Program-made: the position numbers and the translations under genes
NCBI RefSeq assembly: GCF_009729555.1
Contig: NZ_WODC01000007.1
Coordinates: 1 to 64,000, forward strand
From: Pseudodesulfovibrio alkaliphilus
GTDB lineage: Bacteria > Desulfobacterota > Desulfovibrionia > Desulfovibrionales > Desulfovibrionaceae
Direction of reading: 5' to 3'
Length of the DNA: 64,000 bases
Part shown: piece by piece, positions 1 through 64,000 of the stretch
Layout of the letters: each line of letters starts with the position of its first letter
Numbering within the stretch: position 1 is the first letter of the stretch
The notes under the pieces: generated by a model
What the model was told of the DNA's origin: nothing
Database searches by the model: none
What the model saw: only the letters and a program-made list of their open reading frames with translations

Positions 1-2
1 AC

Positions 3-59
3 ATTCGCAAACAAGAGCAGGAAGATAAGCGAATCGAACAACTGAAATTCCGCCTTTAG
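3..59 (+). CDS. 3' end of a charged, probably coiled-coil protein (partial)
   Basis: The window opens inside an open frame that ends with TAG at 57-59. The last 18 residues are IRKQEQEDKRIEQLKFRL, rich in Lys, Arg, Glu and Gln with a heptad-like look, which suits the end of a coiled coil. The gene itself lies upstream of the window, so its function cannot be given. A hairpin overlaps the stop codon and two more follow, which supports a real gene end here. Confidence 0.4.
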   Translation: MRKQEQEDKRIEQLKFRL

Positions 60-118
60 GCGGTTCTTAAAGCCGCTTTGAGCGGCTCACAAACTCAAGC
101 CCCCGGCTTTGCCGGGGG
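50..118. terminator. Three consecutive hairpins, probable bidirectional terminator
   Basis: Three perfect stem-loops follow each other: arms 50-54/59-63 (loop TTTA), 71-76/82-87 (loop TTTGA) and 100-107/111-118 (8 bp of G+C, loop TTT). They sit between the end of the rightward partial gene (stop 57-59) and the stop of a leftward small ORF at 119-121, so they can end transcription from both sides. There is no clean T run, so termination efficiency is uncertain. Confidence 0.5.
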
Positions 119-343
119 TCATGACTCGAGGGTGCGCCGGTACCGTTTGAGTCCGAGAATCACCACAACGAGCCAGAAGAGAAGGATGGGCCAGACGATG
201 TGGCGAGGCGTTCGGCAAGGCCAAGGAGGTCCGAAGCCAACGCCGGCGTCATCTCGCAGGTGGCTATAGAATAGGGTTCTGGCATAGGCGACGAACCATG
301 AGCCTGTCACGTTAAGAATGGCTGTTTGTAATCGTTCCGTCAC
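119..343 (-). CDS. Small putative membrane protein, unknown function
   Basis: A 74-residue frame opening with GTG, not recognised as a known family. The C-terminal third holds one clear membrane segment (WPILLFWLVVVILGL) followed by a basic tail KRYRR, consistent with a single-pass or truncated membrane protein with the tail in the cytoplasm. An AAGGG lies close before the GTG. The stop codon abuts the 8-bp G+C hairpin at 100-118, which supports a real leftward gene. It is divergent from the pyrophosphatase gene. It could also be the surviving C-terminus of a larger membrane protein. Confidence 0.4.
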   Translation of the reverse strand: MTERLQTAILNVTGSWFVAYARTLFYSHLRDDAGVGFGPPWPCRTPRHIVWPILLFWLVVVILGLKRYRRTLES

Positions 344-389
344 ATGCCCTTGGTACCATGCTTAATCAATAAATTGTAAGGAGGACAGT

Positions 390-1097
390 ATGTTCAAGAA
401 CCTGCTGATGATTGGGGCCGTCTGCCTTTTCATGATATCGACCACGGCTCAGGCCGAAACGCTCGGGGGCCTCGCTTTTTCTGATACGACGCCCCATGCT
501 GCAGCCATGAGGCCCAAGGATGATTTCACCATTGTCGGCACCGAAGATTTGATGGGCATGAAGGCAATCAACAAGGATGGTACCGTGCGGGCCATTGTCG
601 AGATTCCGACAGGCACCTCGGCCAAATGGGAGGTCAGCAAGGACGACCCCAAGGCCATCTATTGGGAATTCAAGAAGAGCAAGCCACGTGTGGTGAATTA
701 TCTTGGCTATCCTGGTAATTATGGCGCCATTCCGGGGACCGCCCTACCCAAGGAATTGGGCGGTGACGGCGACCCGCTGGATGTGATCGTGCTGGGTCAG
801 GCCGTGCCACGTGGCACGGTTATCGATGTTCGCGTGATCGGTGTTCTGAAGATGCTCGACGACGGCGAACAGGATGACAAGCTGATCGCGGTGCTGACCA
901 AGGATTCGCCCTTTGCCCATGTTGAAAGCATGACGCAGCTTGACGCGGAATACCCAGGCGTCAGCAAGATAATCGACTTATGGTTTGCCAGCTACAAGGG
1001 ACCGGATGGCGGCATGGAGGGGCTGGGATTTGAAGATGCCGCCGCGGCACGCGCCGTGCTTGATGCTGCCGCCGCCAACTTCGAGGCTGCACGCTGA
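390..1097 (+). CDS. ppa: Exported family I inorganic pyrophosphatase
   Basis: Hydrolyses pyrophosphate to phosphate with Mg2+. The 235-residue product carries the family I signature DGDPLD at residues 126-131, the preceding NYG (110-112), and the acidic cluster DDGEQDDK (157-164) that corresponds to the remaining metal and phosphate ligands. Unlike the usual cytoplasmic enzyme of about 175-180 residues, it starts with a classical signal peptide: basic MFK, a hydrophobic core and an AQA cleavage site at 20-22, followed by roughly 45 extra residues before the catalytic domain. So it should act in the periplasm. The start is fixed by AAGGAGG five bases before ATG. No partner genes are co-transcribed. 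Confidence 0.9.
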   Translation: MFKNLLMIGAVCLFMISTTAQAETLGGLAFSDTTPHAAAMRPKDDFTIVGTEDLMGMKAINKDGTVRAIVEIPTGTSAKWEVSKDDPKAIYWEFKKSKPRVVNYLGYPGNYGAIPGTALPKELGGDGDPLDVIVLGQAVPRGTVIDVRVIGVLKMLDDGEQDDKLIAVLTKDSPFAHVESMTQLDAEYPGVSKIIDLWFASYKGPDGGMEGLGFEDAAAARAVLDAAAANFEAAR

Positions 1098-1396
1098 TTT
1101 CCTGTGGCTTGCACAGGCAAGGAATCGGTCGGAGAACTGGCCGGTGAGGAATCCAGAAAGGGACTGGCCGCGTATCAAAGCAAGCGCAATGAGGATGCTA
1201 TCCAGGGCCAGGCAATGTTGGCGAAATAGCTCTCCACATAGTCCTGGACCTGTTGGTCGGGGGCTCTGAACAGCCGAGCAGATCGACTGGCAGCAGAAAT
1301 GCGCGGAGAATGAACAATCGGTTCATTGCTGCATTGTTCGCCAGGTTCGGTGAAAAACAAAGGATGGGGAAAGTGGGCGGACGCCCGCCCGCGGGA
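1098..1396. other. Intergenic stretch without a convincing gene
   Basis: About 300 bases between the pyrophosphatase stop and the small leftward gene. A short inverted repeat (1101-1106/1112-1117) follows the pyrophosphatase stop but has no T run. A stronger hairpin (1375-1390) lies at the right end and is listed separately. Short frames on both strands have no ribosome binding site and no recognisable motif. Confidence 0.5.
1375..1390 (-). terminator. Hairpin downstream of the small leftward membrane protein gene
   Basis: Arms GGGCGG/CCGCCC with a four-base loop, lying a few bases past the stop (1397-1399) of the leftward small gene. On the minus strand it is followed by ACTTTCCCC, a weak T tract. 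Confidence 0.4.
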
Positions 1397-1561
1397 TCAG
1401 CTGAAGTAGCGGTTCTTGTCTTCGCGTTCCTTGGCCGTGTCGAAGTCGATATTGATGCTCGCGCGGGTGGTGGTGCGTCGTTTTGAGCCGCGTACCATCA
1501 GGACGAAGGCGACGAGGGCGCCGCCGCAGAGGAGGAGTGTGGTCATGGCGAGAGTGTTCAT
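1397..1561 (-). CDS. 54-residue single-pass membrane protein, unknown function
   Basis: Short frame running from ATG (1561-1559) to TGA (1399-1397). The product has one N-terminal membrane segment (residues about 4-22, TLAMTTLLLCGGALVAFVL), a basic patch VRGSKRRT just after it, and a polar tail ending DTAKEREDKNRYFS. This layout (Nout or signal anchor, positive-inside patch, charged cytoplasmic tail) and a codon choice like its neighbours suggest a real gene despite the weak ribosome binding site. It follows the flavoprotein gene on the same strand, after a hairpin. No family is recognised. Confidence 0.55.
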   Translation of the reverse strand: MNTLAMTTLLLCGGALVAFVLMVRGSKRRTTTRASINIDFDTAKEREDKNRYFS

Positions 1562-1616
1562 AAGGGGGTGCTTTTATCCGAATCGGATGAGGGCGGCAAG
1601 CATTATCGGACCGCGC

Positions 1617-1648
1617 AAGCCGCCTCACGGAGCCCGGAGCGGCGGCTT
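1617..1648 (-). terminator. Hairpin after the flavoprotein gene
   Basis: Perfect 8-bp arms AAGCCGCC (1617-1624) and GGCGGCTT (1641-1648), nine bases past the stop at 1657-1659 in the leftward direction. Only a TT follows on the minus strand, so it may be a weak terminator or a stabilising 3' end. Confidence 0.45.
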
Positions 1649-1656
1649 GGACCGCA

Positions 1657-2997
1657 TCAGACCATGTACTTCACCTGGTAGCCGCAGGTGGGGTAGGCCC
1701 ACACTGTGTCCCTGAGTCTCGACAGAGGGATTTCATTGCGGATCGCCAAGGCGAAGAGGTTGATCATTTCTTCGGCATTGTGCCCGAGGATGTGGGCTCC
1801 GAGGATGCGGTCGCCAGATTCGTCGATGAGCACCCGCGCCCTGGCGTATGATTGGTTGAGCCGTTTCCAGGAAAAGGCGGCGGATAGATCGGTTTCCCTG
1901 ACGGTAAAGGAGAGTCCGCGCTCCCGCGCCTCTTCCTCGAGCAACCCCACCCCGGCCAGGGGGGGCAGCGTAAAGCAGACGCTGGGGATGCCCGAGTAGT
2001 TTACAGTGGCAGATGAAGGGTTCAGGATGTTCGCTACAGCCGTCTGTCCCTGGATGGTTGCCACCGGGGTCAGCGCCGCTCCCTGGTCGGCCACATCGCC
2101 CACGGCGTAAACATGGGGGTTGGACACGCTCTGCATCCGGTTGTTGACCGCAATGCCGAGAGGTCCGAACTCCACTCCGGCGGCGTCCAGATTGAGCCTG
2201 TCTATCGCCGGACGGCGGCCTGTACAGTTGAAGGCCATGTCAGCGTCGAAATCAATGGGGACGTTGTTTCCGGCCCGAACCCGCCAGCCTTCGCCGATCC
2301 GCTCCACGGACCGGACCGGCGCATCCAGCCGTACATCAATGCCAATGTCCCTGGACGCCCGGATCAAGTCGTCGGCAAGCATCGGGTCGAACCGGCGAAG
2401 CACCCGGTCGCTACGATTGAGGAGCGTTACCTCGGACCCGGCGTGGTGGGCGATATGAGCCAGTTCGAAGGCGATAAAGCCGCCGCCGATGAACAAGGCA
2501 CGGCGCGGCAGGGATTCCATGCTTAGGAAGTCATCGCTCACGGGCATGGCCTCGGCACCGGGCACGGGCAGAGGGCTTGGTTCAAGCCCGACGCAGACGC
2601 AGATGACCTTTGCGGTCAGTCGGTTGTCCTGCACCTCGACCACATGCGGATCGACGAATGCGGCTCGGCCAAGAAAGGTGTCGATGCCCTTGTCAGCATA
2701 CGCGGCCCGTGCCCTTTCCGGCACCGGGTCCACGAAGGACCGGGTGAAGCGCATCAGTGCAGACCAGTCGATGGCCATCGAGCCGGTCAGGCCGGTGCCC
2801 AGCATGCTGCCGGCCATATGCGCGGCCTCAGCGCCGGCCAGCAATACTTTCTTGGGATTGCAGCCGCGCAGGGGACACACCCCTCCAAAGGCATCGGCCT
2901 CAATCATGGCCACCCGTCTGCCTGCATCGGCCAGAGGCGCGGCCACTGCCCCTCCTGCCGGGCCGCCGCCCAGGACGATCACATCGTATTCTTTCAT
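1657..2997 (-). CDS. FAD/NAD(P) disulfide-reductase-like oxidoreductase with atypical C-terminus
   Basis: Member of the class I pyridine nucleotide-disulfide oxidoreductases (dihydrolipoamide dehydrogenase, glutathione and mercuric reductase family). FAD-binding GGGPAG is at residues 10-15, the redox pair is C41-P-L-R-G-C46 followed by NPKK, and a second dinucleotide fold GGGFIAFE lies near residue 175, with a typical YAVGDV near residue 300. The C-terminal dimerisation domain ends YPTCGYQVKYMV, where classical members have HPT..E, so the catalytic His-Glu pair is absent. The substrate is therefore uncertain. I chose ATG at 2997 because GAGG lies seven bases upstream; an in-frame ATG at 3024 would add nine residues with no Shine-Dalgarno. 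It may share a transcript with the two methyltransferases upstream. Confidence 0.8.
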   Translation of the reverse strand: MKEYDVIVLGGGPAGGAVAAPLADAGRRVAMIEADAFGGVCPLRGCNPKKVLLAGAEAAHMAGSMLGTGLTGSMAIDWSALMRFTRSFVDPVPERARAAYADKGIDTFLGRAAFVDPHVVEVQDNRLTAKVICVCVGLEPSPLPVPGAEAMPVSDDFLSMESLPRRALFIGGGFIAFELAHIAHHAGSEVTLLNRSDRVLRRFDPMLADDLIRASRDIGIDVRLDAPVRSVERIGEGWRVRAGNNVPIDFDADMAFNCTGRRPAIDRLNLDAAGVEFGPLGIAVNNRMQSVSNPHVYAVGDVADQGAALTPVATIQGQTAVANILNPSSATVNYSGIPSVCFTLPPLAGVGLLEEEARERGLSFTVRETDLSAAFSWKRLNQSYARARVLIDESGDRILGAHILGHNAEEMINLFALAIRNEIPLSRLRDTVWAYPTCGYQVKYMV

Positions 2998-3117
2998 TTT
3001 TTTCCTCGCGAGTGTTGTTGCCATTCAGGACAGCCTACACCATGACGGGGAAAAAATCTCACTGATGTCCGAAAAAAGAGTGGAGAGATTCCCTGTTTCC
3101 GGTCCATTGCGGCTTTC

Positions 3118-3882
3118 TCATTTCCCCCGAAGCGCCACAAAAAATTCATAGGCGTAGTATTCGGAATACTTCCTATGTAGTTCGGGTTCTTGTGCCAGCT
3201 ACGCGAGTACGGCAAGGGCTTCATTGTCATCTGCATATTTGCTGCGGAGTTTTTCGATGCCGGTTTCCATCGGCGTGTAGAAGTCGGTCCACCATGCCTT
3301 GTCCGGCAGGGTGAAGTGGCCGATGAGCGAAAACCCATGATTCCTGATCGCCGCCAGGATGTCAGGAATCCGGCCCATGGTCGGGTAGTCCATCTCGAAG
3401 CCCTCCTTGATCTCGGCGGGTGGGGCATCCTTGCGCCAGACGGCATCGGTGAAGGCGAGGTAGCCGCCGACTCGCAGTAATCGCCTGCATAAGGCCAGGG
3501 CGTTGTTCATGCCGATATTATACAGGGCGCCTTCGGACCATATGAGGTCGAAACTCGCGGGAGGAAACCCTGGATCGGCCATGTTACCCACCACAGGGCG
3601 GATTCTTTCGGCAAGTCCGCGCTCGGCGACAGCGGCGTGCAGCCGGTCTATGCTGGGAGCATGGCTGTCCATGGCCACGATGTTGCCTGCCGTGAGTTCC
3701 GCGAGATGTTGCGTCTGTCCTCCGACACCGCAGCCGAGGTCGAGGATCGCCGCCCCGGGCGGCAGGTCGCGGCATAAGGCAATGGCTTTGGCGGCGCAAT
3801 CGCGGTTGCCCGGTCCCTGTCTGGGGAGGGACTCGTATAGCTCGAAAAAGATGGCCCGGAAATGTGACGAGGGTTCGCTCAT
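3118..3882 (-). pseudogene. SAM-dependent methyltransferase interrupted by an in-frame TAG
   Basis: Class I methyltransferase with the SAM-binding motif DLGCGVGG at residues 48-55 and the acidic loop after strand 2. The reading frame from ATG 3882 meets TAG at 3201-3199 after 227 residues. Translation in the same frame (no frameshift) continues for 26 more residues, LAQEPELHRKYSEYYAYEFF and so on, to TGA at 3120-3118; that tail has the aromatic YYxYxF pattern expected at the end of this methyltransferase type. The simplest reading is a CAG-to-TAG nonsense change; the truncated protein would be 3199-3882. The start ATG lies one base after the stop of the upstream methyltransferase, so the two are probably translationally coupled. 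Confidence 0.65.
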
Positions 3883-3883
3883 G

Positions 3884-4666
3884 TCAGGTGTCTCTTTCGG
3901 AGATAGGCCGCAGTCCGAGAAACAGTTCGTGCCCGGACTCGGTGTGGGAGCTGTGCTCAAAGGGGACGGCGAGGGGTTTAAAACCTGCGGCGGCGATCAG
4001 GTTCAGCCATACGGCTCTTGAGAACAGGCCCATGATGTGGCGGTCGTGGATGACTTCAACGGCCCCGGACTCGTCGCGCAAGAGGAAGGCCATGTCGGTC
4101 ACGTACATTTCCTTTCCTGTGTCGGGGAGCCATCGCCATTCAAAGTAACGCAGGGCGCGTCCTTCGCCATCGCTGCCGCCGTTTGCAGTGCCCGGCTCGA
4201 AGGTTTCGGAGACGTAATCCGGGTGAAACATCGCCACCCCGCCCGGGGCGGTGTGGGCGAAGGCTGTGGCGATGGCGTCGGCGAGATCGGCTCGCGTGGT
4301 CATGTAGCTTACCGCATCATGCACAAGGACGTTATCATAGATGCGCCCGAGCCGGATGGACCGCATGTCGCCCCGAACATGCTCGCATTCCGGGTTCAGA
4401 CGGCGACTCAACGCGAGCATGGCCGGTTCCCGGTCGACCAGAGTGCAGGTCAGAGTCGTCTTCAGGTAGGCGGCATTGTGGCCACCGCCGCTGCCGAGAT
4501 CAAGCAGGTCCCGGGGCAGACGCTGGCAATGGGTCTCAAACAGGCGTCGATAGAAGGCGGCTTCTTCAGCGTAATCCTCAACCGGCGTCAGGAGTTGGTA
4601 CCAGTCCGTCAAGTCGCAGTAGAGCTTGATCTTCTGAAAAGGGAGGTTCTTGCGAATATCTAACAT
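3884..4666 (-). CDS. Class I SAM-dependent methyltransferase
   Basis: A 260-residue methyltransferase. The SAM-binding glycine motif LLDLGSGGGHNA is at residues 54-65 and the post-I acidic residue is in LVDRE. The substrate is unknown; the family includes small-molecule methyltransferases acting in the cytoplasm. I start at ATG 4666, preceded by AGGTGG; an in-frame TTG at 4696 would add ten residues without support. The stop is separated by one base from the start of the next methyltransferase gene, indicating co-translation of the pair. Base composition matches the surrounding core genome, unlike the methyltransferase gene to the right. Confidence 0.75.
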   Translation of the reverse strand: MLDIRKNLPFQKIKLYCDLTDWYQLLTPVEDYAEEAAFYRRLFETHCQRLPRDLLDLGSGGGHNAAYLKTTLTCTLVDREPAMLALSRRLNPECEHVRGDMRSIRLGRIYDNVLVHDAVSYMTTRADLADAIATAFAHTAPGGVAMFHPDYVSETFEPGTANGGSDGEGRALRYFEWRWLPDTGKEMYVTDMAFLLRDESGAVEVIHDRHIMGLFSRAVWLNLIAAAGFKPLAVPFEHSSHTESGHELFLGLRPISERDT

Positions 4667-5166
4667 GTCCACCTGTTGGAATTCCCGATTTACCAATCTT
4701 GAATCAAGGCGTTCCCCCGCCTGGAACGGTTGTTCGCGTTCATTCCTGCTTCCCTCGCGTGGGCTAATGCTTTAGTGTGCATTCTATCATAAAACGAGGA
4801 TAAGAACCAGCCCATGGCGGGAAGCCCTTGCCAAAAAGAATCATGGGCAAGCGATGGGTGGCTTGTTCCTCCGGGCCTGGAGGAAAAACGGAAAAGGGCC
4901 GATACGGTTTTAACTGAAGTCGAGAGGAGGGGGCCCATTGAACCTTCAATGCCACGGAATGACGTAGAGGCTGGATGTTATTGTAAACAAAAAACAGGCG
5001 ATATATCAGCTTTGGTGTTGTGTCAGGCTGGAGAATCACTCAGGATAGGTGATGCATCTTTCGATTTTCACAGGTCTCATGGTCAAAAATACAACCTGGC
5101 GGACTGATGCCTTTGTGGTGAGTCTATCAGGCGATAGGTGTTTTGATAACAAGAAAGGCAAATAGT
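4667..5166. other. 500-base intergenic stretch between divergent methyltransferase genes
   Basis: No frame with a ribosome binding site or recognisable product was found on either strand. The right half becomes A+T richer toward the acquired methyltransferase gene. The only notable element is the perfect inverted repeat ATTGAA-CC-TTCAAT at 4937-4950, which could be a regulator site. The region must hold promoters in both directions, but no clear -35/-10 pair was found. Confidence 0.5.
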
Positions 5167-6408
5167 ATGGATAAGATGCTCAACGTAAATGAACACAAGG
5201 TTGCCTTCGACAGGCTTTATTCTAAATTTTCTGAGGGAGACAACGGCTTGCGATTTCCCTTGGTCGACATTGGAAACCACACGAGGTTTACTGGAGATCA
5301 TAAAACAAAAGTTGATTACACTACATATATGTATCGTCGTTTTTCTGCACATATTTTGACGATGCTGGAATTGGAAGATGGATTGGACATTCTTTCACTG
5401 GGTTGCGGCATGGGAAGTGACGAAAAAAATATTCATAACCTGTTCCAGAATTCCCGCCTATGGAGTACGGATATTTCTTCTGAAATGGTTCACCGGGCCA
5501 TTGCCAGTCAGATACCTAGCAACTGCTCGGTTGCCATGGCTGAGGCGCTTCCTTTTCCTGACTCCTGCTTTGACCGGATTGTTTCGCGTGAAGTTATTGA
5601 GCATGTTCTAGATCCGTCCGCCATGATCAAAGAAGTCGCAAGGGTCCTCAAGCCAGGGGGCCTGGCTGTTATCACAACTGAAAACGAAGGCTCTTTATTT
5701 CTCCTTAACAGGCTCATCCAAGAAGGACGGGAAAGGTTTGGACGTTGGATCAACAGTCCTCTCCCCGCAGCTCCCAACCTCTACAAGGATGAGGCCCCGA
5801 TGCCTGAAGAATTGAAGGCTATGGCAGAAGAAGTTGGCTTAGTGCCGTGTCAGATAATTTTCGACGGTGCTTTGTATAAATCTATATATAGATTTATTGA
5901 TAGATTTCCTGGTCTCAACGTAGTTCCTATGGCCCACAGAATCTCCTCATTGGAAAATGGCCCCTGGGCATGTTGGTTTTGTGATCAATATAAAATCGTC
6001 CTTCGCAAGCCCGCATCTGATGAAAAAACTCATGAAGCCGCGTATTGTGTCCCCGGCGGGGGCAATATGCTTACATACGAAGGCGACAGCTTGGTTGACC
6101 ATCAATCCGGACAAAAATTTTCAATCGAAGATGGGATTCCAGTCTTTATCGAGAAGGAAAAAGATTGCGATGGGGGTGTTTCTTCTGCCCCGCCTGCTCC
6201 GAGCGTTCGCAATAGAAAGGGCGTTTTGATGTGTGCAGGCGTTGGGCTTGATCGTTTTTTTGTTCGTAATTACCCAATCATGCTGGTAGCTATTGGCTGG
6301 CTTGCTGCATGGCTCCATCCAAGCAACCGTAAGACAGTTTCAAGACATTTGAAAAGTACCGATCTAGGAAAATATGTTAAGCTAAGCCTCCTGCATAATT
6401 CTGATTAG
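5167..6408 (+). CDS. SAM methyltransferase with Trm112-like insert and C-terminal membrane segment
   Basis: A 413-residue protein, noticeably A+T richer than its neighbours. Residues about 70-180 form a class I methyltransferase (ILSLGCGMGSDE at 75-86, then ALPFPDSCFD and EVIEHVLDP). After residue about 300 there is a segment LTYEGDSLVDHQSGQKF and GIPVFIE that resembles a Trm112-type domain but lacks its cysteines. The tail contains a hydrophobic stretch (NYPIMLVAIGWLAAWLHP) that may anchor it to the membrane. ATG 5167 is preceded by AAAGG; an upstream in-frame TTG at 5143 is unsupported. The gene ends 12 bases from an integrase remnant beside tRNA-Asn, so it was probably brought in by an island. 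The substrate is unknown; surface glycan or lipid modification is a guess. Confidence 0.7.
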   Translation: MDKMLNVNEHKVAFDRLYSKFSEGDNGLRFPLVDIGNHTRFTGDHKTKVDYTTYMYRRFSAHILTMLELEDGLDILSLGCGMGSDEKNIHNLFQNSRLWSTDISSEMVHRAIASQIPSNCSVAMAEALPFPDSCFDRIVSREVIEHVLDPSAMIKEVARVLKPGGLAVITTENEGSLFLLNRLIQEGRERFGRWINSPLPAAPNLYKDEAPMPEELKAMAEEVGLVPCQIIFDGALYKSIYRFIDRFPGLNVVPMAHRISSLENGPWACWFCDQYKIVLRKPASDEKTHEAAYCVPGGGNMLTYEGDSLVDHQSGQKFSIEDGIPVFIEKEKDCDGGVSSAPPAPSVRNRKGVLMCAGVGLDRFFVRNYPIMLVAIGWLAAWLHPSNRKTVSRHLKSTDLGKYVKLSLLHNSD

Positions 6409-6419
6409 CTGGCCCTGAT

Positions 6420-6524
6420 TTATGTCAGGCGAGACCTCTGCGCATTATCTTTTCGCGTCGTATCTGGCGTTCCGCATTCAATTTGATGCAGTGACCCGGC
6501 CCCGCGTTTTCTGATGGTCGCCAT
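6420..6524 (-). pseudogene. Remnant of a tyrosine integrase N-terminus
   Basis: A 34-residue frame starts at ATG 6524 behind a very strong ribosome binding site (AGGAGGTGG). It begins MATIRKRGAGS, the typical opening of phage/island tyrosine integrases, then loses the family pattern. A shifted frame reads LNAERQIRREK, resembling the next part of such integrases, which suggests decay by frameshift and deletion. It points away from the tRNA-Asn gene, the usual position of an integrase next to its attachment site. Confidence 0.5.
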
Positions 6525-6545
6525 GCTCCACCTCCTGGTGACGCA

Positions 6546-6566
6546 TTGGAGCAAATTTGGAGCAAA
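6546..6566. repeat. Direct repeat TTGGAGCAAA x2 between integrase remnant and tRNA terminator
   Basis: TTGGAGCAAA occurs at 6546-6555 and again at 6557-6566, one helical turn apart. Its position between the tRNA-Asn terminator and the integrase remnant makes an integrase or excisionase arm site possible; this is inference from position only. Confidence 0.4.
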
Positions 6567-6604
6567 AAAGAAAGGGTTCACGAGTGTGAATCTCGTGAAC
6601 CCTT
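6564..6604 (-). terminator. Rho-independent terminator of tRNA-Asn
   Basis: Perfect 13-bp stem (6572-6584 with 6592-6604), seven-base loop, followed on the minus strand by TCTTTTTT. It lies nine bases past the tRNA-Asn 3' end and is a textbook intrinsic terminator. Confidence 0.9.
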
Positions 6605-6612
6605 GATTTCCT

Positions 6613-6688
6613 TGGCTCCCCAGCACGGACTTGAACCGCGAACCTAGTGATTAACAGTCACCCGCTCTGCCGATTGAGCTACTGGGGA
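6613..6688 (-). tRNA. tRNA-Asn (GTT)
   Basis: Read on the minus strand, 76 bases fold into a full cloverleaf: acceptor TCCCCAG/CTGGGGA, D stem GCTC/GAGC, anticodon stem GGTGA/TCACT with loop CTGTTAA (anticodon GTT, Asn), T stem CGCGG/CCGTG with TTCAAGT loop, discriminator G and an encoded CCA. The integrase remnant just downstream suggests this tRNA was used as an island attachment site. Confidence 0.97.
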
Positions 6689-6713
6689 GCATTTGCCGTT
6701 GAGGCGAAAGAGT

Positions 6714-6741
6714 GTTTAAACAAAACCCCCGGCAGGGTCAA
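6714..6741 (-). promoter_or_regulatory. Probable promoter of tRNA-Asn
   Basis: On the minus strand TTGACC (6741-6736) is separated by 16 bases from TTAAAC (6719-6714), about 26 bases before the tRNA 5' end. The -35 match is good, the -10 match modest. Confidence 0.4.
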
Positions 6742-6807
6742 GGGGAAAAAATCAGATTTTCAACTTTTGTCCGGCATGATTATGTCAGGGTTAAGAGGTT
6801 CATTTTC

Positions 6808-6836
6808 TTGACGGGAACTGATATTTGGCTTACGGA
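6808..6836 (+). promoter_or_regulatory. Possible promoter of lysS
   Basis: TTGACG at 6808-6813 is a five-of-six -35 match; 17 bases later TACGGA (6831-6836) is a weak -10. It lies 50 bases before the probable lysS start and is the best candidate between the divergent tRNA and lysS. Confidence 0.35.
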
Positions 6837-6888
6837 ATCAACGTCTCTTGTTTTTTTCTAGACTTTGCAGGGGACAGGGAAAACAACA

Positions 6889-8472
<1,584 letters not shown>

Positions 8473-8504
8473 GGCCCCATGCGTCACATGACACGAGTGA
8501 GCCT

Positions 8505-9734
8505 ATGAGATTCGAGACGTTTGTCGCGCTGAGATATCTGTTCGCCCTGCGCAGGCAGGCGTTTATATCCATCATTTCGCTTTTTGCCGTTTTCGGAGTG
8601 GCCATCGGGGTCGGTGCGCTCATCGTGGTCATTGGTGTGATGAACGGTTTTTCGACCGACCTGCGCGACAAGATTCTTGGCGTGAACGCCCACATCCTCG
8701 TCTCCTCCCTGCGGGGAGGCATCAAGGATTACCGCGAGATGGCCCATCAGGCCACCCAGGTTCCGGGCGTAATCGGCGTCACTCCCTTTGTGTATTCCGA
8801 GGTCATGCTCTCTACTCGCAACGGGGTCAAGGGCGTGGTTCTGCGCGGCATCGACCCTGACACTTCGGACTCGGTGCTCAGCCTTTCAAAAGACATGATC
8901 AGCGGCGGCATAGCCAATCTTGACGATTCGGCCGAGGTGCCGGGCATCATCATCGGTTCGGAGCTGGCCAACAGGCTCGGGCTGGCCCAGGGCTCGGAGG
9001 TGCATCTGCTGTCTCCTTCGGGCAGGGCCGGTGCGGCGGGTTTCACACCCAAGGTCAGGCCCTTTGTGGTGGCCGGAATCTTCAGGACAGGGATGTTCGA
9101 GTACGACTCGTCCCTTGGGTACGTGACCATTCCCGCAGCGCGCCAATTGCTCGGCTTCAAGGACGATGTGGTCTCGGGGCTCGAGGTCAGCGTCAACGAT
9201 GTTTACAACGTGGAGACCGTCTCCGCGTTACTGCGCGACCGCATCGGGTCTTTTACGGTTCATGTGCGCCACTGGCAGGAGATGAACGCCAATCTCTTCG
9301 CCGCCCTGGAGCTGGAGAAGACCGCCATGTTCATCATTCTGGCCATGATCGTTCTCGTCGGTTCCTTCAGCATTGTCACGACATTGGTCATGCTGGTGAT
9401 TCAGAAAACCAAGGATATTGCGGTGCTGATGTCTCTCGGCGCAGATGTTTCCAGCATCAGGCGCATTTTCATGCTGCAGGGGACGTTCATCGGACTGGCA
9501 GGAACGGTACTCGGCTTTCTCATTGGTGTGCCGGTGAGCATGTTGCTCAAGGAGTACCAGTTCATCAAGCTGCCGAGCAATGTCTACCCCGTGGACTATC
9601 TGCCGGTTCGGCTTGAGGCGCTTGACCTCGCGGCCATCGGTCTGGCGGCGTTCCTTTTGTGTTTTCTGGCGACCATTTACCCGGCGAGACGGGCTGCCGC
9701 CCTGAACCCGAGCGATGCCTTGCGTTATGAGTAA
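8505..9734 (+). CDS. lolC: Lipoprotein-releasing ABC transporter permease LolC/LolE
   Basis: Inner-membrane subunit of the LolCDE transporter, which extracts lipoproteins for delivery to the outer membrane. The 409-residue protein has the family layout: a cytoplasmic start FVALRYLFALRR, membrane helix 1 (about 22-46), a large periplasmic domain, then three helices near the C-terminus (about 270-300, 320-345 and 370-395), ending SDALRYE. There is a single permease gene here, so the transporter is probably a homodimer of a LolC/E hybrid (LolF-like) with LolD; this is inference from the absence of a second copy. It overlaps lolD by 8 bases. Confidence 0.92.
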   Translation: MRFETFVALRYLFALRRQAFISIISLFAVFGVAIGVGALIVVIGVMNGFSTDLRDKILGVNAHILVSSLRGGIKDYREMAHQATQVPGVIGVTPFVYSEVMLSTRNGVKGVVLRGIDPDTSDSVLSLSKDMISGGIANLDDSAEVPGIIIGSELANRLGLAQGSEVHLLSPSGRAGAAGFTPKVRPFVVAGIFRTGMFEYDSSLGYVTIPAARQLLGFKDDVVSGLEVSVNDVYNVETVSALLRDRIGSFTVHVRHWQEMNANLFAALELEKTAMFIILAMIVLVGSFSIVTTLVMLVIQKTKDIAVLMSLGADVSSIRRIFMLQGTFIGLAGTVLGFLIGVPVSMLLKEYQFIKLPSNVYPVDYLPVRLEALDLAAIGLAAFLLCFLATIYPARRAAALNPSDALRYE

Positions 9735-10410
9735 AGAGGCTATATACCGATTGATTGCCGTGGATAAGGAATTTGAAGGGCCTTCGGAAACGGTGAAAGT
9801 GCTCAAGAATGTCGACCTGAACATCGCCCAGGGAGAATCCTTGGCCATTCTCGGGTCGTCTGGCTCGGGAAAGACCACTCTTTTGCACCTTCTCGGAACG
9901 CTGGACACGGCAACCTCGGGCAAGATATTTCTCGACGACGTTGATCTTAGCACTCTGGGTGGCAGACAGCGTGCGCGGCTGCGTAACCGCGACATTGGGT
10001 TCGTGTTTCAGTTCCACCATCTGCTTCCGGAGTTCACGACCCTCGAGAATGTGGCCATGCCTGCCTTCATCGCGGGCAAGGGGCGGAGCGAGGGTATCAG
10101 GATGGCGGCCGAGACCTTGGAAATGGTCGGTCTCGGACACCGGGCGCAGCATAAGGTGACGACCCTGTCGGGAGGCGAGCGCCAGCGGGCGGCCATTGCC
10201 AGGGCGATTCTCCTTAAGCCGAGCGTATTGCTGGCTGACGAGCCCACTGGCAACCTTGACGAGGAGAACGGCTCCAGGATCGGGGAGCTTCTCGTTGCAT
10301 TGAATGAAGAGTTGGGTATGACTTTTGTTGTCGTGACGCATAACCCGGCCCTGGCCGGGATGATGCACAGGCGGCTGGAATTGCGCTCAGGAGAATTGTA
10401 TGCTCATTAG
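9727..10410 (+). CDS. lolD: Lipoprotein-releasing ABC transporter ATPase
   Basis: ATPase of the Lol export system. The 227-residue protein has Walker A GSSGSGKTT (43-51), the Q-loop FQFHHLLPEFT near 95-104, the ABC signature LSGGERQ (147-153), Walker B VLLADEPTG (167-175) and the switch His in VVTH (about 204). The start ATG 9727 lies inside the last codons of lolC, and the 3' end overlaps bamA by 11 bases, so lolC-lolD-bamA are tightly coupled. Upstream alternative starts would only extend into lolC. Confidence 0.95.
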   Translation: MSKEAIYRLIAVDKEFEGPSETVKVLKNVDLNIAQGESLAILGSSGSGKTTLLHLLGTLDTATSGKIFLDDVDLSTLGGRQRARLRNRDIGFVFQFHHLLPEFTTLENVAMPAFIAGKGRSEGIRMAAETLEMVGLGHRAQHKVTTLSGGERQRAAIARAILLKPSVLLADEPTGNLDEENGSRIGELLVALNEELGMTFVVVTHNPALAGMMHRRLELRSGELYAH

Positions 10411-13111
10411 TCGCGCTCGCATGATGGCGATCCTGGTCTTGGTTACACTTTTGCTCGTCCACGCTGGCATTGCTCGTGCGCAGAGTGTCGCCGGGGATGT
10501 CAGGGTCGCTGTTTTGCCTTTTGTCATCAACGCAGGTGACGAGTTCTCCTATCTCAAGGACAGTCTGCCGGAACTCCTGGCTGATCGATTGCGCGATGTG
10601 GGTTTCGATGTGGTGGCTGGAACTGAGGTCAGGAACGTACTTCATGACAAGAATATCACCTCGGTGACAACAACCACGGCACGTGAGGTGGCCATGCTTA
10701 CCGGGGCTGGTTTCGCGGTCTTCGGCGCCATGAACCAGATCGGAAATGCCATTTCGCTGGATTCACGGCTCGTGGATGCCTACGGCAGTGATGGCGGAAA
10801 ATCGATCTCCGTGACCAAGGACGGGCTCATCAATTTGTTGCCGGCCGTTGACGATCTGGTGGCTCGTATGCGGGTGGACCTGCTCAAGCTCGAAGTTGTT
10901 GCCGAGGTGGACGTCGAGGGAACCAAGGTGCTGGACAAGGACGTGGTTCTCATGCGCCTCACCATCCAAAGAGGCGACATGCTCACGGCGAAGGCCGCCA
11001 ACACTGCGTTGAAGAATATTTATGATCTCGGATATTTCGATGATGTCAGAGTGCGCATCGATGATGTGCCCGAGGGCAAGCGCGTGGTTTTTGTCGTTGT
11101 GGAGAAGCCGCGCATCCAGGCATTGGGCGTCCGTGGTTCAGACGCTATCAAGTCCGGGGACATTCTGGAAGCCGTGTCCACCAAGAAGGGGGGCCTGGTC
11201 AACCCCAAGGTGCTGGCCGACGACATCCGCGTCATTCGGGAAATGTACCGCAAGGACGGCTACTACAAGGCCAAGGTGTCCCATGAAATCGAGGACGCCG
11301 GGAGCGGCGTCGCCCGCCTGACGTTCGTCGTGGACGAAGGCCCCAAGCTGTACATCACCGATGTGGTCATCGACGGGGCCAAGCAGCTCGATCCCTCTGA
11401 CATCAAGGGGGTGTTGGCTCTCAAGGAGCGCGGAATGTTCTCCTGGATAACCAATACCGGCGTGCTCAAGGAAGAACTTTTGGACCGCGATGCCGCCGCC
11501 ATTGAGGCGTATTACAACAGCAAGGGCTTTATCGAGGTCCGTGTGGGCAGGCCCGAGGTGGACATCAAGGATAACGGCATCACCGTCACCTATCAGGTTT
11601 GGGAAGGCAATCGCTACAAGATGGGCGATACCATCTTCAAGGGGGATCTCATTGAGGACCCGAGCAAGCTCGCTGAAATTACCGACATCGGCAAACTCAA
11701 GGACAAAGATGAATACTTCGATCGTTCCCTGCTCAAGGGAGATGTCGATAAGCTGACGACGTATTACAATGATTACGGATATGCCTATACGGATGTGAAG
11801 GTGAACCTCAGGGACAATCCCGAAACCCAGATTGTCGATGTGGTCTACACCATCTCCAAACATCAGCGGGTGCATATCCGCCGTGTGCTCATTGAAGGCA
11901 ATACCGTCACCCGTGATAACGTCATACTGCGTGACATGCGGCTTGCCGATGGCGACATGTTCAGCGGCGAGAAGCTCAAGCGCTCCCACGAGCGACTGAC
12001 CAATCTCGGATATTTCGAGAGAGTGGATATTTCGCCGGTTCCCACGGGTAACCCGGAAGAGATGGACCTTGTCGTCAAGGTCAAGGACAAACCCACTGGT
12101 CGTATCGGCGGCGGTATCGGCTATTCCACCTATGACAATGTTTACCTCGCGGCCCAGGTTTCCGAGTCAAACCTCTTCGGCAAGGGATACCTGCTTTCCC
12201 TCAACGGCGCATTCAGTGGCCGGAAGACCGTCTATACCTTGACCTTCCGCAATCCCAATCTCAATGATTCCGAGGTGGGCATGACTCTTGAGGCCCACAA
12301 ACGCGACGAGGAATACAACACCTACACCAAGCGTTCGGTGGGAGGTGTCGCAAGTTTCGACTATCCCATCGGCGAATACACCACAGTGGCTTGGGACTAT
12401 ACAGCAGAGTATTATGTGCTGTCAGACATCAGCAGCGATGCGTCCCAGTCGGTCAGGGACGACGAGGGTTCTCATTTCCTCAGCAAGCTGGGTGTCGGCA
12501 TCAGCCGCGATACACGTGACAATTTCATGTTCACCACCAGCGGCACGGTCACGACTCTCGGCGTAGCCTATGGCGGAGGGCCTCTCGGTGGAACAGATGA
12601 TTTTGTCAAATATACCGGGTCTTTCCAGTGGTACACTCCGGCTCTGGAAGAGGTCGTGTTCTTCTCCAAGGTATGGGGCGGCTACCTGCACCGGAATTTC
12701 GGCAACTCCGAAGTGCCGACGGACCAACGGTTCGAGCTTGGCGGCGTGGGTTCTGTTCGCGGTTATTCTTCCTATGCCATCTCGCCCCTTGACGGGAAGG
12801 ACGGCGAAGAGGGCGGCAACAAGGCGTTCTATGTGAATTTTGAGCTGAGGCGGCAATTGAGCAAGGAGTACGGTATCGGCTCTCTGCTTTTCTTTGATGC
12901 AGGCAACTCGTGGAAGGAGAGCGAGATGTTCTTTTCCTCGCCTGTTCGCAAGGGCACGGCTCCAACGCTGGGGCTCTACAAGAGTGTCGGCGCGGGTATC
13001 AACTGGTATTCGCCCATGGGGCCGATCGGCATTGTCTACGGGTACGGGCTGGACCGCCTTGGCGGCACTGGACGTCATAAGATCGAAATGCTAATGGGGC
13101 AACAATTCTAG
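10400..13111 (+). CDS. bamA: Outer membrane assembly factor BamA with extra N-terminal domain
   Basis: Inserts beta-barrel proteins into the outer membrane. The 903-residue precursor has a signal peptide (1-27, cleavage after ARA), then an extra domain of about 130 residues (VRVAVLPFVINAGDEFSYL onward, to about 160) that resembles the TolB-N/FlgO/CsgG type fold by eye, then five POTRA repeats (about 168-590, each with a GYF/GYY element), then the 16-strand barrel with VRGY near residue 787 and a C-terminal Phe (GQQF), the usual beta-signal. E. coli BamA is about 810 residues without the extra domain. The ATG overlaps lolD. Confidence 0.93.
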   Translation: MLISRARMMAILVLVTLLLVHAGIARAQSVAGDVRVAVLPFVINAGDEFSYLKDSLPELLADRLRDVGFDVVAGTEVRNVLHDKNITSVTTTTAREVAMLTGAGFAVFGAMNQIGNAISLDSRLVDAYGSDGGKSISVTKDGLINLLPAVDDLVARMRVDLLKLEVVAEVDVEGTKVLDKDVVLMRLTIQRGDMLTAKAANTALKNIYDLGYFDDVRVRIDDVPEGKRVVFVVVEKPRIQALGVRGSDAIKSGDILEAVSTKKGGLVNPKVLADDIRVIREMYRKDGYYKAKVSHEIEDAGSGVARLTFVVDEGPKLYITDVVIDGAKQLDPSDIKGVLALKERGMFSWITNTGVLKEELLDRDAAAIEAYYNSKGFIEVRVGRPEVDIKDNGITVTYQVWEGNRYKMGDTIFKGDLIEDPSKLAEITDIGKLKDKDEYFDRSLLKGDVDKLTTYYNDYGYAYTDVKVNLRDNPETQIVDVVYTISKHQRVHIRRVLIEGNTVTRDNVILRDMRLADGDMFSGEKLKRSHERLTNLGYFERVDISPVPTGNPEEMDLVVKVKDKPTGRIGGGIGYSTYDNVYLAAQVSESNLFGKGYLLSLNGAFSGRKTVYTLTFRNPNLNDSEVGMTLEAHKRDEEYNTYTKRSVGGVASFDYPIGEYTTVAWDYTAEYYVLSDISSDASQSVRDDEGSHFLSKLGVGISRDTRDNFMFTTSGTVTTLGVAYGGGPLGGTDDFVKYTGSFQWYTPALEEVVFFSKVWGGYLHRNFGNSEVPTDQRFELGGVGSVRGYSSYAISPLDGKDGEEGGNKAFYVNFELRRQLSKEYGIGSLLFFDAGNSWKESEMFFSSPVRKGTAPTLGLYKSVGAGINWYSPMGPIGIVYGYGLDRLGGTGRHKIEMLMGQQF

Positions 13112-13139
13112 ACAGCGCATTATTGCAAGGAGTCATCAT

Positions 13140-13661
13140 ATGAAAAAGGTTTTGTTTTTGGCCATTGCCTGTGTCCTTCTCTTTCACTCGGCGGCGTTCG
13201 CCGAGACCAAAATCGGCGTGTTCAACATGCAGGCGGTGATGGTCAATTGCGACTACGGTAAGGCCGTGGCTGCAAAATTGAAGGCGCAATTCGAGCCCCT
13301 TGAAAAGAGCCTTGAGAAAGAGGCCCAAGACATCCAGAGGCTCGAAGACGAACTGCGCAATCAGGACATGGCTCTTAAGTTGGATGCCAAGCAGGACAAG
13401 CAGCGCGAGTTTCGCCGCATCACCCGCGACTATCAGGACAGTGTGGCCGCGTATCGCCAGAAGATGCAGGCTGCACAGCAGGAACTCGGCCAGCCAGTGC
13501 TCGAGAAAATCATCAAAGTCATGGCTGAATACGCGAGGGCCAACAATTACACCGCCATTTTTGAAATGGGCTCCAGCGGCGTTTCCTATGTCGCCGAAGG
13601 CGTTGACATCACCGACAACCTCGTCGAAGAGCTCAATAAGCTGAAAAAAGCCGGAAAATAA
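13140..13661 (+). CDS. skp: Periplasmic chaperone Skp/OmpH
   Basis: Holds unfolded outer-membrane proteins during transit to BamA. The 173-residue precursor has a signal peptide (1-21, AFA cleavage) followed by [11 protein letters not shown], the conserved strand of the body domain, then a long charged coiled coil (about 45-120: [18 protein letters not shown] and so on) forming the tentacles, then a return to the beta body ([22 protein letters not shown]). AAGGAG lies seven bases before ATG. It sits between bamA and lpxD as in many Gram-negative genomes. Confidence 0.93.
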
Positions 13662-13666
13662 TCACG

Positions 13667-14719
13667 ATGAAGATCAAGTTGTCGGCCCTTGCCGAAAAAC
13701 TTGGCCTTGACCACACCGGGGACGATATGGAGATTGCCGGGGTGAATACCCTGGAAAAGGCGGGACCCGACGAAATCTCCTTTCTCGTCAACCCCAAGTA
13801 CGCGCATTTGCTGGATTCGACCCGGGCCGGATGTGTTCTCACCTCCGGCCCGTATGCCGATCGGGTTGCCCGTGCGCTGGTCAGCGCCAACGTCTACATG
13901 GACTTGGCCAAGGTGGTGAATGTCTTTGCTGTTCCCCAGGGATGCCTGTCCGGTGGCAGCGAGTTTGCCTTTATTCATCACGAGGCCCGTGTCGATGCTT
14001 CGGCCACTGTCTATCCCTTCGCCTTTATCGGGGCCGGGGCCATTGTCGGTGCCAACAGCATCATTTTTCCCGGCTGTTATGTGGGGGAGAACAGTGTTAT
14101 CGGCTCCGATTGCCAGCTCTATCCCAATGCCGTGGTCATGGGCGGAGTGATCCTTGGCGACAATGTTATCCTCCAGCCTGGGGCGGTGGTCGGCGGGGAT
14201 GGCTATGGGTACGCCCAAACACCTCTTGGACACATGAAAATCCCCCAGATCGGCATCGTGGAGGTTGAAGACAATGTTGAGATAGGTGCCAACTCGACCA
14301 TTGACAGGGCTGCACTGGACACCACGCGTATCGGCCGGGGTACAAAGATTGATAACCTCGTGCAGATCGGACACAACGTGCAGGTGGGGCAGAACTGCCT
14401 GATCATCGGCCAAGTTGGCATCGGGGGCAGCTCCCGTGTGGGCGACAACGTCATCCTTGCAGGACAGGTGGGCGTTGCCGACAATGCGGACATAGGCGAC
14501 GGAGCCATGATCGGGGCGCAGAGCGGTGTTTCCGGCAAGATCGAAGGGGGCAGCAGGTTGGCCGGGAGCCCGGTAATGCCTGCCACCACCTTCCTCAGGG
14601 CCGCTGGTTCGTGCATGCCCAGGCTGCCGGAACTCTTTCGACGCGTGAAGGCTCTGGAAAAGGAACTCAAGGCGGTCAGGAAGGCCGCCCCAAAGGGGAG
14701 CGACCATGAGCAGCAGTGA
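13667..14719 (+). CDS. lpxD: UDP-3-O-acylglucosamine N-acyltransferase
   Basis: Adds the N-linked acyl chain in lipid A synthesis, using acyl-ACP in the cytoplasm. The 350-residue protein has the N-terminal uridine-binding domain (1-95) and then a left-handed beta helix of hexapeptide repeats (about 105-310). The catalytic His is H236 in [12 protein letters not shown]. The gene starts five bases after skp, and its end overlaps fabZ by 14 bases. Length is typical. Confidence 0.96.
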
Positions 14720-15167
14720 ACACCTTCTGGACATCAGGCAGATAATGCAGATGCTGCCTCACCGCTACCCTTTCCTCCTGGTGGATCGGGTTTTGGAGTT
14801 CGAGCCCGGCGTCAGGCTCAAGGCGTACAAGAATGTCAGCATGAACGAGGCTTTTTTTCAGGGACATTTCCCTGGACTTCCGGTGATGCCCGGTGTGCTT
14901 ATCCTTGAGGCTCTGGCCCAGGCTGGCGGTGTCTTCGTCATGAGTACAGTGCGTGAACCCCTTGAGGACAAGGTGTTCCTTTTCACTGGCCTGAACAAGG
15001 TCAAGTTCCGCAAGCCGGTGGTTCCCGGTGACAGGCTGATGCTCAACGTCACCTATGAAAAGCACAAGATGAATATCTGGCGCATGCAGGGCGTAGCCGA
15101 GGTGGATGGTCATGTAGTGGCCCAAGGCGAGTTTTCTGCCGCTGTGGCCAAGAAAGGGGATATGTAG
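14706..15167 (+). CDS. fabZ: 3-hydroxyacyl-ACP dehydratase FabZ
   Basis: Dehydrates 3-hydroxyacyl-ACP in fatty acid synthesis, competing with lipid A synthesis for the same acyl-ACP pool. The 153-residue hotdog-fold protein has [12 protein letters not shown] (17-28), catalytic His54 in [11 protein letters not shown] and Glu68 in [17 protein letters not shown] lies upstream inside lpxD. The stop TAG shares its last base with the lpxA start. Confidence 0.96.
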
Positions 15168-15979
15168 TGGCAACAGAGATTCATTCCACCGCGGTCATCG
15201 ACCCGTCTGCCCAGCTCGGCGTTGATGTTCATATCGGTCCATTTGTTGTGGTCGGTGCCGAGGCGAGAGTCGGTGACGGTTCGCTTCTTGAATCCCATGT
15301 GGTGATCAAGTCGTTCACCGAACTTGGCAGCGGCAATCATGTCCACCCCCATGCAGTCATTGGCGGTGAGCCTCAACACACGGCCTACAAGGGCGAGAAG
15401 ACCTATACCCGAATTGGTGACAACAACAGGATTCGCGAATGCGTCACCATCCACCGGGGTACGGTCCAAGGCGAAGGCGAGACTCGCATCGGGTCCAACT
15501 GCATGTTCATGGCCTATGCACACATCGCGCACGACTGCGTCATCGGCGACAACGTCATCATGGCCAATGCCGTAAATCTGGCCGGGCATGTCGTGTTGGG
15601 CCGCAACGTGATCATCAGCGGTCTCTCCGCAGTACAGCAATTCATCCGTATAGGTGAGTACGCCTTTTTGGGCGGCGCCAGCGGATACAAGCTCGACGTG
15701 CCTCCTTTCATGCTGGCCCATGGCGTTCGCGGTATGCTCTTTGGACCCAATCTCATCGGTCTGCGCCGCAACGGCTTTGATGCGGCAGCCTGCAAAGGAT
15801 TGAAGAAGGCATACAAGATCATATTCCGATCGGGTCTCACCCGTGAACAGGGGCTGGCCCAGGTGGAGCGCGAGATTGTCGGCATTCCCCAGGTGGACCG
15901 GCTGGTGGCCTTCATCCGCGAGAGCAAGAATGGTGTGACCCCTGACCACAAACAGCGCAACTGCCACGAGGAGCCGTAA
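15167..15979 (+). CDS. lpxA: UDP-N-acetylglucosamine O-acyltransferase
   Basis: First step of lipid A synthesis: transfers 3-hydroxyacyl from ACP to UDP-GlcNAc. The 270-residue protein shows hexapeptide repeats over residues 10-185 and the catalytic His122 in MAYAHIAHDCVIGDN, then a helical C-terminal domain. It starts with GTG whose first base is the last base of the fabZ stop, so the start is dictated by the overlap. Length is typical. Confidence 0.96.
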   Translation: MATEIHSTAVIDPSAQLGVDVHIGPFVVVGAEARVGDGSLLESHVVIKSFTELGSGNHVHPHAVIGGEPQHTAYKGEKTYTRIGDNNRIRECVTIHRGTVQGEGETRIGSNCMFMAYAHIAHDCVIGDNVIMANAVNLAGHVVLGRNVIISGLSAVQQFIRIGEYAFLGGASGYKLDVPPFMLAHGVRGMLFGPNLIGLRRNGFDAAACKGLKKAYKIIFRSGLTREQGLAQVEREIVGIPQVDRLVAFIRESKNGVTPDHKQRNCHEEP

Positions 15980-15988
15980 GCCGTCGCC

Positions 15989-16822
15989 ATGAGCGAAGCC
16001 ATTTCCACCATCGGATTGATTGCCGGCGGGCGTCAGTTTCCCTTGCTGGTGGCCCAGGGTGTCAAGGCGCATGGGTGTCGTTTGGTGGTGGCCGGATTCA
16101 CCGGCCATACCAATATGGAGGTGGCCGCCCATGCGGATGTCTGGCGCGAACTCAAGCTTGGAAAACTCGGAAAGCTCATCGACTATTTCCGCGAGCACGG
16201 GGTGCAGCGGGTAATCATGGCCGGAACCATCGACAAGCCCAAGGTCATGGACATTCGCCATCTGGATATGCGCGCGGTGAAGCTTCTCTTCAGTCAGAAG
16301 GGCAAGGGCGATTCGGCCATTCTTGGCGCATTGGCTCGAGAACTGGAGCGCGAAGGAATGCCCGTGATTCCTGCCCATGAATATCTGCCGGATTTGCTCA
16401 CCCCCACAGGGGTCATGACCCGGCGCGAACCAGACGGAAGGGAGTGGGAAGATCTGCGCTTTGGATGGCGGATCGCCAAGGAACTCGGCCGGATGGATAT
16501 AGGCCAGTGCCTCGTGCTTCGCGAGGGGATCATCTCTGCCGTCGAAGCGCTGGAGGGCACGGATCAAGCCATTGCCCGGGGGTGCGCCTTGGGCGGTCCC
16601 GGGTGCGTGATCGTCAAGATATTCAAACCCGGCCAGCAGGAACAGGTGGATCTGCCCAGCCTCGGTCTCGACACCGTTCGCATCATGGCCGAGGGAAGCG
16701 CTTCCTGCCTTGGTATTGAAGGGGGCAAAAGTCTTTTTTTCGACCGTGAAGCGGCGGTGGCCCTGGCCGACAAGGCCGGAATCGCCATAGTCGGACTCTC
16801 CTCGGATCAATTCCACGAATGA
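15989..16822 (+). CDS. lpxI: UDP-2,3-diacylglucosamine pyrophosphatase LpxI
   Basis: Cleaves UDP-2,3-diacylglucosamine to lipid X, the step done by LpxH in E. coli. The 277-residue protein fits the LpxI (DUF1009) family: N-terminal GLIAGGRQFPLLVAQG, the central GTIDKPK, and the C-terminal GIEGGKSLFFDREAAV. It ends the lysS-lol-bam-lpx run. It is a cytoplasmic, peripheral-membrane enzyme. The presence of lpxI rather than lpxH is usual for sulfate reducers and alphaproteobacteria. Confidence 0.93.
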   Translation: MSEAISTIGLIAGGRQFPLLVAQGVKAHGCRLVVAGFTGHTNMEVAAHADVWRELKLGKLGKLIDYFREHGVQRVIMAGTIDKPKVMDIRHLDMRAVKLLFSQKGKGDSAILGALARELEREGMPVIPAHEYLPDLLTPTGVMTRREPDGREWEDLRFGWRIAKELGRMDIGQCLVLREGIISAVEALEGTDQAIARGCALGGPGCVIVKIFKPGQQEQVDLPSLGLDTVRIMAEGSASCLGIEGGKSLFFDREAAVALADKAGIAIVGLSSDQFHE

Positions 16823-17000
16823 TTTGATCGTTCTTCCACAAGGCGGTGGGGAGGGCGATGATGGTCCTTTCCAGTCCGCGTTTCGCTTCCATGAACCACG
16901 TCAAGAGATTTGACCGCCTTGGTCGGTCTGCCGGAAAGGGCAATGCCCCCCGGCCGATCAGATATCGGGATTTCTTGCAATGACCGGCATGTTGTGCCAT
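16683..17000 (-). CDS. Doubtful small ORF, antisense to the lpxI end
   Basis: A 105-residue frame begins at ATG 17000 behind a good ribosome binding site (GAGGAG, then AAAAA, then ATG). The first 60 residues lie in the lpxI-DUF89 gap and contain no recognisable domain; the last 45 are antisense to lpxI and look like shadow sequence. It might be a degraded gene or chance. No neighbour supports it. Confidence 0.2.
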   Translation of the reverse strand: MAQHAGHCKKSRYLIGRGALPFPADRPRRSNLLTWFMEAKRGLERTIIALPTALWKNDQIIRGIDPRRVRLWRFRPCRPGPPPLHGRKKDFCPLQYQGRKRFPRP

Positions 17001-17088
17001 TTTTTCTCCTCAACGTGTTGGAATCATGAGCATCGAATTCCAGACCGTCTGGATGTCGGGACCGTGATCGCAGTACCGGAAATGGACG

Positions 17089-18009
17089 ATGAATACAGCG
17101 ACAGCATGCCTTGAGTGCTTCGGGCGCATGGCGCAACGCGAGGCGCGGCTAGCTCTGCCGGATGATGAGGCGGGCCGCCGACGTATCGCCGAGGCGTGGG
17201 AGGATCGACTGGCCGGGCTGGATCTGAACGTGCCGCCGCCGGTCATTGCCAGACATCTGGCGGACACCGTGGCCGAGGTCGTGGTTGAACTGGGCGGTTG
17301 TCCGGCGGATTACTATCTCGACGACAAACGCAGGGATAACCAGGCCGCGTTACGGCTGCTGCCCGGTCTTCAGGCGCGTCTCGACGCCGAGGCAGCGAAA
17401 CCGGGCGGCCATCCGCTTGCCCTGGCACTGGAACTGGCCATTATCGGCAATTGCATGGACCGGGGCGTTGACCTCAATCTCGATTGGGAGTCGGAATTGG
17501 ATGCGTTGGACCGATGCGTCGATCCCGCCATTCTCGCCCGGTTCAGTGCCGAGACCCTTACGGGAGCCAGGGTGATGGTGCTTGGCGACAACGCGGGAGA
17601 AATTGTCCTGGACACGCTGTTGGTTCGGCAACTGCTTGCCCGAGGCTGCGACGTGACCTATGCGGTGCGCTCGCGACCCATCCTCAACGATGCGACACTG
17701 GACGATGCGGCAGAGGTTGGCATGACCCGTCTGTGCCGGGTGACGGAAAGCGGCGTGGATACGCCGGGCACAGTGCTCGACAGGTGCTCGCCTGGATTTC
17801 TCCGGCTTTTGCGTGATGCCGATGTCGTTTTGTCCAAGGGGCAGGGTAACTTCGAGGCGCTTCAGGGCTCCATGGATGGCGTCTACTGCGCCTTTAAGGT
17901 CAAATGCGAACGGGTTGCGGCGGAAACCGGGCTGCGGCTCGGCGCTTCCGCATTGATTCGTCTTGAGGGCGCTGACCGCCGCGGTGTTGCCGGAAGGTGG
18001 CGTTCATGA
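17089..18009 (+). CDS. DUF89 / ARMT1-like damage-control phosphatase
   Basis: The 306-residue protein belongs to the metal-dependent DUF89 phosphatases, proposed to remove damaged phosphometabolites. The N-terminus has the C-x2-C pair (CLECF) of subfamily I; the metal site lies in LGDNAGEIVLDTLL (about 164-177), with later family motifs YAVRSRPILNDAT and VLSKGQGNFEAL. It should be cytoplasmic. The stop TGA overlaps the ATG of the AsmA gene (ATGA), so the two are co-translated. The physiological substrate is unknown. Confidence 0.85.
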   Translation: MNTATACLECFGRMAQREARLALPDDEAGRRRIAEAWEDRLAGLDLNVPPPVIARHLADTVAEVVVELGGCPADYYLDDKRRDNQAALRLLPGLQARLDAEAAKPGGHPLALALELAIIGNCMDRGVDLNLDWESELDALDRCVDPAILARFSAETLTGARVMVLGDNAGEIVLDTLLVRQLLARGCDVTYAVRSRPILNDATLDDAAEVGMTRLCRVTESGVDTPGTVLDRCSPGFLRLLRDADVVLSKGQGNFEALQGSMDGVYCAFKVKCERVAAETGLRLGASALIRLEGADRRGVAGRWRS

Positions 18010-21000
18010 TCGGTCGTGTCGGCAAAGTGGTCCTCGAGGCGGTGGTCGCCTGCGTCATCGTTGTGGCTGCCGTACTCCTTTGGGCTTCGTTCTATGTGGA
18101 CAGCGAGGAGTTTCGTCTTCGTTTCACCTCCATGGCAGAGGGGGTTCTGGGGCGGCCCGTGCACCTTGAGGGCGGGTTGGATATCGCCCTGTATCCCATG
18201 CCTTCGCTTGAGGTCCGGGGGTTGATCGTGGAGGACGCTGCCGAGTACGGTGCCACTCCTCTGGCCGAGATAGACATCGTGCATGTCATCGTCCGTCTGA
18301 TGCCGCTTATTTCCGGAAGCGTGGAGATCGAGTCCATCGTGGCCCGGGGGGTGCGGGTCAATGTTGTCCGTCCGGAACAAGGAACATTCAACTGGCTGGC
18401 GCTGTTGGAAGATATGGGGCGCCGGGAAGGATCCGGGACGGCCTCATTCCGGGTCGATACCGTTTCTCTGAGCGGTCTTGAGATTTCTGATGCTTCCATA
18501 GTCTATCGGGATCATCAGGGCGGTGTGCATTTCGACCTGGGGGGGATCGACCTGCGCACAGGCGGGATTCGCTCCGGTCAGCGTGTTCCCTTTGTGGCCG
18601 ACAGTGATTTTTCGTGGGGCCATGAGGGGGTGCAGTCAAAACTGACCATTCAGGGCATGGTGAGGATGGACGAGGATTGGTCCGGGTTCGCGCTGGAGGA
18701 GGCGAGCCTGTCCGCCTCGATAGGCGGCCGCTTCCTGCCTCGGGGCGCTTCTCCTGCAGAGTTGACGGCCCGGTTGACGGCGGACTGGGACAAAGGAGTG
18801 GTGGCGCTTGAGGGCATTCGTGGCCGCTTCCTCGGACTCATGGTCGAAGGGAGTCTGCACAGCACAGATCTCGGTCGTTCGCTGGGAGCCTCCGGTACCG
18901 TCACCTTGCATCCGTTCTCCCCGGCCAAGGTTATCACCAGGTATGCGCCCGGGATTCCGGTTTCCAAGGTTGATGGGTTGGAGCGTAGCACCTTTTCCAC
19001 GGCCCTTAATGTGGACGCCAATGGCTTGTTTTTTTCCGGCATGACCCTGACCCTGGATGACCAGACTCTGCGCGGCGATCTGTCTTTGAGGGATTTCAAC
19101 ACCCCGGTCTGGACCTTTGATTTGCGGGGCGACGCCTTTGACCTGGACCGCTATCTGCCTTTGATCATGACCGACGAGCCCTTTATCTGGGCTGATTATC
19201 CCTTGGGTTTTGCACGGGATCTTCGTGGCAAGGGAACACTTTCCATGGACAGTTTCAGGCTGTTTGAGACGACCAGCACCGACGTGAGGCTGGCTGTCGA
19301 CGCCCAAGGCGGAGCTATTGAAGCAGAGGCCTCGGCTGTTGTCCCGGACGGGGTGCATCTTAAGACCGGAGCGCATTTTGCCCTGGGACGCGACGAGGCA
19401 AGCGGCAACCCAACGCTGGCCCTGCGCGGCGAGCTTCGGGCCGAGTTGCTTCCTGTGGGGTTCGCTCCTTTTGCCACCGGGGCGCTGCGGTTGATCGGGC
19501 CGTCCACTCTTGTTGCGCGTGTGGAGACGAGTTCTCTGGTCTGCCCGCCTGATGTCCGGTCTATCGGCATACTCCGTGCCCTGTCCGGAGAGGTTGAACT
19601 GAGCTTGGGCAGAGGGAGAGTGGGGATTGCGGGTCGGGACGGCGGCATCGTGTATCGCGAGGTAGCCAGGGCCGTTGCCTCGTCGGTGTTCAAGTCACGT
19701 GGAGGCACATCGGGCGACAAGTACGATTTTTCCGTGTCGACCAGCGTGGATGCCAGGGGAGCGGTCCAGGGCGAATCGCTGATATGGACCATGGCCGGAC
19801 CGCTTGCGCTGGGGATTGACGCTCCCTTTGTCGCAGGCAAGGGTCTGAGCACAAGCGGACAGGTGTCCGGCCCGATCTTTCTTGGTCGGGAAGGCGCTTT
19901 GACTCTGGCCGGTGAGCTGGCCTTTGACACCCGTTCGCACACCGCCTCGCTGGTCAAGGGAGTGCTGACGACACTGGGTGCTGATCTTCTGGGCGAGGTT
20001 CATGTCACCAACATGGATACGCGATTCAATGCCGCGGGCCAGTTTTCGCTGCCCCGGCTTGATCCCAGAAGGAGTATCGGCGAACTGGGCGGCGGCCATA
20101 TCGCCACCAAAGACCCCGAGGCCCTGGGCTCGGCCAGCCTTGCCTGCCGCTTCACCCTTGATGCCGATGGTTTCATTCTTGACGATGTGATTGCCGAACT
20201 CGATGGGATGCCCATCAGTGGCCGTGTGGTCGGTACGGGCCTGTCAAGCCCCATGCTCGCCTTTGATTTTGACGCCGGAGCGTTGGATATTGACCGCTAT
20301 TTGCCGCCATCTCCCACCGAGGAGGAGCGACAGGCAGGCAGGGCGCCCCGGAACCCTCCGGTGGATCTGCCTTTGAACTTTCTGCGCGGTTTGCGCCTCG
20401 ACGGCCAGGGCCGATTCCAGGAGTTCAAGTTAGGCAAGATTCGAGCGCGGGATTTTTCGGCCAAAGTCCATGCTGACAAGGGGATCATCCATGTGGGCGA
20501 TGTCAAGGGCACGGTCCACGAGGGAACCTTGACCGGAGAGCTTGCCGGTCAGGTCGTCAAGGATTCCCTGGTCCTCAAGATGCGTCTGGGGGTCACTCAG
20601 ATGCAGGCCGGTCTTCTTTTGGAGGATGTGGCGGGCAGGGACTATGTGCGCGGTGCCACCCAAGTGTCTTTTGACCTCGAAAGCTCCGGCCGCACGGATG
20701 ACGACATCCTGGCCAACCTGAACGGCTCGGCACAGGTGCAGATTCGCAACGGGTCTTTCAAATTCACCGGGTACGAAGTCAAATCTTCAACCGAGCCGGA
20801 TCGCTCCATAGGACAGATAGCCGATGATCCAAGAACACGGCGAACCTCGTTTTGGAAGGCTTACGGCGAGTTCGCGGTTCAGCAGGGCGTTTTCACGGCC
20901 AACACATTCCGGGTGGAGGCGCCTCCTGTGCTGCAATGCTACGGTACTGGCTGGTTCAGCCTGCCCGATGACACCATCAATTTGGCCATACGCAATGATT

Positions 21001-21155
21001 TCGTGGTGGTGCCGAGCCTGACCATAGAGTTGGTCGGCAAGCTTTCCAACCCGGAAGTCAGGATTCCCAAGGATAGGATCCTCAACGACACGGTGCGCAA
21101 CATTCTGAGTCTGCCGGAAAGATCCTTCAATTTTCTGCGCGATCTGTTCAAATGA
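18006..21155 (+). CDS. AsmA-family envelope protein
   Basis: A very large (1049 residues) AsmA-like protein. One N-terminal membrane anchor (about 5-30) precedes a conserved AsmA start (LGRPVHLEGGLDIALYPMPS) and a long periplasmic beta-rich body; the C-terminal AsmA-C region has the typical GSAQVQIRNGSFKFTGYE and FSLPDDTINL. Proteins of this group form periplasmic lipid-transfer bridges (TamB/YhdP-related) and affect outer-membrane lipid homeostasis; this role is known for relatives, not shown here. ATG 18006 follows GGAAGGTGG; a GTG at 17997 is less likely because it deepens the overlap with DUF89. Confidence 0.85.
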   Translation: MIGRVGKVVLEAVVACVIVVAAVLLWASFYVDSEEFRLRFTSMAEGVLGRPVHLEGGLDIALYPMPSLEVRGLIVEDAAEYGATPLAEIDIVHVIVRLMPLISGSVEIESIVARGVRVNVVRPEQGTFNWLALLEDMGRREGSGTASFRVDTVSLSGLEISDASIVYRDHQGGVHFDLGGIDLRTGGIRSGQRVPFVADSDFSWGHEGVQSKLTIQGMVRMDEDWSGFALEEASLSASIGGRFLPRGASPAELTARLTADWDKGVVALEGIRGRFLGLMVEGSLHSTDLGRSLGASGTVTLHPFSPAKVITRYAPGIPVSKVDGLERSTFSTALNVDANGLFFSGMTLTLDDQTLRGDLSLRDFNTPVWTFDLRGDAFDLDRYLPLIMTDEPFIWADYPLGFARDLRGKGTLSMDSFRLFETTSTDVRLAVDAQGGAIEAEASAVVPDGVHLKTGAHFALGRDEASGNPTLALRGELRAELLPVGFAPFATGALRLIGPSTLVARVETSSLVCPPDVRSIGILRALSGEVELSLGRGRVGIAGRDGGIVYREVARAVASSVFKSRGGTSGDKYDFSVSTSVDARGAVQGESLIWTMAGPLALGIDAPFVAGKGLSTSGQVSGPIFLGREGALTLAGELAFDTRSHTASLVKGVLTTLGADLLGEVHVTNMDTRFNAAGQFSLPRLDPRRSIGELGGGHIATKDPEALGSASLACRFTLDADGFILDDVIAELDGMPISGRVVGTGLSSPMLAFDFDAGALDIDRYLPPSPTEEERQAGRAPRNPPVDLPLNFLRGLRLDGQGRFQEFKLGKIRARDFSAKVHADKGIIHVGDVKGTVHEGTLTGELAGQVVKDSLVLKMRLGVTQMQAGLLLEDVAGRDYVRGATQVSFDLESSGRTDDDILANLNGSAQVQIRNGSFKFTGYEVKSSTEPDRSIGQIADDPRTRRTSFWKAYGEFAVQQGVFTANTFRVEAPPVLQCYGTGWFSLPDDTINLAIRNDFVVVPSLTIELVGKLSNPEVRIPKDRILNDTVRNILSLPERSFNFLRDLFK

Positions 21156-21252
21156 CACATGCCGGGTTGCCTGGGGAGGGCAAAGCCGGGTATGGTCGTC
21201 TTGCCCGGGCGATCTTGTGACCGGGTGATCGCGAGCACCACACGGAGCGGCC

Positions 21253-22665
21253 ATGACCAAGGAAGATCTCGAACGAAAGGCCAGGGAATTCAAACGCCAT
21301 TTTTCCGAAGGCATCTGGACGAGTAACGACCAGGATACCCCGTTGCCGGTGCGGTTGTGGCGATCGATTTCGCGTTTGCTCTATCTCGTCGGTTTCGGAT
21401 TCATCAAGGACCAGTGCCTTATCCGGGCAGCCGCCCTGACCTTTACCACCATCCTGTCCATCGTGCCGTTCCTGGCCGTGGCTTTTTCCATTTCAAAGGG
21501 GTTCGGGCTTCAGAACACGGAATTCATTCGCACCCTGATTCTCAAATTGACCACGGGCCGGGCCGAGGTGGCCGACAGGATCATTGAATACATCGACCGT
21601 ACAAATGTTCAGGCCCTGGGTTGGGTGGGCGTGGCCACGTTGCTCTTTACCGTGCTCTCCCTGGTGGGCACCATCGAGAAGGCGTTCAACACCATCTGGA
21701 GTGTGACCAAGGGGCGATCCACGTGGCGCAAGGTTGCCGATTTTTTCCCGATAATCCTCATATGTCCGATGGTGTTGCTCATAGCCTCAAGCTTCAACCT
21801 AAGCCTGCAACAGCAGCAGATCGTCACTGGCTTGCTCAGTGTCGAGGCCATCGGCCTGCTTGAGGCGGCGTTTATCAAGGCCACGCCCTATGCACTCATC
21901 GCCATGGCCTTTTCCTTCATGTACGCCTTCATTCCCCACACCAAGGTGCATCTCGGAGCTGCAATTCTGGGCGGTGTGGTGGGCGGGGTGCTGTGGCAGA
22001 CCGCCCAATGGTTCTATATCCACTGGCAGATCGGGGCGGCCAAGTACAACGCCATCTATGGCAGCTTTGCCCAGCTGCCGCTCCTGCTCATGTGGATATA
22101 CATCAGCTGGCTTGTGGTGCTTCTCGGTTGCGAGGTCAGTTACGCCTGGCAGAACCTCAACTCATTTGTCAGGCAGCGCTATTTCGGCAAGGCCACGCCC
22201 TTTGAGCGGCAAAAGATTGCGGTGCTGATGATGAGCCTGCTGGCCAAACGCTTTCACGACGGCAGACCGCTGCCTTCGGTGGAGGAGATTTCCGAAGGAA
22301 TCATGGCCCCGGCCACGCTGGTTTCCGACATATTCCAGGTATTGCAACGGGCGGGATACACGGTGCTGACCGACGAGCATGACCGGGAGGTCTATGCCCC
22401 GGTGCGTTCCCTCGACGAGGTCCGGGTGCTTGACGTGGTCAGGGCCGTGAACATGGACGCGGCCAACCGGGTCTTCCGCGATTTCGCCGAGAAGTTCGGC
22501 TTCATCGATGAGCTGTTCAAAAAACTGGGCCAGGACGCCATGAGCAGTCAGGCCAACATGACCCTGCTCGAATGCGCCAGTCACTATCCCGACCCCGCTC
22601 CCGCGTCGGCACGGCCTGTGGTGGCCGATCAGCACGAGCCCAGCGGGGGCGAGGTGGTTGGGTAG
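21253..22665 (+). CDS. YihY/BrkB-family inner-membrane protein
   Basis: The 470-residue protein has six membrane helices (about 45-75, 110-130, 165-190, 205-230, 240-265, 275-300) with the family motifs RAAALTFTTILSIVPF and YNAIYGSFAQLPLLLMWIYI. These proteins were once misnamed RNase BN; their role is unsettled (transport or virulence-linked). After residue about 320 there is a soluble extension that looks like a winged-helix module (EISEGIMAPATLVSDIFQVL), seen in longer members. Convergent with the TSUP gene. Confidence 0.88.
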   Translation: MTKEDLERKAREFKRHFSEGIWTSNDQDTPLPVRLWRSISRLLYLVGFGFIKDQCLIRAAALTFTTILSIVPFLAVAFSISKGFGLQNTEFIRTLILKLTTGRAEVADRIIEYIDRTNVQALGWVGVATLLFTVLSLVGTIEKAFNTIWSVTKGRSTWRKVADFFPIILICPMVLLIASSFNLSLQQQQIVTGLLSVEAIGLLEAAFIKATPYALIAMAFSFMYAFIPHTKVHLGAAILGGVVGGVLWQTAQWFYIHWQIGAAKYNAIYGSFAQLPLLLMWIYISWLVVLLGCEVSYAWQNLNSFVRQRYFGKATPFERQKIAVLMMSLLAKRFHDGRPLPSVEEISEGIMAPATLVSDIFQVLQRAGYTVLTDEHDREVYAPVRSLDEVRVLDVVRAVNMDAANRVFRDFAEKFGFIDELFKKLGQDAMSSQANMTLLECASHYPDPAPASARPVVADQHEPSGGEVVG

Positions 22666-22748
22666 TCGTGATCCAAGCGCGGGTTGTCGAAGCTCTGGCC
22701 CTTAGCGGCGGTCCTGGGTGCGATAGCCTGGCTTGTTTTTGAGAAAAA

Positions 22749-23540
22749 TCAAACAATTCCGAGTCCCAATGCGATGGCAATGCCAAGCAGGAAAGCTCCT
22801 GTGATGACCTGGACGCTGTTCATGGTCATTTTGTGCAGGTAGCGTTTGCCCAGCAGCACTCCGGCAAAGGCGGCCACTGTCCCGGTGGCGATCAGGGGCC
22901 ACTGAGCGGTGTCTGCAAGGCCCATTGTGCCGGCCGTCATGAAGGCTGCGGCATAGATGGTTATTCTGATCATATCCACCATGAATCCGATGACGGCGTT
23001 GGTTCCCACGAACGCCTGGGGTGAGATGCCGACCTTGGCAAGAAAGGCCGAGCGCAGAGCGCCCTGGTGTCCCGAGAATCCGCCAAAGAATCCTGAAAGA
23101 AGGCCCCCGAGAAAGAGGTATTTCCTGTCAAACTTCAGTCCGCGCAGAGAGGGCAGCAGCTCAAAAAGGGCAAAGGCGAGCATGAGCAGGGCTATGGAGA
23201 GCTTGATGGGCGTGACCACGGCCTCATGGGTGCCCAGGGAATAGCGGGCGATTTCGCCAAAATGCGCCACGTATCCGAGCAATGCCGCCCCGACAAAAGC
23301 CGCGAGGATGGCGGGAATACCGAACCGCATGACCAGGGACCTGTCCGCGTGTCTTCCGACCACGCCGATTTTGAAGGCGTTGTTGGCGCCGTGGACCATG
23401 GCCGTGGCGGCCACGGCGACCTCCAGAGGAAAAAAGAGCGAGTAGACCGGCAGCAGCAAGGTGCCCAGTCCGAAGCCGGAATAGAGGGTCAGTCCCGAGG
23501 CGGCGATGGAGGCCAGAAACACAACGAGATACGCGGTCAT
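22749..23540 (-). CDS. TSUP (TauE/SafE) family exporter
   Basis: A 263-residue integral membrane protein with about eight hydrophobic helices and the two-fold repeat of the TauE/SafE family. Markers are SGFGLGTLLLPVYSLFFP near the start and GGLLSGFFGGFSGHQGALRSAF in the middle. Family members export sulfite, sulfoacetate or other organosulfur anions; in a sulfur-metabolising host a sulfur anion is plausible but the substrate is not shown. AAGGAA lies before the ATG. An AT-only inverted repeat (22733-22756) spans its stop codon. Confidence 0.85.
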   Translation of the reverse strand: MTAYLVVFLASIAASGLTLYSGFGLGTLLLPVYSLFFPLEVAVAATAMVHGANNAFKIGVVGRHADRSLVMRFGIPAILAAFVGAALLGYVAHFGEIARYSLGTHEAVVTPIKLSIALLMLAFALFELLPSLRGLKFDRKYLFLGGLLSGFFGGFSGHQGALRSAFLAKVGISPQAFVGTNAVIGFMVDMIRITIYAAAFMTAGTMGLADTAQWPLIATGTVAAFAGVLLGKRYLHKMTMNSVQVITGAFLLGIAIALGLGIV

Positions 23541-23606
23541 TGACGATTCCTTTTCTCCTTTCGGGGAGAGGTTGTGTCAACGCGATCAAACGAGATGTCG
23601 TATTGG

Positions 23607-24284
23607 TCAGTTCCTCTTGCCGGAGTCGGCCGCCGTCGGGCTTCCATCCGTTGATCTGAATACGCCGCCCAACAGGTAGTGGGCGGTTTTGGCGAACTCC
23701 ATGACCAGGAACTGGGCCATCCGTTGGTCGCGCCACCAAGTGTTGTCGAATCCGTCCTCGTCCGTGGCCACGACGGTGATTTCACACTCGGGCAAGGTGC
23801 TTTCGAAAACCATCTTGGCCCGGCGCGTGTGTGTGGGCGAGGTGACGAGCAGCAGTCGTGGAGTGCTCCCTGCGAGATGCGCCTTGAGGGCTTCGGCCTC
23901 CTCAACGGTGCTGATGTGGCCGTTGCCGAAGCTGCCTCCCATGGCGTCGCCGACTCCAAGAAGGGCGGCGAGACGAGCGTGGTACTCATGGGTCTCGTAG
24001 TTGGGGAATCCGATCTCAAGGCGCAGTTCGTCGAGTCGCGAAGGCGGCAGCTCGCGAGCGTTGCTCATCAATATGACCGGGGCAAATCCCTGGTGGTACA
24101 GCTCTGCCGCCTTGATCAGTCTGCTCGTTTTTCCAGCCAGGGGAATGATGTAGTCCGCCTGTTTCGGAGCGTCGTTGACCCGCATCCAGTGACCGGCCCC
24201 GATAATCAGGCCCAAGGCCAGCACAAGCCCGGCGAGGGTGACGGCCCCGATGAGCCTGAGGAGTCCGTCGAGCAAGCGGCGCAT
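23607..24284 (-). CDS. DUF218 / YdcF-like membrane-anchored protein
   Basis: The 225-residue protein has one N-terminal membrane anchor (about 8-30) and a DUF218 domain: DYIIPLAGKTSRLIKAAELY, then GHISTVEEAEALKAHL and LLLVTSPTHTRRAKMVF. Relatives (SanA, ElyC, YdcF) act in envelope processes including vancomycin resistance and enterobacterial common antigen control; the exact function is unknown. ATG 24284 lies two bases after the tgt stop, so it is translated with tgt; a longer upstream frame is only antisense-free overlap with tgt. Confidence 0.8.
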   Translation of the reverse strand: MRRLLDGLLRLIGAVTLAGLVLALGLIIGAGHWMRVNDAPKQADYIIPLAGKTSRLIKAAELYHQGFAPVILMSNARELPPSRLDELRLEIGFPNYETHEYHARLAALLGVGDAMGGSFGNGHISTVEEAEALKAHLAGSTPRLLLVTSPTHTRRAKMVFESTLPECEITVVATDEDGFDNTWWRDQRMAQFLVMEFAKTAHYLLGGVFRSTDGSPTAADSGKRN

Positions 24285-24286
24285 GG

Positions 24287-26045
<1,759 letters not shown>

Positions 26046-26123
26046 GAGTTCTCCGCGGTTGTTGACGGTCACTGGTTAGCATCACCGAAGCCGGGGCTCA
26101 AGCGGCAAATTGGTGAACACTCT

Positions 26124-26151
26124 TTGCGTCGCAGGATGAAAAATGTATCAT
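26124..26151 (+). promoter_or_regulatory. Promoter of cutA
   Basis: TTGCGT (26124-26129), 16-base spacer, TATCAT (26146-26151), a five-of-six -10. The predicted start of transcription falls after the upstream ATG at 26156, which supports the shorter CutA. Confidence 0.55.
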
Positions 26152-26185
26152 TGATATGTCGGACCACGAAATTCTGGAGGCCAGG

Positions 26186-26521
26186 ATGACGGAATCGTTC
26201 GTGTACATGACCTGCGCAACGATGCGGGAGGCGGAGGACATCGGCAGGGTGCTGGTGGAGCGCAGGCTGGCCGCCTGTGTCAATGTTCTGGGCGCCATAA
26301 GTTCAATGTATTGGTGGCAGGGCAGGGTGGAGCGCGGCGAGGAGGTGTCGGTCATCGCCAAAACCCGCACCGAGTTGGTGCCCGAACTGACCGAGGCGGT
26401 GCGGGCCATGCACGGGTATGATGTCCCCTGCGTGGTGGCCCTGCCCATTGAGGGGGGCAACCCGGACTTTCTTGCCTGGATTCGCGAGGAAACCCGACCG
26501 GGAGGCCGGGGAGAAGGATGA
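26186..26521 (+). CDS. cutA: CutA1 divalent-cation tolerance protein
   Basis: Small trimeric protein linked to divalent metal tolerance. The 111-residue product shows the family motifs VYMTCATMREAEDIG, LVERRLAACVNV, YWWQGRVERGEEV and HGYDVPCVVALPI. ATG 26186 follows GGAGG with five bases between. The in-frame ATG at 26156 would start before or at the predicted transcription start, so I reject it. Confidence 0.93.
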   Translation: MTESFVYMTCATMREAEDIGRVLVERRLAACVNVLGAISSMYWWQGRVERGEEVSVIAKTRTELVPELTEAVRAMHGYDVPCVVALPIEGGNPDFLAWIREETRPGGRGEG

Positions 26522-26534
26522 CCGCACAGGGCCG

Positions 26535-26564
26535 TTGACACTTCCCGACGGCTGGCCTTACTGT
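26535..26564 (+). promoter_or_regulatory. Promoter of the three-kinase operon
   Basis: A perfect -35 TTGACA (26535-26540), 18-base spacer, and TACTGT (26559-26564). It lies between cutA and the pfkB-family gene and indicates that the kinases have their own transcript. Confidence 0.5.
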
Positions 26565-26599
26565 CCCGGTCATCGAACCAGCCGTCTTCAGGAGGAAGA

Positions 26600-27535
26600 A
26601 TGCAAATTTACATTTCCGGCTCTCTCGCCTTTGACCGCATCATGACCTTTCCAGACAAGTTCTCCAATCATATCCTGCCTGACAAGCTCCATATTCTCAA
26701 TGTCTGCTTTCTGGTTGACGGTTTGGAGGAGAAATTCGGCGGCACGGGAGGCAACATCGCCTACAACCTGTCGCTTTTGGGCGAGAAGCCGGTTCTGCTC
26801 AGTCAGGTGGGCAGGGATTTCGCCGCATACGATACCTGGCTGCAGGAGCATGGCATTGGTGCGGAGGGGATCCGCACCGTGGAGCAGGAGTTTACCGCCG
26901 GGGCGTACATCACTACGGACCAGGCGGACAATCAGATCACCGGCTTCAATCCTGGAGCCATGAAGTATCCCTGCCAGTTCGACATGACCACCATCGATTC
27001 CGCCGATGCCCTGGGCATCATCTCCCCCGGCAACCTCGGGGATATGATGGATCACCCCCGCTACTACCGGGAGAATGCCATTCCCTTTATTTTCGATCCG
27101 GGCCAGCAGATACCCGCCTTCAGCGGTGAACAACTGGTCCAGGCGCTTGACGGCGCGGAGATTTTGATCACCAACGACTACGAGTTGGAGATGATCCTCA
27201 AGGCCACCGGAATGACCAAGGCCGAGGTGGTGGAGCGCGTGGCCTACCTGATCACCACCTTGGGCGAGAAGGGGTCGGTGGTCAACTGCAAGGGTCAGGA
27301 GACCCATGTGTCGGCTGTGCCCGTAAGCTCTGTGGTCGATCCCACCGGGGCCGGCGATGCCTTCCGTGCCGGGTTGCTCAAGGGGCTGGCCATGGAAAAG
27401 ACCGTGGCCGAGGCGGCCCGGCTCGGTTCGGTGTGCGCGGCATACGCTGTGGAGCACAAGGGCACACAGGAGCACCGCTTCTCCTTCCAGAAATTCACCA
27501 AGCGCTACGAGGCGAGCTTCGGACCTTTGGAATAG
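26600..27535 (+). CDS. PfkB-family (ribokinase-like) sugar or nucleoside kinase
   Basis: The 311-residue kinase phosphorylates a hydroxymethyl group of a sugar or nucleoside with ATP. It has the N-terminal substrate lid start (ISGSLAFDRIM, KFGGTGGNIAYNLSLLG) and the C-terminal PfkB signature DPTGAGDAFRAGLL with the catalytic Asp, about residues 247-260. The sequence is closest in style to adenosine kinase-like members, but the substrate cannot be read from the sequence. Strong AGGAGG before ATG. First gene of an operon with an APH-type and an adenylylsulfate-kinase-like gene. Confidence 0.85.
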   Translation: MQIYISGSLAFDRIMTFPDKFSNHILPDKLHILNVCFLVDGLEEKFGGTGGNIAYNLSLLGEKPVLLSQVGRDFAAYDTWLQEHGIGAEGIRTVEQEFTAGAYITTDQADNQITGFNPGAMKYPCQFDMTTIDSADALGIISPGNLGDMMDHPRYYRENAIPFIFDPGQQIPAFSGEQLVQALDGAEILITNDYELEMILKATGMTKAEVVERVAYLITTLGEKGSVVNCKGQETHVSAVPVSSVVDPTGAGDAFRAGLLKGLAMEKTVAEAARLGSVCAAYAVEHKGTQEHRFSFQKFTKRYEASFGPLE

Positions 27536-27598
27536 GTCCTGCGTCGCCTCGGCCAAGGCCCGATCCGGGCTCAGACAGGCCCAAGGTAAGGAGGCGTC

Positions 27599-28690
27599 AT
27601 GATTCGGCTGGAAATCGCCAACATCGAAACGTATCTCAAGAGGGTCTACGGCGATGACGCCAAGCTGCTGGCCGCAGGCGACATCGGTAGCCTGGATGCC
27701 CAGGGCATGAAGGGGTTCGGCTACGGAAAACCCCTGCTGATCCGTTTCATGGCGGGCGGTGAGATCCGCGAGGCCGTATTGTCCATCATGAAGGGGGACA
27801 AGTATGGCCACCAGTTCTATTGGGATCGGGCGGCTATCCTGATGTTTCAGCATGAGACCTCGGCGCGGATGGAGCGTCATGTCCGTCCCATGGGCCTGGG
27901 CTACGTGGACGACGACAACGCCCTTATACCAGTGGACCGGCCAAGGGAGTTCTTCATTGTCAACGAGAAGCTGGAGGGACACGACTACTTTCTGGATCTT
28001 GAGCGAATCCGCTTGGGCGACTTTCGCGATTCGGACCTGGAGCTGGCCCGGGACTACGCCCGCTGGTTGGCTCGGGTGCATTCGCGCAAGCTTGACGATG
28101 CACCGCTGTATCATCGACGCATCCGCAATTTGATAGGGTCGAGCGAGTGCATCCTGGGTATGATCGACGAGGCGTATCCGCACCCATATCCGGCCTTTGA
28201 GGATGCCCGGTTCATTGCCCTGGAGAAGCGGTTGGTGGATTGGCGCTGGAAGCTTCGTGGCTACGCCCATCGGCTCAGTGCGGTGCATGGCGATTTCCAT
28301 CCTTGGAACGTATTGGTCACGGAGCAAGGCGAGTTCTCGGTTCTTGACCGCAGCCGGGGTGAGTGGGGCGAGCCCGGCGGCGATCTGGCCACCATGGCCA
28401 TCAACTATCTGTTGTGGAGTCTCTATGGCCACGACAGACTCGCCGGACCCTTTGAGCGCCTCTACCGCGTCTATTTCGGCGAATACCTGGAGCGAACCGG
28501 CGATGCCGAGGTGCTGGAGGTGCTGGCGCCGTTCTTTGTCTTTCGCGCCCTGGTCATCGCCTCGCCCCAGTGGTACCCGGACCATCCGGCCAGTGTGCGA
28601 CAGGGGCTCTTCAATCTCATGGTCAACGTGCTTGAGGACGATGTGTTCGATTGGGAAAACATCGACAAGTACATGGAGCGGGGAGCGTGA
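27599..28690 (+). CDS. APH-type phosphotransferase (small-molecule kinase)
   Basis: The 363-residue protein has the aminoglycoside phosphotransferase/choline kinase fold. The catalytic loop is VHGDFHPWN (229-237), with the base D232, and the metal-binding Asp is D250 in LDRSRGEWGEPGGD. The N-lobe is divergent. Chromosomal members of this fold phosphorylate sugars, amino acids or antibiotics; the context with two other kinases points to metabolism rather than resistance. AAGGAGG lies six bases before ATG. The stop TGA overlaps the GTG of the next gene. Confidence 0.75.
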   Translation: MIRLEIANIETYLKRVYGDDAKLLAAGDIGSLDAQGMKGFGYGKPLLIRFMAGGEIREAVLSIMKGDKYGHQFYWDRAAILMFQHETSARMERHVRPMGLGYVDDDNALIPVDRPREFFIVNEKLEGHDYFLDLERIRLGDFRDSDLELARDYARWLARVHSRKLDDAPLYHRRIRNLIGSSECILGMIDEAYPHPYPAFEDARFIALEKRLVDWRWKLRGYAHRLSAVHGDFHPWNVLVTEQGEFSVLDRSRGEWGEPGGDLATMAINYLLWSLYGHDRLAGPFERLYRVYFGEYLERTGDAEVLEVLAPFFVFRALVIASPQWYPDHPASVRQGLFNLMVNVLEDDVFDWENIDKYMERGA

Positions 28691-29271
28691 AAGGGCAGGT
28701 GCCTGGATTCGCGGTCTGGTTCGTGGGGTTGCCGGGCAGCGGCAAGAGCGCTCTTGCCAGGGGGGTGCGCGACCACCTGCTCGGGCGGGGGATGGAGACG
28801 GTGCTGCTTCAGATGGACGAGCGGAGAAAGACCTATTTCCCCGAGCCGAAGTACACGGCGCAGGAGCGCGAGGCGGCCTATGCCATGTTTGTGGACGAGG
28901 CCGTGGAACTGGCTTGGCAGGGGCGCAACGTGCTCATGGACGGTTCGGCTCACAAGGTGGTCATGCGCGCCAGGGCCAGAGAAAGCATCCCGCGGTTCGC
29001 CGAGGTCTTTGTGCGCTGCGAACTGGATGAGGCCATCCGGCGCGAGGCCGGACGCCCCGAGGGACTCGTGGCTGCCGATCTTTACCGCAGGGCGCTGCGC
29101 CGTCAACAAACGGGCGAAGCGTGTCCGGGGTTGGGCGAGGTCATCGGTGTGGACGTGCCCTTTGAGGAAGACCCGGATGCGGAATTCACCATCGACAATA
29201 CCCGGCTGACCCGCGAACAGACTCTGGAAAAGGTTTTGCACTTTCTGGACACCTGGATCGACAGTGCTTAA
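28687..29271 (+). CDS. Adenylylsulfate-kinase-like P-loop kinase
   Basis: A 194-residue P-loop kinase. Walker A is GLPGSGKS (14-21), and the C-terminal part GVDVPFEEDPDAEFTIDN resembles the end of CysC. In true APS kinase the residues after Walker A include DGDN; here the position reads MDERRKTYFPEP, so the APS site is not conserved and another substrate is likely. GTG start at 28687 overlaps the previous stop (GTGA), with GGGGA upstream. Last gene of the three-kinase operon. Confidence 0.7.
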   Translation: MKGQVPGFAVWFVGLPGSGKSALARGVRDHLLGRGMETVLLQMDERRKTYFPEPKYTAQEREAAYAMFVDEAVELAWQGRNVLMDGSAHKVVMRARARESIPRFAEVFVRCELDEAIRREAGRPEGLVAADLYRRALRRQQTGEACPGLGEVIGVDVPFEEDPDAEFTIDNTRLTREQTLEKVLHFLDTWIDSA

Positions 29272-29313
29272 GGCTCTGATCGCCGCGACGCATTTTTCTC
29301 TTCAACCCGCAAT

Positions 29314-29332
29314 TGCCCGGTGACACCGGGCA
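29314..29332 (+). repeat. Hairpin in the miaB leader
   Basis: Perfect 7-bp arms TGCCCGG/CCGGGCA with loop TGACA, 12 bases before the miaB start and next to its AGGA. It may be the end of the kinase transcript or a leader element; there is no T run. Confidence 0.4.
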
Positions 29333-29344
29333 GGATTTGATTGC

Positions 29345-30694
29345 ATGAAATTTCACATCACCACCTTCGGGTGCCAGATGAATGTCCATGATTCGCAGTG
29401 GCTGGCCAGCGCCTTGGAGAGCCGGGGGTGGCGACAGACGGGCGAGGACGAGGCTCTCGTCTACATTCTCAACACATGCAGTGTCCGGGACAAACCGGAA
29501 CAGAAGGTTTACAGCGAACTTGGCCGCATCGCCGGCCATCTGCGGCGAGATCCAGGAGTTTTTGCCGCTGTTGGCGGCTGTGTGGCCCAGCAGATCGGCC
29601 GGGGATTCTTTGAGCGGTTTCCCTTCGTGCGTCTTGTTTTTGGTTCAGACGGCATTGCAGGGGCGCCCAACGCCCTTGAGCGCATCGCAGCCGGAATGGA
29701 GGAGCGTTTGGCCCTGCTGGATTTCATGCCGACCTATGACGAGCGCGAGTCCGTGCCTGCGCAATCTGTCCAATTTGCCCGGCAGGCATTCGTCACCATC
29801 ATGCAGGGGTGCGACAATTTCTGCGCCTATTGCATCGTGCCCTATACCCGGGGCCGCCAGAAGTCGCGCCACCCGGACGCGGTGGTAGCCGAGTGCCAGG
29901 CGCTTGTTGACGCCGGAGTGCGCGAGATCACCCTGCTCGGGCAGAACGTCAACAGCTTCGGCATGGACAAGGGCGGGGTCGGGACCACCTTTGCCCAGCT
30001 CCTGCGCAGGGTGGCAGCCATCAAGGGGCTCGACCGGCTGCGCTTCACCACTTCGCACCCCAAGGACATTGCGCCCGAAGTCATAGCGGCCTTCGGAGAG
30101 TACGAGACCCTGTGCCCGTCGCTACACCTGCCCCTGCAATCAGGCTCCGACGCGGTCCTTGCGGCCATGCGGCGCCGGTACACGCTCGATCGCTACATGG
30201 GTGTTGTGGAGGCTCTCAAAAGGACTCGGCCCGAGATGGCGCTGACAACGGATTTCATCGTGGGTTTTCCCGGCGAGACAGAGCGCGATTTTCAGGCCAC
30301 TCTTGATGTCATGGCGGCCGTGGGCTTCGAGTCGAGTTTTTCCTTCAAGTATTCCGACCGTCCGGGGGTGGCCGCCGTGAACATGGAGCCCAAAGTGGCC
30401 CCCGAAGTGGCCGCGGATCGTCTGATGCGCTTGCAGACTCTGCAAAATAGTATTACTAGAAAATGTCTAAAAATGCTTGAGGGCATGGAAACCGACGTGT
30501 TTATCGAGGGCCTGAGCCGTATGCAGGGGGGAGAGGTTCCCTCCTGGAAAGGGCGGGACCCGGCCGGACGCATCGTCAATGTGCACATGAAAAAGGGGCA
30601 TGCGGACGACCTTGTGGGCATGCTGGTACCAGTCAGGATCATTGAGGCAAAGAAACATTCTCTCATGGGCGAAGGAACGGGAATACCGTGGTAA
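29345..30694 (+). CDS. miaB: tRNA-2-methylthio-N6-dimethylallyladenosine synthase
   Basis: Radical SAM methylthiotransferase acting on i6A37 of tRNAs. The 449-residue protein has the N-terminal MTTase domain with auxiliary-cluster cysteines C10, C45 and C79, the radical SAM motif C156-x3-C160-x2-C163 (CDNFCAYC), and a C-terminal TRAM domain (about 385-445). It fits MiaB better than RimO or MtaB by its start ITTFGCQMNVHDS. The DUF151 gene start overlaps its stop. Confidence 0.95.
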   Translation: MKFHITTFGCQMNVHDSQWLASALESRGWRQTGEDEALVYILNTCSVRDKPEQKVYSELGRIAGHLRRDPGVFAAVGGCVAQQIGRGFFERFPFVRLVFGSDGIAGAPNALERIAAGMEERLALLDFMPTYDERESVPAQSVQFARQAFVTIMQGCDNFCAYCIVPYTRGRQKSRHPDAVVAECQALVDAGVREITLLGQNVNSFGMDKGGVGTTFAQLLRRVAAIKGLDRLRFTTSHPKDIAPEVIAAFGEYETLCPSLHLPLQSGSDAVLAAMRRRYTLDRYMGVVEALKRTRPEMALTTDFIVGFPGETERDFQATLDVMAAVGFESSFSFKYSDRPGVAAVNMEPKVAPEVAADRLMRLQTLQNSITRKCLKMLEGMETDVFIEGLSRMQGGEVPSWKGRDPAGRIVNVHMKKGHADDLVGMLVPVRIIEAKKHSLMGEGTGIPW

Positions 30695-31182
30695 CGATGG
30701 ACATCTTTGGACTTGCCCTGGACGAGAACAGCAAGGCACCCATCCTCGTGCTCAAGGAGTCGGGGGGCGAGCGAGTGCTGCCCATCTGGATCGGCGCCAT
30801 GGAAGCCATGGCCATTTCCGTGGCCATCAATGCGGTTCCATTTGCAAGGCCCATGACCCATGACCTGCTGCTCGGGACCATTCTTGGTCTTGGCTGGAAT
30901 GTCGAAGGCGTGGAGGTCACGGACATTCGCGAGGGCACGTTCTTTGCCGAGATCGTCACAGCCCGTGGCGACGAGGTTCGCCGGCTCGACAGCCGCCCCT
31001 CGGACGCCATCGCCCTGGCCGTGCGGGCCAAGTGCCCCATCCGTGCCGCCGACCATGTGCTTGAGCAGGGGGGCGGCGCCATGCAGCAGGGGGCGGAACG
31101 CGTTATCAAGACCGAGAGTGCTGACAAGTGGGCGGAAGAGCTTGAGAAATTTTCTGAAGACGACATAAAATACAAGATGTAG
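30688..31182 (+). CDS. DUF151 bifunctional nuclease-family protein
   Basis: The 164-residue protein belongs to the DUF151/BFN family: IFGLALDENSKAPILVLKE, LPIWIGAMEAMAI, and RPSDAIALAVRAKCPI. Plant members have nuclease activity; the bacterial role is unknown. It starts with GTG at 30688, overlapping the miaB stop; ATG 30697 is a close alternative. It is in a probable operon miaB-DUF151-PHP. Confidence 0.85.
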   Translation: MVTMDIFGLALDENSKAPILVLKESGGERVLPIWIGAMEAMAISVAINAVPFARPMTHDLLLGTILGLGWNVEGVEVTDIREGTFFAEIVTARGDEVRRLDSRPSDAIALAVRAKCPIRAADHVLEQGGGAMQQGAERVIKTESADKWAEELEKFSEDDIKYKM

Positions 31183-31189
31183 GCCCTCC

Positions 31190-31852
31190 ATGATCGATCT
31201 GCACACGCACACGGTCTTCAGCGACGGCGAACTCATTCCGGCGGAGCTTGTTCGCAGGGCCGAGGTTGTCGGCTACAAGGCTCTGTGCATGACCGACCAC
31301 GCCGATGAGAGTACTCTCTACTTCACTGTCGAGAACATCCTGCGTTTCGTGAAGCGACACGGATATTTCTACGACATCACCATTCTGGCAGGGGTGGAGT
31401 TGACGCATATTCCGCCGCCACTCATCGGCGAGATGACCCTCAAGGCCCGTGAGGCCGGGGCGCAGATAGTGGTCATGCACGGCGAGACGCCTGTTGAGCC
31501 CGTTGCTCCGGGCACCAATCTGGCGGCCATTGAGGCCGGGGTGGACATCCTGGCGCATCCCGGACTGATCACCGAGGAAGAGGTGGCCCTGGCCGCCGAA
31601 AAGGGCGTGGCCCTTGAGATCACCACTCGGGGTGGTCACAGTTACACCAACGGGCATGTGGCCGCGCTGGCCCGTCGGCTCGGCGCCAGACTGGTGGTCA
31701 ACAATGATGCACATTCGCCAAGGGATCTCGTCTCCAGAGAGTTGCGCAGAACCATCGCCCTGGGCGCGGGGCTGACGACCGAGGAATACCGCCAGACCGA
31801 GGCCAACGCCCGCGAGATAGTTGAGCGTTGTCTGCGCCGAACGGCCAGATGA
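31190..31852 (+). CDS. PHP-domain metal-dependent phosphoesterase
   Basis: The 220-residue protein shows the PHP metal ligands in order: DLHTHTVFSDGE (4-15), TDHADE, AGVELTH, LAHPG and NNDAHSPRD. Family members hydrolyse phosphate mono- or diesters (histidinol phosphate phosphatase, YciV-type exonuclease). The exact substrate is not clear. It follows DUF151 by seven bases. Confidence 0.85.
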   Translation: MIDLHTHTVFSDGELIPAELVRRAEVVGYKALCMTDHADESTLYFTVENILRFVKRHGYFYDITILAGVELTHIPPPLIGEMTLKAREAGAQIVVMHGETPVEPVAPGTNLAAIEAGVDILAHPGLITEEEVALAAEKGVALEITTRGGHSYTNGHVAALARRLGARLVVNNDAHSPRDLVSRELRRTIALGAGLTTEEYRQTEANAREIVERCLRRTAR

Positions 31853-31881
31853 TCAGGGTGCGAATTTTCAACCAGTCTTTT

Positions 31882-31902
31882 CGAACCCTTTGAGACGGTT
31901 CG
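31882..31902 (+). repeat. Inverted repeat upstream of tolQ
   Basis: CGAACC (31882-31887) and GGTTCG (31897-31902) with a nine-base loop, 27 bases before the tolQ start. Possible leader hairpin or operator in the promoter region of the tol operon. Confidence 0.35.
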
Positions 31903-31929
31903 CAACATACGTATTGGTGGGGTGAAACC

Positions 31930-32631
31930 ATGAACATGCTTCCTGACAGCGATCTCTTCTCCCTCCTGGCCGGGGCGACACTGGCCGTTAAAATGGTCAT
32001 GCTCCTGCTTGCGGGCATGTCCCTGTGGAGCTGGGCCATTATCTTCCACAAGTTTTTCACCATCGGCGCGGCCCGCAAGAAGGTCATGGAGGGGTATGAT
32101 GCCTTCATGTCCGCGGGCGACCTTTCGTCCGGGCTCAAGGCCTTGGGCTCAAGGGAACAGTCGCCCCTTTCGCGGGTGAGCACCTTGGCGGTCAAGGAAT
32201 TCCGCCTGCTGGAAAAGGCGGATGTCAACCGCGATCGCAAGAGGCTGTTGGTCAAGGACACCTTGCGCCGAGTGCTCAAGCAAGGCATTTCAAAGGAAAT
32301 GCGTTCGTTGACCCACAATCTGCCCTTTCTTGCCACCTGTGCCAACGCGGCCCCGTTCATCGGCCTGTTCGGCACGGTTTGGGGCATCATGCACTCGTTT
32401 CACTCCATCGGGCTGACCCAGTCCGCAGCACTGGCCACCGTGGCTCCCGGCATATCCGAGGCGCTGGTGGCCACGGCCATTGGTCTGCTGGTGGCCATCC
32501 CTGGGACGATTTTCTACAACTACTTCCTCGGCAAGCTCAACGAGGTGGAAACCGGGATGATCGATTTTGCCGGGGCGTTTCTCAACCGCGCCGAGCGCGA
32601 GATCACCTGGGCCACCAAGGGCGAGCAGTAG
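31930..32631 (+). CDS. tolQ: Tol-Pal system proton channel subunit TolQ
   Basis: Inner-membrane motor protein that with TolR uses the proton gradient to drive TolA. The 233-residue protein has three membrane helices (about 15-38, 135-157, 168-195) and the ExbB/TolQ signature region LPFLATCANAAPFIGLFGTV, GISEALVATAIGLLVAIP. Followed by tolR after nine bases, and by the rest of the Tol-Pal genes, which decides TolQ over ExbB. Confidence 0.93.
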   Translation: MNMLPDSDLFSLLAGATLAVKMVMLLLAGMSLWSWAIIFHKFFTIGAARKKVMEGYDAFMSAGDLSSGLKALGSREQSPLSRVSTLAVKEFRLLEKADVNRDRKRLLVKDTLRRVLKQGISKEMRSLTHNLPFLATCANAAPFIGLFGTVWGIMHSFHSIGLTQSAALATVAPGISEALVATAIGLLVAIPGTIFYNYFLGKLNEVETGMIDFAGAFLNRAEREITWATKGEQ

Positions 32632-32640
32632 GAGGCCGTC

Positions 32641-33069
32641 ATGGCGATCAAGACGGGTGGAGGTTTTCTCAATGAGATCAACGTCACTCCCTTTGTGGAT
32701 GTGATGTTGGTGCTGTTGATCATTTTCATGGTCACAGCGCCGCTCATGACCCAGGGGGTTGAAGTGGACCTGCCCACCACGCGCACGGTAAAGAGTCTGC
32801 CTCAGGATTCCGAGCATCTGGTGCTCACCGTGAAGGGCGACGGCAGCTTGTTTCTCGACGAGTACCAGGTTGCCGAGGACGAGTTGGAGGGCCACCTGAC
32901 GCGACTGGTCTCCGGGCAGATGAAGCAGCTCTATCTTCGGGCCGACGCGGCAGTGCCCTATGGAACGGTTGTCCGGGTCATGGGCGAGATCAAGGCGGCG
33001 GGTATCGACCGTCTGGGCATCGTGGCTGAGGAGACCTCGGACCGAAAGACCCAAGGTCAAAAAAAATAG
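32641..33069 (+). CDS. tolR: Tol-Pal system subunit TolR
   Basis: Stator partner of TolQ. The 142-residue protein has the single helix NVTPFVDVMLVLLIIFMVTA with the proton-carrying Asp at residue 20, then a periplasmic domain. A strong AGGAGG precedes ATG. It lies between tolQ and tolA. Confidence 0.94.
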   Translation: MAIKTGGGFLNEINVTPFVDVMLVLLIIFMVTAPLMTQGVEVDLPTTRTVKSLPQDSEHLVLTVKGDGSLFLDEYQVAEDELEGHLTRLVSGQMKQLYLRADAAVPYGTVVRVMGEIKAAGIDRLGIVAEETSDRKTQGQKK

Positions 33070-33088
33070 CTCTGGATGACAGCTCCCA

Positions 33089-34003
33089 ATGCGGCAAAGT
33101 CTCGGGTTCACGATTTCCTTTGTGCTCCACGCCTCGTTCATGGCATTTGCCCTGTTCTGGTCGGGGGGTCAGACCGTGCGGGTAAGCATGGATCGCCCGG
33201 TTTATTCGGTGGATCTGGTGACGCTGGCTCCGCCGCCGCCCGGACCGGCCCCGGTGGTGGAGGCCGTGAGCGCTACGGAGACAGCTCCTTCCCAGGTCCC
33301 TGTGCCCGTAGTCGAAGCCGCGTCCGAACCAGTGGCAGAGATCAAGCCCGTGCCGGTGGTCGAGGCCAAGCCGGAGCCAAAAGACATCAGCCCGACCAAG
33401 GTGGACAGGCAGCCAGTGGTCAAGAAAGAGGAAAAACCCAAGCCCGAGCCAAAGCCCGAACCCAAGAAGCCCGAGCCGAAAAAACCCGAACCCAAAAAGC
33501 CCGAGCCCAAGCCGCAAAAAACTGCGGAGCAGATGCTGGCCGAGGGATTGGCTACGGCCCAGGCAAAGGCCAAGACCCAGGAGCAGCAGCAGAGCGCGGC
33601 CATCGCCAGGGAGCTGGCGGCCATCAAGAAGCGCGAGGGCGCTCAGGTCTATGCCCACGGCGGTCAGCAGGGTGGCCAGGAAGGCGGTATTGCGGGCGGG
33701 GTGGTCGGCGGCAGCGGGTCGGGCTTGTCCGAGGTCTATGCCCTTATCGTTGGTTCGGCCATCAAGAAGAACTGGCGTTATCCGAGCTTCGCGGGCGAGA
33801 CGAACATGGTCGTCACCGTTGAGATATCCCTTGACGGCGAAGGCAGAATTCTTTCCTCCAGGGTCATCCAGTCGTCGAACAATCCCGAGTTCGACAGCTC
33901 GGCCCTGCGGGCCATCAGGGAAACCGAGTCTGTGGAGCGGCCAAGGACCGACAGGGATCGCGTCCTCCGCATCAACTTCAACAGCCAGGAACTTTCAGAG
34001 TAA
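33089..34003 (+). CDS. tolA: TolA/TonB-type energy transducer
   Basis: Spans the periplasm from TolQR to TolB/Pal. The 304-residue protein has one N-terminal anchor (about 7-25), a Pro/Glu/Lys-rich spacer (about 45-145) with tandem KPEPK units, a helical stretch (145-190), a glycine-rich linker (about 192-215), and a C-terminal TolA/TonB domain (YALIVGSAIKKNWRYPSF onward). The spacer is shorter than in E. coli TolA. The function is assigned mainly from the neighbours tolQR and tolB-pal. Confidence 0.88.
   Translation: MRQSLGFTISFVLHASFMAFALFWSGGQTVRVSMDRPVYSVDLVTLAPPPPGPAPVVEAVSATETAPSQVPVPVVEAASEPVAEIKPVPVVEAKPEPKDISPTKVDRQPVVKKEEKPKPEPKPEPKKPEPKKPEPKKPEPKPQKTAEQMLAEGLATAQAKAKTQEQQQSAAIARELAAIKKREGAQVYAHGGQQGGQEGGIAGGVVGGSGSGLSEVYALIVGSAIKKNWRYPSFAGETNMVVTVEISLDGEGRILSSRVIQSSNNPEFDSSALRAIRETESVERPRTDRDRVLRINFNSQELSE
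33434..33520 (+). repeat. Pro-Glu-Pro-Lys coding repeat in tolA
   Basis: Codes for residues 116-144 of TolA: repeated PKPEPK then KKPEPK units. A low-complexity periplasmic spacer, likely variable in length between strains. Confidence 0.85.
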
Positions 34004-34009
34004 ACCGCA

Positions 34010-35320
34010 ATGAAACGCATTCTGACGCTTTGCGCCACGCTTGTCGTCGCGGTATTCGCCGCGACCTCGGCCCTCGGTTCGGGACCGCTTACCGTGGACA
34101 TCCACGGCCCCGGTCAACGCATGGTCAACATCGTTCTGCTGCCGCCCAAATCGCTTGGCGGCAATGAACTGCCCCAGCCTCAGGCCAGGGCGTTCGAGGA
34201 ACTGGTGGCCAACAACCTGAGCTACATTCCCTTCCTGAAAGTTATTCCCCTGTCCGAATTGCTCGGCGGAGACCCGAGCCGGGGCGTCGGCAGCGGGGAT
34301 ATCGACTTTCGGCCCATGCAGCTGGCCCGTATCGACCTTTGCATGACCACGGGCTGGAATGGGCGATATGTGGAGGCGCGGGTTTTTGAGACTTTTGGCG
34401 GCCGCCGCGTGGTTGGCAAGGCATACAACGATGTGGGCGAGATCACCCTGGCCCAGGCCGCGGACCGTTTCTGCTCCGCCTTTCTCGAAGCCTTGACCGG
34501 CAAGAAGGGGTTCTTCGACTCGCCGCTGGCCTTTGTCAAGCAGGAGGGAGAGGGCAAGGAAATCTTCACCGTCCTGCCCCAGGGGCGCGAGCTGAAGCGC
34601 ATCACCAAACTTGGCGGCTACAACCTGAGCCCGTCCTGGTCGGCCGACGGGTCGAAGATAATCTTCACCCACATAGCCAAGACCCGCCACGAGCTGGGGG
34701 TGTACGACAGCAAAACGCAGAAGATCACCTTGTACTCTCAGGGGCTCGGCACAACGGTGATAAGCCCCATGTTCGGCCCCGGCGACATGCCTGTGGCGGC
34801 CCTCAATCTTCACGGAACCACGGACCTCCATGAACTGGACGAATCGTTCAGGCCCAAACGCAAATTGGCGAGTAGTCCGTATATCGAGGTCTCTCCCAGT
34901 TTTGACCGTATTGGTTCCAAAATGGCCTTCACCTCCGGCCGTGCTGGCAACCCGCATATTTATCTGATGGACATGAAGTCGGGGCAGGTCCGTCGCGTGA
35001 CCATGAGCGGCACATACAACACCCATCCCTGCATCAGTCCTGACGGGCGTTACATCGCTTATACCCATCGCACCCCGGGGGGGCATCGGATTTTTCTCCA
35101 CGATCTTTCGACCGGACGTGAGAAACAGTTGACGTTCGGACCCGGAAGCGATGAATATCCAGCATTCGACCCGGATGGATATTTTCTGGCTTTCGCCTCC
35201 AATCGTACTGGTGAGTTCAAGCTATATCTCACCACGCGGCACGGGGACACGCCACGGATGCTCTCCACCGGGCCGGGGCAGGCCTTTGCCCCTGCGTGGG
35301 ATACGGCGTTGCAATGGTGA
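34010..35320 (+). CDS. tolB: Tol-Pal system beta-propeller protein TolB
   Basis: Periplasmic protein that binds Pal and the C-terminal domain of TolA. The 436-residue precursor has a signal peptide (about 1-24), an N-terminal alpha/beta domain (30-165) and a six-bladed propeller with repeated [42 protein letters not shown] and [15 protein letters not shown] elements. Follows tolA by six bases and precedes pal. Confidence 0.95.
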
Positions 35321-35409
35321 ATCGTCACTGGATCAGGGTTGATTTTTCACGGAGAAAAGGTACACCATATTCTGGAAATTCCTTTTTCCCGGGCAGCTCA
35401 AACGTCAAT

Positions 35410-35424
35410 GGCCGAAAAACGGCC
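35410..35424 (+). repeat. Hairpin in the tolB-pal gap
   Basis: Arms GGCCG/CGGCC with an AAAAA loop, about ten bases before the pal ribosome binding site. It could give partial termination or a processing site that sets the Pal level; no T run follows. Confidence 0.35.
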
Positions 35425-35442
35425 CTACCTCAAGGAGTGGGC

Positions 35443-36000
35443 ATGAACTCGAAATGGCATCTCGCGGCAATGATTCTTCTGGCCTTCGCGCTCGTCGCCG
35501 GGGCCGGGTGTGCCAAAAAAACAACGACCAGTACCCCCCCCGGTACTCAGGTCGAGGTTACGGACGAAAGCAGGTGGACACCGCCGCCCGCGCCCGCGCA
35601 GCCTTCTGTGGATGAATCCACGCTGGCCTCCGAGGCCGAGCGCCGCGCCAAGGCCGAGGCGGTGGAGGAGCTGACCAGCGTTACCATTCACTTCGCCTTT
35701 GATTCTTACGAACTGAACGCGGAGGCTCGCTCCATCCTGGCGCTGAAGGCGAACATCATGCGCCGATTCTCCGATGTCCGGGTGATCATCGAAGGGCATT
35801 GCGACGAACGCGGCACCGAGGAATACAATCTCGCCCTGGGCGAACGTCGGGCTCGGGCAGCCTACGAGCATCTGGTGATTCTGGGCGTGGACCCGGGCCG
35901 GATGAGCATCGTCAGCTTCGGCGAGGAGCGTCCTCTTGATCCCGGCCATAATGAAACCGCCTGGGCCAAGAACCGTCGGGCCGAGTTCGTGGTCCGGTAA
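35443..36000 (+). CDS. pal: Peptidoglycan-associated lipoprotein Pal
   Basis: Outer-membrane lipoprotein that binds peptidoglycan non-covalently. The 185-residue precursor has a lipoprotein signal (1-22, AGAG before the lipidated Cys), a Pro-rich linker, and an OmpA-like domain with [32 protein letters not shown] (with the NxxLGERRA) and [15 protein letters not shown] lies five bases before ATG. Last gene of the tol operon; a terminator follows. Confidence 0.96.
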
Positions 36001-36023
36001 CGCTCGCAGACAGGATGTTTTGC

Positions 36024-36056
36024 AGGCCGTCCCCGCGAGGGGGCGGCCTTTTTTTT
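36024..36056 (+). terminator. Rho-independent terminator of the tol-pal operon
   Basis: An 11-bp stem (36024-36034 with 36039-36049, one G-T pair), four-base loop GCGA and eight T residues (36049-36056). 24 bases after the pal stop. Confidence 0.93.
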
Positions 36057-36097
36057 ACGATCATGGGTCTGGGGGCAGAGGCTCGCTGAAGTCAGGT

Positions 36098-36583
36098 TCA
36101 AAGAATCCATGCGACAAAGTGCAGGCAGAGCAGGGCGTAGAGCCCGGCAACGCCGTCGTCGGCCATGACGCCCAGGCCGCCGGGGAAGGCGGTCTCGGCC
36201 CATTTTACTGGCCAGGGCTTGAGGATGTCGAAGGCCCTGAAGAGGATGAAGGCGAGGCCGAGCTGCCAGATGGGCATGGCCGCGAAAAAGAGCAGTGTGA
36301 GCCATTGGCCGAAGAGTTCGTCGATAATCACACAGCCCGGGTCCTTGCGGCCCATGGTGCGTTCGGCCACCCCGCAGGCCCAGATTCCCACCGCAAAGAT
36401 CAGAGCCAGGACGGCCAACCGCCCCCACAGCGGCAGGGGCAGGAAGAGCCAGGGCGCGGCCACCACAGCGGCCAGCGACCCCCATGTGCCAGGGGCCTTC
36501 GGAAAATGTCCGATGGGGCCAAGGGTGGCCAGGGCAGTGCCCAGAGTATTGATTGGGGATGTGGATTTCACGGAGATCCTCAT
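36098..36583 (-). CDS. pgpA: Phosphatidylglycerophosphatase A
   Basis: Removes the phosphate from phosphatidylglycerophosphate to give phosphatidylglycerol in the inner membrane. The 161-residue protein has the family motifs GPIGHFPKAPGTWGSLAA, DPGCVIIDELFGQW (metal-binding acidic residues) and FRAFDILKPWPVKW, with three to four membrane helices. ATG 36583 is chosen because the conserved domain begins soon after; the longer frame upstream overlaps the GNAT gene end. Confidence 0.92.
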   Translation of the reverse strand: MRISVKSTSPINTLGTALATLGPIGHFPKAPGTWGSLAAVVAAPWLFLPLPLWGRLAVLALIFAVGIWACGVAERTMGRKDPGCVIIDELFGQWLTLLFFAAMPIWQLGLAFILFRAFDILKPWPVKWAETAFPGGLGVMADDGVAGLYALLCLHFVAWIL

Positions 36584-36639
36584 TAATGTCTTGTTCGATG
36601 GGCCGGTATGGCCTTTTGCCGCGAGTTCAGGTCCGCCCC

Positions 36640-37110
36640 TCAGGGGTGGGAGGGGAGGGGGCACGCTTTTGGCGGCAGTCGCAGATGGAGCAGCGGGTAT
36701 GGCTTGCCAGTGCCGTCAACCGGAGATCGACCCGCCACTTCGAATCCGTGATGCAGGTAAAACGCCGTGGCTCCGTGATTCTGTTCGTTCACGTCAACCG
36801 ACGTGGCGCCGAGTGTCCTGATCCCATGTATTAGCAGGGTACTTCCGATTCCTCGCCCGAAAAAGGCTGGGGCGACAAAGAGCATCTCGACTCTGTTCCC
36901 GACGCACCCCATGAATCCGAGGATGTCCCCGTATTCGTCTACGGCGCCCCACAGTTCCTTGACTTGGGAACAAGCATCAAGGACCATTGGACGAAAAAAG
37001 TCGATGTCCTCAGCGGCCAAAAAATCATGTGTCGCCCTGACAGAGGCTTCCCACACCTCGACAATGCGCGGGAAATGGCTTGGGGTCGGCCTTGTCAGTT
37101 CCACATGCAC
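36640..37110 (-). CDS. GNAT-family N-acetyltransferase
   Basis: The 156-residue protein has the acetyl-CoA-binding motif A in VEMLFVAPAFFGRGIGSTLL and motif B in VNEQNHGATAFYLHHGFEVAGR. Its start VWEASVRATHDFL is typical of YafP/PA-type small acetyltransferases. Substrate unknown. GTG 37110 is preceded by GAGGAG seven bases away, better than starts further upstream. Confidence 0.85.
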   Translation of the reverse strand: MHVELTRPTPSHFPRIVEVWEASVRATHDFLAAEDIDFFRPMVLDACSQVKELWGAVDEYGDILGFMGCVGNRVEMLFVAPAFFGRGIGSTLLIHGIRTLGATSVDVNEQNHGATAFYLHHGFEVAGRSPVDGTGKPYPLLHLRLPPKACPLPSHP

Positions 37111-37420
37111 GGTCTTTCTCCTCGGCGGTCGTCGGCTGCTGTGAGCATGCAGACGGTATCGTTGCACAACAGGCTTGGCTACGTTCGCGTCCCTGTATCT
37201 TGTGTTCTCAAGAACCGTCAAGGACGCAGCCGTCCGGTATGCCTTTGGTCATTTCAGCCGTTTCCGATTCGGTCCGGGAAGAAGGGGCGATGGATCTTTT
37301 CCTCAATGACAACGGGGCCGATAATCGGGAAAAAGAACATCATGGCCGTGTGCCCGTATTTACACTGTTCTGGGAGTGGATTATGGTCCGGCAATCATTG
37401 TTTTTTGCAAGGGGCCGTCA
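37111..37420. other. 310-base divergent intergenic region, GNAT and LysE genes
   Basis: Contains the perfect palindrome GTTCTCAAGAAC (37204-37215), next to a TTGACG-like -35 for the leftward GNAT gene (minus strand, 37221-37216) and possibly covering its spacer. No RNA gene or supported ORF was found; rightward frames here lack a ribosome binding site. Confidence 0.45.
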
Positions 37421-38038
37421 ATGGCATTCAACACCTGGTTCGCCTATCTTCTGCTCATGACAGCCATCGCCTACACGCCCGGACCCATGACCATGTTCTC
37501 CATGTCCTCGAGTGTGCGTAACGGATTTGCCCGGACGCTGCCCGCCATTGCGGGCGGTTCATGCGCCTATGTTACGCAGATGCTCATCGTCTATCTCGGG
37601 CTTGGCGTGGTGGTCCAGAGTTCAAGTCTGATATTTGGCATCATCAAGTGGGTCGGTGTGGTCTATCTTCTGGTTCTCGCCGTCAGGAACTGGCGGCAGC
37701 CGCCGGTGGACGCTTCCTGGGACCCGGCGAGGCCGACCACGACATTGGCGCGGTTGTTCTGCCTCGGTTATGCCACTGGCATGTCCAACCCCAAATCCAT
37801 TCTGGTCTTCACCGTGCTTTTTCCGCAGTTCATCGACCCGGGCCACTATGATGTGCATTTCCTCATCCTGGCGGCGAGCTTCTTCGTCGTTCAGGGCAGC
37901 AGCGCAGTGACCTACGCCCTTTTCGGAGCCAGGACCTTTCGCTGGTTGCGCGAGAGATGCCTGACCCGGCTGCAGAACAGGGTCACGGCGGTCATTCTCT
38001 TCTGTGCCGGGGGGCTGCTGGCTGTGAGCGAGAAGTAG
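37421..38038 (+). CDS. LysE/RhtB-family amino acid exporter
   Basis: A 205-residue membrane protein with about six helices and the LysE signature near the N-terminus: AIAYTPGPMTMFSMSSSVRN, then SNPKSILVFTVLFPQFI. Family members export amino acids such as homoserine, threonine or lysine. The substrate is unknown. AAGGGG precedes ATG 37421; a longer frame from 37376 is not supported. Confidence 0.87.
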   Translation: MAFNTWFAYLLLMTAIAYTPGPMTMFSMSSSVRNGFARTLPAIAGGSCAYVTQMLIVYLGLGVVVQSSSLIFGIIKWVGVVYLLVLAVRNWRQPPVDASWDPARPTTTLARLFCLGYATGMSNPKSILVFTVLFPQFIDPGHYDVHFLILAASFFVVQGSSAVTYALFGARTFRWLRERCLTRLQNRVTAVILFCAGGLLAVSEK

Positions 38039-38178
38039 GGTATTCCAGGGCCATGGAAATCTTTCGTTGAGATAATTCCCCGGGTCGGCTAACGAAAGAA
38101 CCTGTGACCGCGATGGATCCGGGCCTCCCTTATCATGGCGGTGGCGTGGCGGCCTTCACGCGGGACTAAGGAGATGTC

Positions 38179-39294
38179 ATGGGGCTTCTGGAATACATCA
38201 AGAAGGCACCGCTGCTGCGGCCGAATTCCTTTCCGAACAGCCACAATCTGGCCATCGTTTGCCGCGCCGCGGCCATCACGCACATCCCGGATTCGTTGAT
38301 GCAGAATGTCCGGGGGGTGTTTGTCTTCGATCACAAGCAGAATCTTCCGAGGGAGATCGGTGCCGACAGGAACGGCCAACCGATCAACGTCTTCCCCATC
38401 AGTGTGCTTGCAGGCAATGTGTCGTTCGACATTGTACATTTTCATCATAGCTATGACTACGGCGTGCTTGCGGATTGTGCCAAACTCTTGGCCCGGGTCG
38501 GATACGATTCGTTCTTCAACTTCATGCCCATTCCCTACAACGCGGTCATTTCCACCACACACATTCCCAACTATTTCAATGAGAACAAAGATTCTCTGGA
38601 GTTCGTTTTCAACCAACTCGAGGACAGAGAGAGCCGGGAGGTTTTCGCGGCGCGGATTCGGGCCTTGGAGACAGGGAATGTCGGCTACCTGAGGGTTTCC
38701 GAGTATCCCGAGTATTTCCACCCCAGTGTCAGGCCCGAGGAGGGCGACATCATTGTTGACGGCGGTGTTTCCGAGTTTGTCGGTGCGCAGACCCAATTCT
38801 CCAGGGCCGTGGGCGAGCAAGGAAGAATCTATGGTTTTGAGCCTGATCCCGTTGGCTTTTGCAAGGCCAACGACGCCCTTGGCGAGAGGTGTCCCAACTA
38901 CCAGGTTGTGCCGCTGGGGCTGTGGAGTCGAAAAGACATCCTGCATTTCAACCTGTCTGGCCAGGGCACACATGTGTCAAGCGGCGGTGGCCAGGGTTCC
39001 GTGCAATGCGAGGTGATCTCCGTTGACGAGTTCGTCAAGGCCAGCCGCCTGAAGCGGGTTGACCTGATCAAGCTCGATGTGGAAGGGGCCGAGGCCGAGG
39101 CCATCAAGGGGGCCATGGAAACCATAGGCAAGTTCACGCCGAAGCTGGCCATCTCCCTGTACCATACCCCGAAGGATCTCTATCATCTGCCCAGGCTGAT
39201 CCGTGAAATCTCAGGCGGCTATAGCTATTATTTAGGCCATCATCATGCGGCCCTGCATGAGACGATTCTCTACGCCAGCCCCAGAAAGAAGTAG
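38179..39294 (+). CDS. FkbM-family methyltransferase with long N-terminal domain
   Basis: The C-terminal half (about 190-371) is a FkbM methyltransferase: DIIVDGGVSEFVGAQTQFSR as motif I, then GFEPDP, and VDLIKLDVEGAEAEAIKGA, the hallmark of the family. The N-terminal 180 residues are a separate domain I do not recognise. Such enzymes O-methylate sugars of glycans or natural products. It stands alone, not in a glycan cluster. AAGGAG lies six bases before ATG. Convergent with maf, 13 bases apart. Confidence 0.82.
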   Translation: MGLLEYIKKAPLLRPNSFPNSHNLAIVCRAAAITHIPDSLMQNVRGVFVFDHKQNLPREIGADRNGQPINVFPISVLAGNVSFDIVHFHHSYDYGVLADCAKLLARVGYDSFFNFMPIPYNAVISTTHIPNYFNENKDSLEFVFNQLEDRESREVFAARIRALETGNVGYLRVSEYPEYFHPSVRPEEGDIIVDGGVSEFVGAQTQFSRAVGEQGRIYGFEPDPVGFCKANDALGERCPNYQVVPLGLWSRKDILHFNLSGQGTHVSSGGGQGSVQCEVISVDEFVKASRLKRVDLIKLDVEGAEAEAIKGAMETIGKFTPKLAISLYHTPKDLYHLPRLIREISGGYSYYLGHHHAALHETILYASPRKK

Positions 39295-39307
39295 GGGAGG
39301 CTCGCCT

Positions 39308-39925
39308 TCAGCTATTCCGGGGCCGGACGAGTCCCCCCTCGACCAGTGCCTCCAGCACCCGTGCAACCGGCAACCCCACGACGTTGGTGTATGACCCCCT
39401 GATGGCCGTGACCAGGAAGGTGCCCACGCCTTGGATGGCGTAGGCCCCGGCCTTGTCCATGGGCTCGCCGGTTGCGATGTAGGCGCGTAACTCGGCCTCG
39501 GTTGAGGCGCGCATGTCCACATCGGTTGTCACGGCTCGGGTCAGGGGGGTGCGGCCAGGGGTCATCAGGCAGAAGGCGGAAATTACCTGGTGGGTCTGGC
39601 CCGAGAGGGCTGTGAGCATGGACAGGGCATTGCCGGGGTCGGACGGTTTGCCCATGATCCTGTCACCGAGGACCACAATGGTGTCCGCACCGAGCACGGT
39701 ACGTTCTGGAAACCGTTCAGCAACTTCCATGGTTTTCATTCTCGCCATGCGACCTGCATAGTCGTCGGCCTTTTCCCCGGGCAGCGGTGCGGGTTCTGTT
39801 GCCCGGCTGGGAACCACCTCGAAATCAAGGCCGAGATCGGCCAGCAACTCCCGCCTGCGGGGGGAGGCAGAGGCGAGGACGATGGGAACCGTGGACGTGA
39901 ATGGGCCGGGAGTGCGCTGTTTCAT
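39308..39925 (-). CDS. maf: Maf-family nucleotide pyrophosphatase
   Basis: Removes modified nucleoside triphosphates (dTTP/UTP or m7GTP type). The 205-residue protein has VLASASPRRRELL (substrate loop), GADTIVV with the catalytic Asp, SGQTHQV and DKAGAYAIQG. The subfamily (YhdE or YceF) cannot be decided here. ATG 39925 is chosen; a GTG at 39946 would add seven residues and neither has a clear Shine-Dalgarno. Confidence 0.92.
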   Translation of the reverse strand: MKQRTPGPFTSTVPIVLASASPRRRELLADLGLDFEVVPSRATEPAPLPGEKADDYAGRMARMKTMEVAERFPERTVLGADTIVVLGDRIMGKPSDPGNALSMLTALSGQTHQVISAFCLMTPGRTPLTRAVTTDVDMRASTEAELRAYIATGEPMDKAGAYAIQGVGTFLVTAIRGSYTNVVGLPVARVLEALVEGGLVRPRNS

Positions 39926-40124
39926 GGTGGCCTGAAGCTGGCTCACTTTTGCAGGACAGTCAATGAAGCATTTGGGGGGTCGCTTTGCGTCTGTTGCTCC
40001 CCTGTGGGCGACGTAATTCCGCCGCGGGGAGTGATGAGCGGCGGGTTTTCGTCGGCTTTGGGTTATGGAATGACGCCATTTCGCAGGGTTGCGTTCATGG
40101 CGTGGTTCTTGCTTCAGTGCGGGT

Positions 40125-40137
40125 GCGCCTCAGGCGC
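40125..40137 (+). repeat. Palindrome at the motB-like ribosome binding site
   Basis: GCGCCT-C-AGGCGC, a 13-base perfect inverted repeat whose right arm touches the GGGAG used by the motB-like gene. It could affect translation initiation or be a regulator site. Confidence 0.35.
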
Positions 40138-40146
40138 GGGAGAACC

Positions 40147-40878
40147 ATGCCAGACATCAACATTGATTTCGCCAAGGGACTATCCTCTTTCGACCAGATT
40201 GAAGGGGGGGGGCGTTCCACGGGAGTGAACGATTGGGCCGTGCCCTGGGCAGACCTGATGATGGTCATGTTCGTGCTTTTCGTGGTCTTGTTCATTTACG
40301 CCAGCACCCACCAGGATGTGCGGGTGCTCTTCAGCCGACAAAGCGCGGAACAGGCGCGGGACATGGGGGCGCTTGATCCGCTTGTCGGGCTCATCGGACA
40401 ACTCTCGTCCCGGGCAGACACCCATGGCTCGCGGGACACGGTGCGTATGGCAGATAACCAGGTGCTTTTCCGTTCGCGTGCCGATGGGGTGACAGTGATC
40501 CGCGAAGGGGCGGGGCGAGTGCGCGTCAGTCTGCGTGGCGATCTTTTCTTTCGTGCAGGAGAGCAGGGGACAGGGGCTGAAGCGGAGCAGTATCTTCAGG
40601 AGGTATCAGCTGTCGCCCGTCTGAGTGTGGGCATGGTCCATGTGGTGGGTCATGCGTCAGAAGACGAGGCCGAGGGGGGTGGTGCCATGGGCGGATTTGC
40701 TCTGTCCACCGGCCGGGCGGCCGCTGTGGCGGATTTGCTCATGAACCGCTTCGGCGTTGATCCAAGGCGAGTGACCATCACCGGCAGGGGGGCGCTCCAT
40801 CCCGAACTGCCCGGCACCAATCCAGGCAATCAGGCAATGAACCGGCGCGTGGAAATTCTCATTATCAACGAAAACTGA
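40147..40878 (+). CDS. MotB-like OmpA-domain stator protein
   Basis: The 243-residue protein has the MotB layout: a short cytoplasmic start, one membrane helix AVPWADLMMVMFVLFVVLF with the proton-carrying Asp in WAD (about residue 39), a plug/linker region and a peptidoglycan-binding OmpA-like domain (VHVVGHASEDEAE, LSTGRAAAVADLLMNRFGV, NRRVEILI). It is followed by a MotA-like gene. It may drive flagella or an accessory rotary/gliding-type motor; no flagellar gene is nearby. GGGAG precedes ATG 40147. Confidence 0.85.
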   Translation: MPDINIDFAKGLSSFDQIEGGGRSTGVNDWAVPWADLMMVMFVLFVVLFIYASTHQDVRVLFSRQSAEQARDMGALDPLVGLIGQLSSRADTHGSRDTVRMADNQVLFRSRADGVTVIREGAGRVRVSLRGDLFFRAGEQGTGAEAEQYLQEVSAVARLSVGMVHVVGHASEDEAEGGGAMGGFALSTGRAAAVADLLMNRFGVDPRRVTITGRGALHPELPGTNPGNQAMNRRVEILIINEN

Positions 40879-40895
40879 CCCGGTCGGAGGAAGCC

Positions 40896-41780
40896 ATGAA
40901 TCGAAAAAATCTCATCGGCGTGATACTCAGCCTGCTGCTTTTCGTAGGCAGTTTTCTGTTGACAGGCGCCGCTTCGGCCTACTGGAATCTGGCCGCGTTC
41001 CTGGTGGTGGTTTCCGGTCTTTGCGCGGCCATGCTCGTCAGTTATCCGACGGCCCACATCCGTAACGCCTTCAAGGTGGCCAAAAACGCCTACACCAATG
41101 GCCACGTCACCCCCGGCGAGATCGTCAACACCCTGCTCGACCTCTCGGTCAAGAGCAAGGTGGACGGGCTGCTTTCCCTGGAACGAAGCGAAGCCAGGGC
41201 CACCAGTTCGTTTCTGAAGAACGGTCTTATCCTTCTTGTGGATAACTACAAGGAGGAGGAAATCCGCGAGACACTCAATACCGAGATGGCCTTCTTCACA
41301 CTGCGCCGACAGCAGAGCGAGCGGTTTTTCCAGACCATGGCGAAAATGGCCCCGGCTTTCGGTGTGGCGGGCAGCGTCATCGGGCTCATCGGCCTGCTTA
41401 TGGGCATCAACGATACGGCCGTCATTCTCAAGAACATCCCCGTGGCCTTCATATCCACCCTCTATGGATTGGTTCTTAGCAACCTCGTCTTTTCACCCAT
41501 AGCTGAAAATATTAATTACTCGACGAGGGTGGAACTTTTGAATCAAAAGCTCGTACTGGAAGGCATCGTGGCCATCAGCAAGGAGCAGAATTCCTACAAA
41601 CTCGAGCGCAAGCTCGCTTCATTTCTCAGCCCCAGCGAGCGCGAGGGTAAGACCGAGACCCTGCGTCGCATCACCCGCAAATATGTTGAAAAACGCAGCA
41701 GCCCCCTGGATGTGGAAGACCTCGTCACCCCTGACGAAGCCCGGGAAGAAAACGATGCTGCGGTGAGTCGGGTCGCGTAA
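40896..41780 (+). CDS. MotA-like stator protein
   Basis: The 294-residue protein has four hydrophobic helices (about 5-25, 28-48, 152-172, 183-205), the large cytoplasmic loop between helices 2 and 3, and the MotA-like PAFGVAGSVIGLIGLL. The C-terminal tail is charged and long. Strong GGAGG before ATG. It follows its MotB-like partner, the reverse of the usual motA-motB order. Confidence 0.83.
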   Translation: MNRKNLIGVILSLLLFVGSFLLTGAASAYWNLAAFLVVVSGLCAAMLVSYPTAHIRNAFKVAKNAYTNGHVTPGEIVNTLLDLSVKSKVDGLLSLERSEARATSSFLKNGLILLVDNYKEEEIRETLNTEMAFFTLRRQQSERFFQTMAKMAPAFGVAGSVIGLIGLLMGINDTAVILKNIPVAFISTLYGLVLSNLVFSPIAENINYSTRVELLNQKLVLEGIVAISKEQNSYKLERKLASFLSPSEREGKTETLRRITRKYVEKRSSPLDVEDLVTPDEAREENDAAVSRVA

Positions 41781-41828
41781 GCTTCCGCTCTCTTCGCGTT
41801 CTGCTCTGACGGTCGCGGCATTCACCGA

Positions 41829-41884
41829 GCGAATCAGCCCTTGGCGGATTTGCAGGTTTCAATCCCCTGCGGGCTGTCATTCGC
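41829..41884. repeat. Nested inverted repeat between motA-like gene and glk
   Basis: An outer 12-bp stem (GCGAAT-CAGCCC at 41829-41840 with GGGCTG at 41871-41876 and ATTCGC at 41879-41884, interrupted by TC) encloses an inner stem GCAGG/CCTGC (41852-41856/41866-41870). It overlaps the -35 of the glk promoter. It may be the terminator of the stator operon, an operator, or both. Confidence 0.5.
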
Positions 41885-41902
41885 CGCCGATTGTGCTAGA
41901 TT
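41874..41902 (+). promoter_or_regulatory. Promoter of glk
   Basis: CTGTCA (41874-41879), 17-base spacer, TAGATT (41897-41902) preceded by TG (extended -10). 23 bases before the glk start. The -35 lies within the right arm of the nested inverted repeat. Confidence 0.5.
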
Positions 41903-41925
41903 GCCCTCATGGCGGAGGGCAGGAC

Positions 41926-42894
41926 ATGGTCAGAATTCTGGCTGCCGACATAGGCGGCACTCATAGCAGATTTGCGGTCTTCAAGGCTGTGAGCGGTGTG
42001 CTTGACATGGGAGAAGCCCGGTGGCTCGCCTCCCGTGAGGCCACATCCTTTGCCCACCTGATCGACCAGCTTCGGGAGAGCGGCTTCGCCCTTGACTCTG
42101 GCTTTGATGCAGCGGTGCTGGCCGTGGCCGGTCCGGTTGTCGACGGAACCAGATGCCGACTGCCCAACGTGCCTTGGGACTTGGATCTGGGCGATGTTGA
42201 ACTTGGCGCGGATCGGGCCTGCCTGATCAATGACTTCGCGGCCCAGGCCCAGGCCTGCCGCAGCCGGGTCATGGACCACGCCCGGATTCTCCAGCCGGGT
42301 CAGGCCAACCCGGACGGAGTGGTGGGGATCATCGGCGCGGGCACGGGACTCGGCCATGCCGCGTTGATTCCAGACCGGGGAAGGTGGATCGCCTTGGCAT
42401 CCGAGGCGGGGCACATGGCTTTTCCCTTCACTGGATCTGACGAGGCCGAATTCGAGGCGTTTGTCCGCCGCGAGACCGGGCGCGGCTGCGCCGAGGCCGA
42501 TGTGGTGGTCTCTGGTCCGGGGTTGCGTCTTCTTCATGCCCATCTTACGGGCCAGTGGCTTTCTCCTGCCGACATTTCCGCCGTCATCACCCCTGAAAGC
42601 CCCACAGCCAGATGGTTTGCCCGGTTCTACGGCCGGGCGTGCCGCAACTGGGCCTTGGCTGTCATGTCCAGGGGCGGCCTGGTAATCGGAGGCGGGGTGG
42701 CCGCCAGAAACGCCCTGTTCGTCACTATCCCAGAATTTCTGGATGAATTCCGCAGTTGCTCCACCCATGCCGATTTTTTGTGCACACTACCAGTGCGGCT
42801 CAATGCAGATGACCGTAGCGGCCTCTACGGCGCGGCCATTCATGGCGTGCAGTGGCTGGCGGACGAGGGAGTGCCCATAGCGCCTTGTTTGTAA
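41926..42894 (+). CDS. glk: Glucokinase
   Basis: Phosphorylates glucose to glucose-6-phosphate with ATP. The 322-residue protein has the Glk-type phosphate loop LAADIGGTHSRFAVF (5-19), sugar-binding residues in AGPVVDGTRCRLPNVPW and LINDFAAQAQA, the phosphate 2 loop IIGAGTGLGHA, and EAGHMAF. Similar in length to E. coli Glk (about 320). GGAGGGC lies upstream of ATG 41926; an upstream in-frame start at 41893 precedes the predicted promoter start and is rejected. Confidence 0.93.
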   Translation: MVRILAADIGGTHSRFAVFKAVSGVLDMGEARWLASREATSFAHLIDQLRESGFALDSGFDAAVLAVAGPVVDGTRCRLPNVPWDLDLGDVELGADRACLINDFAAQAQACRSRVMDHARILQPGQANPDGVVGIIGAGTGLGHAALIPDRGRWIALASEAGHMAFPFTGSDEAEFEAFVRRETGRGCAEADVVVSGPGLRLLHAHLTGQWLSPADISAVITPESPTARWFARFYGRACRNWALAVMSRGGLVIGGGVAARNALFVTIPEFLDEFRSCSTHADFLCTLPVRLNADDRSGLYGAAIHGVQWLADEGVPIAPCL

Positions 42895-43031
42895 TTTATA
42901 TCTATAAAAAGCAGTGTGTTGTGCCTGTCTTGTCTGGCCTGTCACAATTCCTTGATTAATCGGACGAACAAGGGTAAATGCACTGTTCTTCCGTTCCTTC
43001 CCCTTGGATAAAAGCCAGGAGATCGACCAAC

Positions 43032-43514
43032 ATGGGTGACCAGAGCCGCTACCAGAAGATGTATCCCGTTTCCTGGGAACAGTTGCAGCGTGACTGTCGC
43101 GCCTTATCGTGGCGGTTGATGGAGAAGGGGCCGTGGAAGGGCATCGTTGCCATCACTCGGGGCGGGCTCGTGCCTGCGGCCATCATCGCCCGCGAACTGG
43201 ACATCCGTCTCATCGACACCATCTGTCTTGCCAGCTACGACTGGAAGAATCAGGGCACTGCCACGGTACTCAAGACTGTGGATAACGACGGCGAAGGATG
43301 GCTGCTCATCGACGACCTTGTGGACACTGGCAAAACCGCGCAGATTGCCCGCGACATGGTGCCCAAGGCCCATTTTGCCACCGTCTATGCCAAGCCCGCC
43401 GGGAGGCCCATGGTCGAAACCTTCATTACCGAGGTCAGCCAGGATACCTGGATACTTTTTCCGTGGGATGCCGGCACCCAGTTCGTCCAGCCCATCATCC
43501 AGACCTCAGGGTAG
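43032..43514 (+). CDS. gpt: Xanthine(-guanine) phosphoribosyltransferase
   Basis: Converts xanthine, guanine or hypoxanthine with PRPP to nucleotides. The 160-residue protein has [19 protein letters not shown], the PRPP-binding [13 protein letters not shown] (about 93-105), and a Gpt-type start ([19 protein letters not shown]). Its place just before a BMP-type nucleoside importer fits purine salvage. ATG 43032 follows AGGAG at ten bases; the longer frame from 42978 lacks support. Confidence 0.92.
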
Positions 43515-43547
43515 AGTTGAAAATAAATATTCAGATATTACGAAGTG

Positions 43548-43563
43548 ATGAAGTTCGCTTCAT
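43548..43563. repeat. Inverted repeat with TTCG loop upstream of the BMP gene
   Basis: ATGAAG-TTCG-CTTCAT, a perfect 6-bp stem with a stable tetraloop, 11 bases upstream of the BMP-gene -35. Either the end of the gpt transcript or an operator for a purine-responsive regulator. Confidence 0.45.
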
Positions 43564-43574
43564 GGAAGTGGGTG

Positions 43575-43603
43575 TTGCCCAAAGAATCATGCTGGGATAT
43601 TAT
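43575..43603 (+). promoter_or_regulatory. Promoter of the nucleoside ABC transporter operon
   Basis: TTGCCC (43575-43580), 17-base spacer, TATTAT (43598-43603, five of six). 34 bases before the ATG of the substrate-binding lipoprotein gene. Confidence 0.6.
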
Positions 43604-43636
43604 TGGTTGATATAAACGCACATGGAGAGGTCCACG

Positions 43637-44806
43637 ATGAAAAAAATGATGAAACTTATCGCTGCGTCCGCCCTGTCGCTGGCGCTCATGCTGTCCCTTT
43701 TCGCCTGCGCCGAAGCACCCGAGGAGATTAAGGCCGAGGCACCGGCCAAATCCGAGGCTACCCCCGACGGAGCCACCGAGGCTGCGGAAGAGGCCGCTCC
43801 TGCCGAGGAGAAGACGGTCAAAGCCGGATTTGTTTACGTCTCGCCCGTGGGCGATGCGGGCTACTCCTATGCCCATGATCTGGGCCGCAAGGCCGTTGAG
43901 GCTCTGGATTTTGCCACAACGTCCTATGTCGAGTCCGTGCCCGAAGGCGCCGACTCCGAGCGCGTCATTCGCAACATGGCCCGCAAGGATTTCGACATCA
44001 TCTTCACCACCAGCTTCGGCTACATGGACCCGACCATCAAGGTGGCCAAGGAATTTCCCGGCGTCCGGTTCATGCACTGCTCCGGCTTCAAGAAGTCCGA
44101 GAACGTCAACAACTACTTCGGCCGCATCTATCAGGCTCGTTACCTGACAGGTCTGGTGGCCGGTGCCATGACCAAGTCCAACAGGCTCGGTTACGTGGCC
44201 GCCTTCCCCATTCCCGAAGTCATCCGCGGCATCAACGCCTATGCCCTGGGTGTGCGTCAGTCCAACCCCGAGGCCGAGGTGCGCGTGGTCTGGACCAAGA
44301 CTTGGTATGACCCGGCTCTGGAGAAGGACGCTGCCAAGAGCCTGCTCGACGCGGGTTGCGATGTCATCGCACAGCATCAGGATTCCCCGGCCCCGCAGGA
44401 AGCAGCACAGGAAGCCGGAGCCTACTCTGTAGGCTACAATTCCGACATGTCTTCCTTTGCGCCCAAGGCGCACCTGACCTCGGCCATGTGGAACTGGGCG
44501 CCCATGTATGTCAAGACGGTGGAACAGGTGCGCGACGGCTCCTGGCAGGGCGATCAGGCGCTGTGGTGGTCCATGCGTGACGGTGTGGTGGACATCGCGC
44601 CCATGGGGCCGATGGTCCCAGAGGATGTCAAGACCATGGTGCTGGCCAAGCGCGACGAGATGATGAACGGCGTTGACACCGTGTTCGCCGGTCCCATCAA
44701 GAACCAGCAGGGCGAGATCGCCGTTCCCGAGGGAACTTCCATGACTGACGAGGAAATGCTCGGCATGACCTGGTTCGTGGAAGGCGTCGTCGGTTCGGCC
44801 GAGTAA
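43637..44806 (+). CDS. BMP-family ABC transporter substrate-binding lipoprotein
   Basis: The 389-residue lipoprotein binds a nucleoside or related ligand for an ABC importer. It has a lipoprotein signal with lipobox LFAC (Cys about 25), an acidic Ala/Glu/Pro-rich linker (about 28-62), and a Bmp/PnrA domain: GFVYVSPVGDAGYSYAHD, the Phe/Ser loop FTTSFGYMDPTIKVAKEFP, and GYNSDMSSFAPKAHLTSAMW. ATG 43637 follows GGAGAGG; the ATG at 43622 is less well placed. First gene of the operon bmp-permease-permease-ATPase, downstream of gpt. Confidence 0.9.
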   Translation: MKKMMKLIAASALSLALMLSLFACAEAPEEIKAEAPAKSEATPDGATEAAEEAAPAEEKTVKAGFVYVSPVGDAGYSYAHDLGRKAVEALDFATTSYVESVPEGADSERVIRNMARKDFDIIFTTSFGYMDPTIKVAKEFPGVRFMHCSGFKKSENVNNYFGRIYQARYLTGLVAGAMTKSNRLGYVAAFPIPEVIRGINAYALGVRQSNPEAEVRVVWTKTWYDPALEKDAAKSLLDAGCDVIAQHQDSPAPQEAAQEAGAYSVGYNSDMSSFAPKAHLTSAMWNWAPMYVKTVEQVRDGSWQGDQALWWSMRDGVVDIAPMGPMVPEDVKTMVLAKRDEMMNGVDTVFAGPIKNQQGEIAVPEGTSMTDEEMLGMTWFVEGVVGSAE

Positions 44807-44818
44807 AGACTCGGACAG

Positions 44819-45889
44819 ATGGCACTGAAGATACGAAAACGAGATGAACCCTGGAAGTGGGGCGCCCTGGTCATTTTCCTGGGCGCCCTGCTCTTTTCGC
44901 TGGTCGTGAGCGGCCTGCTCCTTGCGGGGCAGGGCAAGGACGCCCTGCAGGGGATGCTCATCCTCTGGGAAGGGAGCTTTGGCAATCTCTGGGCCCTTGA
45001 GGGGGCGCTGCTCAAAGCCATACCTCTGTTCCTGTGTTCTCTCGGCGTGGCCGTGGCTTTTCGGATGCAAATATGGAACATCGGGGCCGAGGGGCAATTC
45101 GCCCTGGGGGCCATCGGGGCCACCTGGATGGCGCTCAGTTTCCCGCATCTGCCATGGTACGGGCTGATGCCGCTCATGTTCATCATGGCCTTCCTGCTGG
45201 GCGGAACCTGGGCCTTCATCCCGGCCGTGCTCAAGCTCAAGCTGCGCGTCAACGAGATCATCTCGACATTGATGCTTAACTACATCGCCATCCTCCTTCT
45301 TGACTACCTTGTCTTTGGCGTATGGAAGGACCCGACCAGCTTCGGTTTTCCCATGACGCCAGAGTTCACTTCCGGGGCGGTCATCGTGGGCATCGGCACG
45401 AGCCGTGTTCATTGGGGTCTGCTCTTCTGCGCCGTGGTTGGCACCGGGTTGTGGGCTTTCATGCGCTTCACCCGTCTCGGTTTCGAGCTCAAGGCCAGCG
45501 GAGAGGGAGCCCGCGTGGCCCGCTATGCCAAGATCCGCTACGGTCTGCTGACCATGTTCGTCATGTGTCTCTCCGGCGGATTTGCCGGTTGGGCCGGGTG
45601 CATCGAGACCTCGGCCGTGCTCAATCGATTGCAGCCCAGCCTGATGGTGGGGTATGGCTATACGGCTATTGTGGTGGCTTGGCTGGCCCGGCTCGAACCC
45701 CTCAATATCGCCTTTGGCTCCTTTCTGCTGGCCGCCCTGCGGGTGGGGGTGGAGAACCTTCAGCTTGAGTTGCAGATCCCGGCCGCCTTCGGCGTGATCA
45801 TGGAAGGTATGATCCTGCTTACGGTGCTGGCCGGCCAGTTCTTTCTGACTTACCGCATCGAGCGCGTCCCGCTTGAAGGGGAGGAGTGA
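44819..45889 (+). CDS. Nucleoside ABC transporter permease (YufP/NupP type)
   Basis: The 356-residue inner-membrane permease has eight to ten helices and the BPD-transport-2 family pattern, with AFRMQIWNIGAEGQFALGA and NEIISTLMLNYIAILLLDYL. It is the larger of the two permeases, typical of PnrA/NupP systems. The stop overlaps the region of the next gene's start. Confidence 0.9.
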   Translation: MALKIRKRDEPWKWGALVIFLGALLFSLVVSGLLLAGQGKDALQGMLILWEGSFGNLWALEGALLKAIPLFLCSLGVAVAFRMQIWNIGAEGQFALGAIGATWMALSFPHLPWYGLMPLMFIMAFLLGGTWAFIPAVLKLKLRVNEIISTLMLNYIAILLLDYLVFGVWKDPTSFGFPMTPEFTSGAVIVGIGTSRVHWGLLFCAVVGTGLWAFMRFTRLGFELKASGEGARVARYAKIRYGLLTMFVMCLSGGFAGWAGCIETSAVLNRLQPSLMVGYGYTAIVVAWLARLEPLNIAFGSFLLAALRVGVENLQLELQIPAAFGVIMEGMILLTVLAGQFFLTYRIERVPLEGEE

Positions 45890-45894
45890 CGCCC

Positions 45895-46812
45895 ATGTGG
45901 GAATTCACCATACCGCTCATGGCCGCCGCGGTGCAGTCGGGCACACCGATCCTCTACGCCACTCTGGGCGAGATGATGACCGAGAAGGGCGGGGTGCTCA
46001 ACCTGGGGGTCGAGGGGATCATGGCTGTGGCCGCCCTGGCCGCCTTTGTGACCAGCTTTGCCACAGGTTCGCCCTGGCTCGCCTTTCTGGCTGGCGGTAC
46101 GGCTGGACTCCTCTTCGCCTCGCTCCACGCCTTTGTCTGCATCACCTGCCTTGGCAACCAGGTGGTTTCCGGCCTGGCCCTGACCATTCTCGGTCTTGGC
46201 GTGAGTACCTTTCTCGGCGTTCCCTACGTTGGGCTTGCCGCTCCCGGCTTCGATCCTTTCGCCTTCCCGCTGCTTTCGGCTATTCCCGTGGTCGGCGACA
46301 TCTTCTTCCGCCAGGACATGCTGGTCTACATTTCTTTTGTCATTCCCTTGCTCTTTTGGGTCTTCTTCCGACGGACCAGTCTCGGGCTTCACGTCACGGC
46401 CACGGGGGAAATGCCCGCCGCTGCGGCTGCGGTCGGCCTTAAGCCCGTGGCCTTGCGCTATTTCGCAGTGCTGACTGGCGGATTTCTCATCGGCCTTGGC
46501 GGGGCGTATCTTTCGCTGGCCTATACCCATCTGTGGACCAACGGTCTTTCCGGTGGGCGCGGCTGGATCGCCGTTGCTCTGGTCATCTTTGCCTTCTGGC
46601 GGCCGGGCCGGGCAGTGATCGGGGCCTATCTCTTCGGCGGGGTGATGGCCTTTCAACTTCGACTTCAGGCCATGGGAACCCACATCCCGTCATCGCTGCT
46701 TCTGATGCTCCCTTACCTGCTGACCATTTTGGTGCTCATCTTCTCGGCTTGGCGCGGTCGCCGCATCGACGCCCCGGCCGCTTTGGGCACCAATATTGAG
46801 CCGGAGGCCTAG
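45895..46812 (+). CDS. Nucleoside ABC transporter permease (YufQ/NupQ type)
   Basis: Second permease, 305 residues, with TPILYATLGEMMTEKGGVLN and LGVEGIMAVAALAAF, the NupQ-like counterpart of the NIGAEGQ motif in the first permease. Eight to ten helices. ATG 45895 has GGAGGAG eight bases upstream; a GTG at 45886 overlapping the previous stop is the alternative. Followed after three bases by the ATPase gene. Confidence 0.9.
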   Translation: MWEFTIPLMAAAVQSGTPILYATLGEMMTEKGGVLNLGVEGIMAVAALAAFVTSFATGSPWLAFLAGGTAGLLFASLHAFVCITCLGNQVVSGLALTILGLGVSTFLGVPYVGLAAPGFDPFAFPLLSAIPVVGDIFFRQDMLVYISFVIPLLFWVFFRRTSLGLHVTATGEMPAAAAAVGLKPVALRYFAVLTGGFLIGLGGAYLSLAYTHLWTNGLSGGRGWIAVALVIFAFWRPGRAVIGAYLFGGVMAFQLRLQAMGTHIPSSLLLMLPYLLTILVLIFSAWRGRRIDAPAALGTNIEPEA

Positions 46813-46815
46813 CCC

Positions 46816-48351
46816 ATGTCCGAATTGCGCTATGTCCGGCCCGCTCGGGTGAGGGCGCTGCCCGATGGGGCCGTGCCCGTGGTCAGGCTTAAGGACGTGA
46901 CCAAGCGTTTTGGCAAGGTGCTGGCCAACGATGCCATCAACCTTGATATCCACTGCGGCCGCATCAAGGCGCTTCTTGGCGAAAACGGGGCGGGCAAGTC
47001 CACCTTGATGAGCATGCTGGCCGGTCGCTACAAGCCCGACTCCGGTTCCATGGAGGTGGATGGTCACCCCGTGCGCTTCGAGTCCTCAAGAGACGCCATC
47101 GCCGCCGGGATCGGCATGGTCTACCAGAATTTCATGCTTGTGGATTCCATGACCGTGGCGGAAAACGTGCTGCTCGGCCAGGAGGGTGGGTTTTTCATCA
47201 AGCCGGACGAGATGGAGGCTCGGGTGGCCGCCTTGGCCGAGGAATACGGACTGGCCGTTGACGTTTCGCGGCGCATTAGCGACCTGTCCATGGGCGAGCG
47301 CCAATTGGTGGAGATTCTCAAGTTGCTTTATCGCAAAAGCCGCATTCTCATCTTTGACGAGCCCACGGCCGTGCTCACGCCCGAGGAGACCAACAGGCTC
47401 TTTGAAGCACTGTGGCGCATGACAGAGCAGGGCAAGTCGGTCATCTTTATCAGCCACAAGCTGGAGGAGGTCATTGCCCTGGCCGACGAGATTGCCATCC
47501 TCCGGCGTGGTCGAATTGAAGGCGAGCTGGACCCGACCGCCATCGAATCCAAGGCCGAACTGGCCTCGCGCATGGTGGGCAAGGAGGTGCTGCTTGAGGT
47601 GGACCGCCAACCTGTAGAGATCGGCGAGCCGGTGCTTGAAATCAGGGACATGACGGGCATTGGGCTGACAGATGTCAACCTGGAGGTGCGTCAGGGCGAG
47701 ATCGTGGCCGTTGTCGGCGTGGCGGGCAACGGGCAAAAGGAGCTGGTGGAGGCCGTCACGGGGCTGGTCAAGCCGCCCGTTGACACCGTCTTCATCATGG
47801 GCCAGCCATGGCGCAAGTTCTTCGCCGAATCCACTTGGAATCGGTCCATGTGCTACATTCCCGAGGATCGGCTCGGTCTGGCCACCATGCGCAACCAGAA
47901 CCTTGTGGACAACTTGCTGCTGACCACGCGCAAGGGGTTCGCCAGGGGGATGTGGCTCGACAAACGTCGTGCCGAGCGCGACACTGAGGAACTGATCAAG
48001 AAATACGATATCCGGCCAGGCCGTATTCATGCCCTGGCCTGGCAACTTTCCGGCGGCAACCTGCAAAAGGCCGTGCTGGCTCGCGAGTTGTACCGCCAGC
48101 CGCGCTTCATCGTGGCCGAGCAGCCCACTCAGGGGCTTGATGTTTCGGCCACCGAAGAGGTCTGGCGGCGGCTGCTCGAAGCACGCGAGATGGCGGGTGT
48201 TCTCCTGGTCACTGGCGATCTCAACGAGGCGTTGCAACTGGCGGACCGGATCGCCGTCATGTATCGCGGCCGCATCCTCGGCATGCTGCCCACTTCTGAA
48301 GAAGACACGCCAAGCCGCATCGGTCCGCTTATGGCCGGAGTTCTGGAATAG
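46816..48351 (+). CDS. Nucleoside ABC transporter ATPase, two fused domains
   Basis: The 511-residue ATPase (YufO/NupO, RbsA-like) has two nucleotide-binding domains. Domain 1: Walker A GENGAGKS (about 54-61), signature LSMGERQ, Walker B ILIFDEPTAVL. Domain 2: degenerate Walker A GVAGNGQKE, signature LSGGNLQKAV and Walker B FIVAEQPTQGLD. Asymmetric sites are normal in this class. It energises the two permeases encoded just upstream. Confidence 0.92.
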   Translation: MSELRYVRPARVRALPDGAVPVVRLKDVTKRFGKVLANDAINLDIHCGRIKALLGENGAGKSTLMSMLAGRYKPDSGSMEVDGHPVRFESSRDAIAAGIGMVYQNFMLVDSMTVAENVLLGQEGGFFIKPDEMEARVAALAEEYGLAVDVSRRISDLSMGERQLVEILKLLYRKSRILIFDEPTAVLTPEETNRLFEALWRMTEQGKSVIFISHKLEEVIALADEIAILRRGRIEGELDPTAIESKAELASRMVGKEVLLEVDRQPVEIGEPVLEIRDMTGIGLTDVNLEVRQGEIVAVVGVAGNGQKELVEAVTGLVKPPVDTVFIMGQPWRKFFAESTWNRSMCYIPEDRLGLATMRNQNLVDNLLLTTRKGFARGMWLDKRRAERDTEELIKKYDIRPGRIHALAWQLSGGNLQKAVLARELYRQPRFIVAEQPTQGLDVSATEEVWRRLLEAREMAGVLLVTGDLNEALQLADRIAVMYRGRILGMLPTSEEDTPSRIGPLMAGVLE

Positions 48352-48389
48352 ACCGACACGGCGGGGCTCACTATCCTGCGGGGGAACCA

Positions 48390-49667
48390 ATGGAAAACGG
48401 TTTTTACACCGATTTCGACACCGAGAGCATCGGACATGGGCAGTCCCGCCACGACAAGGGGCGCACCCCTTTCGAGCAGGACCGAGACCGTATTATCTAT
48501 TCTCCTGCCTTTCGGCGGCTCCAGTCCAAGACCCAGGTTTTTCTCTCGGGCGAGTTCGACTTTTATCGCACCCGGCTAACCCATTCCATCGAGGTCTCCC
48601 AGATCGGGCGTTCCATCGTCAACCATCTCAACCGCTCTGCGGCCGAGCTTGGCGACGGATTTCACATTGACCAGGATCTGGTGGAATCCATCTGTCTGGC
48701 GCATGACATCGGACATCCCTCATTCGGCCATGCCGGGGAGAGGGCGCTCAATGAGCTGATGCGCCCGTCCGGGGGCTTCGAGGGCAACGCCCAGAATCTG
48801 CGCATCCTGGTGGGCCTGTTCTACCGCCAGAAGGCGGTTTGGACCGGCATGAAGCCCACCAGGGCTTTTCTTGACGGGATGCTCAAGTACAAAACGCTGT
48901 TTCGGGATTCGGCCGACAAGGACAGGCATTTTCTCTACGACAACCAGGAGGAGGTGCTCGACTTCATCAGCCCGGGCATGTGCCTGCGTGATCTTTTCAA
49001 CTCCGGGAAAGAACTGAATTCATTCAAATCATTGGAATGCAGGATCATGGACTGGGCCGATGACATCGCCTATTCGGTCCATGACCTGGATGATTCCATT
49101 CGTGCCGGATTCATCTCCATCAAGAAACTGCGCAATTGGCGGGACGAACAGGCACCCGGACTGGATACCGAGGACATTGGGTTTCTCGATGCCTTGTGCG
49201 ATGCGGTCTTGAACGACGGTTTCGGCCCGTTTCTGGCGCGGCTTATCGGCCAGTTCATCCACGCTACGGCCCTGGTCCGCCGCGACAACCCGCTGGCCGA
49301 GAGGACAAATCGCTACCTATACGACATCTCGGTGCCTCCCGAGGTCGGTCAACGCTGCAAACTCATGCAGAAACTGGCCAGAGATCTGGTGTTTCGCACT
49401 CCGCAGGTGCATCAGCTCGAATACAAGGGAGGTATCATCCTGCGCAAGGTTTTTGCGGTTTTTGAGGATGAGTATGTCGGCAAGGCGAACTCCATCTTGC
49501 GGCTGCTGCCGGATCATTACCACGCGGCCATTCTCGGATGCGACGACCCGCACGGTCGCAGACGTATGCTTTGCGACTATATCTCGGGCATGACCGATGG
49601 ATTCGTCGTCCGAACCCACAAGCGGCTTTTTGATCCCGGTTTCGGCTCCATAATCGACCTGATCTGA
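48390..49667 (+). CDS. dgt: HD-domain deoxynucleoside triphosphate triphosphohydrolase
   Basis: Hydrolyses dNTPs to deoxynucleoside and triphosphate. The 425-residue protein has the dGTPase start (FRRLQSKTQVF), the HD metal ligands in RLTHSIEVSQIGR and CLAHDIGHPSFGHAGE, and the later Asp in WADDIAYSVHDLDD. It is a member of the Dgt/SAMHD1-like group; whether it prefers dGTP is unknown. GGGGG lies before ATG. Adjacent to purine uptake genes but probably separate. Confidence 0.88.
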   Translation: MENGFYTDFDTESIGHGQSRHDKGRTPFEQDRDRIIYSPAFRRLQSKTQVFLSGEFDFYRTRLTHSIEVSQIGRSIVNHLNRSAAELGDGFHIDQDLVESICLAHDIGHPSFGHAGERALNELMRPSGGFEGNAQNLRILVGLFYRQKAVWTGMKPTRAFLDGMLKYKTLFRDSADKDRHFLYDNQEEVLDFISPGMCLRDLFNSGKELNSFKSLECRIMDWADDIAYSVHDLDDSIRAGFISIKKLRNWRDEQAPGLDTEDIGFLDALCDAVLNDGFGPFLARLIGQFIHATALVRRDNPLAERTNRYLYDISVPPEVGQRCKLMQKLARDLVFRTPQVHQLEYKGGIILRKVFAVFEDEYVGKANSILRLLPDHYHAAILGCDDPHGRRRMLCDYISGMTDGFVVRTHKRLFDPGFGSIIDLI

Positions 49668-49683
49668 GGTGCAGGGCACTGGA

Positions 49684-49711
49684 AAGCCCCCTGTCACGCG
49701 ACCGGGGGCTT
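49684..49711. terminator. Bidirectional terminator between dgt and the small lipoprotein gene
   Basis: Perfect 8-bp arms AAGCCCCC (49684-49691) and GGGGGCTT (49704-49711) with a 12-base loop, between convergent genes. The palindrome GCTTGCAAGC (49708-49717) extends it. No long T run. Confidence 0.6.
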
Positions 49712-49733
49712 GCAAGCTCGGAATCTGGAGTGG

Positions 49734-49961
49734 CTACTTGCCGCTTTCGCGGATGATGTCCACGTCGGACTGATTGATGATCACTTCTTTTCCTTCCTCA
49801 TCCGTGAACGTGTAGGTCTCGCTCTTCATGTCGTACTTGGGCGAGCCTTGGGTGTTGAAGGTCCTACCCGTCTTGGTGGTGACTTCATAGCTCTTGCTTC
49901 CGCAAGCGGTCAGCGACAGGAGCATGGCAAGGGCCAGCATGGCGGCGAAAATTCGTTTCAT
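49734..49961 (-). CDS. YgdI/YgdR-family small lipoprotein (DUF903)
   Basis: A 75-residue lipoprotein precursor: MKRIF start, hydrophobic core and lipobox LTAC, then YEVTTKTGRTFNTQGSPKYD and YTFTDEEGKEVIINQSDV, the SH3-like DUF903 domain. Of unknown function in the envelope. GGGGGA lies upstream of ATG 49961. The longer frame from 50003 is not supported. Confidence 0.88.
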   Translation of the reverse strand: MKRIFAAMLALAMLLSLTACGSKSYEVTTKTGRTFNTQGSPKYDMKSETYTFTDEEGKEVIINQSDVDIIRESGK

Positions 49962-50088
49962 GACATATCCCCCATGGTTGAGAAGGTCTAATATTGCTAC
50001 CATACACGTTCACAGTTTCCCGGGGCAACAATTTTCTGTCAGCTCAGGTTGATTGGGCGATGCAGCAAGTGGAATGAACAAATGGGGC

Positions 50089-50922
50089 TCAGGCAGCATC
50101 CGAGTGATCGTTATCAGAGAAAAAGGTGGCATTTCCCGGCATCAGGATATCAGCAGCGTTGCCCAGGATGGCCTCAAGCTCTATAGTGGAGAGGCTAAGG
50201 CGTCGCCGGAGCTGCTCAATCTCGCAGCCCGGATCGAACAGGGGATAATCACTGCCAAAGAGGATACGGCGGCTGCCAAAGGCGCGGTAGAGGCGCAGCA
50301 ACATGGCGTCGTCCACGAAATCCAGGGTGCTTGACGAATCCACCAGCACGTCCGTGGCCGCCAGATGTTCCAGGGCGTATTCCCAGTGGCGGTAACCGCC
50401 CATGTGAGCGGCGATCATGACCGGAGCCGGGAAGACCTTGCGCAATTGGGCAAGTTTTCTCGGGCATGAGGGATTGTCGTCGGGCGGCAGGGTGTCGCCA
50501 ACATGGAAAAGGCAGACGAATCGGTCTCCGACCATTTCCATGACATTGTACAGTGCCGGATCGTCGAGTCGAAAACCCTGAAAATCCGGGTGGAATTTCA
50601 AGCCCTTGATCCCGTTTTCCTCCAGCCTGTCTAGCTCGTCTTCCATGGCCTTGAAGCCGGGATGAACCGTGCCGAAAGGGATGAGCCGGGGATGGTCCCG
50701 TTTGATGGACAGCGCCCAGTCGTTGGCCGGAATGACCTGGGCCGGGGTGGTGGCGGCGGTAAGGACCACGGCCGAGTCAAGATGCGCCCGGTCAAGCCGG
50801 TTCAGCAGATCGTCCAAGGTGCCGGTGCCCACCGGGGTGATGGTGTAGTGGTCATCCAGTTGAGCGAGTGCCTTTTGTGCGATTTTTGGATGAAAGGCGT
50901 GCATGTGGGCATCGATGAACAT
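50089..50922 (-). CDS. Amidohydrolase-2 family metal-dependent hydrolase
   Basis: The 277-residue TIM-barrel protein has metal ligands in DAHMHAFHP (about 4-12), KGLKFHPDFQGF, His in AAHMGGYRHWEYAL and Asp in LFGSDYPLFDP. Family members are hydrolases or decarboxylases of small aromatic or lactone substrates; the substrate here is unknown. ATG 50922 is preferred to the TTG at 50928. Transcribed leftward, with about 125 bases between it and the YbgC-type gene. Confidence 0.83.
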   Translation of the reverse strand: MFIDAHMHAFHPKIAQKALAQLDDHYTITPVGTGTLDDLLNRLDRAHLDSAVVLTAATTPAQVIPANDWALSIKRDHPRLIPFGTVHPGFKAMEDELDRLEENGIKGLKFHPDFQGFRLDDPALYNVMEMVGDRFVCLFHVGDTLPPDDNPSCPRKLAQLRKVFPAPVMIAAHMGGYRHWEYALEHLAATDVLVDSSSTLDFVDDAMLLRLYRAFGSRRILFGSDYPLFDPGCEIEQLRRRLSLSTIELEAILGNAADILMPGNATFFSDNDHSDAA

Positions 50923-51048
50923 AGGCAAAGTGTGCCAGAGGCTCGGCAGGATGTAAACGCTTGTTTAAGGTGTTTCCGTTAAGAAAGCATCACGATCTTG
51001 ATGAGTTTCAAGATAAAAGGGGGTGGTTTGTCAAAAGGGAAAGGGTGA

Positions 51049-51468
51049 TCAGGCAAAGAGTTCACGCAGCCAGTCTGGTACGCGCACAGGCCTGCCGGTG
51101 GCGTCCACGGCGGCGTGTTCGGTCATGCCCGTGGCATGGAGTACGGTCCTGTCATGATTCATGACCTCGTAACCAAAGAGCATGGAGGCCCGGTTCCACC
51201 GAGTGATGCCGACATGGACGAGAATCTCGTCGTCAAATCGGACCGGGACGCGGTAGCGGCATTGGGCCTCGCGCACGGGCAGGATGATGCCGCGCCGTTC
51301 CACCTCGGCGTAACTCATGCCATGTTCACGAATGAAAAAACTCCGTGCGCGTTCGAAGATGTGCAGATATTCGGCATAGTAAAGAACGCCCATAGTGTCG
51401 GTTTCTCCATAGGAGACATAGTGGCGGTACCAACTGGACGAGGCCGGAAACTGTATGGCGGCGGTCAT
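51049..51468 (-). CDS. YbgC/FadM-type acyl-CoA thioesterase
   Basis: The 139-residue hotdog thioesterase has the active-site Asp in SYGETDTMGVLYYAEYLHIF, followed by FERARSFFIREHG, the YbgC/FadM pattern. YbgC usually sits in the tol-pal operon, but here it is 15 kb away, at the end of the amino-acid operon. ATG overlaps the stop of the apgM-like gene (ATGA), with GGGGAT upstream. Confidence 0.88.
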   Translation of the reverse strand: MTAAIQFPASSSWYRHYVSYGETDTMGVLYYAEYLHIFERARSFFIREHGMSYAEVERRGIILPVREAQCRYRVPVRFDDEILVHVGITRWNRASMLFGYEVMNHDRTVLHATGMTEHAAVDATGRPVRVPDWLRELFA

Positions 51469-52664
51469 ACCCGCATCCCCAAGGTCTTGAGGGCAAAGGG
51501 CAGCAGGTCATGCCCTTTGTCCAGGATCAGGCCGGTGCTTGCGGCCGTCTTTTCGCTGAATCCATCCACGCCCGAGGCTGGGCAGCCGGGGCCGTTGATG
51601 ATGAAGGGGACCGGGTCCGTGGTGTGGGTGCGCTCGGCGATTGGCGTGAAGTGATCGCAGGTGACGATGAAGCCCACGTCGCGGCCCTTGAGGGCGGCCA
51701 GCAGCGGGGCGACGACACGGGCGTCGAAACGGTTGATGGCCTCGACCTTCTCGGCTGCGTTCCCGCCGTGACCGCACTCGTCCGGCCCTTCAAGGTGGAC
51801 GAAGGCGAAATCGTTATTTTCAAGAAAGTTGAGGGTGGCGTCGACCTTGCCCTGATAATTGGTGTCGAGCAGGCCGGTGGCCCCTTCTATGTCAAGGACA
51901 CGCATTCCCGAGGCATTGCCCAATCCCTTGATCAGGTCCACAGCCGAGATGACCGCGCCTCGCAGGCCGAAGATTTCGGCGAAGTCGGGTAGCATGAGGG
52001 GACGGCCCTGACCCCATGGCCATATGGCGTTGGCCATGCTCATGTTGATATCCCGATCGGCAAGCAGGTCGGCCGCCTCAAAGACGAGGTCCCAGAGTGG
52101 CGAGCTGCGGGAAAAGGCTCGCAGATCGTACTTGATGGGCTTGTCGGTGATATCGTGTGGCGGATTGATCTTGAGTCGGGCGTCATCGGTCAAGGCGCCG
52201 CCCTTCTGGACAAGCAGGTGTCGGTACTGGACGCCTGGATAAAAGACGTAGGTGTCGTTGCCAAGCTTTTGTTGCAGGGCCTCGATGACCGGGCGCGAAA
52301 CCTCGGTGGAGATGTGGCCGGAGGAGTAGTCGCGCATGTAGCCGTCAATGGTCAGTTTGGAGACAGTGACCAGATTGAGCCGCCAGACAAGGTCGTCCGG
52401 GTCGAGGACGAGGCCCTGGGCGGCCGCCTCGATGGGACCGCGGCCGGTGTGGTGACGGGCCGGATCAAAGCCGAGCAGGGACATGTTGGCCACGTCCGAG
52501 CCGGGGGGCATGTCATCGGGCACAGTTTTGGCGCGGCCGACAATGCCGGTCCTGGCCAGCTCGTCCATATAAGGGGTGTGCGCCGCCTCCATGCAGGTTT
52601 TGCCGCCCAGTTCCTCGAGAGGCCAGTCGCCCATGCCGTCGGCAACAAGATAGAGAAGTTTCAT
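51465..52664 (-). CDS. ApgM-type phosphoglycerate mutase-like protein, proposed homoserine kinase
   Basis: The 399-residue member of the alkaline phosphatase superfamily has the metal and phospho-serine site in LYLVADGMGDWP and PPGSDVANMSLLGFDP (Ser as nucleophile), plus metal sites FVHLEGPDECGHGG and CDHFTP. It is similar to archaeal-type cofactor-independent phosphoglycerate mutase. When such a gene adjoins homoserine dehydrogenase, as it does here (10 bases after hom), it has been proposed to supply the missing homoserine kinase. Both activities remain possible. It lies in the operon aminotransferase-hom-apgM-ybgC. Confidence 0.85.
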   Translation of the reverse strand: MKLLYLVADGMGDWPLEELGGKTCMEAAHTPYMDELARTGIVGRAKTVPDDMPPGSDVANMSLLGFDPARHHTGRGPIEAAAQGLVLDPDDLVWRLNLVTVSKLTIDGYMRDYSSGHISTEVSRPVIEALQQKLGNDTYVFYPGVQYRHLLVQKGGALTDDARLKINPPHDITDKPIKYDLRAFSRSSPLWDLVFEAADLLADRDINMSMANAIWPWGQGRPLMLPDFAEIFGLRGAVISAVDLIKGLGNASGMRVLDIEGATGLLDTNYQGKVDATLNFLENNDFAFVHLEGPDECGHGGNAAEKVEAINRFDARVVAPLLAALKGRDVGFIVTCDHFTPIAERTHTTDPVPFIINGPGCPASGVDGFSEKTAASTGLILDKGHDLLPFALKTLGMRV

Positions 52665-52674
52665 GATGGTCCCG

Positions 52675-53973
52675 TTAGAGGATTCTGAAGCAGACGCAGG
52701 GTTCGACGCTGAAATCCAGGGCGTCCACTTCGGCGATGACGGCTTCGGCGGCCTCGGCCCGGGTCTCGTGACTGATGATAACCAGCGGAACGCCCTCGGC
52801 TCCGGCCTCGCCATCCTGCACCGCCTGGGCGATGGATACGCCGTGTTCAGCCATGGAACGGGCGATGGCTGCCATGACACCTGTTCGGTCGGCCACGGTG
52901 AATCGGAAATAGAACTTCGACTCCGATTCGCCCGGTGGCACGATGGCGGCCATTGAGATATGCTGGTTGCGAAAGCCCGTGTTGTCAAGCATGTGGCAAC
53001 GACCGCCGGTCTGGCGGGCGAGGTTCATGATGTCGGCCAGCACGGCGCTGCCTGTCGGCAGATCGCCTGCACCCTGCCCGTGGAGCATGATAGGTCCAAC
53101 CGCGTTGCCTTCCAGGCGGACGGCGTTGTAGTTGCCGCCCACTCGGGCCAGGAGATAGGTATAGGGCACCAGAGCCGGATGGACTCCCGCTTCGAGCCTG
53201 TCGTCCACCTTCTTGGCGTGGGCCAGCAGCTTGATCCGGTAGCCGAAGCGGCGGGCGAACTCGATGTCGAGCGGCGTGACTGTGGAGATGCCCTGCACGG
53301 GCAGAGTATCCAGGGGGTAGTCCACGCCGAAGGCCATGCGGATGAGAACGCAGAGCTTGTGGGCGGTATCGTGTCCTTCGATGTCGAAGGTGGGGTCCGC
53401 CTCGGCGTAGCCAAGAGCTTTGGCCTCGTCCAGTGCGGTGGTAAAATCCATGCCCTTGGTGGTCATCTCGGAGAGGATGTAGTTGGCCGTGCCGTTCATG
53501 ATGCCGAGCATCTTGACGATCTCGTCGCCGGCCAGATTCTCCTTGAGGGTCTGGACAATGGGTATTCCGCCTGCGCAACTGGCCTCGAACATGAGTCCCG
53601 TGCCGCTGGCGGCAGCAGCCTCGAAGAGTTCCAAGCCGTCCACGGCCAACAGGTGCTTGTTGGCCGTGACAACATGCTTGCCCGCAGCGAAAGCCTTGAG
53701 GATCAGCGCCTTGGCCGTGTCCAGGCCGCCCATCAGCTCGACCACGATGTCAATGTCCGGGTCGTTGACCAAGGCTTCGGGATCACTGGTGAAAGTCACG
53801 CCCGGGCCGGGATCGAAGGAGCGCGTCTTGTCGAGATCCCGCACGAGTACGCGCCTGATCTCTATGCGTTTGCCCAGCCGCTTTTCAATGCGCTCTCCGT
53901 TTATGTCCAGTATCCGGGCCAGGCCGGTGCCGACGGTGCCGAAGCCGGCCAAGCCAAGTCGTATCACGTCCAT
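52675..53973 (-). CDS. hom: Homoserine dehydrogenase
   Basis: Reduces aspartate semialdehyde to homoserine for threonine and methionine. The 432-residue protein has the NAD(P) fold LGLAGFGTVGTGLARIL (about 5-21), catalytic region KHVVTANKHLLA, SCAGGIPIVQTL and LGYAEADPTFDIEGHD, and a C-terminal ACT domain (FRFTVADRTGVMAAIARSM) for feedback control by threonine. GAGG lies five bases before ATG 53973. The stop is ten bases from the apgM-like start. Confidence 0.96.
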   Translation of the reverse strand: MDVIRLGLAGFGTVGTGLARILDINGERIEKRLGKRIEIRRVLVRDLDKTRSFDPGPGVTFTSDPEALVNDPDIDIVVELMGGLDTAKALILKAFAAGKHVVTANKHLLAVDGLELFEAAAASGTGLMFEASCAGGIPIVQTLKENLAGDEIVKMLGIMNGTANYILSEMTTKGMDFTTALDEAKALGYAEADPTFDIEGHDTAHKLCVLIRMAFGVDYPLDTLPVQGISTVTPLDIEFARRFGYRIKLLAHAKKVDDRLEAGVHPALVPYTYLLARVGGNYNAVRLEGNAVGPIMLHGQGAGDLPTGSAVLADIMNLARQTGGRCHMLDNTGFRNQHISMAAIVPPGESESKFYFRFTVADRTGVMAAIARSMAEHGVSIAQAVQDGEAGAEGVPLVIISHETRAEAAEAVIAEVDALDFSVEPCVCFRIL

Positions 53974-53984
53974 GAAAACCTCGA

Positions 53985-55196
53985 TTAGCCCTTTCCGAAG
54001 AATTTTCGGAGATTGCGCACTGCCTGATTGGTGCGGTGACGGTTCTCCACAAAACTGAACCGGACATGGTCGTCGCCGTACTCGCCGAATCCGAGGCCGG
54101 GAGAAACAGCCACCTCGGCTTCCTGCAGAAGCATCTTGGCAAACTCCACCGAGCCCATGTGGCGGAACTCCTCGGGAATGGGAGCCCATAGGAACATGGT
54201 CGCCTTGGGCGGGGTCACGGTCCAGCCGATGCGGTTGAGACCTTCACACAGGGCGTCGCGCCGGTCTGTGTACACGGACATGATCTCTTTCACCGCCTTG
54301 TCCATGTCCTCGGTGGTGAATTTTGGATTCTCGCCCAGGTCGCCATTGAGGGCGCAGGTGGCTGCAATCTGAATGGGCTGGTAGATGCCGTAGTCGAGAT
54401 AGCTTTTGAGGCGGGTCAGGGCCTGAACCATGTCCGGGTTGCCCACGCAAAATCCCACGCGCATACCCGCCATGGAGTAGCTCTTGGTCATGGAAAAGAA
54501 CTCCACGCCCACGTCCTTGGCCCCTTCGGCCTGCATGAAGCTCGGGGCGGTGTAGCCGTCAAAGACGAAGTCCGCATATGCAAGGTCGTGGATGACGAAA
54601 AGCTTGTGTTCGCGGGCGAAGTCCACAATGCGCTGGAAAAAGGGCAGCTCCACGCACTGGGTGGTCGGGTTGTGCGGGAAGTTGATGATCAGGAGCTTTG
54701 GCTTGGGCCATGTATGACGCACGGCTGTTTCCAGGTTCTCGAAAAAGTCCTGGCCGGGACCGATGGGCACCCTACGTACGTCGGCTCCCGCGATGATGGA
54801 GGCGTAAGGATGGATGGGGTAGGCCGGGTCCGGGGCGAGGACTACGTCGCCGGGGCTGAGCATGGCCAGCGCCAAGTGGGCTAACCCCTCCTTGGCCCCC
54901 ATGGTCACACAGACCTCCTGGTTGTCGTCAAGGGAGACATCATAACGGCGTAGATACCAGTCGCGAATAGCCTTGCGCAGTCCCTTGATGCCCTTGGATG
55001 CCGAATACTTGGAGTTGCCGGGTCGATAGGCGGCTTCAGTCAGCTTGTCGAGGATAGGCTTGGGAGTGGGCACGTCGGGGTTGCCCATGCCAAGATCAAT
55101 GATGTCCGCGCCCGCGTGGCGCATCTTCATCTTCAACTCGTTGACCTGGGCGAAGACGTAAGGGGGGAGCCTATCGACTCTCGCGAATTTGGACAT
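53985..55196 (-). CDS. AlaC-like PLP aminotransferase
   Basis: The 403-residue class I/II aminotransferase has [18 protein letters not shown], the PLP-interacting NFPHNPTTQ and [11 protein letters not shown], and the Schiff-base Lys in [18 protein letters not shown]. It resembles the AlaC (glutamate-pyruvate) group, which also includes enzymes near threonine genes. AGGAG lies before ATG 55196. First gene of the leftward operon with hom; the promoter is the divergent one at 55238-55266. Confidence 0.88.
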
Positions 55197-55228
55197 GGCA
55201 AGAAACTCCTGAAATAAGTATGGGTGCA

Positions 55229-55247
55229 AGAGTAGATTTCTTACTCT
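55229..55247. repeat. Inverted repeat overlapping the aminotransferase -10
   Basis: AGAGTA (55229-55234) and TACTCT (55242-55247) with a seven-base spacer, covering the -10 of the leftward promoter. Candidate operator of a regulator for the aminotransferase-hom operon. Confidence 0.4.
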
Positions 55248-55266
55248 CGACGCCTTGGCCTGTCAA
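55238..55266 (-). promoter_or_regulatory. Promoter of the aminotransferase-hom operon
   Basis: On the minus strand a perfect -35 TTGACA (55266-55261), 17-base spacer and TAAGAA (55243-55238). 40 bases before the ATG. Divergent from the ilvE promoter. Confidence 0.55.
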
Positions 55267-55297
55267 AATGAAATTCCGAGGCCTTTGGCATCGCATC

Positions 55298-55326
55298 TTG
55301 ACCTTGTGGTCGCTTTTTCATACTTT
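55298..55326 (+). promoter_or_regulatory. Promoter of ilvE
   Basis: TTGACC (55298-55303), 17-base spacer, TACTTT (55321-55326). About 60 bases before the ilvE start. Confidence 0.5.
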
Positions 55327-55387
55327 TCATTTTTTACTCGTGCATTGTCGAGGCTTCCTGCCACACACTTCCCAAGGAGCGAATTTC

Positions 55388-56311
55388 ATGGTCCAAAAAT
55401 CGGAAACCATCTGGTTTGATGGCAAACAAGTCCCCTGGGACGAGGCAAATGTCCACGTCCTGACCCATACACTGCACTATGGTGCCGGCGTCTTCGAAGG
55501 CATCCGGGCCTACCAGTGTACCGACGGCAGCTCCGAGGTCTTCCGGCTTGAAGAGCATATGATCAGACTGGTCAACTCGGCCAAGATACTGGGCCTCAAG
55601 GTGCCCTACAGCGCCGCCGAATTATGCGATGCCGCCATTGAGACCCTGATGCGCAACAAGCTGGCCGGAGCCTATCTGCGCCCGCTCGTCTTTATCGGCG
55701 AAGGCGTCATGGGGGTGCATCCTGGCAACAATCCCATCCGCACGGTCATCGCCACATGGCCTTGGGGCGCGTACCTGGGTGACGAGGCACTGGAAAAGGG
55801 CATCAAGATCAAAACCAGCACCTTTGCCCGCCATCACGTCAATGTGATGATGACCAAGGCCAAAGCCTGCGGCAACTATGTCAACTCCGTGCTGGCCAAG
55901 ACCGAGGCCGTGGCCGACGGCTACCACGAAGCCGTGCTGCTGGATACCACCGGCCATGTGTCCGAGGGGTCTGGCGAGAACATTTTCATGGTGGTCAACG
56001 ATGTCATTTACACCCCGCACTCCGATGGCGTTCTGGGCGGCCTGACTCGCGACTCGATCATCAACCTGGCCACGGACCTGGGCTACGAGGTCCGCGAGGA
56101 GCCCATCACCCGCGACATGCTCTACATCGCCGACGAGGTCTTCTTTACCGGCACAGCGGCCGAACTCACCCCGGTCAGTTCCATTGATCGCCGCGAGATC
56201 GGCGAGGGCAAGGCCGGGCCGGTGGCAAAGCTGCTTCAAACCGAGTATTTCAAGATCGTCAAGGGTGAGAACCCCGACTACGAGCACTGGCTTCACCGCT
56301 ACACCATCTAG
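55388..56311 (+). CDS. ilvE: Branched-chain amino acid aminotransferase
   Basis: Last step of Leu, Ile and Val synthesis. The 307-residue fold-type IV PLP enzyme has WFDGKQVPWDEANVHVLTH, the active-site Lys in MMTKAKACGNYVNSV, and EGSGENIFMV and FFTGTAAELTPV. AAGGAG is eight bases before ATG 55388. Length is typical. It has its own promoter and ends at a strong hairpin. Confidence 0.96.
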   Translation: MVQKSETIWFDGKQVPWDEANVHVLTHTLHYGAGVFEGIRAYQCTDGSSEVFRLEEHMIRLVNSAKILGLKVPYSAAELCDAAIETLMRNKLAGAYLRPLVFIGEGVMGVHPGNNPIRTVIATWPWGAYLGDEALEKGIKIKTSTFARHHVNVMMTKAKACGNYVNSVLAKTEAVADGYHEAVLLDTTGHVSEGSGENIFMVVNDVIYTPHSDGVLGGLTRDSIINLATDLGYEVREEPITRDMLYIADEVFFTGTAAELTPVSSIDRREIGEGKAGPVAKLLQTEYFKIVKGENPDYEHWLHRYTI

Positions 56312-56341
56312 TGGCAAGTCGGCCCGTCATCTGCTAGACAA

Positions 56342-56376
56342 GGGGGAAATCCGGCGCGGCTGGTCGGATTTCCCCC
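56342..56376 (+). terminator. 12-bp hairpin between ilvE and dnaX
   Basis: Perfect arms GGGGGAAATCCG (56342-56353) and CGGATTTCCCCC (56365-56376), 11-base loop. 30 bases after the ilvE stop. No T run follows, so it may be a U-less terminator or a leader structure of dnaX. Confidence 0.55.
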
Positions 56377-56431
56377 AATCCCATGCGCTGTTGTCGAAAT
56401 TTGCGGCCGCGCACAAGCATCAGGCAGACTT

Positions 56432-58357
56432 ATGAGCACATCGAATCTCACCGCCAAATACAGGCCCCAGACCTTTGCCGAGGTCGCCGGGCAGGAAGCC
56501 ATCAAGGCGATCCTCTCGCGGGCCGCGCAGCAGGACCGCATCGCTCCGGCTTATCTTTTTTCTGGGACGCGGGGGGTGGGCAAAACCACCATCGCCCGTA
56601 TCTTCGCCAAGGCCCTCAATTGCGTTGATTCACCTACGGCCGAGCCGTGCAACCAGTGCTCCAACTGCAGGCAGATCACGGCCGGGGTGGCCGTGGATGT
56701 CATAGAGATCGACGGGGCCTCCAATCGGGGCATCGATGACGCCCGCCGTCTCAAGGAGGACATCGGGTACGCTCCGGTGGAGTGCCGCTACAAGGTCTTT
56801 ATCATCGACGAGGCGCACATGTTGACCAAGGAGGCGTTCAACGCGTTGCTCAAGACCCTTGAGGAGCCTCCGCCGCGTGCCACCTTCATCATGGCCACCA
56901 CAGAGCCGCACAAGTTTCCAGCCACCATCGTCAGCCGCTGCCAGCACTATACCTTCAAGATGCTCTCCCAGCAGGGACTTGTGGATCATCTGGAAAAGCT
57001 CATGAACGCCGAGGCGCTGCAATACGAACCGGGTGCCCTCCAGATTATTGCCAAGCGCGGTGCGGGCAGTGTGCGCGATTCCATGTCGCTGCTTGGTCAG
57101 GCCCTGGCCATGGGCGAGGAGGTGCTGCGCGAGGAGAGTGTGCGCGGTTTTCTCGGGCTGGCCGGGCAGGATGTGTTTTTGCGGCTCATGGAGGCCATGT
57201 ATTCACGCGATCTCGTGGCCGTGGGGCTGGTTCTGCGGCAGGTTTTGGATCAGGGGCTTGATCTTGGGTTCTTCCTGCGCGAGCTGACCACCTGCTGGCG
57301 CAACATGTTTCTGCTGCGGCAGGCCGGGCCCGAAGCCCTGCCACTGCTCGGCCTCTCGGATGACGAGAGCCGGGCCTGGATGGACTGGGCCGTGAAGTTC
57401 GCGCCTGCCCACATCCATGCCTGTTGGCAGATGACCCTCGACGGCCAGCGCAAGGTCATGACCAGCCTTGAGCCCGCTTTGGCGCTGGAACTGCTGCTTT
57501 TGAACCAGACCTGTCTGCCCGACCTGATTGATCTTCAGGCCATGGCCGGTCCGGGGCCCAAGGATGGCGGTTCTGGACAGGGAACACCGCCGCGCCGCGT
57601 TCCGGGATCCGGGCCGGGCCATGCCGGACCATCCGGCCAGGGACAGCGGTTCGAGCCGCCCCGGCCGGTTTCTTCAGCCCCTTCGCAGCAAGCGGCCCAG
57701 CGTCCGGCACCGTCCGCTCCCCAGGGCCGGGCTCCCGGCGGGGCCGGGACGGCGAGCGACCCGGAAACCCCGGCAGGGGAACCCCCAGCGGACTCGCAGG
57801 AATATCGATCAGGCGCTGCCATGCCCCAGGTTGAAACACGGGTTCCAGCGCCCGCCGCGCCACAGGAGCAGATACCGCCGTCCTATGACCAGGGACCGCC
57901 AGAAGACCGGGACTGCCCGCCCGAGATGACGGATCAGGCAACTGACCATGCCCAATGGGAGGCGCCGCTTCAGCCCCCAGCTCCGTCCCGACAGGCAGGT
58001 CGGCGCGACTGGAGCGGCTTTCTTGATTTCGTCGCCGAGCGCAACGGCCAGGCCGGGGTTCGGGTGGCCATGCTCCGCCTGACCGAAGGCCATCTGGGAA
58101 AGTCCGAGCTGGTCATACGCTGCAAGTCCCGGATGCACTGCTCGCAACTGACTGACAATGCAACATTTTCATCCCTTGCAGCCCTGGCCGGGGAGTATTT
58201 CGGCCCCGAGGTTGAACTTCGGGTGGAAACAGGTGATATTGCCGTCCCCAAGACGGACAGACAGCTTCAGGAAGAGGCCGAGCGGCATCCGGGCGTTCTC
58301 AAGGTGATGGAAGCCTTCAGTGCGCAGATGCTTTCGGTGAGCCACCGCAGGCAGTAA
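56432..58357 (+). CDS. dnaX: DNA polymerase III subunit gamma/tau
   Basis: Clamp-loader ATPase. The 641-residue protein has Walker A FSGTRGVGKTT (about 43-53), the zinc ligands CNQCSNC (with C68 of ALNC), Walker B VFIIDEAHMLTKEAFNALLK and the sensor TTEPHKFPATIVSRCQ. After residue about 365 a long Pro/Gly/Gln-rich linker leads to a C-terminal domain (RRDWSGFLDFVAERNG onward), the tau-specific polymerase-binding part. No slippery heptamer for a gamma product was seen. Followed by ybaB and recR, the classic order. Confidence 0.95.
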   Translation: MSTSNLTAKYRPQTFAEVAGQEAIKAILSRAAQQDRIAPAYLFSGTRGVGKTTIARIFAKALNCVDSPTAEPCNQCSNCRQITAGVAVDVIEIDGASNRGIDDARRLKEDIGYAPVECRYKVFIIDEAHMLTKEAFNALLKTLEEPPPRATFIMATTEPHKFPATIVSRCQHYTFKMLSQQGLVDHLEKLMNAEALQYEPGALQIIAKRGAGSVRDSMSLLGQALAMGEEVLREESVRGFLGLAGQDVFLRLMEAMYSRDLVAVGLVLRQVLDQGLDLGFFLRELTTCWRNMFLLRQAGPEALPLLGLSDDESRAWMDWAVKFAPAHIHACWQMTLDGQRKVMTSLEPALALELLLLNQTCLPDLIDLQAMAGPGPKDGGSGQGTPPRRVPGSGPGHAGPSGQGQRFEPPRPVSSAPSQQAAQRPAPSAPQGRAPGGAGTASDPETPAGEPPADSQEYRSGAAMPQVETRVPAPAAPQEQIPPSYDQGPPEDRDCPPEMTDQATDHAQWEAPLQPPAPSRQAGRRDWSGFLDFVAERNGQAGVRVAMLRLTEGHLGKSELVIRCKSRMHCSQLTDNATFSSLAALAGEYFGPEVELRVETGDIAVPKTDRQLQEEAERHPGVLKVMEAFSAQMLSVSHRRQ

Positions 58358-58403
58358 TCGACATTCATCGGGCATGGCCCATTCAGACACTACGGAGATT
58401 ATC

Positions 58404-58715
58404 ATGAGAAACATGAACGAGATGATTCGTCAGGCGCAGATCATGCAGCGCAAGATGAGCGAGAAGCAGGAACAGCTCAAGTCCATGACTGTTGAGGCGG
58501 CGAGCGGCGGCGGCATGGTCAAGGTCACGGTCACTGGCGGCCAGGAACTGGTCGGGGTGTCCATCGAACCGAGCGTGGTCGAAGCCGGAGACGTGGAGAT
58601 GCTCCAGGATCTGGTCCTGACCGCGGCCAACGAGGCCCTCAAGAAATCCAAGGAACTCATGGAGAAGGAACTCTCGGCCGTGACCGGCGGGTTGAACATC
58701 CCCGGAATGTTCTAG
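58404..58715 (+). CDS. ybaB: YbaB/EbfC nucleoid-associated protein
   Basis: DNA-binding dimeric protein of 103 residues, MNEMIRQAQIMQRKM start and GGGMVKVTVTGGQELVGVSI core. CGGAG lies eight bases before ATG 58404; an earlier in-frame ATG at 58374 is poorly placed. Between dnaX and recR as in most bacteria. Confidence 0.95.
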   Translation: MRNMNEMIRQAQIMQRKMSEKQEQLKSMTVEAASGGGMVKVTVTGGQELVGVSIEPSVVEAGDVEMLQDLVLTAANEALKKSKELMEKELSAVTGGLNIPGMF

Positions 58716-58724
58716 GAGACGGCT

Positions 58725-59330
58725 TTGCAGAATATTCCAGGTCCCCTCAGGGAGGTGGTGGAGCAGCTCTCCAGCCTTCCCGGAGTGGGGCCAAAATCGG
58801 CCCTGCGCATTGCGCTGACCCTGCTCAAGATGCCACGCGAGCGGGCCAACGGTGTGGCAAAGTCCATTCTCGATCTGCGTGAGAACCTGTGTCTGTGCGA
58901 GGAGTGCGCCTGTCTGGCCGAGGCCAGTCCCTGCGCCATCTGCGCCGACCCGGCCCGCGAGGTGGACCAGCTCTGTGTCGTGCCCGAGTGGGACGCGCTG
59001 CTGGCCATGGAGGACATGGGCGTGTACCGGGGCCGCTATCTGGTCCTGGGAGGCCTACTCTCGCCCCTTGATGGGGTGTCTCCGGCCAACCTGGAAACCG
59101 AGCGGCTGCGCCGCCATCTCCGGGCCGGGCATGTGCGGGAACTGATCCTGGCCCTGGGCGCCACGCTGGATGCCGAGGCCACGGCCTCGTTCATCAAGAA
59201 TCTGGTCGAGGCGGAGTTCTCCGACATCAATGTCAGCCGTCTGGCCCAGGGCATTCCCATGGGCGGAGAGGTCAAATTCATGGACAGGGAGACGCTTCGG
59301 CAATCCCTGGTCCACAGGCAGAAAGTGTGA
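58725..59330 (+). CDS. recR: Recombination protein RecR
   Basis: Part of the RecFOR pathway that loads RecA at gaps. The 201-residue protein has an N-terminal helix-hairpin-helix (LSSLPGVGPKSALRIAL), the zinc finger CLCEECACLAEASPCAIC, and a Toprim domain (LCVVPEWDALLAMED, YLVLGGLLSPLDGV). It starts with TTG at 58725 behind AGGAGACGG; no ATG is near, so the start is well determined by this site. Confidence 0.95.
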   Translation: MQNIPGPLREVVEQLSSLPGVGPKSALRIALTLLKMPRERANGVAKSILDLRENLCLCEECACLAEASPCAICADPAREVDQLCVVPEWDALLAMEDMGVYRGRYLVLGGLLSPLDGVSPANLETERLRRHLRAGHVRELILALGATLDAEATASFIKNLVEAEFSDINVSRLAQGIPMGGEVKFMDRETLRQSLVHRQKV

Positions 59331-59346
59331 GCGGCGGGCAACGACC

Positions 59347-61557
59347 ATGAGTGAGGAGCAGCTGACCTTTCTCTCCGGGGCAGAGGTGCAGTCCGTGGTC
59401 TACCACAACAGGGAGAACGGCTATGCCATCGCCCGCTGCCGTCTGCGCGACGAGCCGGGCCAGTTCTCCATCGTGGGCACCATGGGCGAGTTGACGGCCG
59501 GGTCCACCTTGGACCTGCACGGCGTCTGGACCACGCACCCCAAGTTTGGCCGCCAGTTCGAGGTGCGTACCTTCGAACAGGCCCGACCCGCCACCGAGAA
59601 CGGGGTCATCCGTTTTCTGCAATCTTCCATCAAGGGCGTGGGCGAAAAGACCGCCACAAGGCTGGTGGAGGTCTTTGGCGTATCTGTGCTGGACCTCCTT
59701 GACGACGATCCGGAGCAGCTCCTGACCATCAAGGGCATCTCCAAAAACAAGCTCACGGACATCGTCGACTCCTGGAGCCGTCAGCGCGAGATCAAGAATC
59801 TGCTCGTCTTTCTCCAAACCCATGGCGTGCCCACCACCTTTGCCGGGAAGATTTTCCATCTGCACGGCGCCCAGGCAGAGCGCAAGCTGCGCGACAATCC
59901 CTATGACCTGGCCTACGAGATCCGCGGTGTGGGCTTTCGCACCGCAGACCAGATGGCCATGAAACTCGGCTTTGCCCCGGATTGCGCCCAGAGGCTGGAG
60001 GCGGCCATCGCCTACACGCTGTTCACCTCCTGCGACCGTGGCGGGCACCTGTTCATTCCCAGAGACACGCTTCTTTCCGATGTGGCCCGGATGCTCGACA
60101 CCACGGATTTCGACAGACTCGAGCTTGCGCTGTATTCGCTGGAGGAGAAAAAACGGGTGCGTATCGAGACCCTGGCGGACCAGGGCGTGTCTGACGCCGT
60201 CTACCTGATACATTTTTATCACTACGAGAACGAGATAGCCCAGCGGCTCCACCAACTGGTCAGCCATCCCACGCCTGTAAGCCGCAAGAAAATCGAGAAG
60301 ACTCTGCCCAAGGTGGAGGACAGGCTTGGTTTCAAGCTTTCCGACGAACAGCGCGGGGCCGTTTTCGAGGCGTGCAGCAACAAGGTCTTCATCATCACAG
60401 GCGGGCCGGGCACAGGAAAGACCACCATCACCAGGGCCATCATGCTCACCCTCAAGGAGCTGGGCCTCAAGATCAAGCAGGCCGCGCCCACGGGCCGGGC
60501 GGCCAAGCGCATGGCCGAGGCGACGGGCCACGCGGCCCTGACGGTCCACCGTCTGCTCCAGTACCAGCCGGACGGCGGGTTCCATTACTGCGAGGACCAG
60601 AAGCTCAAGGCGGACGTACTGGTGGTGGATGAGGCGAGCATGGTGGATGCGCACCTGTTCGTGTCCATCCTGCGCTCTCTGCCGCACACCTGCCGCCTGA
60701 TCCTGGTGGGCGATGTCAATCAGTTGCCCAGCGTCGGTCCGGGCAACGTCCTGGCAGACCTGATCAACTCAGCCAAGGTTCCCTGCGCGGTCCTGACCCA
60801 TATCTTCCGTCAGGCCCAGGAGAGCTTTATCGTGGTCAATGCCCACCGCATCAACAGCGGACAGTTTCCCCGCCAGCACCCCTGTCAGGCTCCGCAGGCC
60901 GATTTTTTCTGGATTCCCCAGGAGGACCCGGCCAAGGTGCAGCGGCTCATCCTCGACAGCGTCTGCGAACGTATCCCCGAGCGCTACGGGCTTGATCCCC
61001 TGCGCGACATACAGGTGCTCACTCCCATGCACAAGGGGGAGGTGGGCACCCAGGCCCTCAATGCGGCCCTGCAGGAACGGCTCAATCCGTCAGGTCCGAA
61101 CGCCCGCGAACTAAAGCGCAAATTTGTCACCTACCGGGCAGGCGACCGGGTCATTCAACTCAAGAACAATTACGACAAGGAAGTGTTCAACGGCGACCTC
61201 GGCTGGATCGTGGACGTGGACATGGAGGCCCATGAACTGGTTGTGGAGTTCGACGGCAACCATGTTCAGTATGAGGCATCGGAGATGGACGAGCTTGGAC
61301 TCGCCTATGCCGTGAGTGTTCACAAGTCCCAGGGCAGCGAATACCGGGCTGTGGTCATGCCCATCGTCACTCAGCATTTCATGCTCCTGCAACGCAATCT
61401 GCTCTACACCGGACTGACCCGCGCCCGCGAGCTGGCCGTGCTCATCGGCAGCGAACGGGCATTCCAGATCGGTCTGAACAACGCCACGGCCGGACAACGC
61501 AACACTCATCTCGCCCATCGGCTGCGTGGCAGATTCGTCCAGGCCAGCCTCGCCTGA
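59347..61557 (+). CDS. recD2: RecD2-type ATP-dependent DNA helicase
   Basis: The 736-residue SF1B 5'-3' helicase has an N-terminal OB-like domain (SVVYHNRENGYAIARCRL), tandem helix-hairpin-helix regions (SIKGVGEKTATRLV, TIKGISKNKLTDIV), helicase motif I ITGGPGTGKTTITRA, motif II VLVVDEASMVD, and the C-terminal motif VSVHKSQGSEY. Unlike RecD it acts without RecBC, likely in repair of stalled forks. ATG 59347 follows recR after 16 bases. A longer frame from 59170 overlaps recR and is rejected. Confidence 0.93.
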   Translation: MSEEQLTFLSGAEVQSVVYHNRENGYAIARCRLRDEPGQFSIVGTMGELTAGSTLDLHGVWTTHPKFGRQFEVRTFEQARPATENGVIRFLQSSIKGVGEKTATRLVEVFGVSVLDLLDDDPEQLLTIKGISKNKLTDIVDSWSRQREIKNLLVFLQTHGVPTTFAGKIFHLHGAQAERKLRDNPYDLAYEIRGVGFRTADQMAMKLGFAPDCAQRLEAAIAYTLFTSCDRGGHLFIPRDTLLSDVARMLDTTDFDRLELALYSLEEKKRVRIETLADQGVSDAVYLIHFYHYENEIAQRLHQLVSHPTPVSRKKIEKTLPKVEDRLGFKLSDEQRGAVFEACSNKVFIITGGPGTGKTTITRAIMLTLKELGLKIKQAAPTGRAAKRMAEATGHAALTVHRLLQYQPDGGFHYCEDQKLKADVLVVDEASMVDAHLFVSILRSLPHTCRLILVGDVNQLPSVGPGNVLADLINSAKVPCAVLTHIFRQAQESFIVVNAHRINSGQFPRQHPCQAPQADFFWIPQEDPAKVQRLILDSVCERIPERYGLDPLRDIQVLTPMHKGEVGTQALNAALQERLNPSGPNARELKRKFVTYRAGDRVIQLKNNYDKEVFNGDLGWIVDVDMEAHELVVEFDGNHVQYEASEMDELGLAYAVSVHKSQGSEYRAVVMPIVTQHFMLLQRNLLYTGLTRARELAVLIGSERAFQIGLNNATAGQRNTHLAHRLRGRFVQASLA

Positions 61558-61580
61558 CGATTCGTCTTCTTCCCATTCCC

Positions 61581-61609
61581 TTGCAAACCGCCTGGAAAGG
61601 TGGTGTATT
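61581..61609 (+). promoter_or_regulatory. Promoter of the ferritin gene
   Basis: TTGCAA (61581-61586), 17-base spacer, TGTATT (61604-61609). Four of six matches at each box; 94 bases before the ATG. No Fur box was recognised. Confidence 0.45.
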
Positions 61610-61702
61610 GTCAGTTGATGTTTCACGTCACTCAGCCATACCCCGCCCGGAGTCGAGGGGGGTGGATCAACCAACCAATCCGCCGCAAGGCACGGAGTCT
61701 TC

Positions 61703-62209
61703 ATGCTCAGTGAAAAAATGCAGGACGCGCTCAACGACCAGATGAACTGGGAGATTTATTCTGCCCACATCTATCTTTCCATGGCCTCCCACTTCGCCGG
61801 GGCCGGTCTGGCTGGATTCTCCTCCTGGATGTACGCCCAGTATCAGGAGGAAATGTTCCACGCCATGCGTTTCTTCAACTATATCAATGAGGCAGGGGGG
61901 CATGCCAGGCTTGGAGCCATCGAGGCCCCGCCCTACGCATGGGAGTCGCCCCTGGCCGCCTTCGAGCATGCTTTGGAGCATGAACAGGGCGTGACCGCAC
62001 GCATCAACGCCCTGGCCGATCTGGCCATGGACGAGCGCAACCATGCTGTGGGCATCTTCCTGCAATGGTTCATCTCTGAACAGGTGGAGGAAGAGGATTC
62101 CGTGGGCGATATCGTGGGCAAGCTCAAGATGGTGGGTGACGGCGGCGGGCTGTTCATGCTCGATCGCGACCTGGGCACCCGGATTTTTACGCCCCCGACC
62201 AACGCCTAG
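61703..62209 (+). CDS. ftnA: Ferritin
   Basis: Iron-storage protein of 168 residues. The diiron ferroxidase ligands are in MNWEIYSAHIYLSMASHF, EEMFHAMRFF, and later LEHEQGVT and FLQWFISEQVEEED (Gln/Glu site). It forms a four-helix bundle of the FtnA/non-haem class, with no haem-binding Met as in bacterioferritin. CGGAG precedes ATG. It has its own promoter and terminator. Confidence 0.95.
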   Translation: MLSEKMQDALNDQMNWEIYSAHIYLSMASHFAGAGLAGFSSWMYAQYQEEMFHAMRFFNYINEAGGHARLGAIEAPPYAWESPLAAFEHALEHEQGVTARINALADLAMDERNHAVGIFLQWFISEQVEEEDSVGDIVGKLKMVGDGGGLFMLDRDLGTRIFTPPTNA

Positions 62210-62223
62210 ATGGTCGAAATCAC

Positions 62224-62255
62224 AGGGCCGGACGGTGCATCCGTTCGGCCCTTTT
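62224..62255 (+). terminator. Terminator of the ferritin gene
   Basis: A 12-bp stem (62224-62235 with 62241-62252, one G-T pair), five-base loop TGCAT, then TTTT (62252-62255). 15 bases after the ferritin stop. Confidence 0.85.
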
Positions 62256-62281
62256 CATGAAGGCGCGTACAGGAGAGAGAC

Positions 62282-63985
62282 ATGCCGGACACAAGCATCA
62301 ACATCGTCATCGGCGGCGGAGCCGGGCAGGGACTGGCCACAGTGGGCCAGCTCATGGCACGAGCCGCCACGAGGGCCGGGTATCATCTGCTGGTCAATCA
62401 GGACTACATGTCGCGCATTCGGGGCGGACACAATTTCTTTTCCATCCGCATGGGGGCGGAGCCGGTGATGGCCATCGCGGAGGGAATCGACGTACTGGTG
62501 GCCCTTGATGGCAGGACTATCGACGAGCAAAGTGCCCAGCTCAATGCCGGGGCCATCGTCATCGCCGGGGACACCATCGACACCGCAGGACTGAACGCCC
62601 TGCGTGTGCCCTTCAAGGAGCTGGCCCCCAAACCGCTGTTCCACAACGTGGCGGCCCTGGGTGTCCTTGGCGCGGCCGTGTGTGGCGAGGTGTCCATTCT
62701 TGAAGACCTGCTGCGCCAGACCTTCGCCAAGAAGGGGGAGGCAGTGGTCCAGGCCAATATCGAAGTGGTGCGCAAGGCTCATGACTGGGTCGGGGAGCAG
62801 GCGTTCGACTTTTCCTGCATCGCACCGCCGCCGGAGCATCCGGGCAAGCGGCTGATGCTCGACGGCAACGAGGCTATCGCCCTGGGCGCTCTGGCCGCCG
62901 GATGCAACTTCGTGTCCTTCTATCCCATGACCCCGGCAACCACCGTGCCCATCACCCTTATCGCCAAGGGAGCGCCGCTGGGATTGGTCCATGATCAGGC
63001 CGAGGACGAGATCGCGGCCATCAACATGGCCATCGGCGCTTCCTATGCCGGAGCCAGGGCCTTGGTGGCCACCTCCGGGGGCGGGTTCGCCCTGATGACC
63101 GAAGGCGTGAGCTTGGCCGGGGTCTCGGAGACGCCGCTGGTGGTCGTGGTGGCCCAGCGGCCCGGCCCGGCCACGGGCATGGCCACCCGCACCGAGCAGG
63201 CGGACCTGAATCTGGTTCTCTATTCCGGTCACGGCGAGTTCCCCAGGGCCGTATTTGCTCCCGGAACGGTGGAGCAATGCTTTTATCTCACCCATCGCGC
63301 CTTTGATCTGGCCGAGCAGTACCAGACGCCCATGTTCGTGCTCACGGACCAGTTCCTGGCCGACTCGTACAGGACTGTTGCCCCCTTTGACCTCGGCGGG
63401 CTGCCCGAGATCGCGCAGCCGCTTCTGGAGGCTCCATCTCCCTATGCGCGCTACGCCCTGACAGACGATGGCGTCTCGCCACGGATGGTGCCCGGCTTTT
63501 CCGAGGTGCTGGTGCGGGCCGATTCCCACGAGCACGACGAACATGGCCGCATCACCGAGGACGCGGCCAACCGGGTGCGCCAGAACGTCAAGCGGCTGGA
63601 CAAGGGCAACGGCCTGATGCAGGACGTTATCGGTCCAGAGTATTATGGCCCCGACGAAAGTGATGAGGGTGCGGACCTTGTGCTCCTGTGCTGGGGATCA
63701 TCCCTTGGCGCATGTCTTGAGGCGGCGCAAACCCTGAACGCCAAGGGCCTTGTGCGTACGACCGTGCTCCATTTCAGCCAGGTCTATCCCCTGCGCGAGG
63801 AGCAGTTCATGGATTTCCTTGAATCCGCCGGACAGGTGGTGGCCGTGGAGGGCAACGCCACGGCCCAGTTCGCCCGGCTGGTGGCCCGCGAGACAGGATT
63901 TGTGGTCACCGGCTCAGTCCTGCGCTTCGACGGCAGGCCGCTCAGTCCACGGTATATTCTCAAGGGCCTTGAAAGCATCGTCTAG
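62282..63985 (+). CDS. korA: 2-oxoacid:acceptor oxidoreductase, fused gamma-alpha subunit
   Basis: Subunit of a 2-oxoglutarate- or related 2-oxoacid:ferredoxin oxidoreductase. The 567-residue protein has the gamma domain at the N-terminus (IVIGGGAGQGLATVGQLM, then GHNFFSIRM) fused to the alpha (pyrimidine-binding) domain (LDGNEAIALGALAAGCNFVS, FYPMTPATTVP, ATSGGGFALMTEGVSLAG). The TPP-binding beta subunit should follow; the window ends 15 bases after the stop with a ribosome binding site GGGAG, as expected for it. AGGAGAGAG precedes ATG. The exact 2-oxoacid is not decided by sequence. Confidence 0.88.
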   Translation: MPDTSINIVIGGGAGQGLATVGQLMARAATRAGYHLLVNQDYMSRIRGGHNFFSIRMGAEPVMAIAEGIDVLVALDGRTIDEQSAQLNAGAIVIAGDTIDTAGLNALRVPFKELAPKPLFHNVAALGVLGAAVCGEVSILEDLLRQTFAKKGEAVVQANIEVVRKAHDWVGEQAFDFSCIAPPPEHPGKRLMLDGNEAIALGALAAGCNFVSFYPMTPATTVPITLIAKGAPLGLVHDQAEDEIAAINMAIGASYAGARALVATSGGGFALMTEGVSLAGVSETPLVVVVAQRPGPATGMATRTEQADLNLVLYSGHGEFPRAVFAPGTVEQCFYLTHRAFDLAEQYQTPMFVLTDQFLADSYRTVAPFDLGGLPEIAQPLLEAPSPYARYALTDDGVSPRMVPGFSEVLVRADSHEHDEHGRITEDAANRVRQNVKRLDKGNGLMQDVIGPEYYGPDESDEGADLVLLCWGSSLGACLEAAQTLNAKGLVRTTVLHFSQVYPLREEQFMDFLESAGQVVAVEGNATAQFARLVARETGFVVTGSVLRFDGRPLSPRYILKGLESIV

Positions 63986-64000
63986 CCAAGGGAGCGAGTC

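Follow-up and report, generated by a model that had tools for sequence, protein, structure and literature searches.

Two neighboring kinase genes in Pseudodesulfovibrio alkaliphilus, one for a kinase of the APH fold (here APH) and one for an APS-kinase-like P-loop kinase (APK), are an obligate co-inherited unit, and the PfkB-family kinase gene upstream is separable from them. Genomic context in many genomes tentatively places this module in the metabolism of SAH, adenosine, MTA and 5'-deoxyadenosine. It is plausible, though short of probable, that APH and APK phosphorylate, one after the other, a ribosyl metabolite that originates from SAM by-products.

Organization of the kinase locus

The window (the whole 64,000-nucleotide stretch that was analyzed) contains three consecutive forward-strand kinase genes of three different folds, as the original prediction had stated; all three open reading frames are present and catalytically plausible. 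The first (26600-27535) encodes a 311-residue PfkB-family protein (PF00294, E 6e-43, 147.7 bits). The second (27599-28690) encodes the 363-residue APH, predicted to be a small-molecule kinase (PF01636, E 3e-11), and the third (28687-29271) encodes APK, with 194 residues from a GTG start at 28687 (PF01583, E 2e-12, obtained with a longer TTG-start version of the reading frame). The predicted four-base overlap of the last two genes is found as GTGA at 28687-28690, provided that the GTG start is correct.

A probable promoter precedes the PfkB gene on the same strand (26535-26564). The perfect -35 element of the original prediction is present as TTGACA at 26535-26540, followed by an 18-nt spacer and TACTGT at 26559-26564; this -10 candidate has only 3 of 6 consensus matches, and a strict sigma-70 scan reported no promoter at 26535-26564. 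The pattern TTGAC(A/T), 17-18 nt, TACnnT is retained in all seven same-genus loci compared while the surrounding DNA has diverged, so the promoter is probably real; it was absent from the eighth sequence compared, from another genus. A terminator-like hairpin between APK and miaB (29313-29333, forward strand) was found by pattern scan only, and is weak evidence because four such sites were found in the region when 2.5 were expected in shuffled sequence. That the genes and their order recur across many genomes indicates that the locus is not a product of chance.

Two of the three kinases are inherited together

In a survey of 120 genomes of the order, APH was found in 62, and APK was found in all 62 of these, side by side with APH in 53 and unlinked from it in 9. 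The only genome with APK and no APH was 66% complete. Matches of about 180 bits or more were called APK, together with a 122-bit fragment in one genome (G051) lying just behind its APH pieces; among the matches listed, those of CysC type lay at about 130 bits or less. The APH loci themselves were retrieved for 30 of the 62 genomes. Elsewhere in the phylum, a relative of APH over its full length (E ≤ 1e-60) was present in 14 of 297 genomes, 13 of which had an APK reading frame within the 1.5-kb flanks of APH. APK was also found in 32 of 34 genomes chosen mainly for APK not adjoining APH, a set that includes four (L083, L093, L132 and L151) in which APK does sit at the APH locus; there was none in G411 and G421, and only pieces in G412 and G438. 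The trees of the two proteins were correlated (mirror-tree r 0.815, uncorrected for the species tree), and the pair spans Bacteria and Archaea. The loci are related, so these counts do not represent independent events.

The full trio was contiguous in 25 of the 120 order genomes, which bears out the expectation that it would be conserved beyond this strain. PfkB, however, was present in 43 of the 62 genomes with APH and in 35 of the 58 without (Fisher p 0.34), and is therefore not tied to APH and APK. The suggestion of one dedicated pathway for all three kinases thus did not hold: only APH and APK are obligate partners.

The PfkB protein is probably a nucleoside kinase with adenosine as its likely substrate. 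Its full-length phmmer matches to a Burkholderia thailandensis structure (3b1n, E 3e-62) and to entries named adenosine kinase, such as that of Mycobacterium tuberculosis (4o1g, E 6e-59), of the order of 1e-59 to 1e-62, and its conserved DPGQQ and GAGD motifs make it like the adenosine and nucleoside kinases, with no decisive difference seen in the sequence. It fell under every NCBIfam equivalog cut-off (122.5 bits versus 450 for NF041164). The possibility that each gene has an unrelated, already assigned substrate, which the original prediction had allowed for, may apply to PfkB, with a nucleoside such as adenosine, while the other two are co-inherited.

Properties of the APH-fold kinase

APH is predicted to be an intact kinase with a 5-methylthioribose-kinase-like fold. 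The nearest folds among the matches listed were PsiK (Z 22.8) and the MTR kinases (Z 21.9-22.5), the next family scoring 20.5; what is shared is a superfamily fold, which is no proof of function. The HGDxHxxN motif and D250 were kept in 122 of 122 relatives. Positions 250-252 read D-R-S, with R251 and S252 each in 121 of the 122 and alanine at 252 in one. R316 was invariant, with G, A, C or S as the usual next residue, at a position that may correspond to the twin-arginine, MTR-binding motif of MTR kinases.

The comparison with MtnK/MTR kinase and with DrdK, a 5-deoxyribose kinase described as an MTR kinase relative (in the available part of PMC6079011), showed both likenesses and differences. 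APH shares with them the APH-type fold (Z about 22, 303-320 residues aligned), the HGD catalytic loop and a genomic company of SAM by-product enzymes. However, identity to MTR kinases was 11-12%, and the DXE and GXGNXN motifs that define those enzymes (PMC2194712, available part) were not found: the Mg-binding DXE was absent from the alignment of 122 relatives, and the GXGNXN loop reads K-G-F-G-Y-G-K-P, with no asparagine among the four residues seen most often at positions 42 and 44. The predicted metal-binding Asn237 is as in APH(3') and PKA and unlike MTR kinases, going by the same part of PMC2194712. In addition, APH occurs alongside MtnA and MTA phosphorylase rather than replacing them. 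MtnA was found in 113 of the 120 order genomes, with or without APH, and among the 34 in which MTA phosphorylase scored strongly (at least 260 bits), APH was also present in 28; an absent MTR or 5-deoxyribose kinase is thus too simple an answer for APH. A role as a plain kinase of either type was rejected on these distributions and on the missing motifs.

Two parallels are known. In WNK kinases, the ATP-binding lysine lies in the glycine-rich loop instead of strand beta-3, as it may in APH. Many bacteria have fused APH-AAA_33 proteins, in which an APH domain works together with a P-loop kinase; those are single proteins, and we noticed no such fused gene among the loci read here.

Relation of APK to APS kinase

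APK is APS-kinase-like, as predicted, but the curated cut-off, its clade and its key residues all set it apart from the APS kinases. Its best fold match among those listed was the APS kinase 7yq1 (Z 24.1, rmsd 1.8 over 172 residues), and it shares with CysC the fold, the P-loop, and catalytic and phosphate-binding residues, among them D44, R47, R61 and R119, these four kept in 96 of 96 APK sequences. Its score on TIGR00455 was 53.6 bits, versus a cut-off of 138.7 (101.4 for the relative L080), whereas the true APS kinase of the same genome scored 212 bits, and the APK clade stood apart from CysC in the tree (SH-aLRT 96).

The residues that differ from CysC include positions which we take to be APS contacts in APS kinase, namely those of the DGD motif, the stacking aromatic and Asn64. 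In a comparison with 17 CysC sequences, of which only L170 was checked against the family model and L230 is a long branch, D42-G43 was present in 17 of 17 and not among the commonest APK residues, with loss of the DGD motif; Asn64 was in 16 of 17 and in 0 of 96 APK; Phe56 was replaced by tyrosine in 96 of 96; the second aromatic position was valine in 91 of 96; and positions 85-87 were DA(T/S) where CysC has A-x-I. The loss of Asn64 and of the second aromatic suggests that adenine binding may be lost in APK. A true APS kinase was thus rejected as a candidate, the genome having a separate one, and the annotation 'adenylylsulfate kinase' is probably wrong for this clade.

Genomic neighbors of the kinase pair

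The original prediction noted no biosynthetic enzyme with the kinases. This is correct for the window, and in the window's own genome SAHH is on another contig, but elsewhere the neighbors of the kinases include SAHH, an SAH/5'-deoxyadenosine-deaminase-type amidohydrolase, MTA phosphorylase, MtnA, PRPP synthase and an IMPase-family phosphatase. Among the best 80 of 223 confirmed archaeal and bacterial loci, 14 of which have APH near a contig end, a profile count gave 26 with SAHH no more than 3 kb from APH. The arrangements in which SAHH recurs number at least three. APH often comes after SAHH in archaea and Bipolaricaulota. In the phylum of Methanothrix (148 genomes, 45 with APH, SAHH coordinates listed for 43), the two were within 2 kb in 18 of the 43 genomes with both located, on the same strand in 18 of 18; five of the 148 genomes were already among the loci, two of them within the 18. 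In two Asgard loci (L093 and L108), the pair is flanked by MTA phosphorylase, MtnA, PfkB and PRPP synthase.

In the bacterial genus g28, APK is parted from APH and diverges from a cluster of ArsR-methyltransferase, SAHH and MetK genes; the DNA between APK and the cluster carries a SahR-like palindrome. This resembles the SahR regulon described for delta-proteobacteria (PMC4239095, available part), and a SahR-type site is also found upstream of the ArsR-methyltransferase/SAHH genes of the window's genome. The window itself had no match to the 20-bp palindrome with up to three mismatches, in contrast to that regulon, for which the available part of PMC4239095 names no such kinases, and SahR control of the window operon was rejected.

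RNA enzymes also recur as neighbors, and raise the possibility, which we consider unlikely, that the two kinases act on RNA, with a tRNA or a group bound to it as the substrate, and that SAHH nearby reflects only the heavy SAM use of RNA methyltransferases. In Desulfovibrionales, miaB adjoins the kinases; a poly(A) polymerase/tRNA nucleotidyltransferase-type gene was a neighbor in 6 of 21 loci compared; the neighbor is a ThiI/NFACT-R protein in Nitrospirae, while Methanothrix has a TIGR01177-type methyltransferase; an RsmE-type gene is beside APK in g28, and EndA is two genes from APK in Methanothrix. APK is also related in fold to O-phosphoseryl-tRNA kinase, L-seryl-tRNA(Sec) kinase being a weak relative (Z 16.6; E 1e-4 for the window protein, 2e-13 for L080). 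However, the APS kinases fit APK far better (Z 20-24 among the matches listed), APH has the fold of a small-molecule kinase and no RNA-binding domain in Pfam, and the RNA gene is a different one in each lineage, compared with SAHH in its several arrangements. Where archaeal APK is unlinked from APH, no partner was repeated beyond single lineages (in Methanothrix, a type II GAPDH-like gene and EndA).

About as improbable is that APK adds a 3'-phosphate to some adenosine nucleotide that is not APS, a step reversed by the IMPase-family neighbor in the manner of CysC and CysQ, while APH prepares the 5' end. The APS-kinase fold with its retained aspartate and arginines and the adenosine-related neighbors SAHH and PfkB are consistent with this, as are the 11 of the best 80 of 223 loci that have an IMPase-family gene no more than 1.5 kb away, and L220, where APK is apart from APH and has such a gene next to it. 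Yet this neighbor is closest to the archaeal fructose-bisphosphatase/inositol-phosphatase family (175 bits, cut-off 264) rather than to CysQ (31.7 bits), and the asparagine and second aromatic of APS kinase are replaced in APK.

A route from ribose to PRPP is more improbable still. PhnN is known to make PRPP, and here the target of APH would be C1 of ribose 5-phosphate; alternatively, PfkB and APH together would make ribose 1,5-bisphosphate. In either case APK would produce PRPP as PhnN does. PRPP synthase and MtnA in the two Asgard loci, and sub-cut-off matches of PfkB to ribose-1-phosphate kinases, point in this direction, but PRPP synthase was near the pair only in those two of the best 80 of 223 loci, and PfkB aligns best with nucleoside kinases and is missing from 19 of the 62 pair genomes. 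Equally improbable is that housekeeping kinases with no relation to one another simply share an operon, APH and APK merely traveling together. This would suit the independence of PfkB and the differing neighbors between lineages, but co-occurrence in 62 of 62 order genomes, 9 of them with the genes unlinked, and in 32 of 34 genomes elsewhere would be hard to account for unless the two had a joint function.

Proposed function

In the proposed SAM by-product pathway, APH would phosphorylate, with ATP, a hydroxyl on a ribosyl metabolite from the by-product nucleosides, Asp232 of the HGD loop serving as the base. APK would bind the phosphorylated product through R47, R61 and R119 and add the second phosphate with Asp44 as the base, modeled on APS kinase, which itself phosphorylates a phosphorylated nucleoside. 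PfkB would turn the adenosine formed by SAHH into AMP, sharing the operon where convenient. Co-inheritance, gene order, folds, catalytic motifs and context are what was observed; the common pathway, the order of steps and the ribosyl substrate are deduced. The missing MTR kinase motifs, the distribution of MtnA and MTA phosphorylase, SAHH on another contig, the lack of a SahR-type site in the window, the RNA-enzyme neighbors of other lineages, and the 54 of the best 80 of 223 loci without SAHH within 3 kb all count against this role.

No account of the kinase pair was found in the open-licence PubMed Central papers searched, in keeping with the original statement that no described pathway with this set was known to its author. 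It is conceivable, though rather doubtful, that the recycling of SAM by-products has an undescribed branch of two phosphorylation steps, formed by the pair and common to sulfate reducers, Nitrospirae, Methylomirabilota, Bipolaricaulota, methanogenic and methane-oxidizing archaea, Bathyarchaeota and Asgard archaea, in which the ATP-binding lysine of APH has moved from strand beta-3 to the glycine-rich loop and which ends in a ribosyl compound with two phosphates that is off current metabolic maps.

SAM by-products act as inhibitors of both methyltransferases and radical-SAM enzymes. To our knowledge their clearance is therefore required in every cell, and the routes in anaerobes are only partly known. 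If the substrate is instead RNA or a nucleotide, a function would still be gained for families now labeled 'phosphotransferase' and 'adenylylsulfate kinase'. For the gap in anaerobe SAM by-product metabolism, the co-inherited pair, with apparently intact active sites and SAHH as a recurring neighbor, offers two concrete genes to assay.

Gene layout and promoter

Open reading frame and profile checks placed the three kinase genes where the original prediction had them, all on the forward strand: the PfkB-family gene at 26600-27535, the APH-fold gene (APH) at 27599-28690, and the APS-kinase-like gene (APK), with a GTG start, at 28687-29271. PfkB and APH are separated by 63 bases, and the overlap that had been reported for the last two genes is present, with the bases GTGA shared. 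In the promoter proposed upstream of PfkB the -35 is perfect and the -10 poor, and a strict promoter scan of the region did not accept the site; the motif TTGAC(A/T)-17/18-TACnnT was nevertheless kept in all seven same-genus loci compared. The trio is preceded by cutA (CutA1 profile) and followed by miaB (score above the TIGR01574 cut-off). A PHP-domain protein at 31190-31852 scored above the PRK06361 'histidinol phosphate phosphatase domain' cut-off; its gene is flanked by a bifunctional-nuclease-domain gene and a tolQ/tolR-like cluster (tol names by eye).

APH and APK are inherited together

APH was found in 62 of 120 genomes of the Desulfovibrionales, a count that includes three fragmentary matches, and every one of these 62 also encoded APK, which was directly downstream of APH in 53. 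The only genome with APK and without APH, G072, is 66% complete. PfkB was present in 78 of the 120 genomes (E <= 1e-60), at similar frequency with APH (43/62) and without it (35/58; Fisher p 0.34); of the 43 genomes having both, 30 have it immediately before APH, and the contiguous trio occurred in 25/120. Because APK accompanied APH in all cases and PfkB was independent of APH, selection acts on APH and APK as a unit, and PfkB is a frequent companion rather than a member of the three-kinase pathway originally proposed. In a sample of 297 genomes of the Desulfobacterota, full-length relatives of APH (E <= 1e-60) turned up in 14 genomes outside the order, and in 13 of these an APK open reading frame lies in the APH flanks; the remaining out-of-order matches were fragments or weak (best non-fragment E 6e-7).

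The APH alignment was used for a pattern scan of 84,980 species genomes; 223 relatives were confirmed, and the best 80 of them were kept. According to their record titles, these came from Methanothrix, Methanoperedens, ANME-1, ANME-2, Bathyarchaeota, Jordarchaeia, and Freyarchaeota among the Archaea, and from Bipolaricaulota, Nitrospirae, Methylomirabilota, Desulfobacteraceae, and Desulfovibrionales among the Bacteria, though single placements may be wrong because most are metagenome bins. Within the best 80 loci, APK was less than 400 bases from APH in 40 and less than 5 kb away in 47. Whole-genome searches of 34 genomes from these loci found APK in 32, the exceptions being G411 and G421. One contig titled Candidatus Nitrosotalea (L111) has thiolase and HMG-CoA synthase neighbours, as do ANME-1 loci L091, L094, and L100, and is probably misbinned.

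Predicted activities of the three kinases

The window PfkB aligned over its full length with the solved structure 3b1n from B. thailandensis (E 3e-62), reported to be a nucleoside kinase, and with entries named adenosine kinase, beginning with 4o1g (E 6e-59), the M. tuberculosis enzyme. Alignment with solved relatives showed that the DPGQQ and GAGD motifs are retained. No NCBIfam equivalog cut-off was reached by this protein. Judging from these relatives, it is a nucleoside kinase, with adenosine the probable substrate.

The predicted APH model (mean pLDDT 88.6) was nearest to PsiK and the 5-methylthioribose (MTR) kinases (Z 21.9-22.8, rmsd 3.7-4.3 over 302-320 residues), followed by Rv3168 (Z 20.5). 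HGD-x-H-x-x-N, D250, D262, and R316 were invariant in 122 relatives. Position 62, which the alignment indicates is the usual beta-3 lysine site, was not lysine in 119 of the 122, and the same 119 carry Lys38 in the glycine-rich loop (codon 27710-27712 in the window); the three without Lys38 (L041, L043, L044) carry Lys62. In these 119 sequences the ATP-binding lysine seems to have left strand beta-3 for the glycine-rich loop, resembling the WNK kinases, in which this lysine is relocated.

The APK model (pLDDT 94.9) has the APS-kinase fold (7yq1, Z 24.1). In a phylogenetic tree, 96 APK and 17 CysC-type sequences fell on opposite sides of a single branch (SH-aLRT 96). D44, R47, R61, and R119 were retained in all 96, but Tyr56 replaces Phe, Tyr65 is present, Asn64 is absent, and D85 occurs in 93 and Val152 in 91 of the 96. 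These kept and changed residues, the separate branch, and a true APS kinase elsewhere in the window's genome (212 bits, above cut-off) indicate that the acceptor of APK is probably a phosphorylated compound other than APS.

Genes adjoining the pair

S-adenosylhomocysteine hydrolase (SAHH), identified in L083 by a score above the TIGR00936 cut-off, was less than 400 bases from APH in 23 of the best 80 of the 223 loci and less than 3 kb away in 26. In Methanothrix, Methanoperedens, and Bipolaricaulota it precedes APH on the same strand, and in several Bathyarchaeota it is divergent. To get round best-hit selection bias, a sample of 148 genomes was taken from the phylum of a Methanothrix genome. 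APH was found in 45, of which 43 also gave a position for SAHH; APH and SAHH were less than 2 kb apart in 18 of the 43, always on the same strand, against about 0.1 of 43 by our own estimate of chance. SAHH is nearly universal in this phylum (145/148), so the signal is its adjacency to APH, not its presence.

SAHH was less than 1.5 kb from APK in six of seven genomes of the bacterial genus g28. In L157 and L158, the two of these six loci read far enough for gene order, MetK, SAHH, and an ArsR-type methyltransferase follow in that order, with APK on the opposite strand; L159 and L160 agree as far as the contig end. APH remains with PfkB in these genomes where assembled. The ArsR protein fits the published description of SahR, an ArsR-family protein that responds to SAH and regulates ahcY and metK in Desulfovibrio and related bacteria (PMC4239095). 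A SahR-like palindrome precedes the g28 ArsR-type gene, and none was found in a 64-kb scan of the window. A short, archaeal-like SAHH (about 420 aa, sharing 56-61% identity with the archaeal/Bipolaricaulota set) occurs in L157-L160, L162, L163, and L166-L168; that of the window's genome is longer (510 aa, 41% identical). The short form in some Desulfovibrionales is possibly a gene replacement.

In Jordarchaeia locus L093, methylthioadenosine (MTA) phosphorylase, MtnA, and PRPP synthase exceeded curated cut-offs, and L108 has the same gene order by profile. Also among the best 80 of the 223 loci, an amidohydrolase of the SAH/5'-deoxyadenosine deaminase type, below cut-offs, was less than 4 kb away in seven and an IMPase-family gene less than 1.5 kb away in 11. 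In Methylomirabilota L127 and L153 the pair adjoins universal-stress-type (label by eye) and radical-SAM genes, not SAHH.

Possible role of the pair

The genes that recur beside the pair suggest SAM by-products, and ribosyl compounds derived from them, as putative substrates. Against this reading, APH occurs alongside the established route for MTA (MtnA, MTA phosphorylase), no SAHH was less than 3 kb away in 54 of the best 80 of the 223 loci, and the neighbours in other lineages are RNA-processing genes. That APH fails on MTR-kinase motifs also counts against it. In the Desulfovibrionales sample, MtnA was found in 113/120 genomes and a strong MTA phosphorylase (at least 260 bits) in only 34. 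The RNA-processing neighbours would suit a pair of kinases acting on tRNA, which we consider unlikely; an adenine-nucleotide 3'-kinase is similarly doubtful, and a PRPP route is less likely still.

No account of the pair was found in the open-licence PubMed Central literature; the folds are known, and the conserved APH-APK combination is new. Since the pair is unparted in inheritance, both kinases are intact, and APK-type kinases act on phosphorylated acceptors, these data suggest that APH and APK would phosphorylate one compound in two successive steps.
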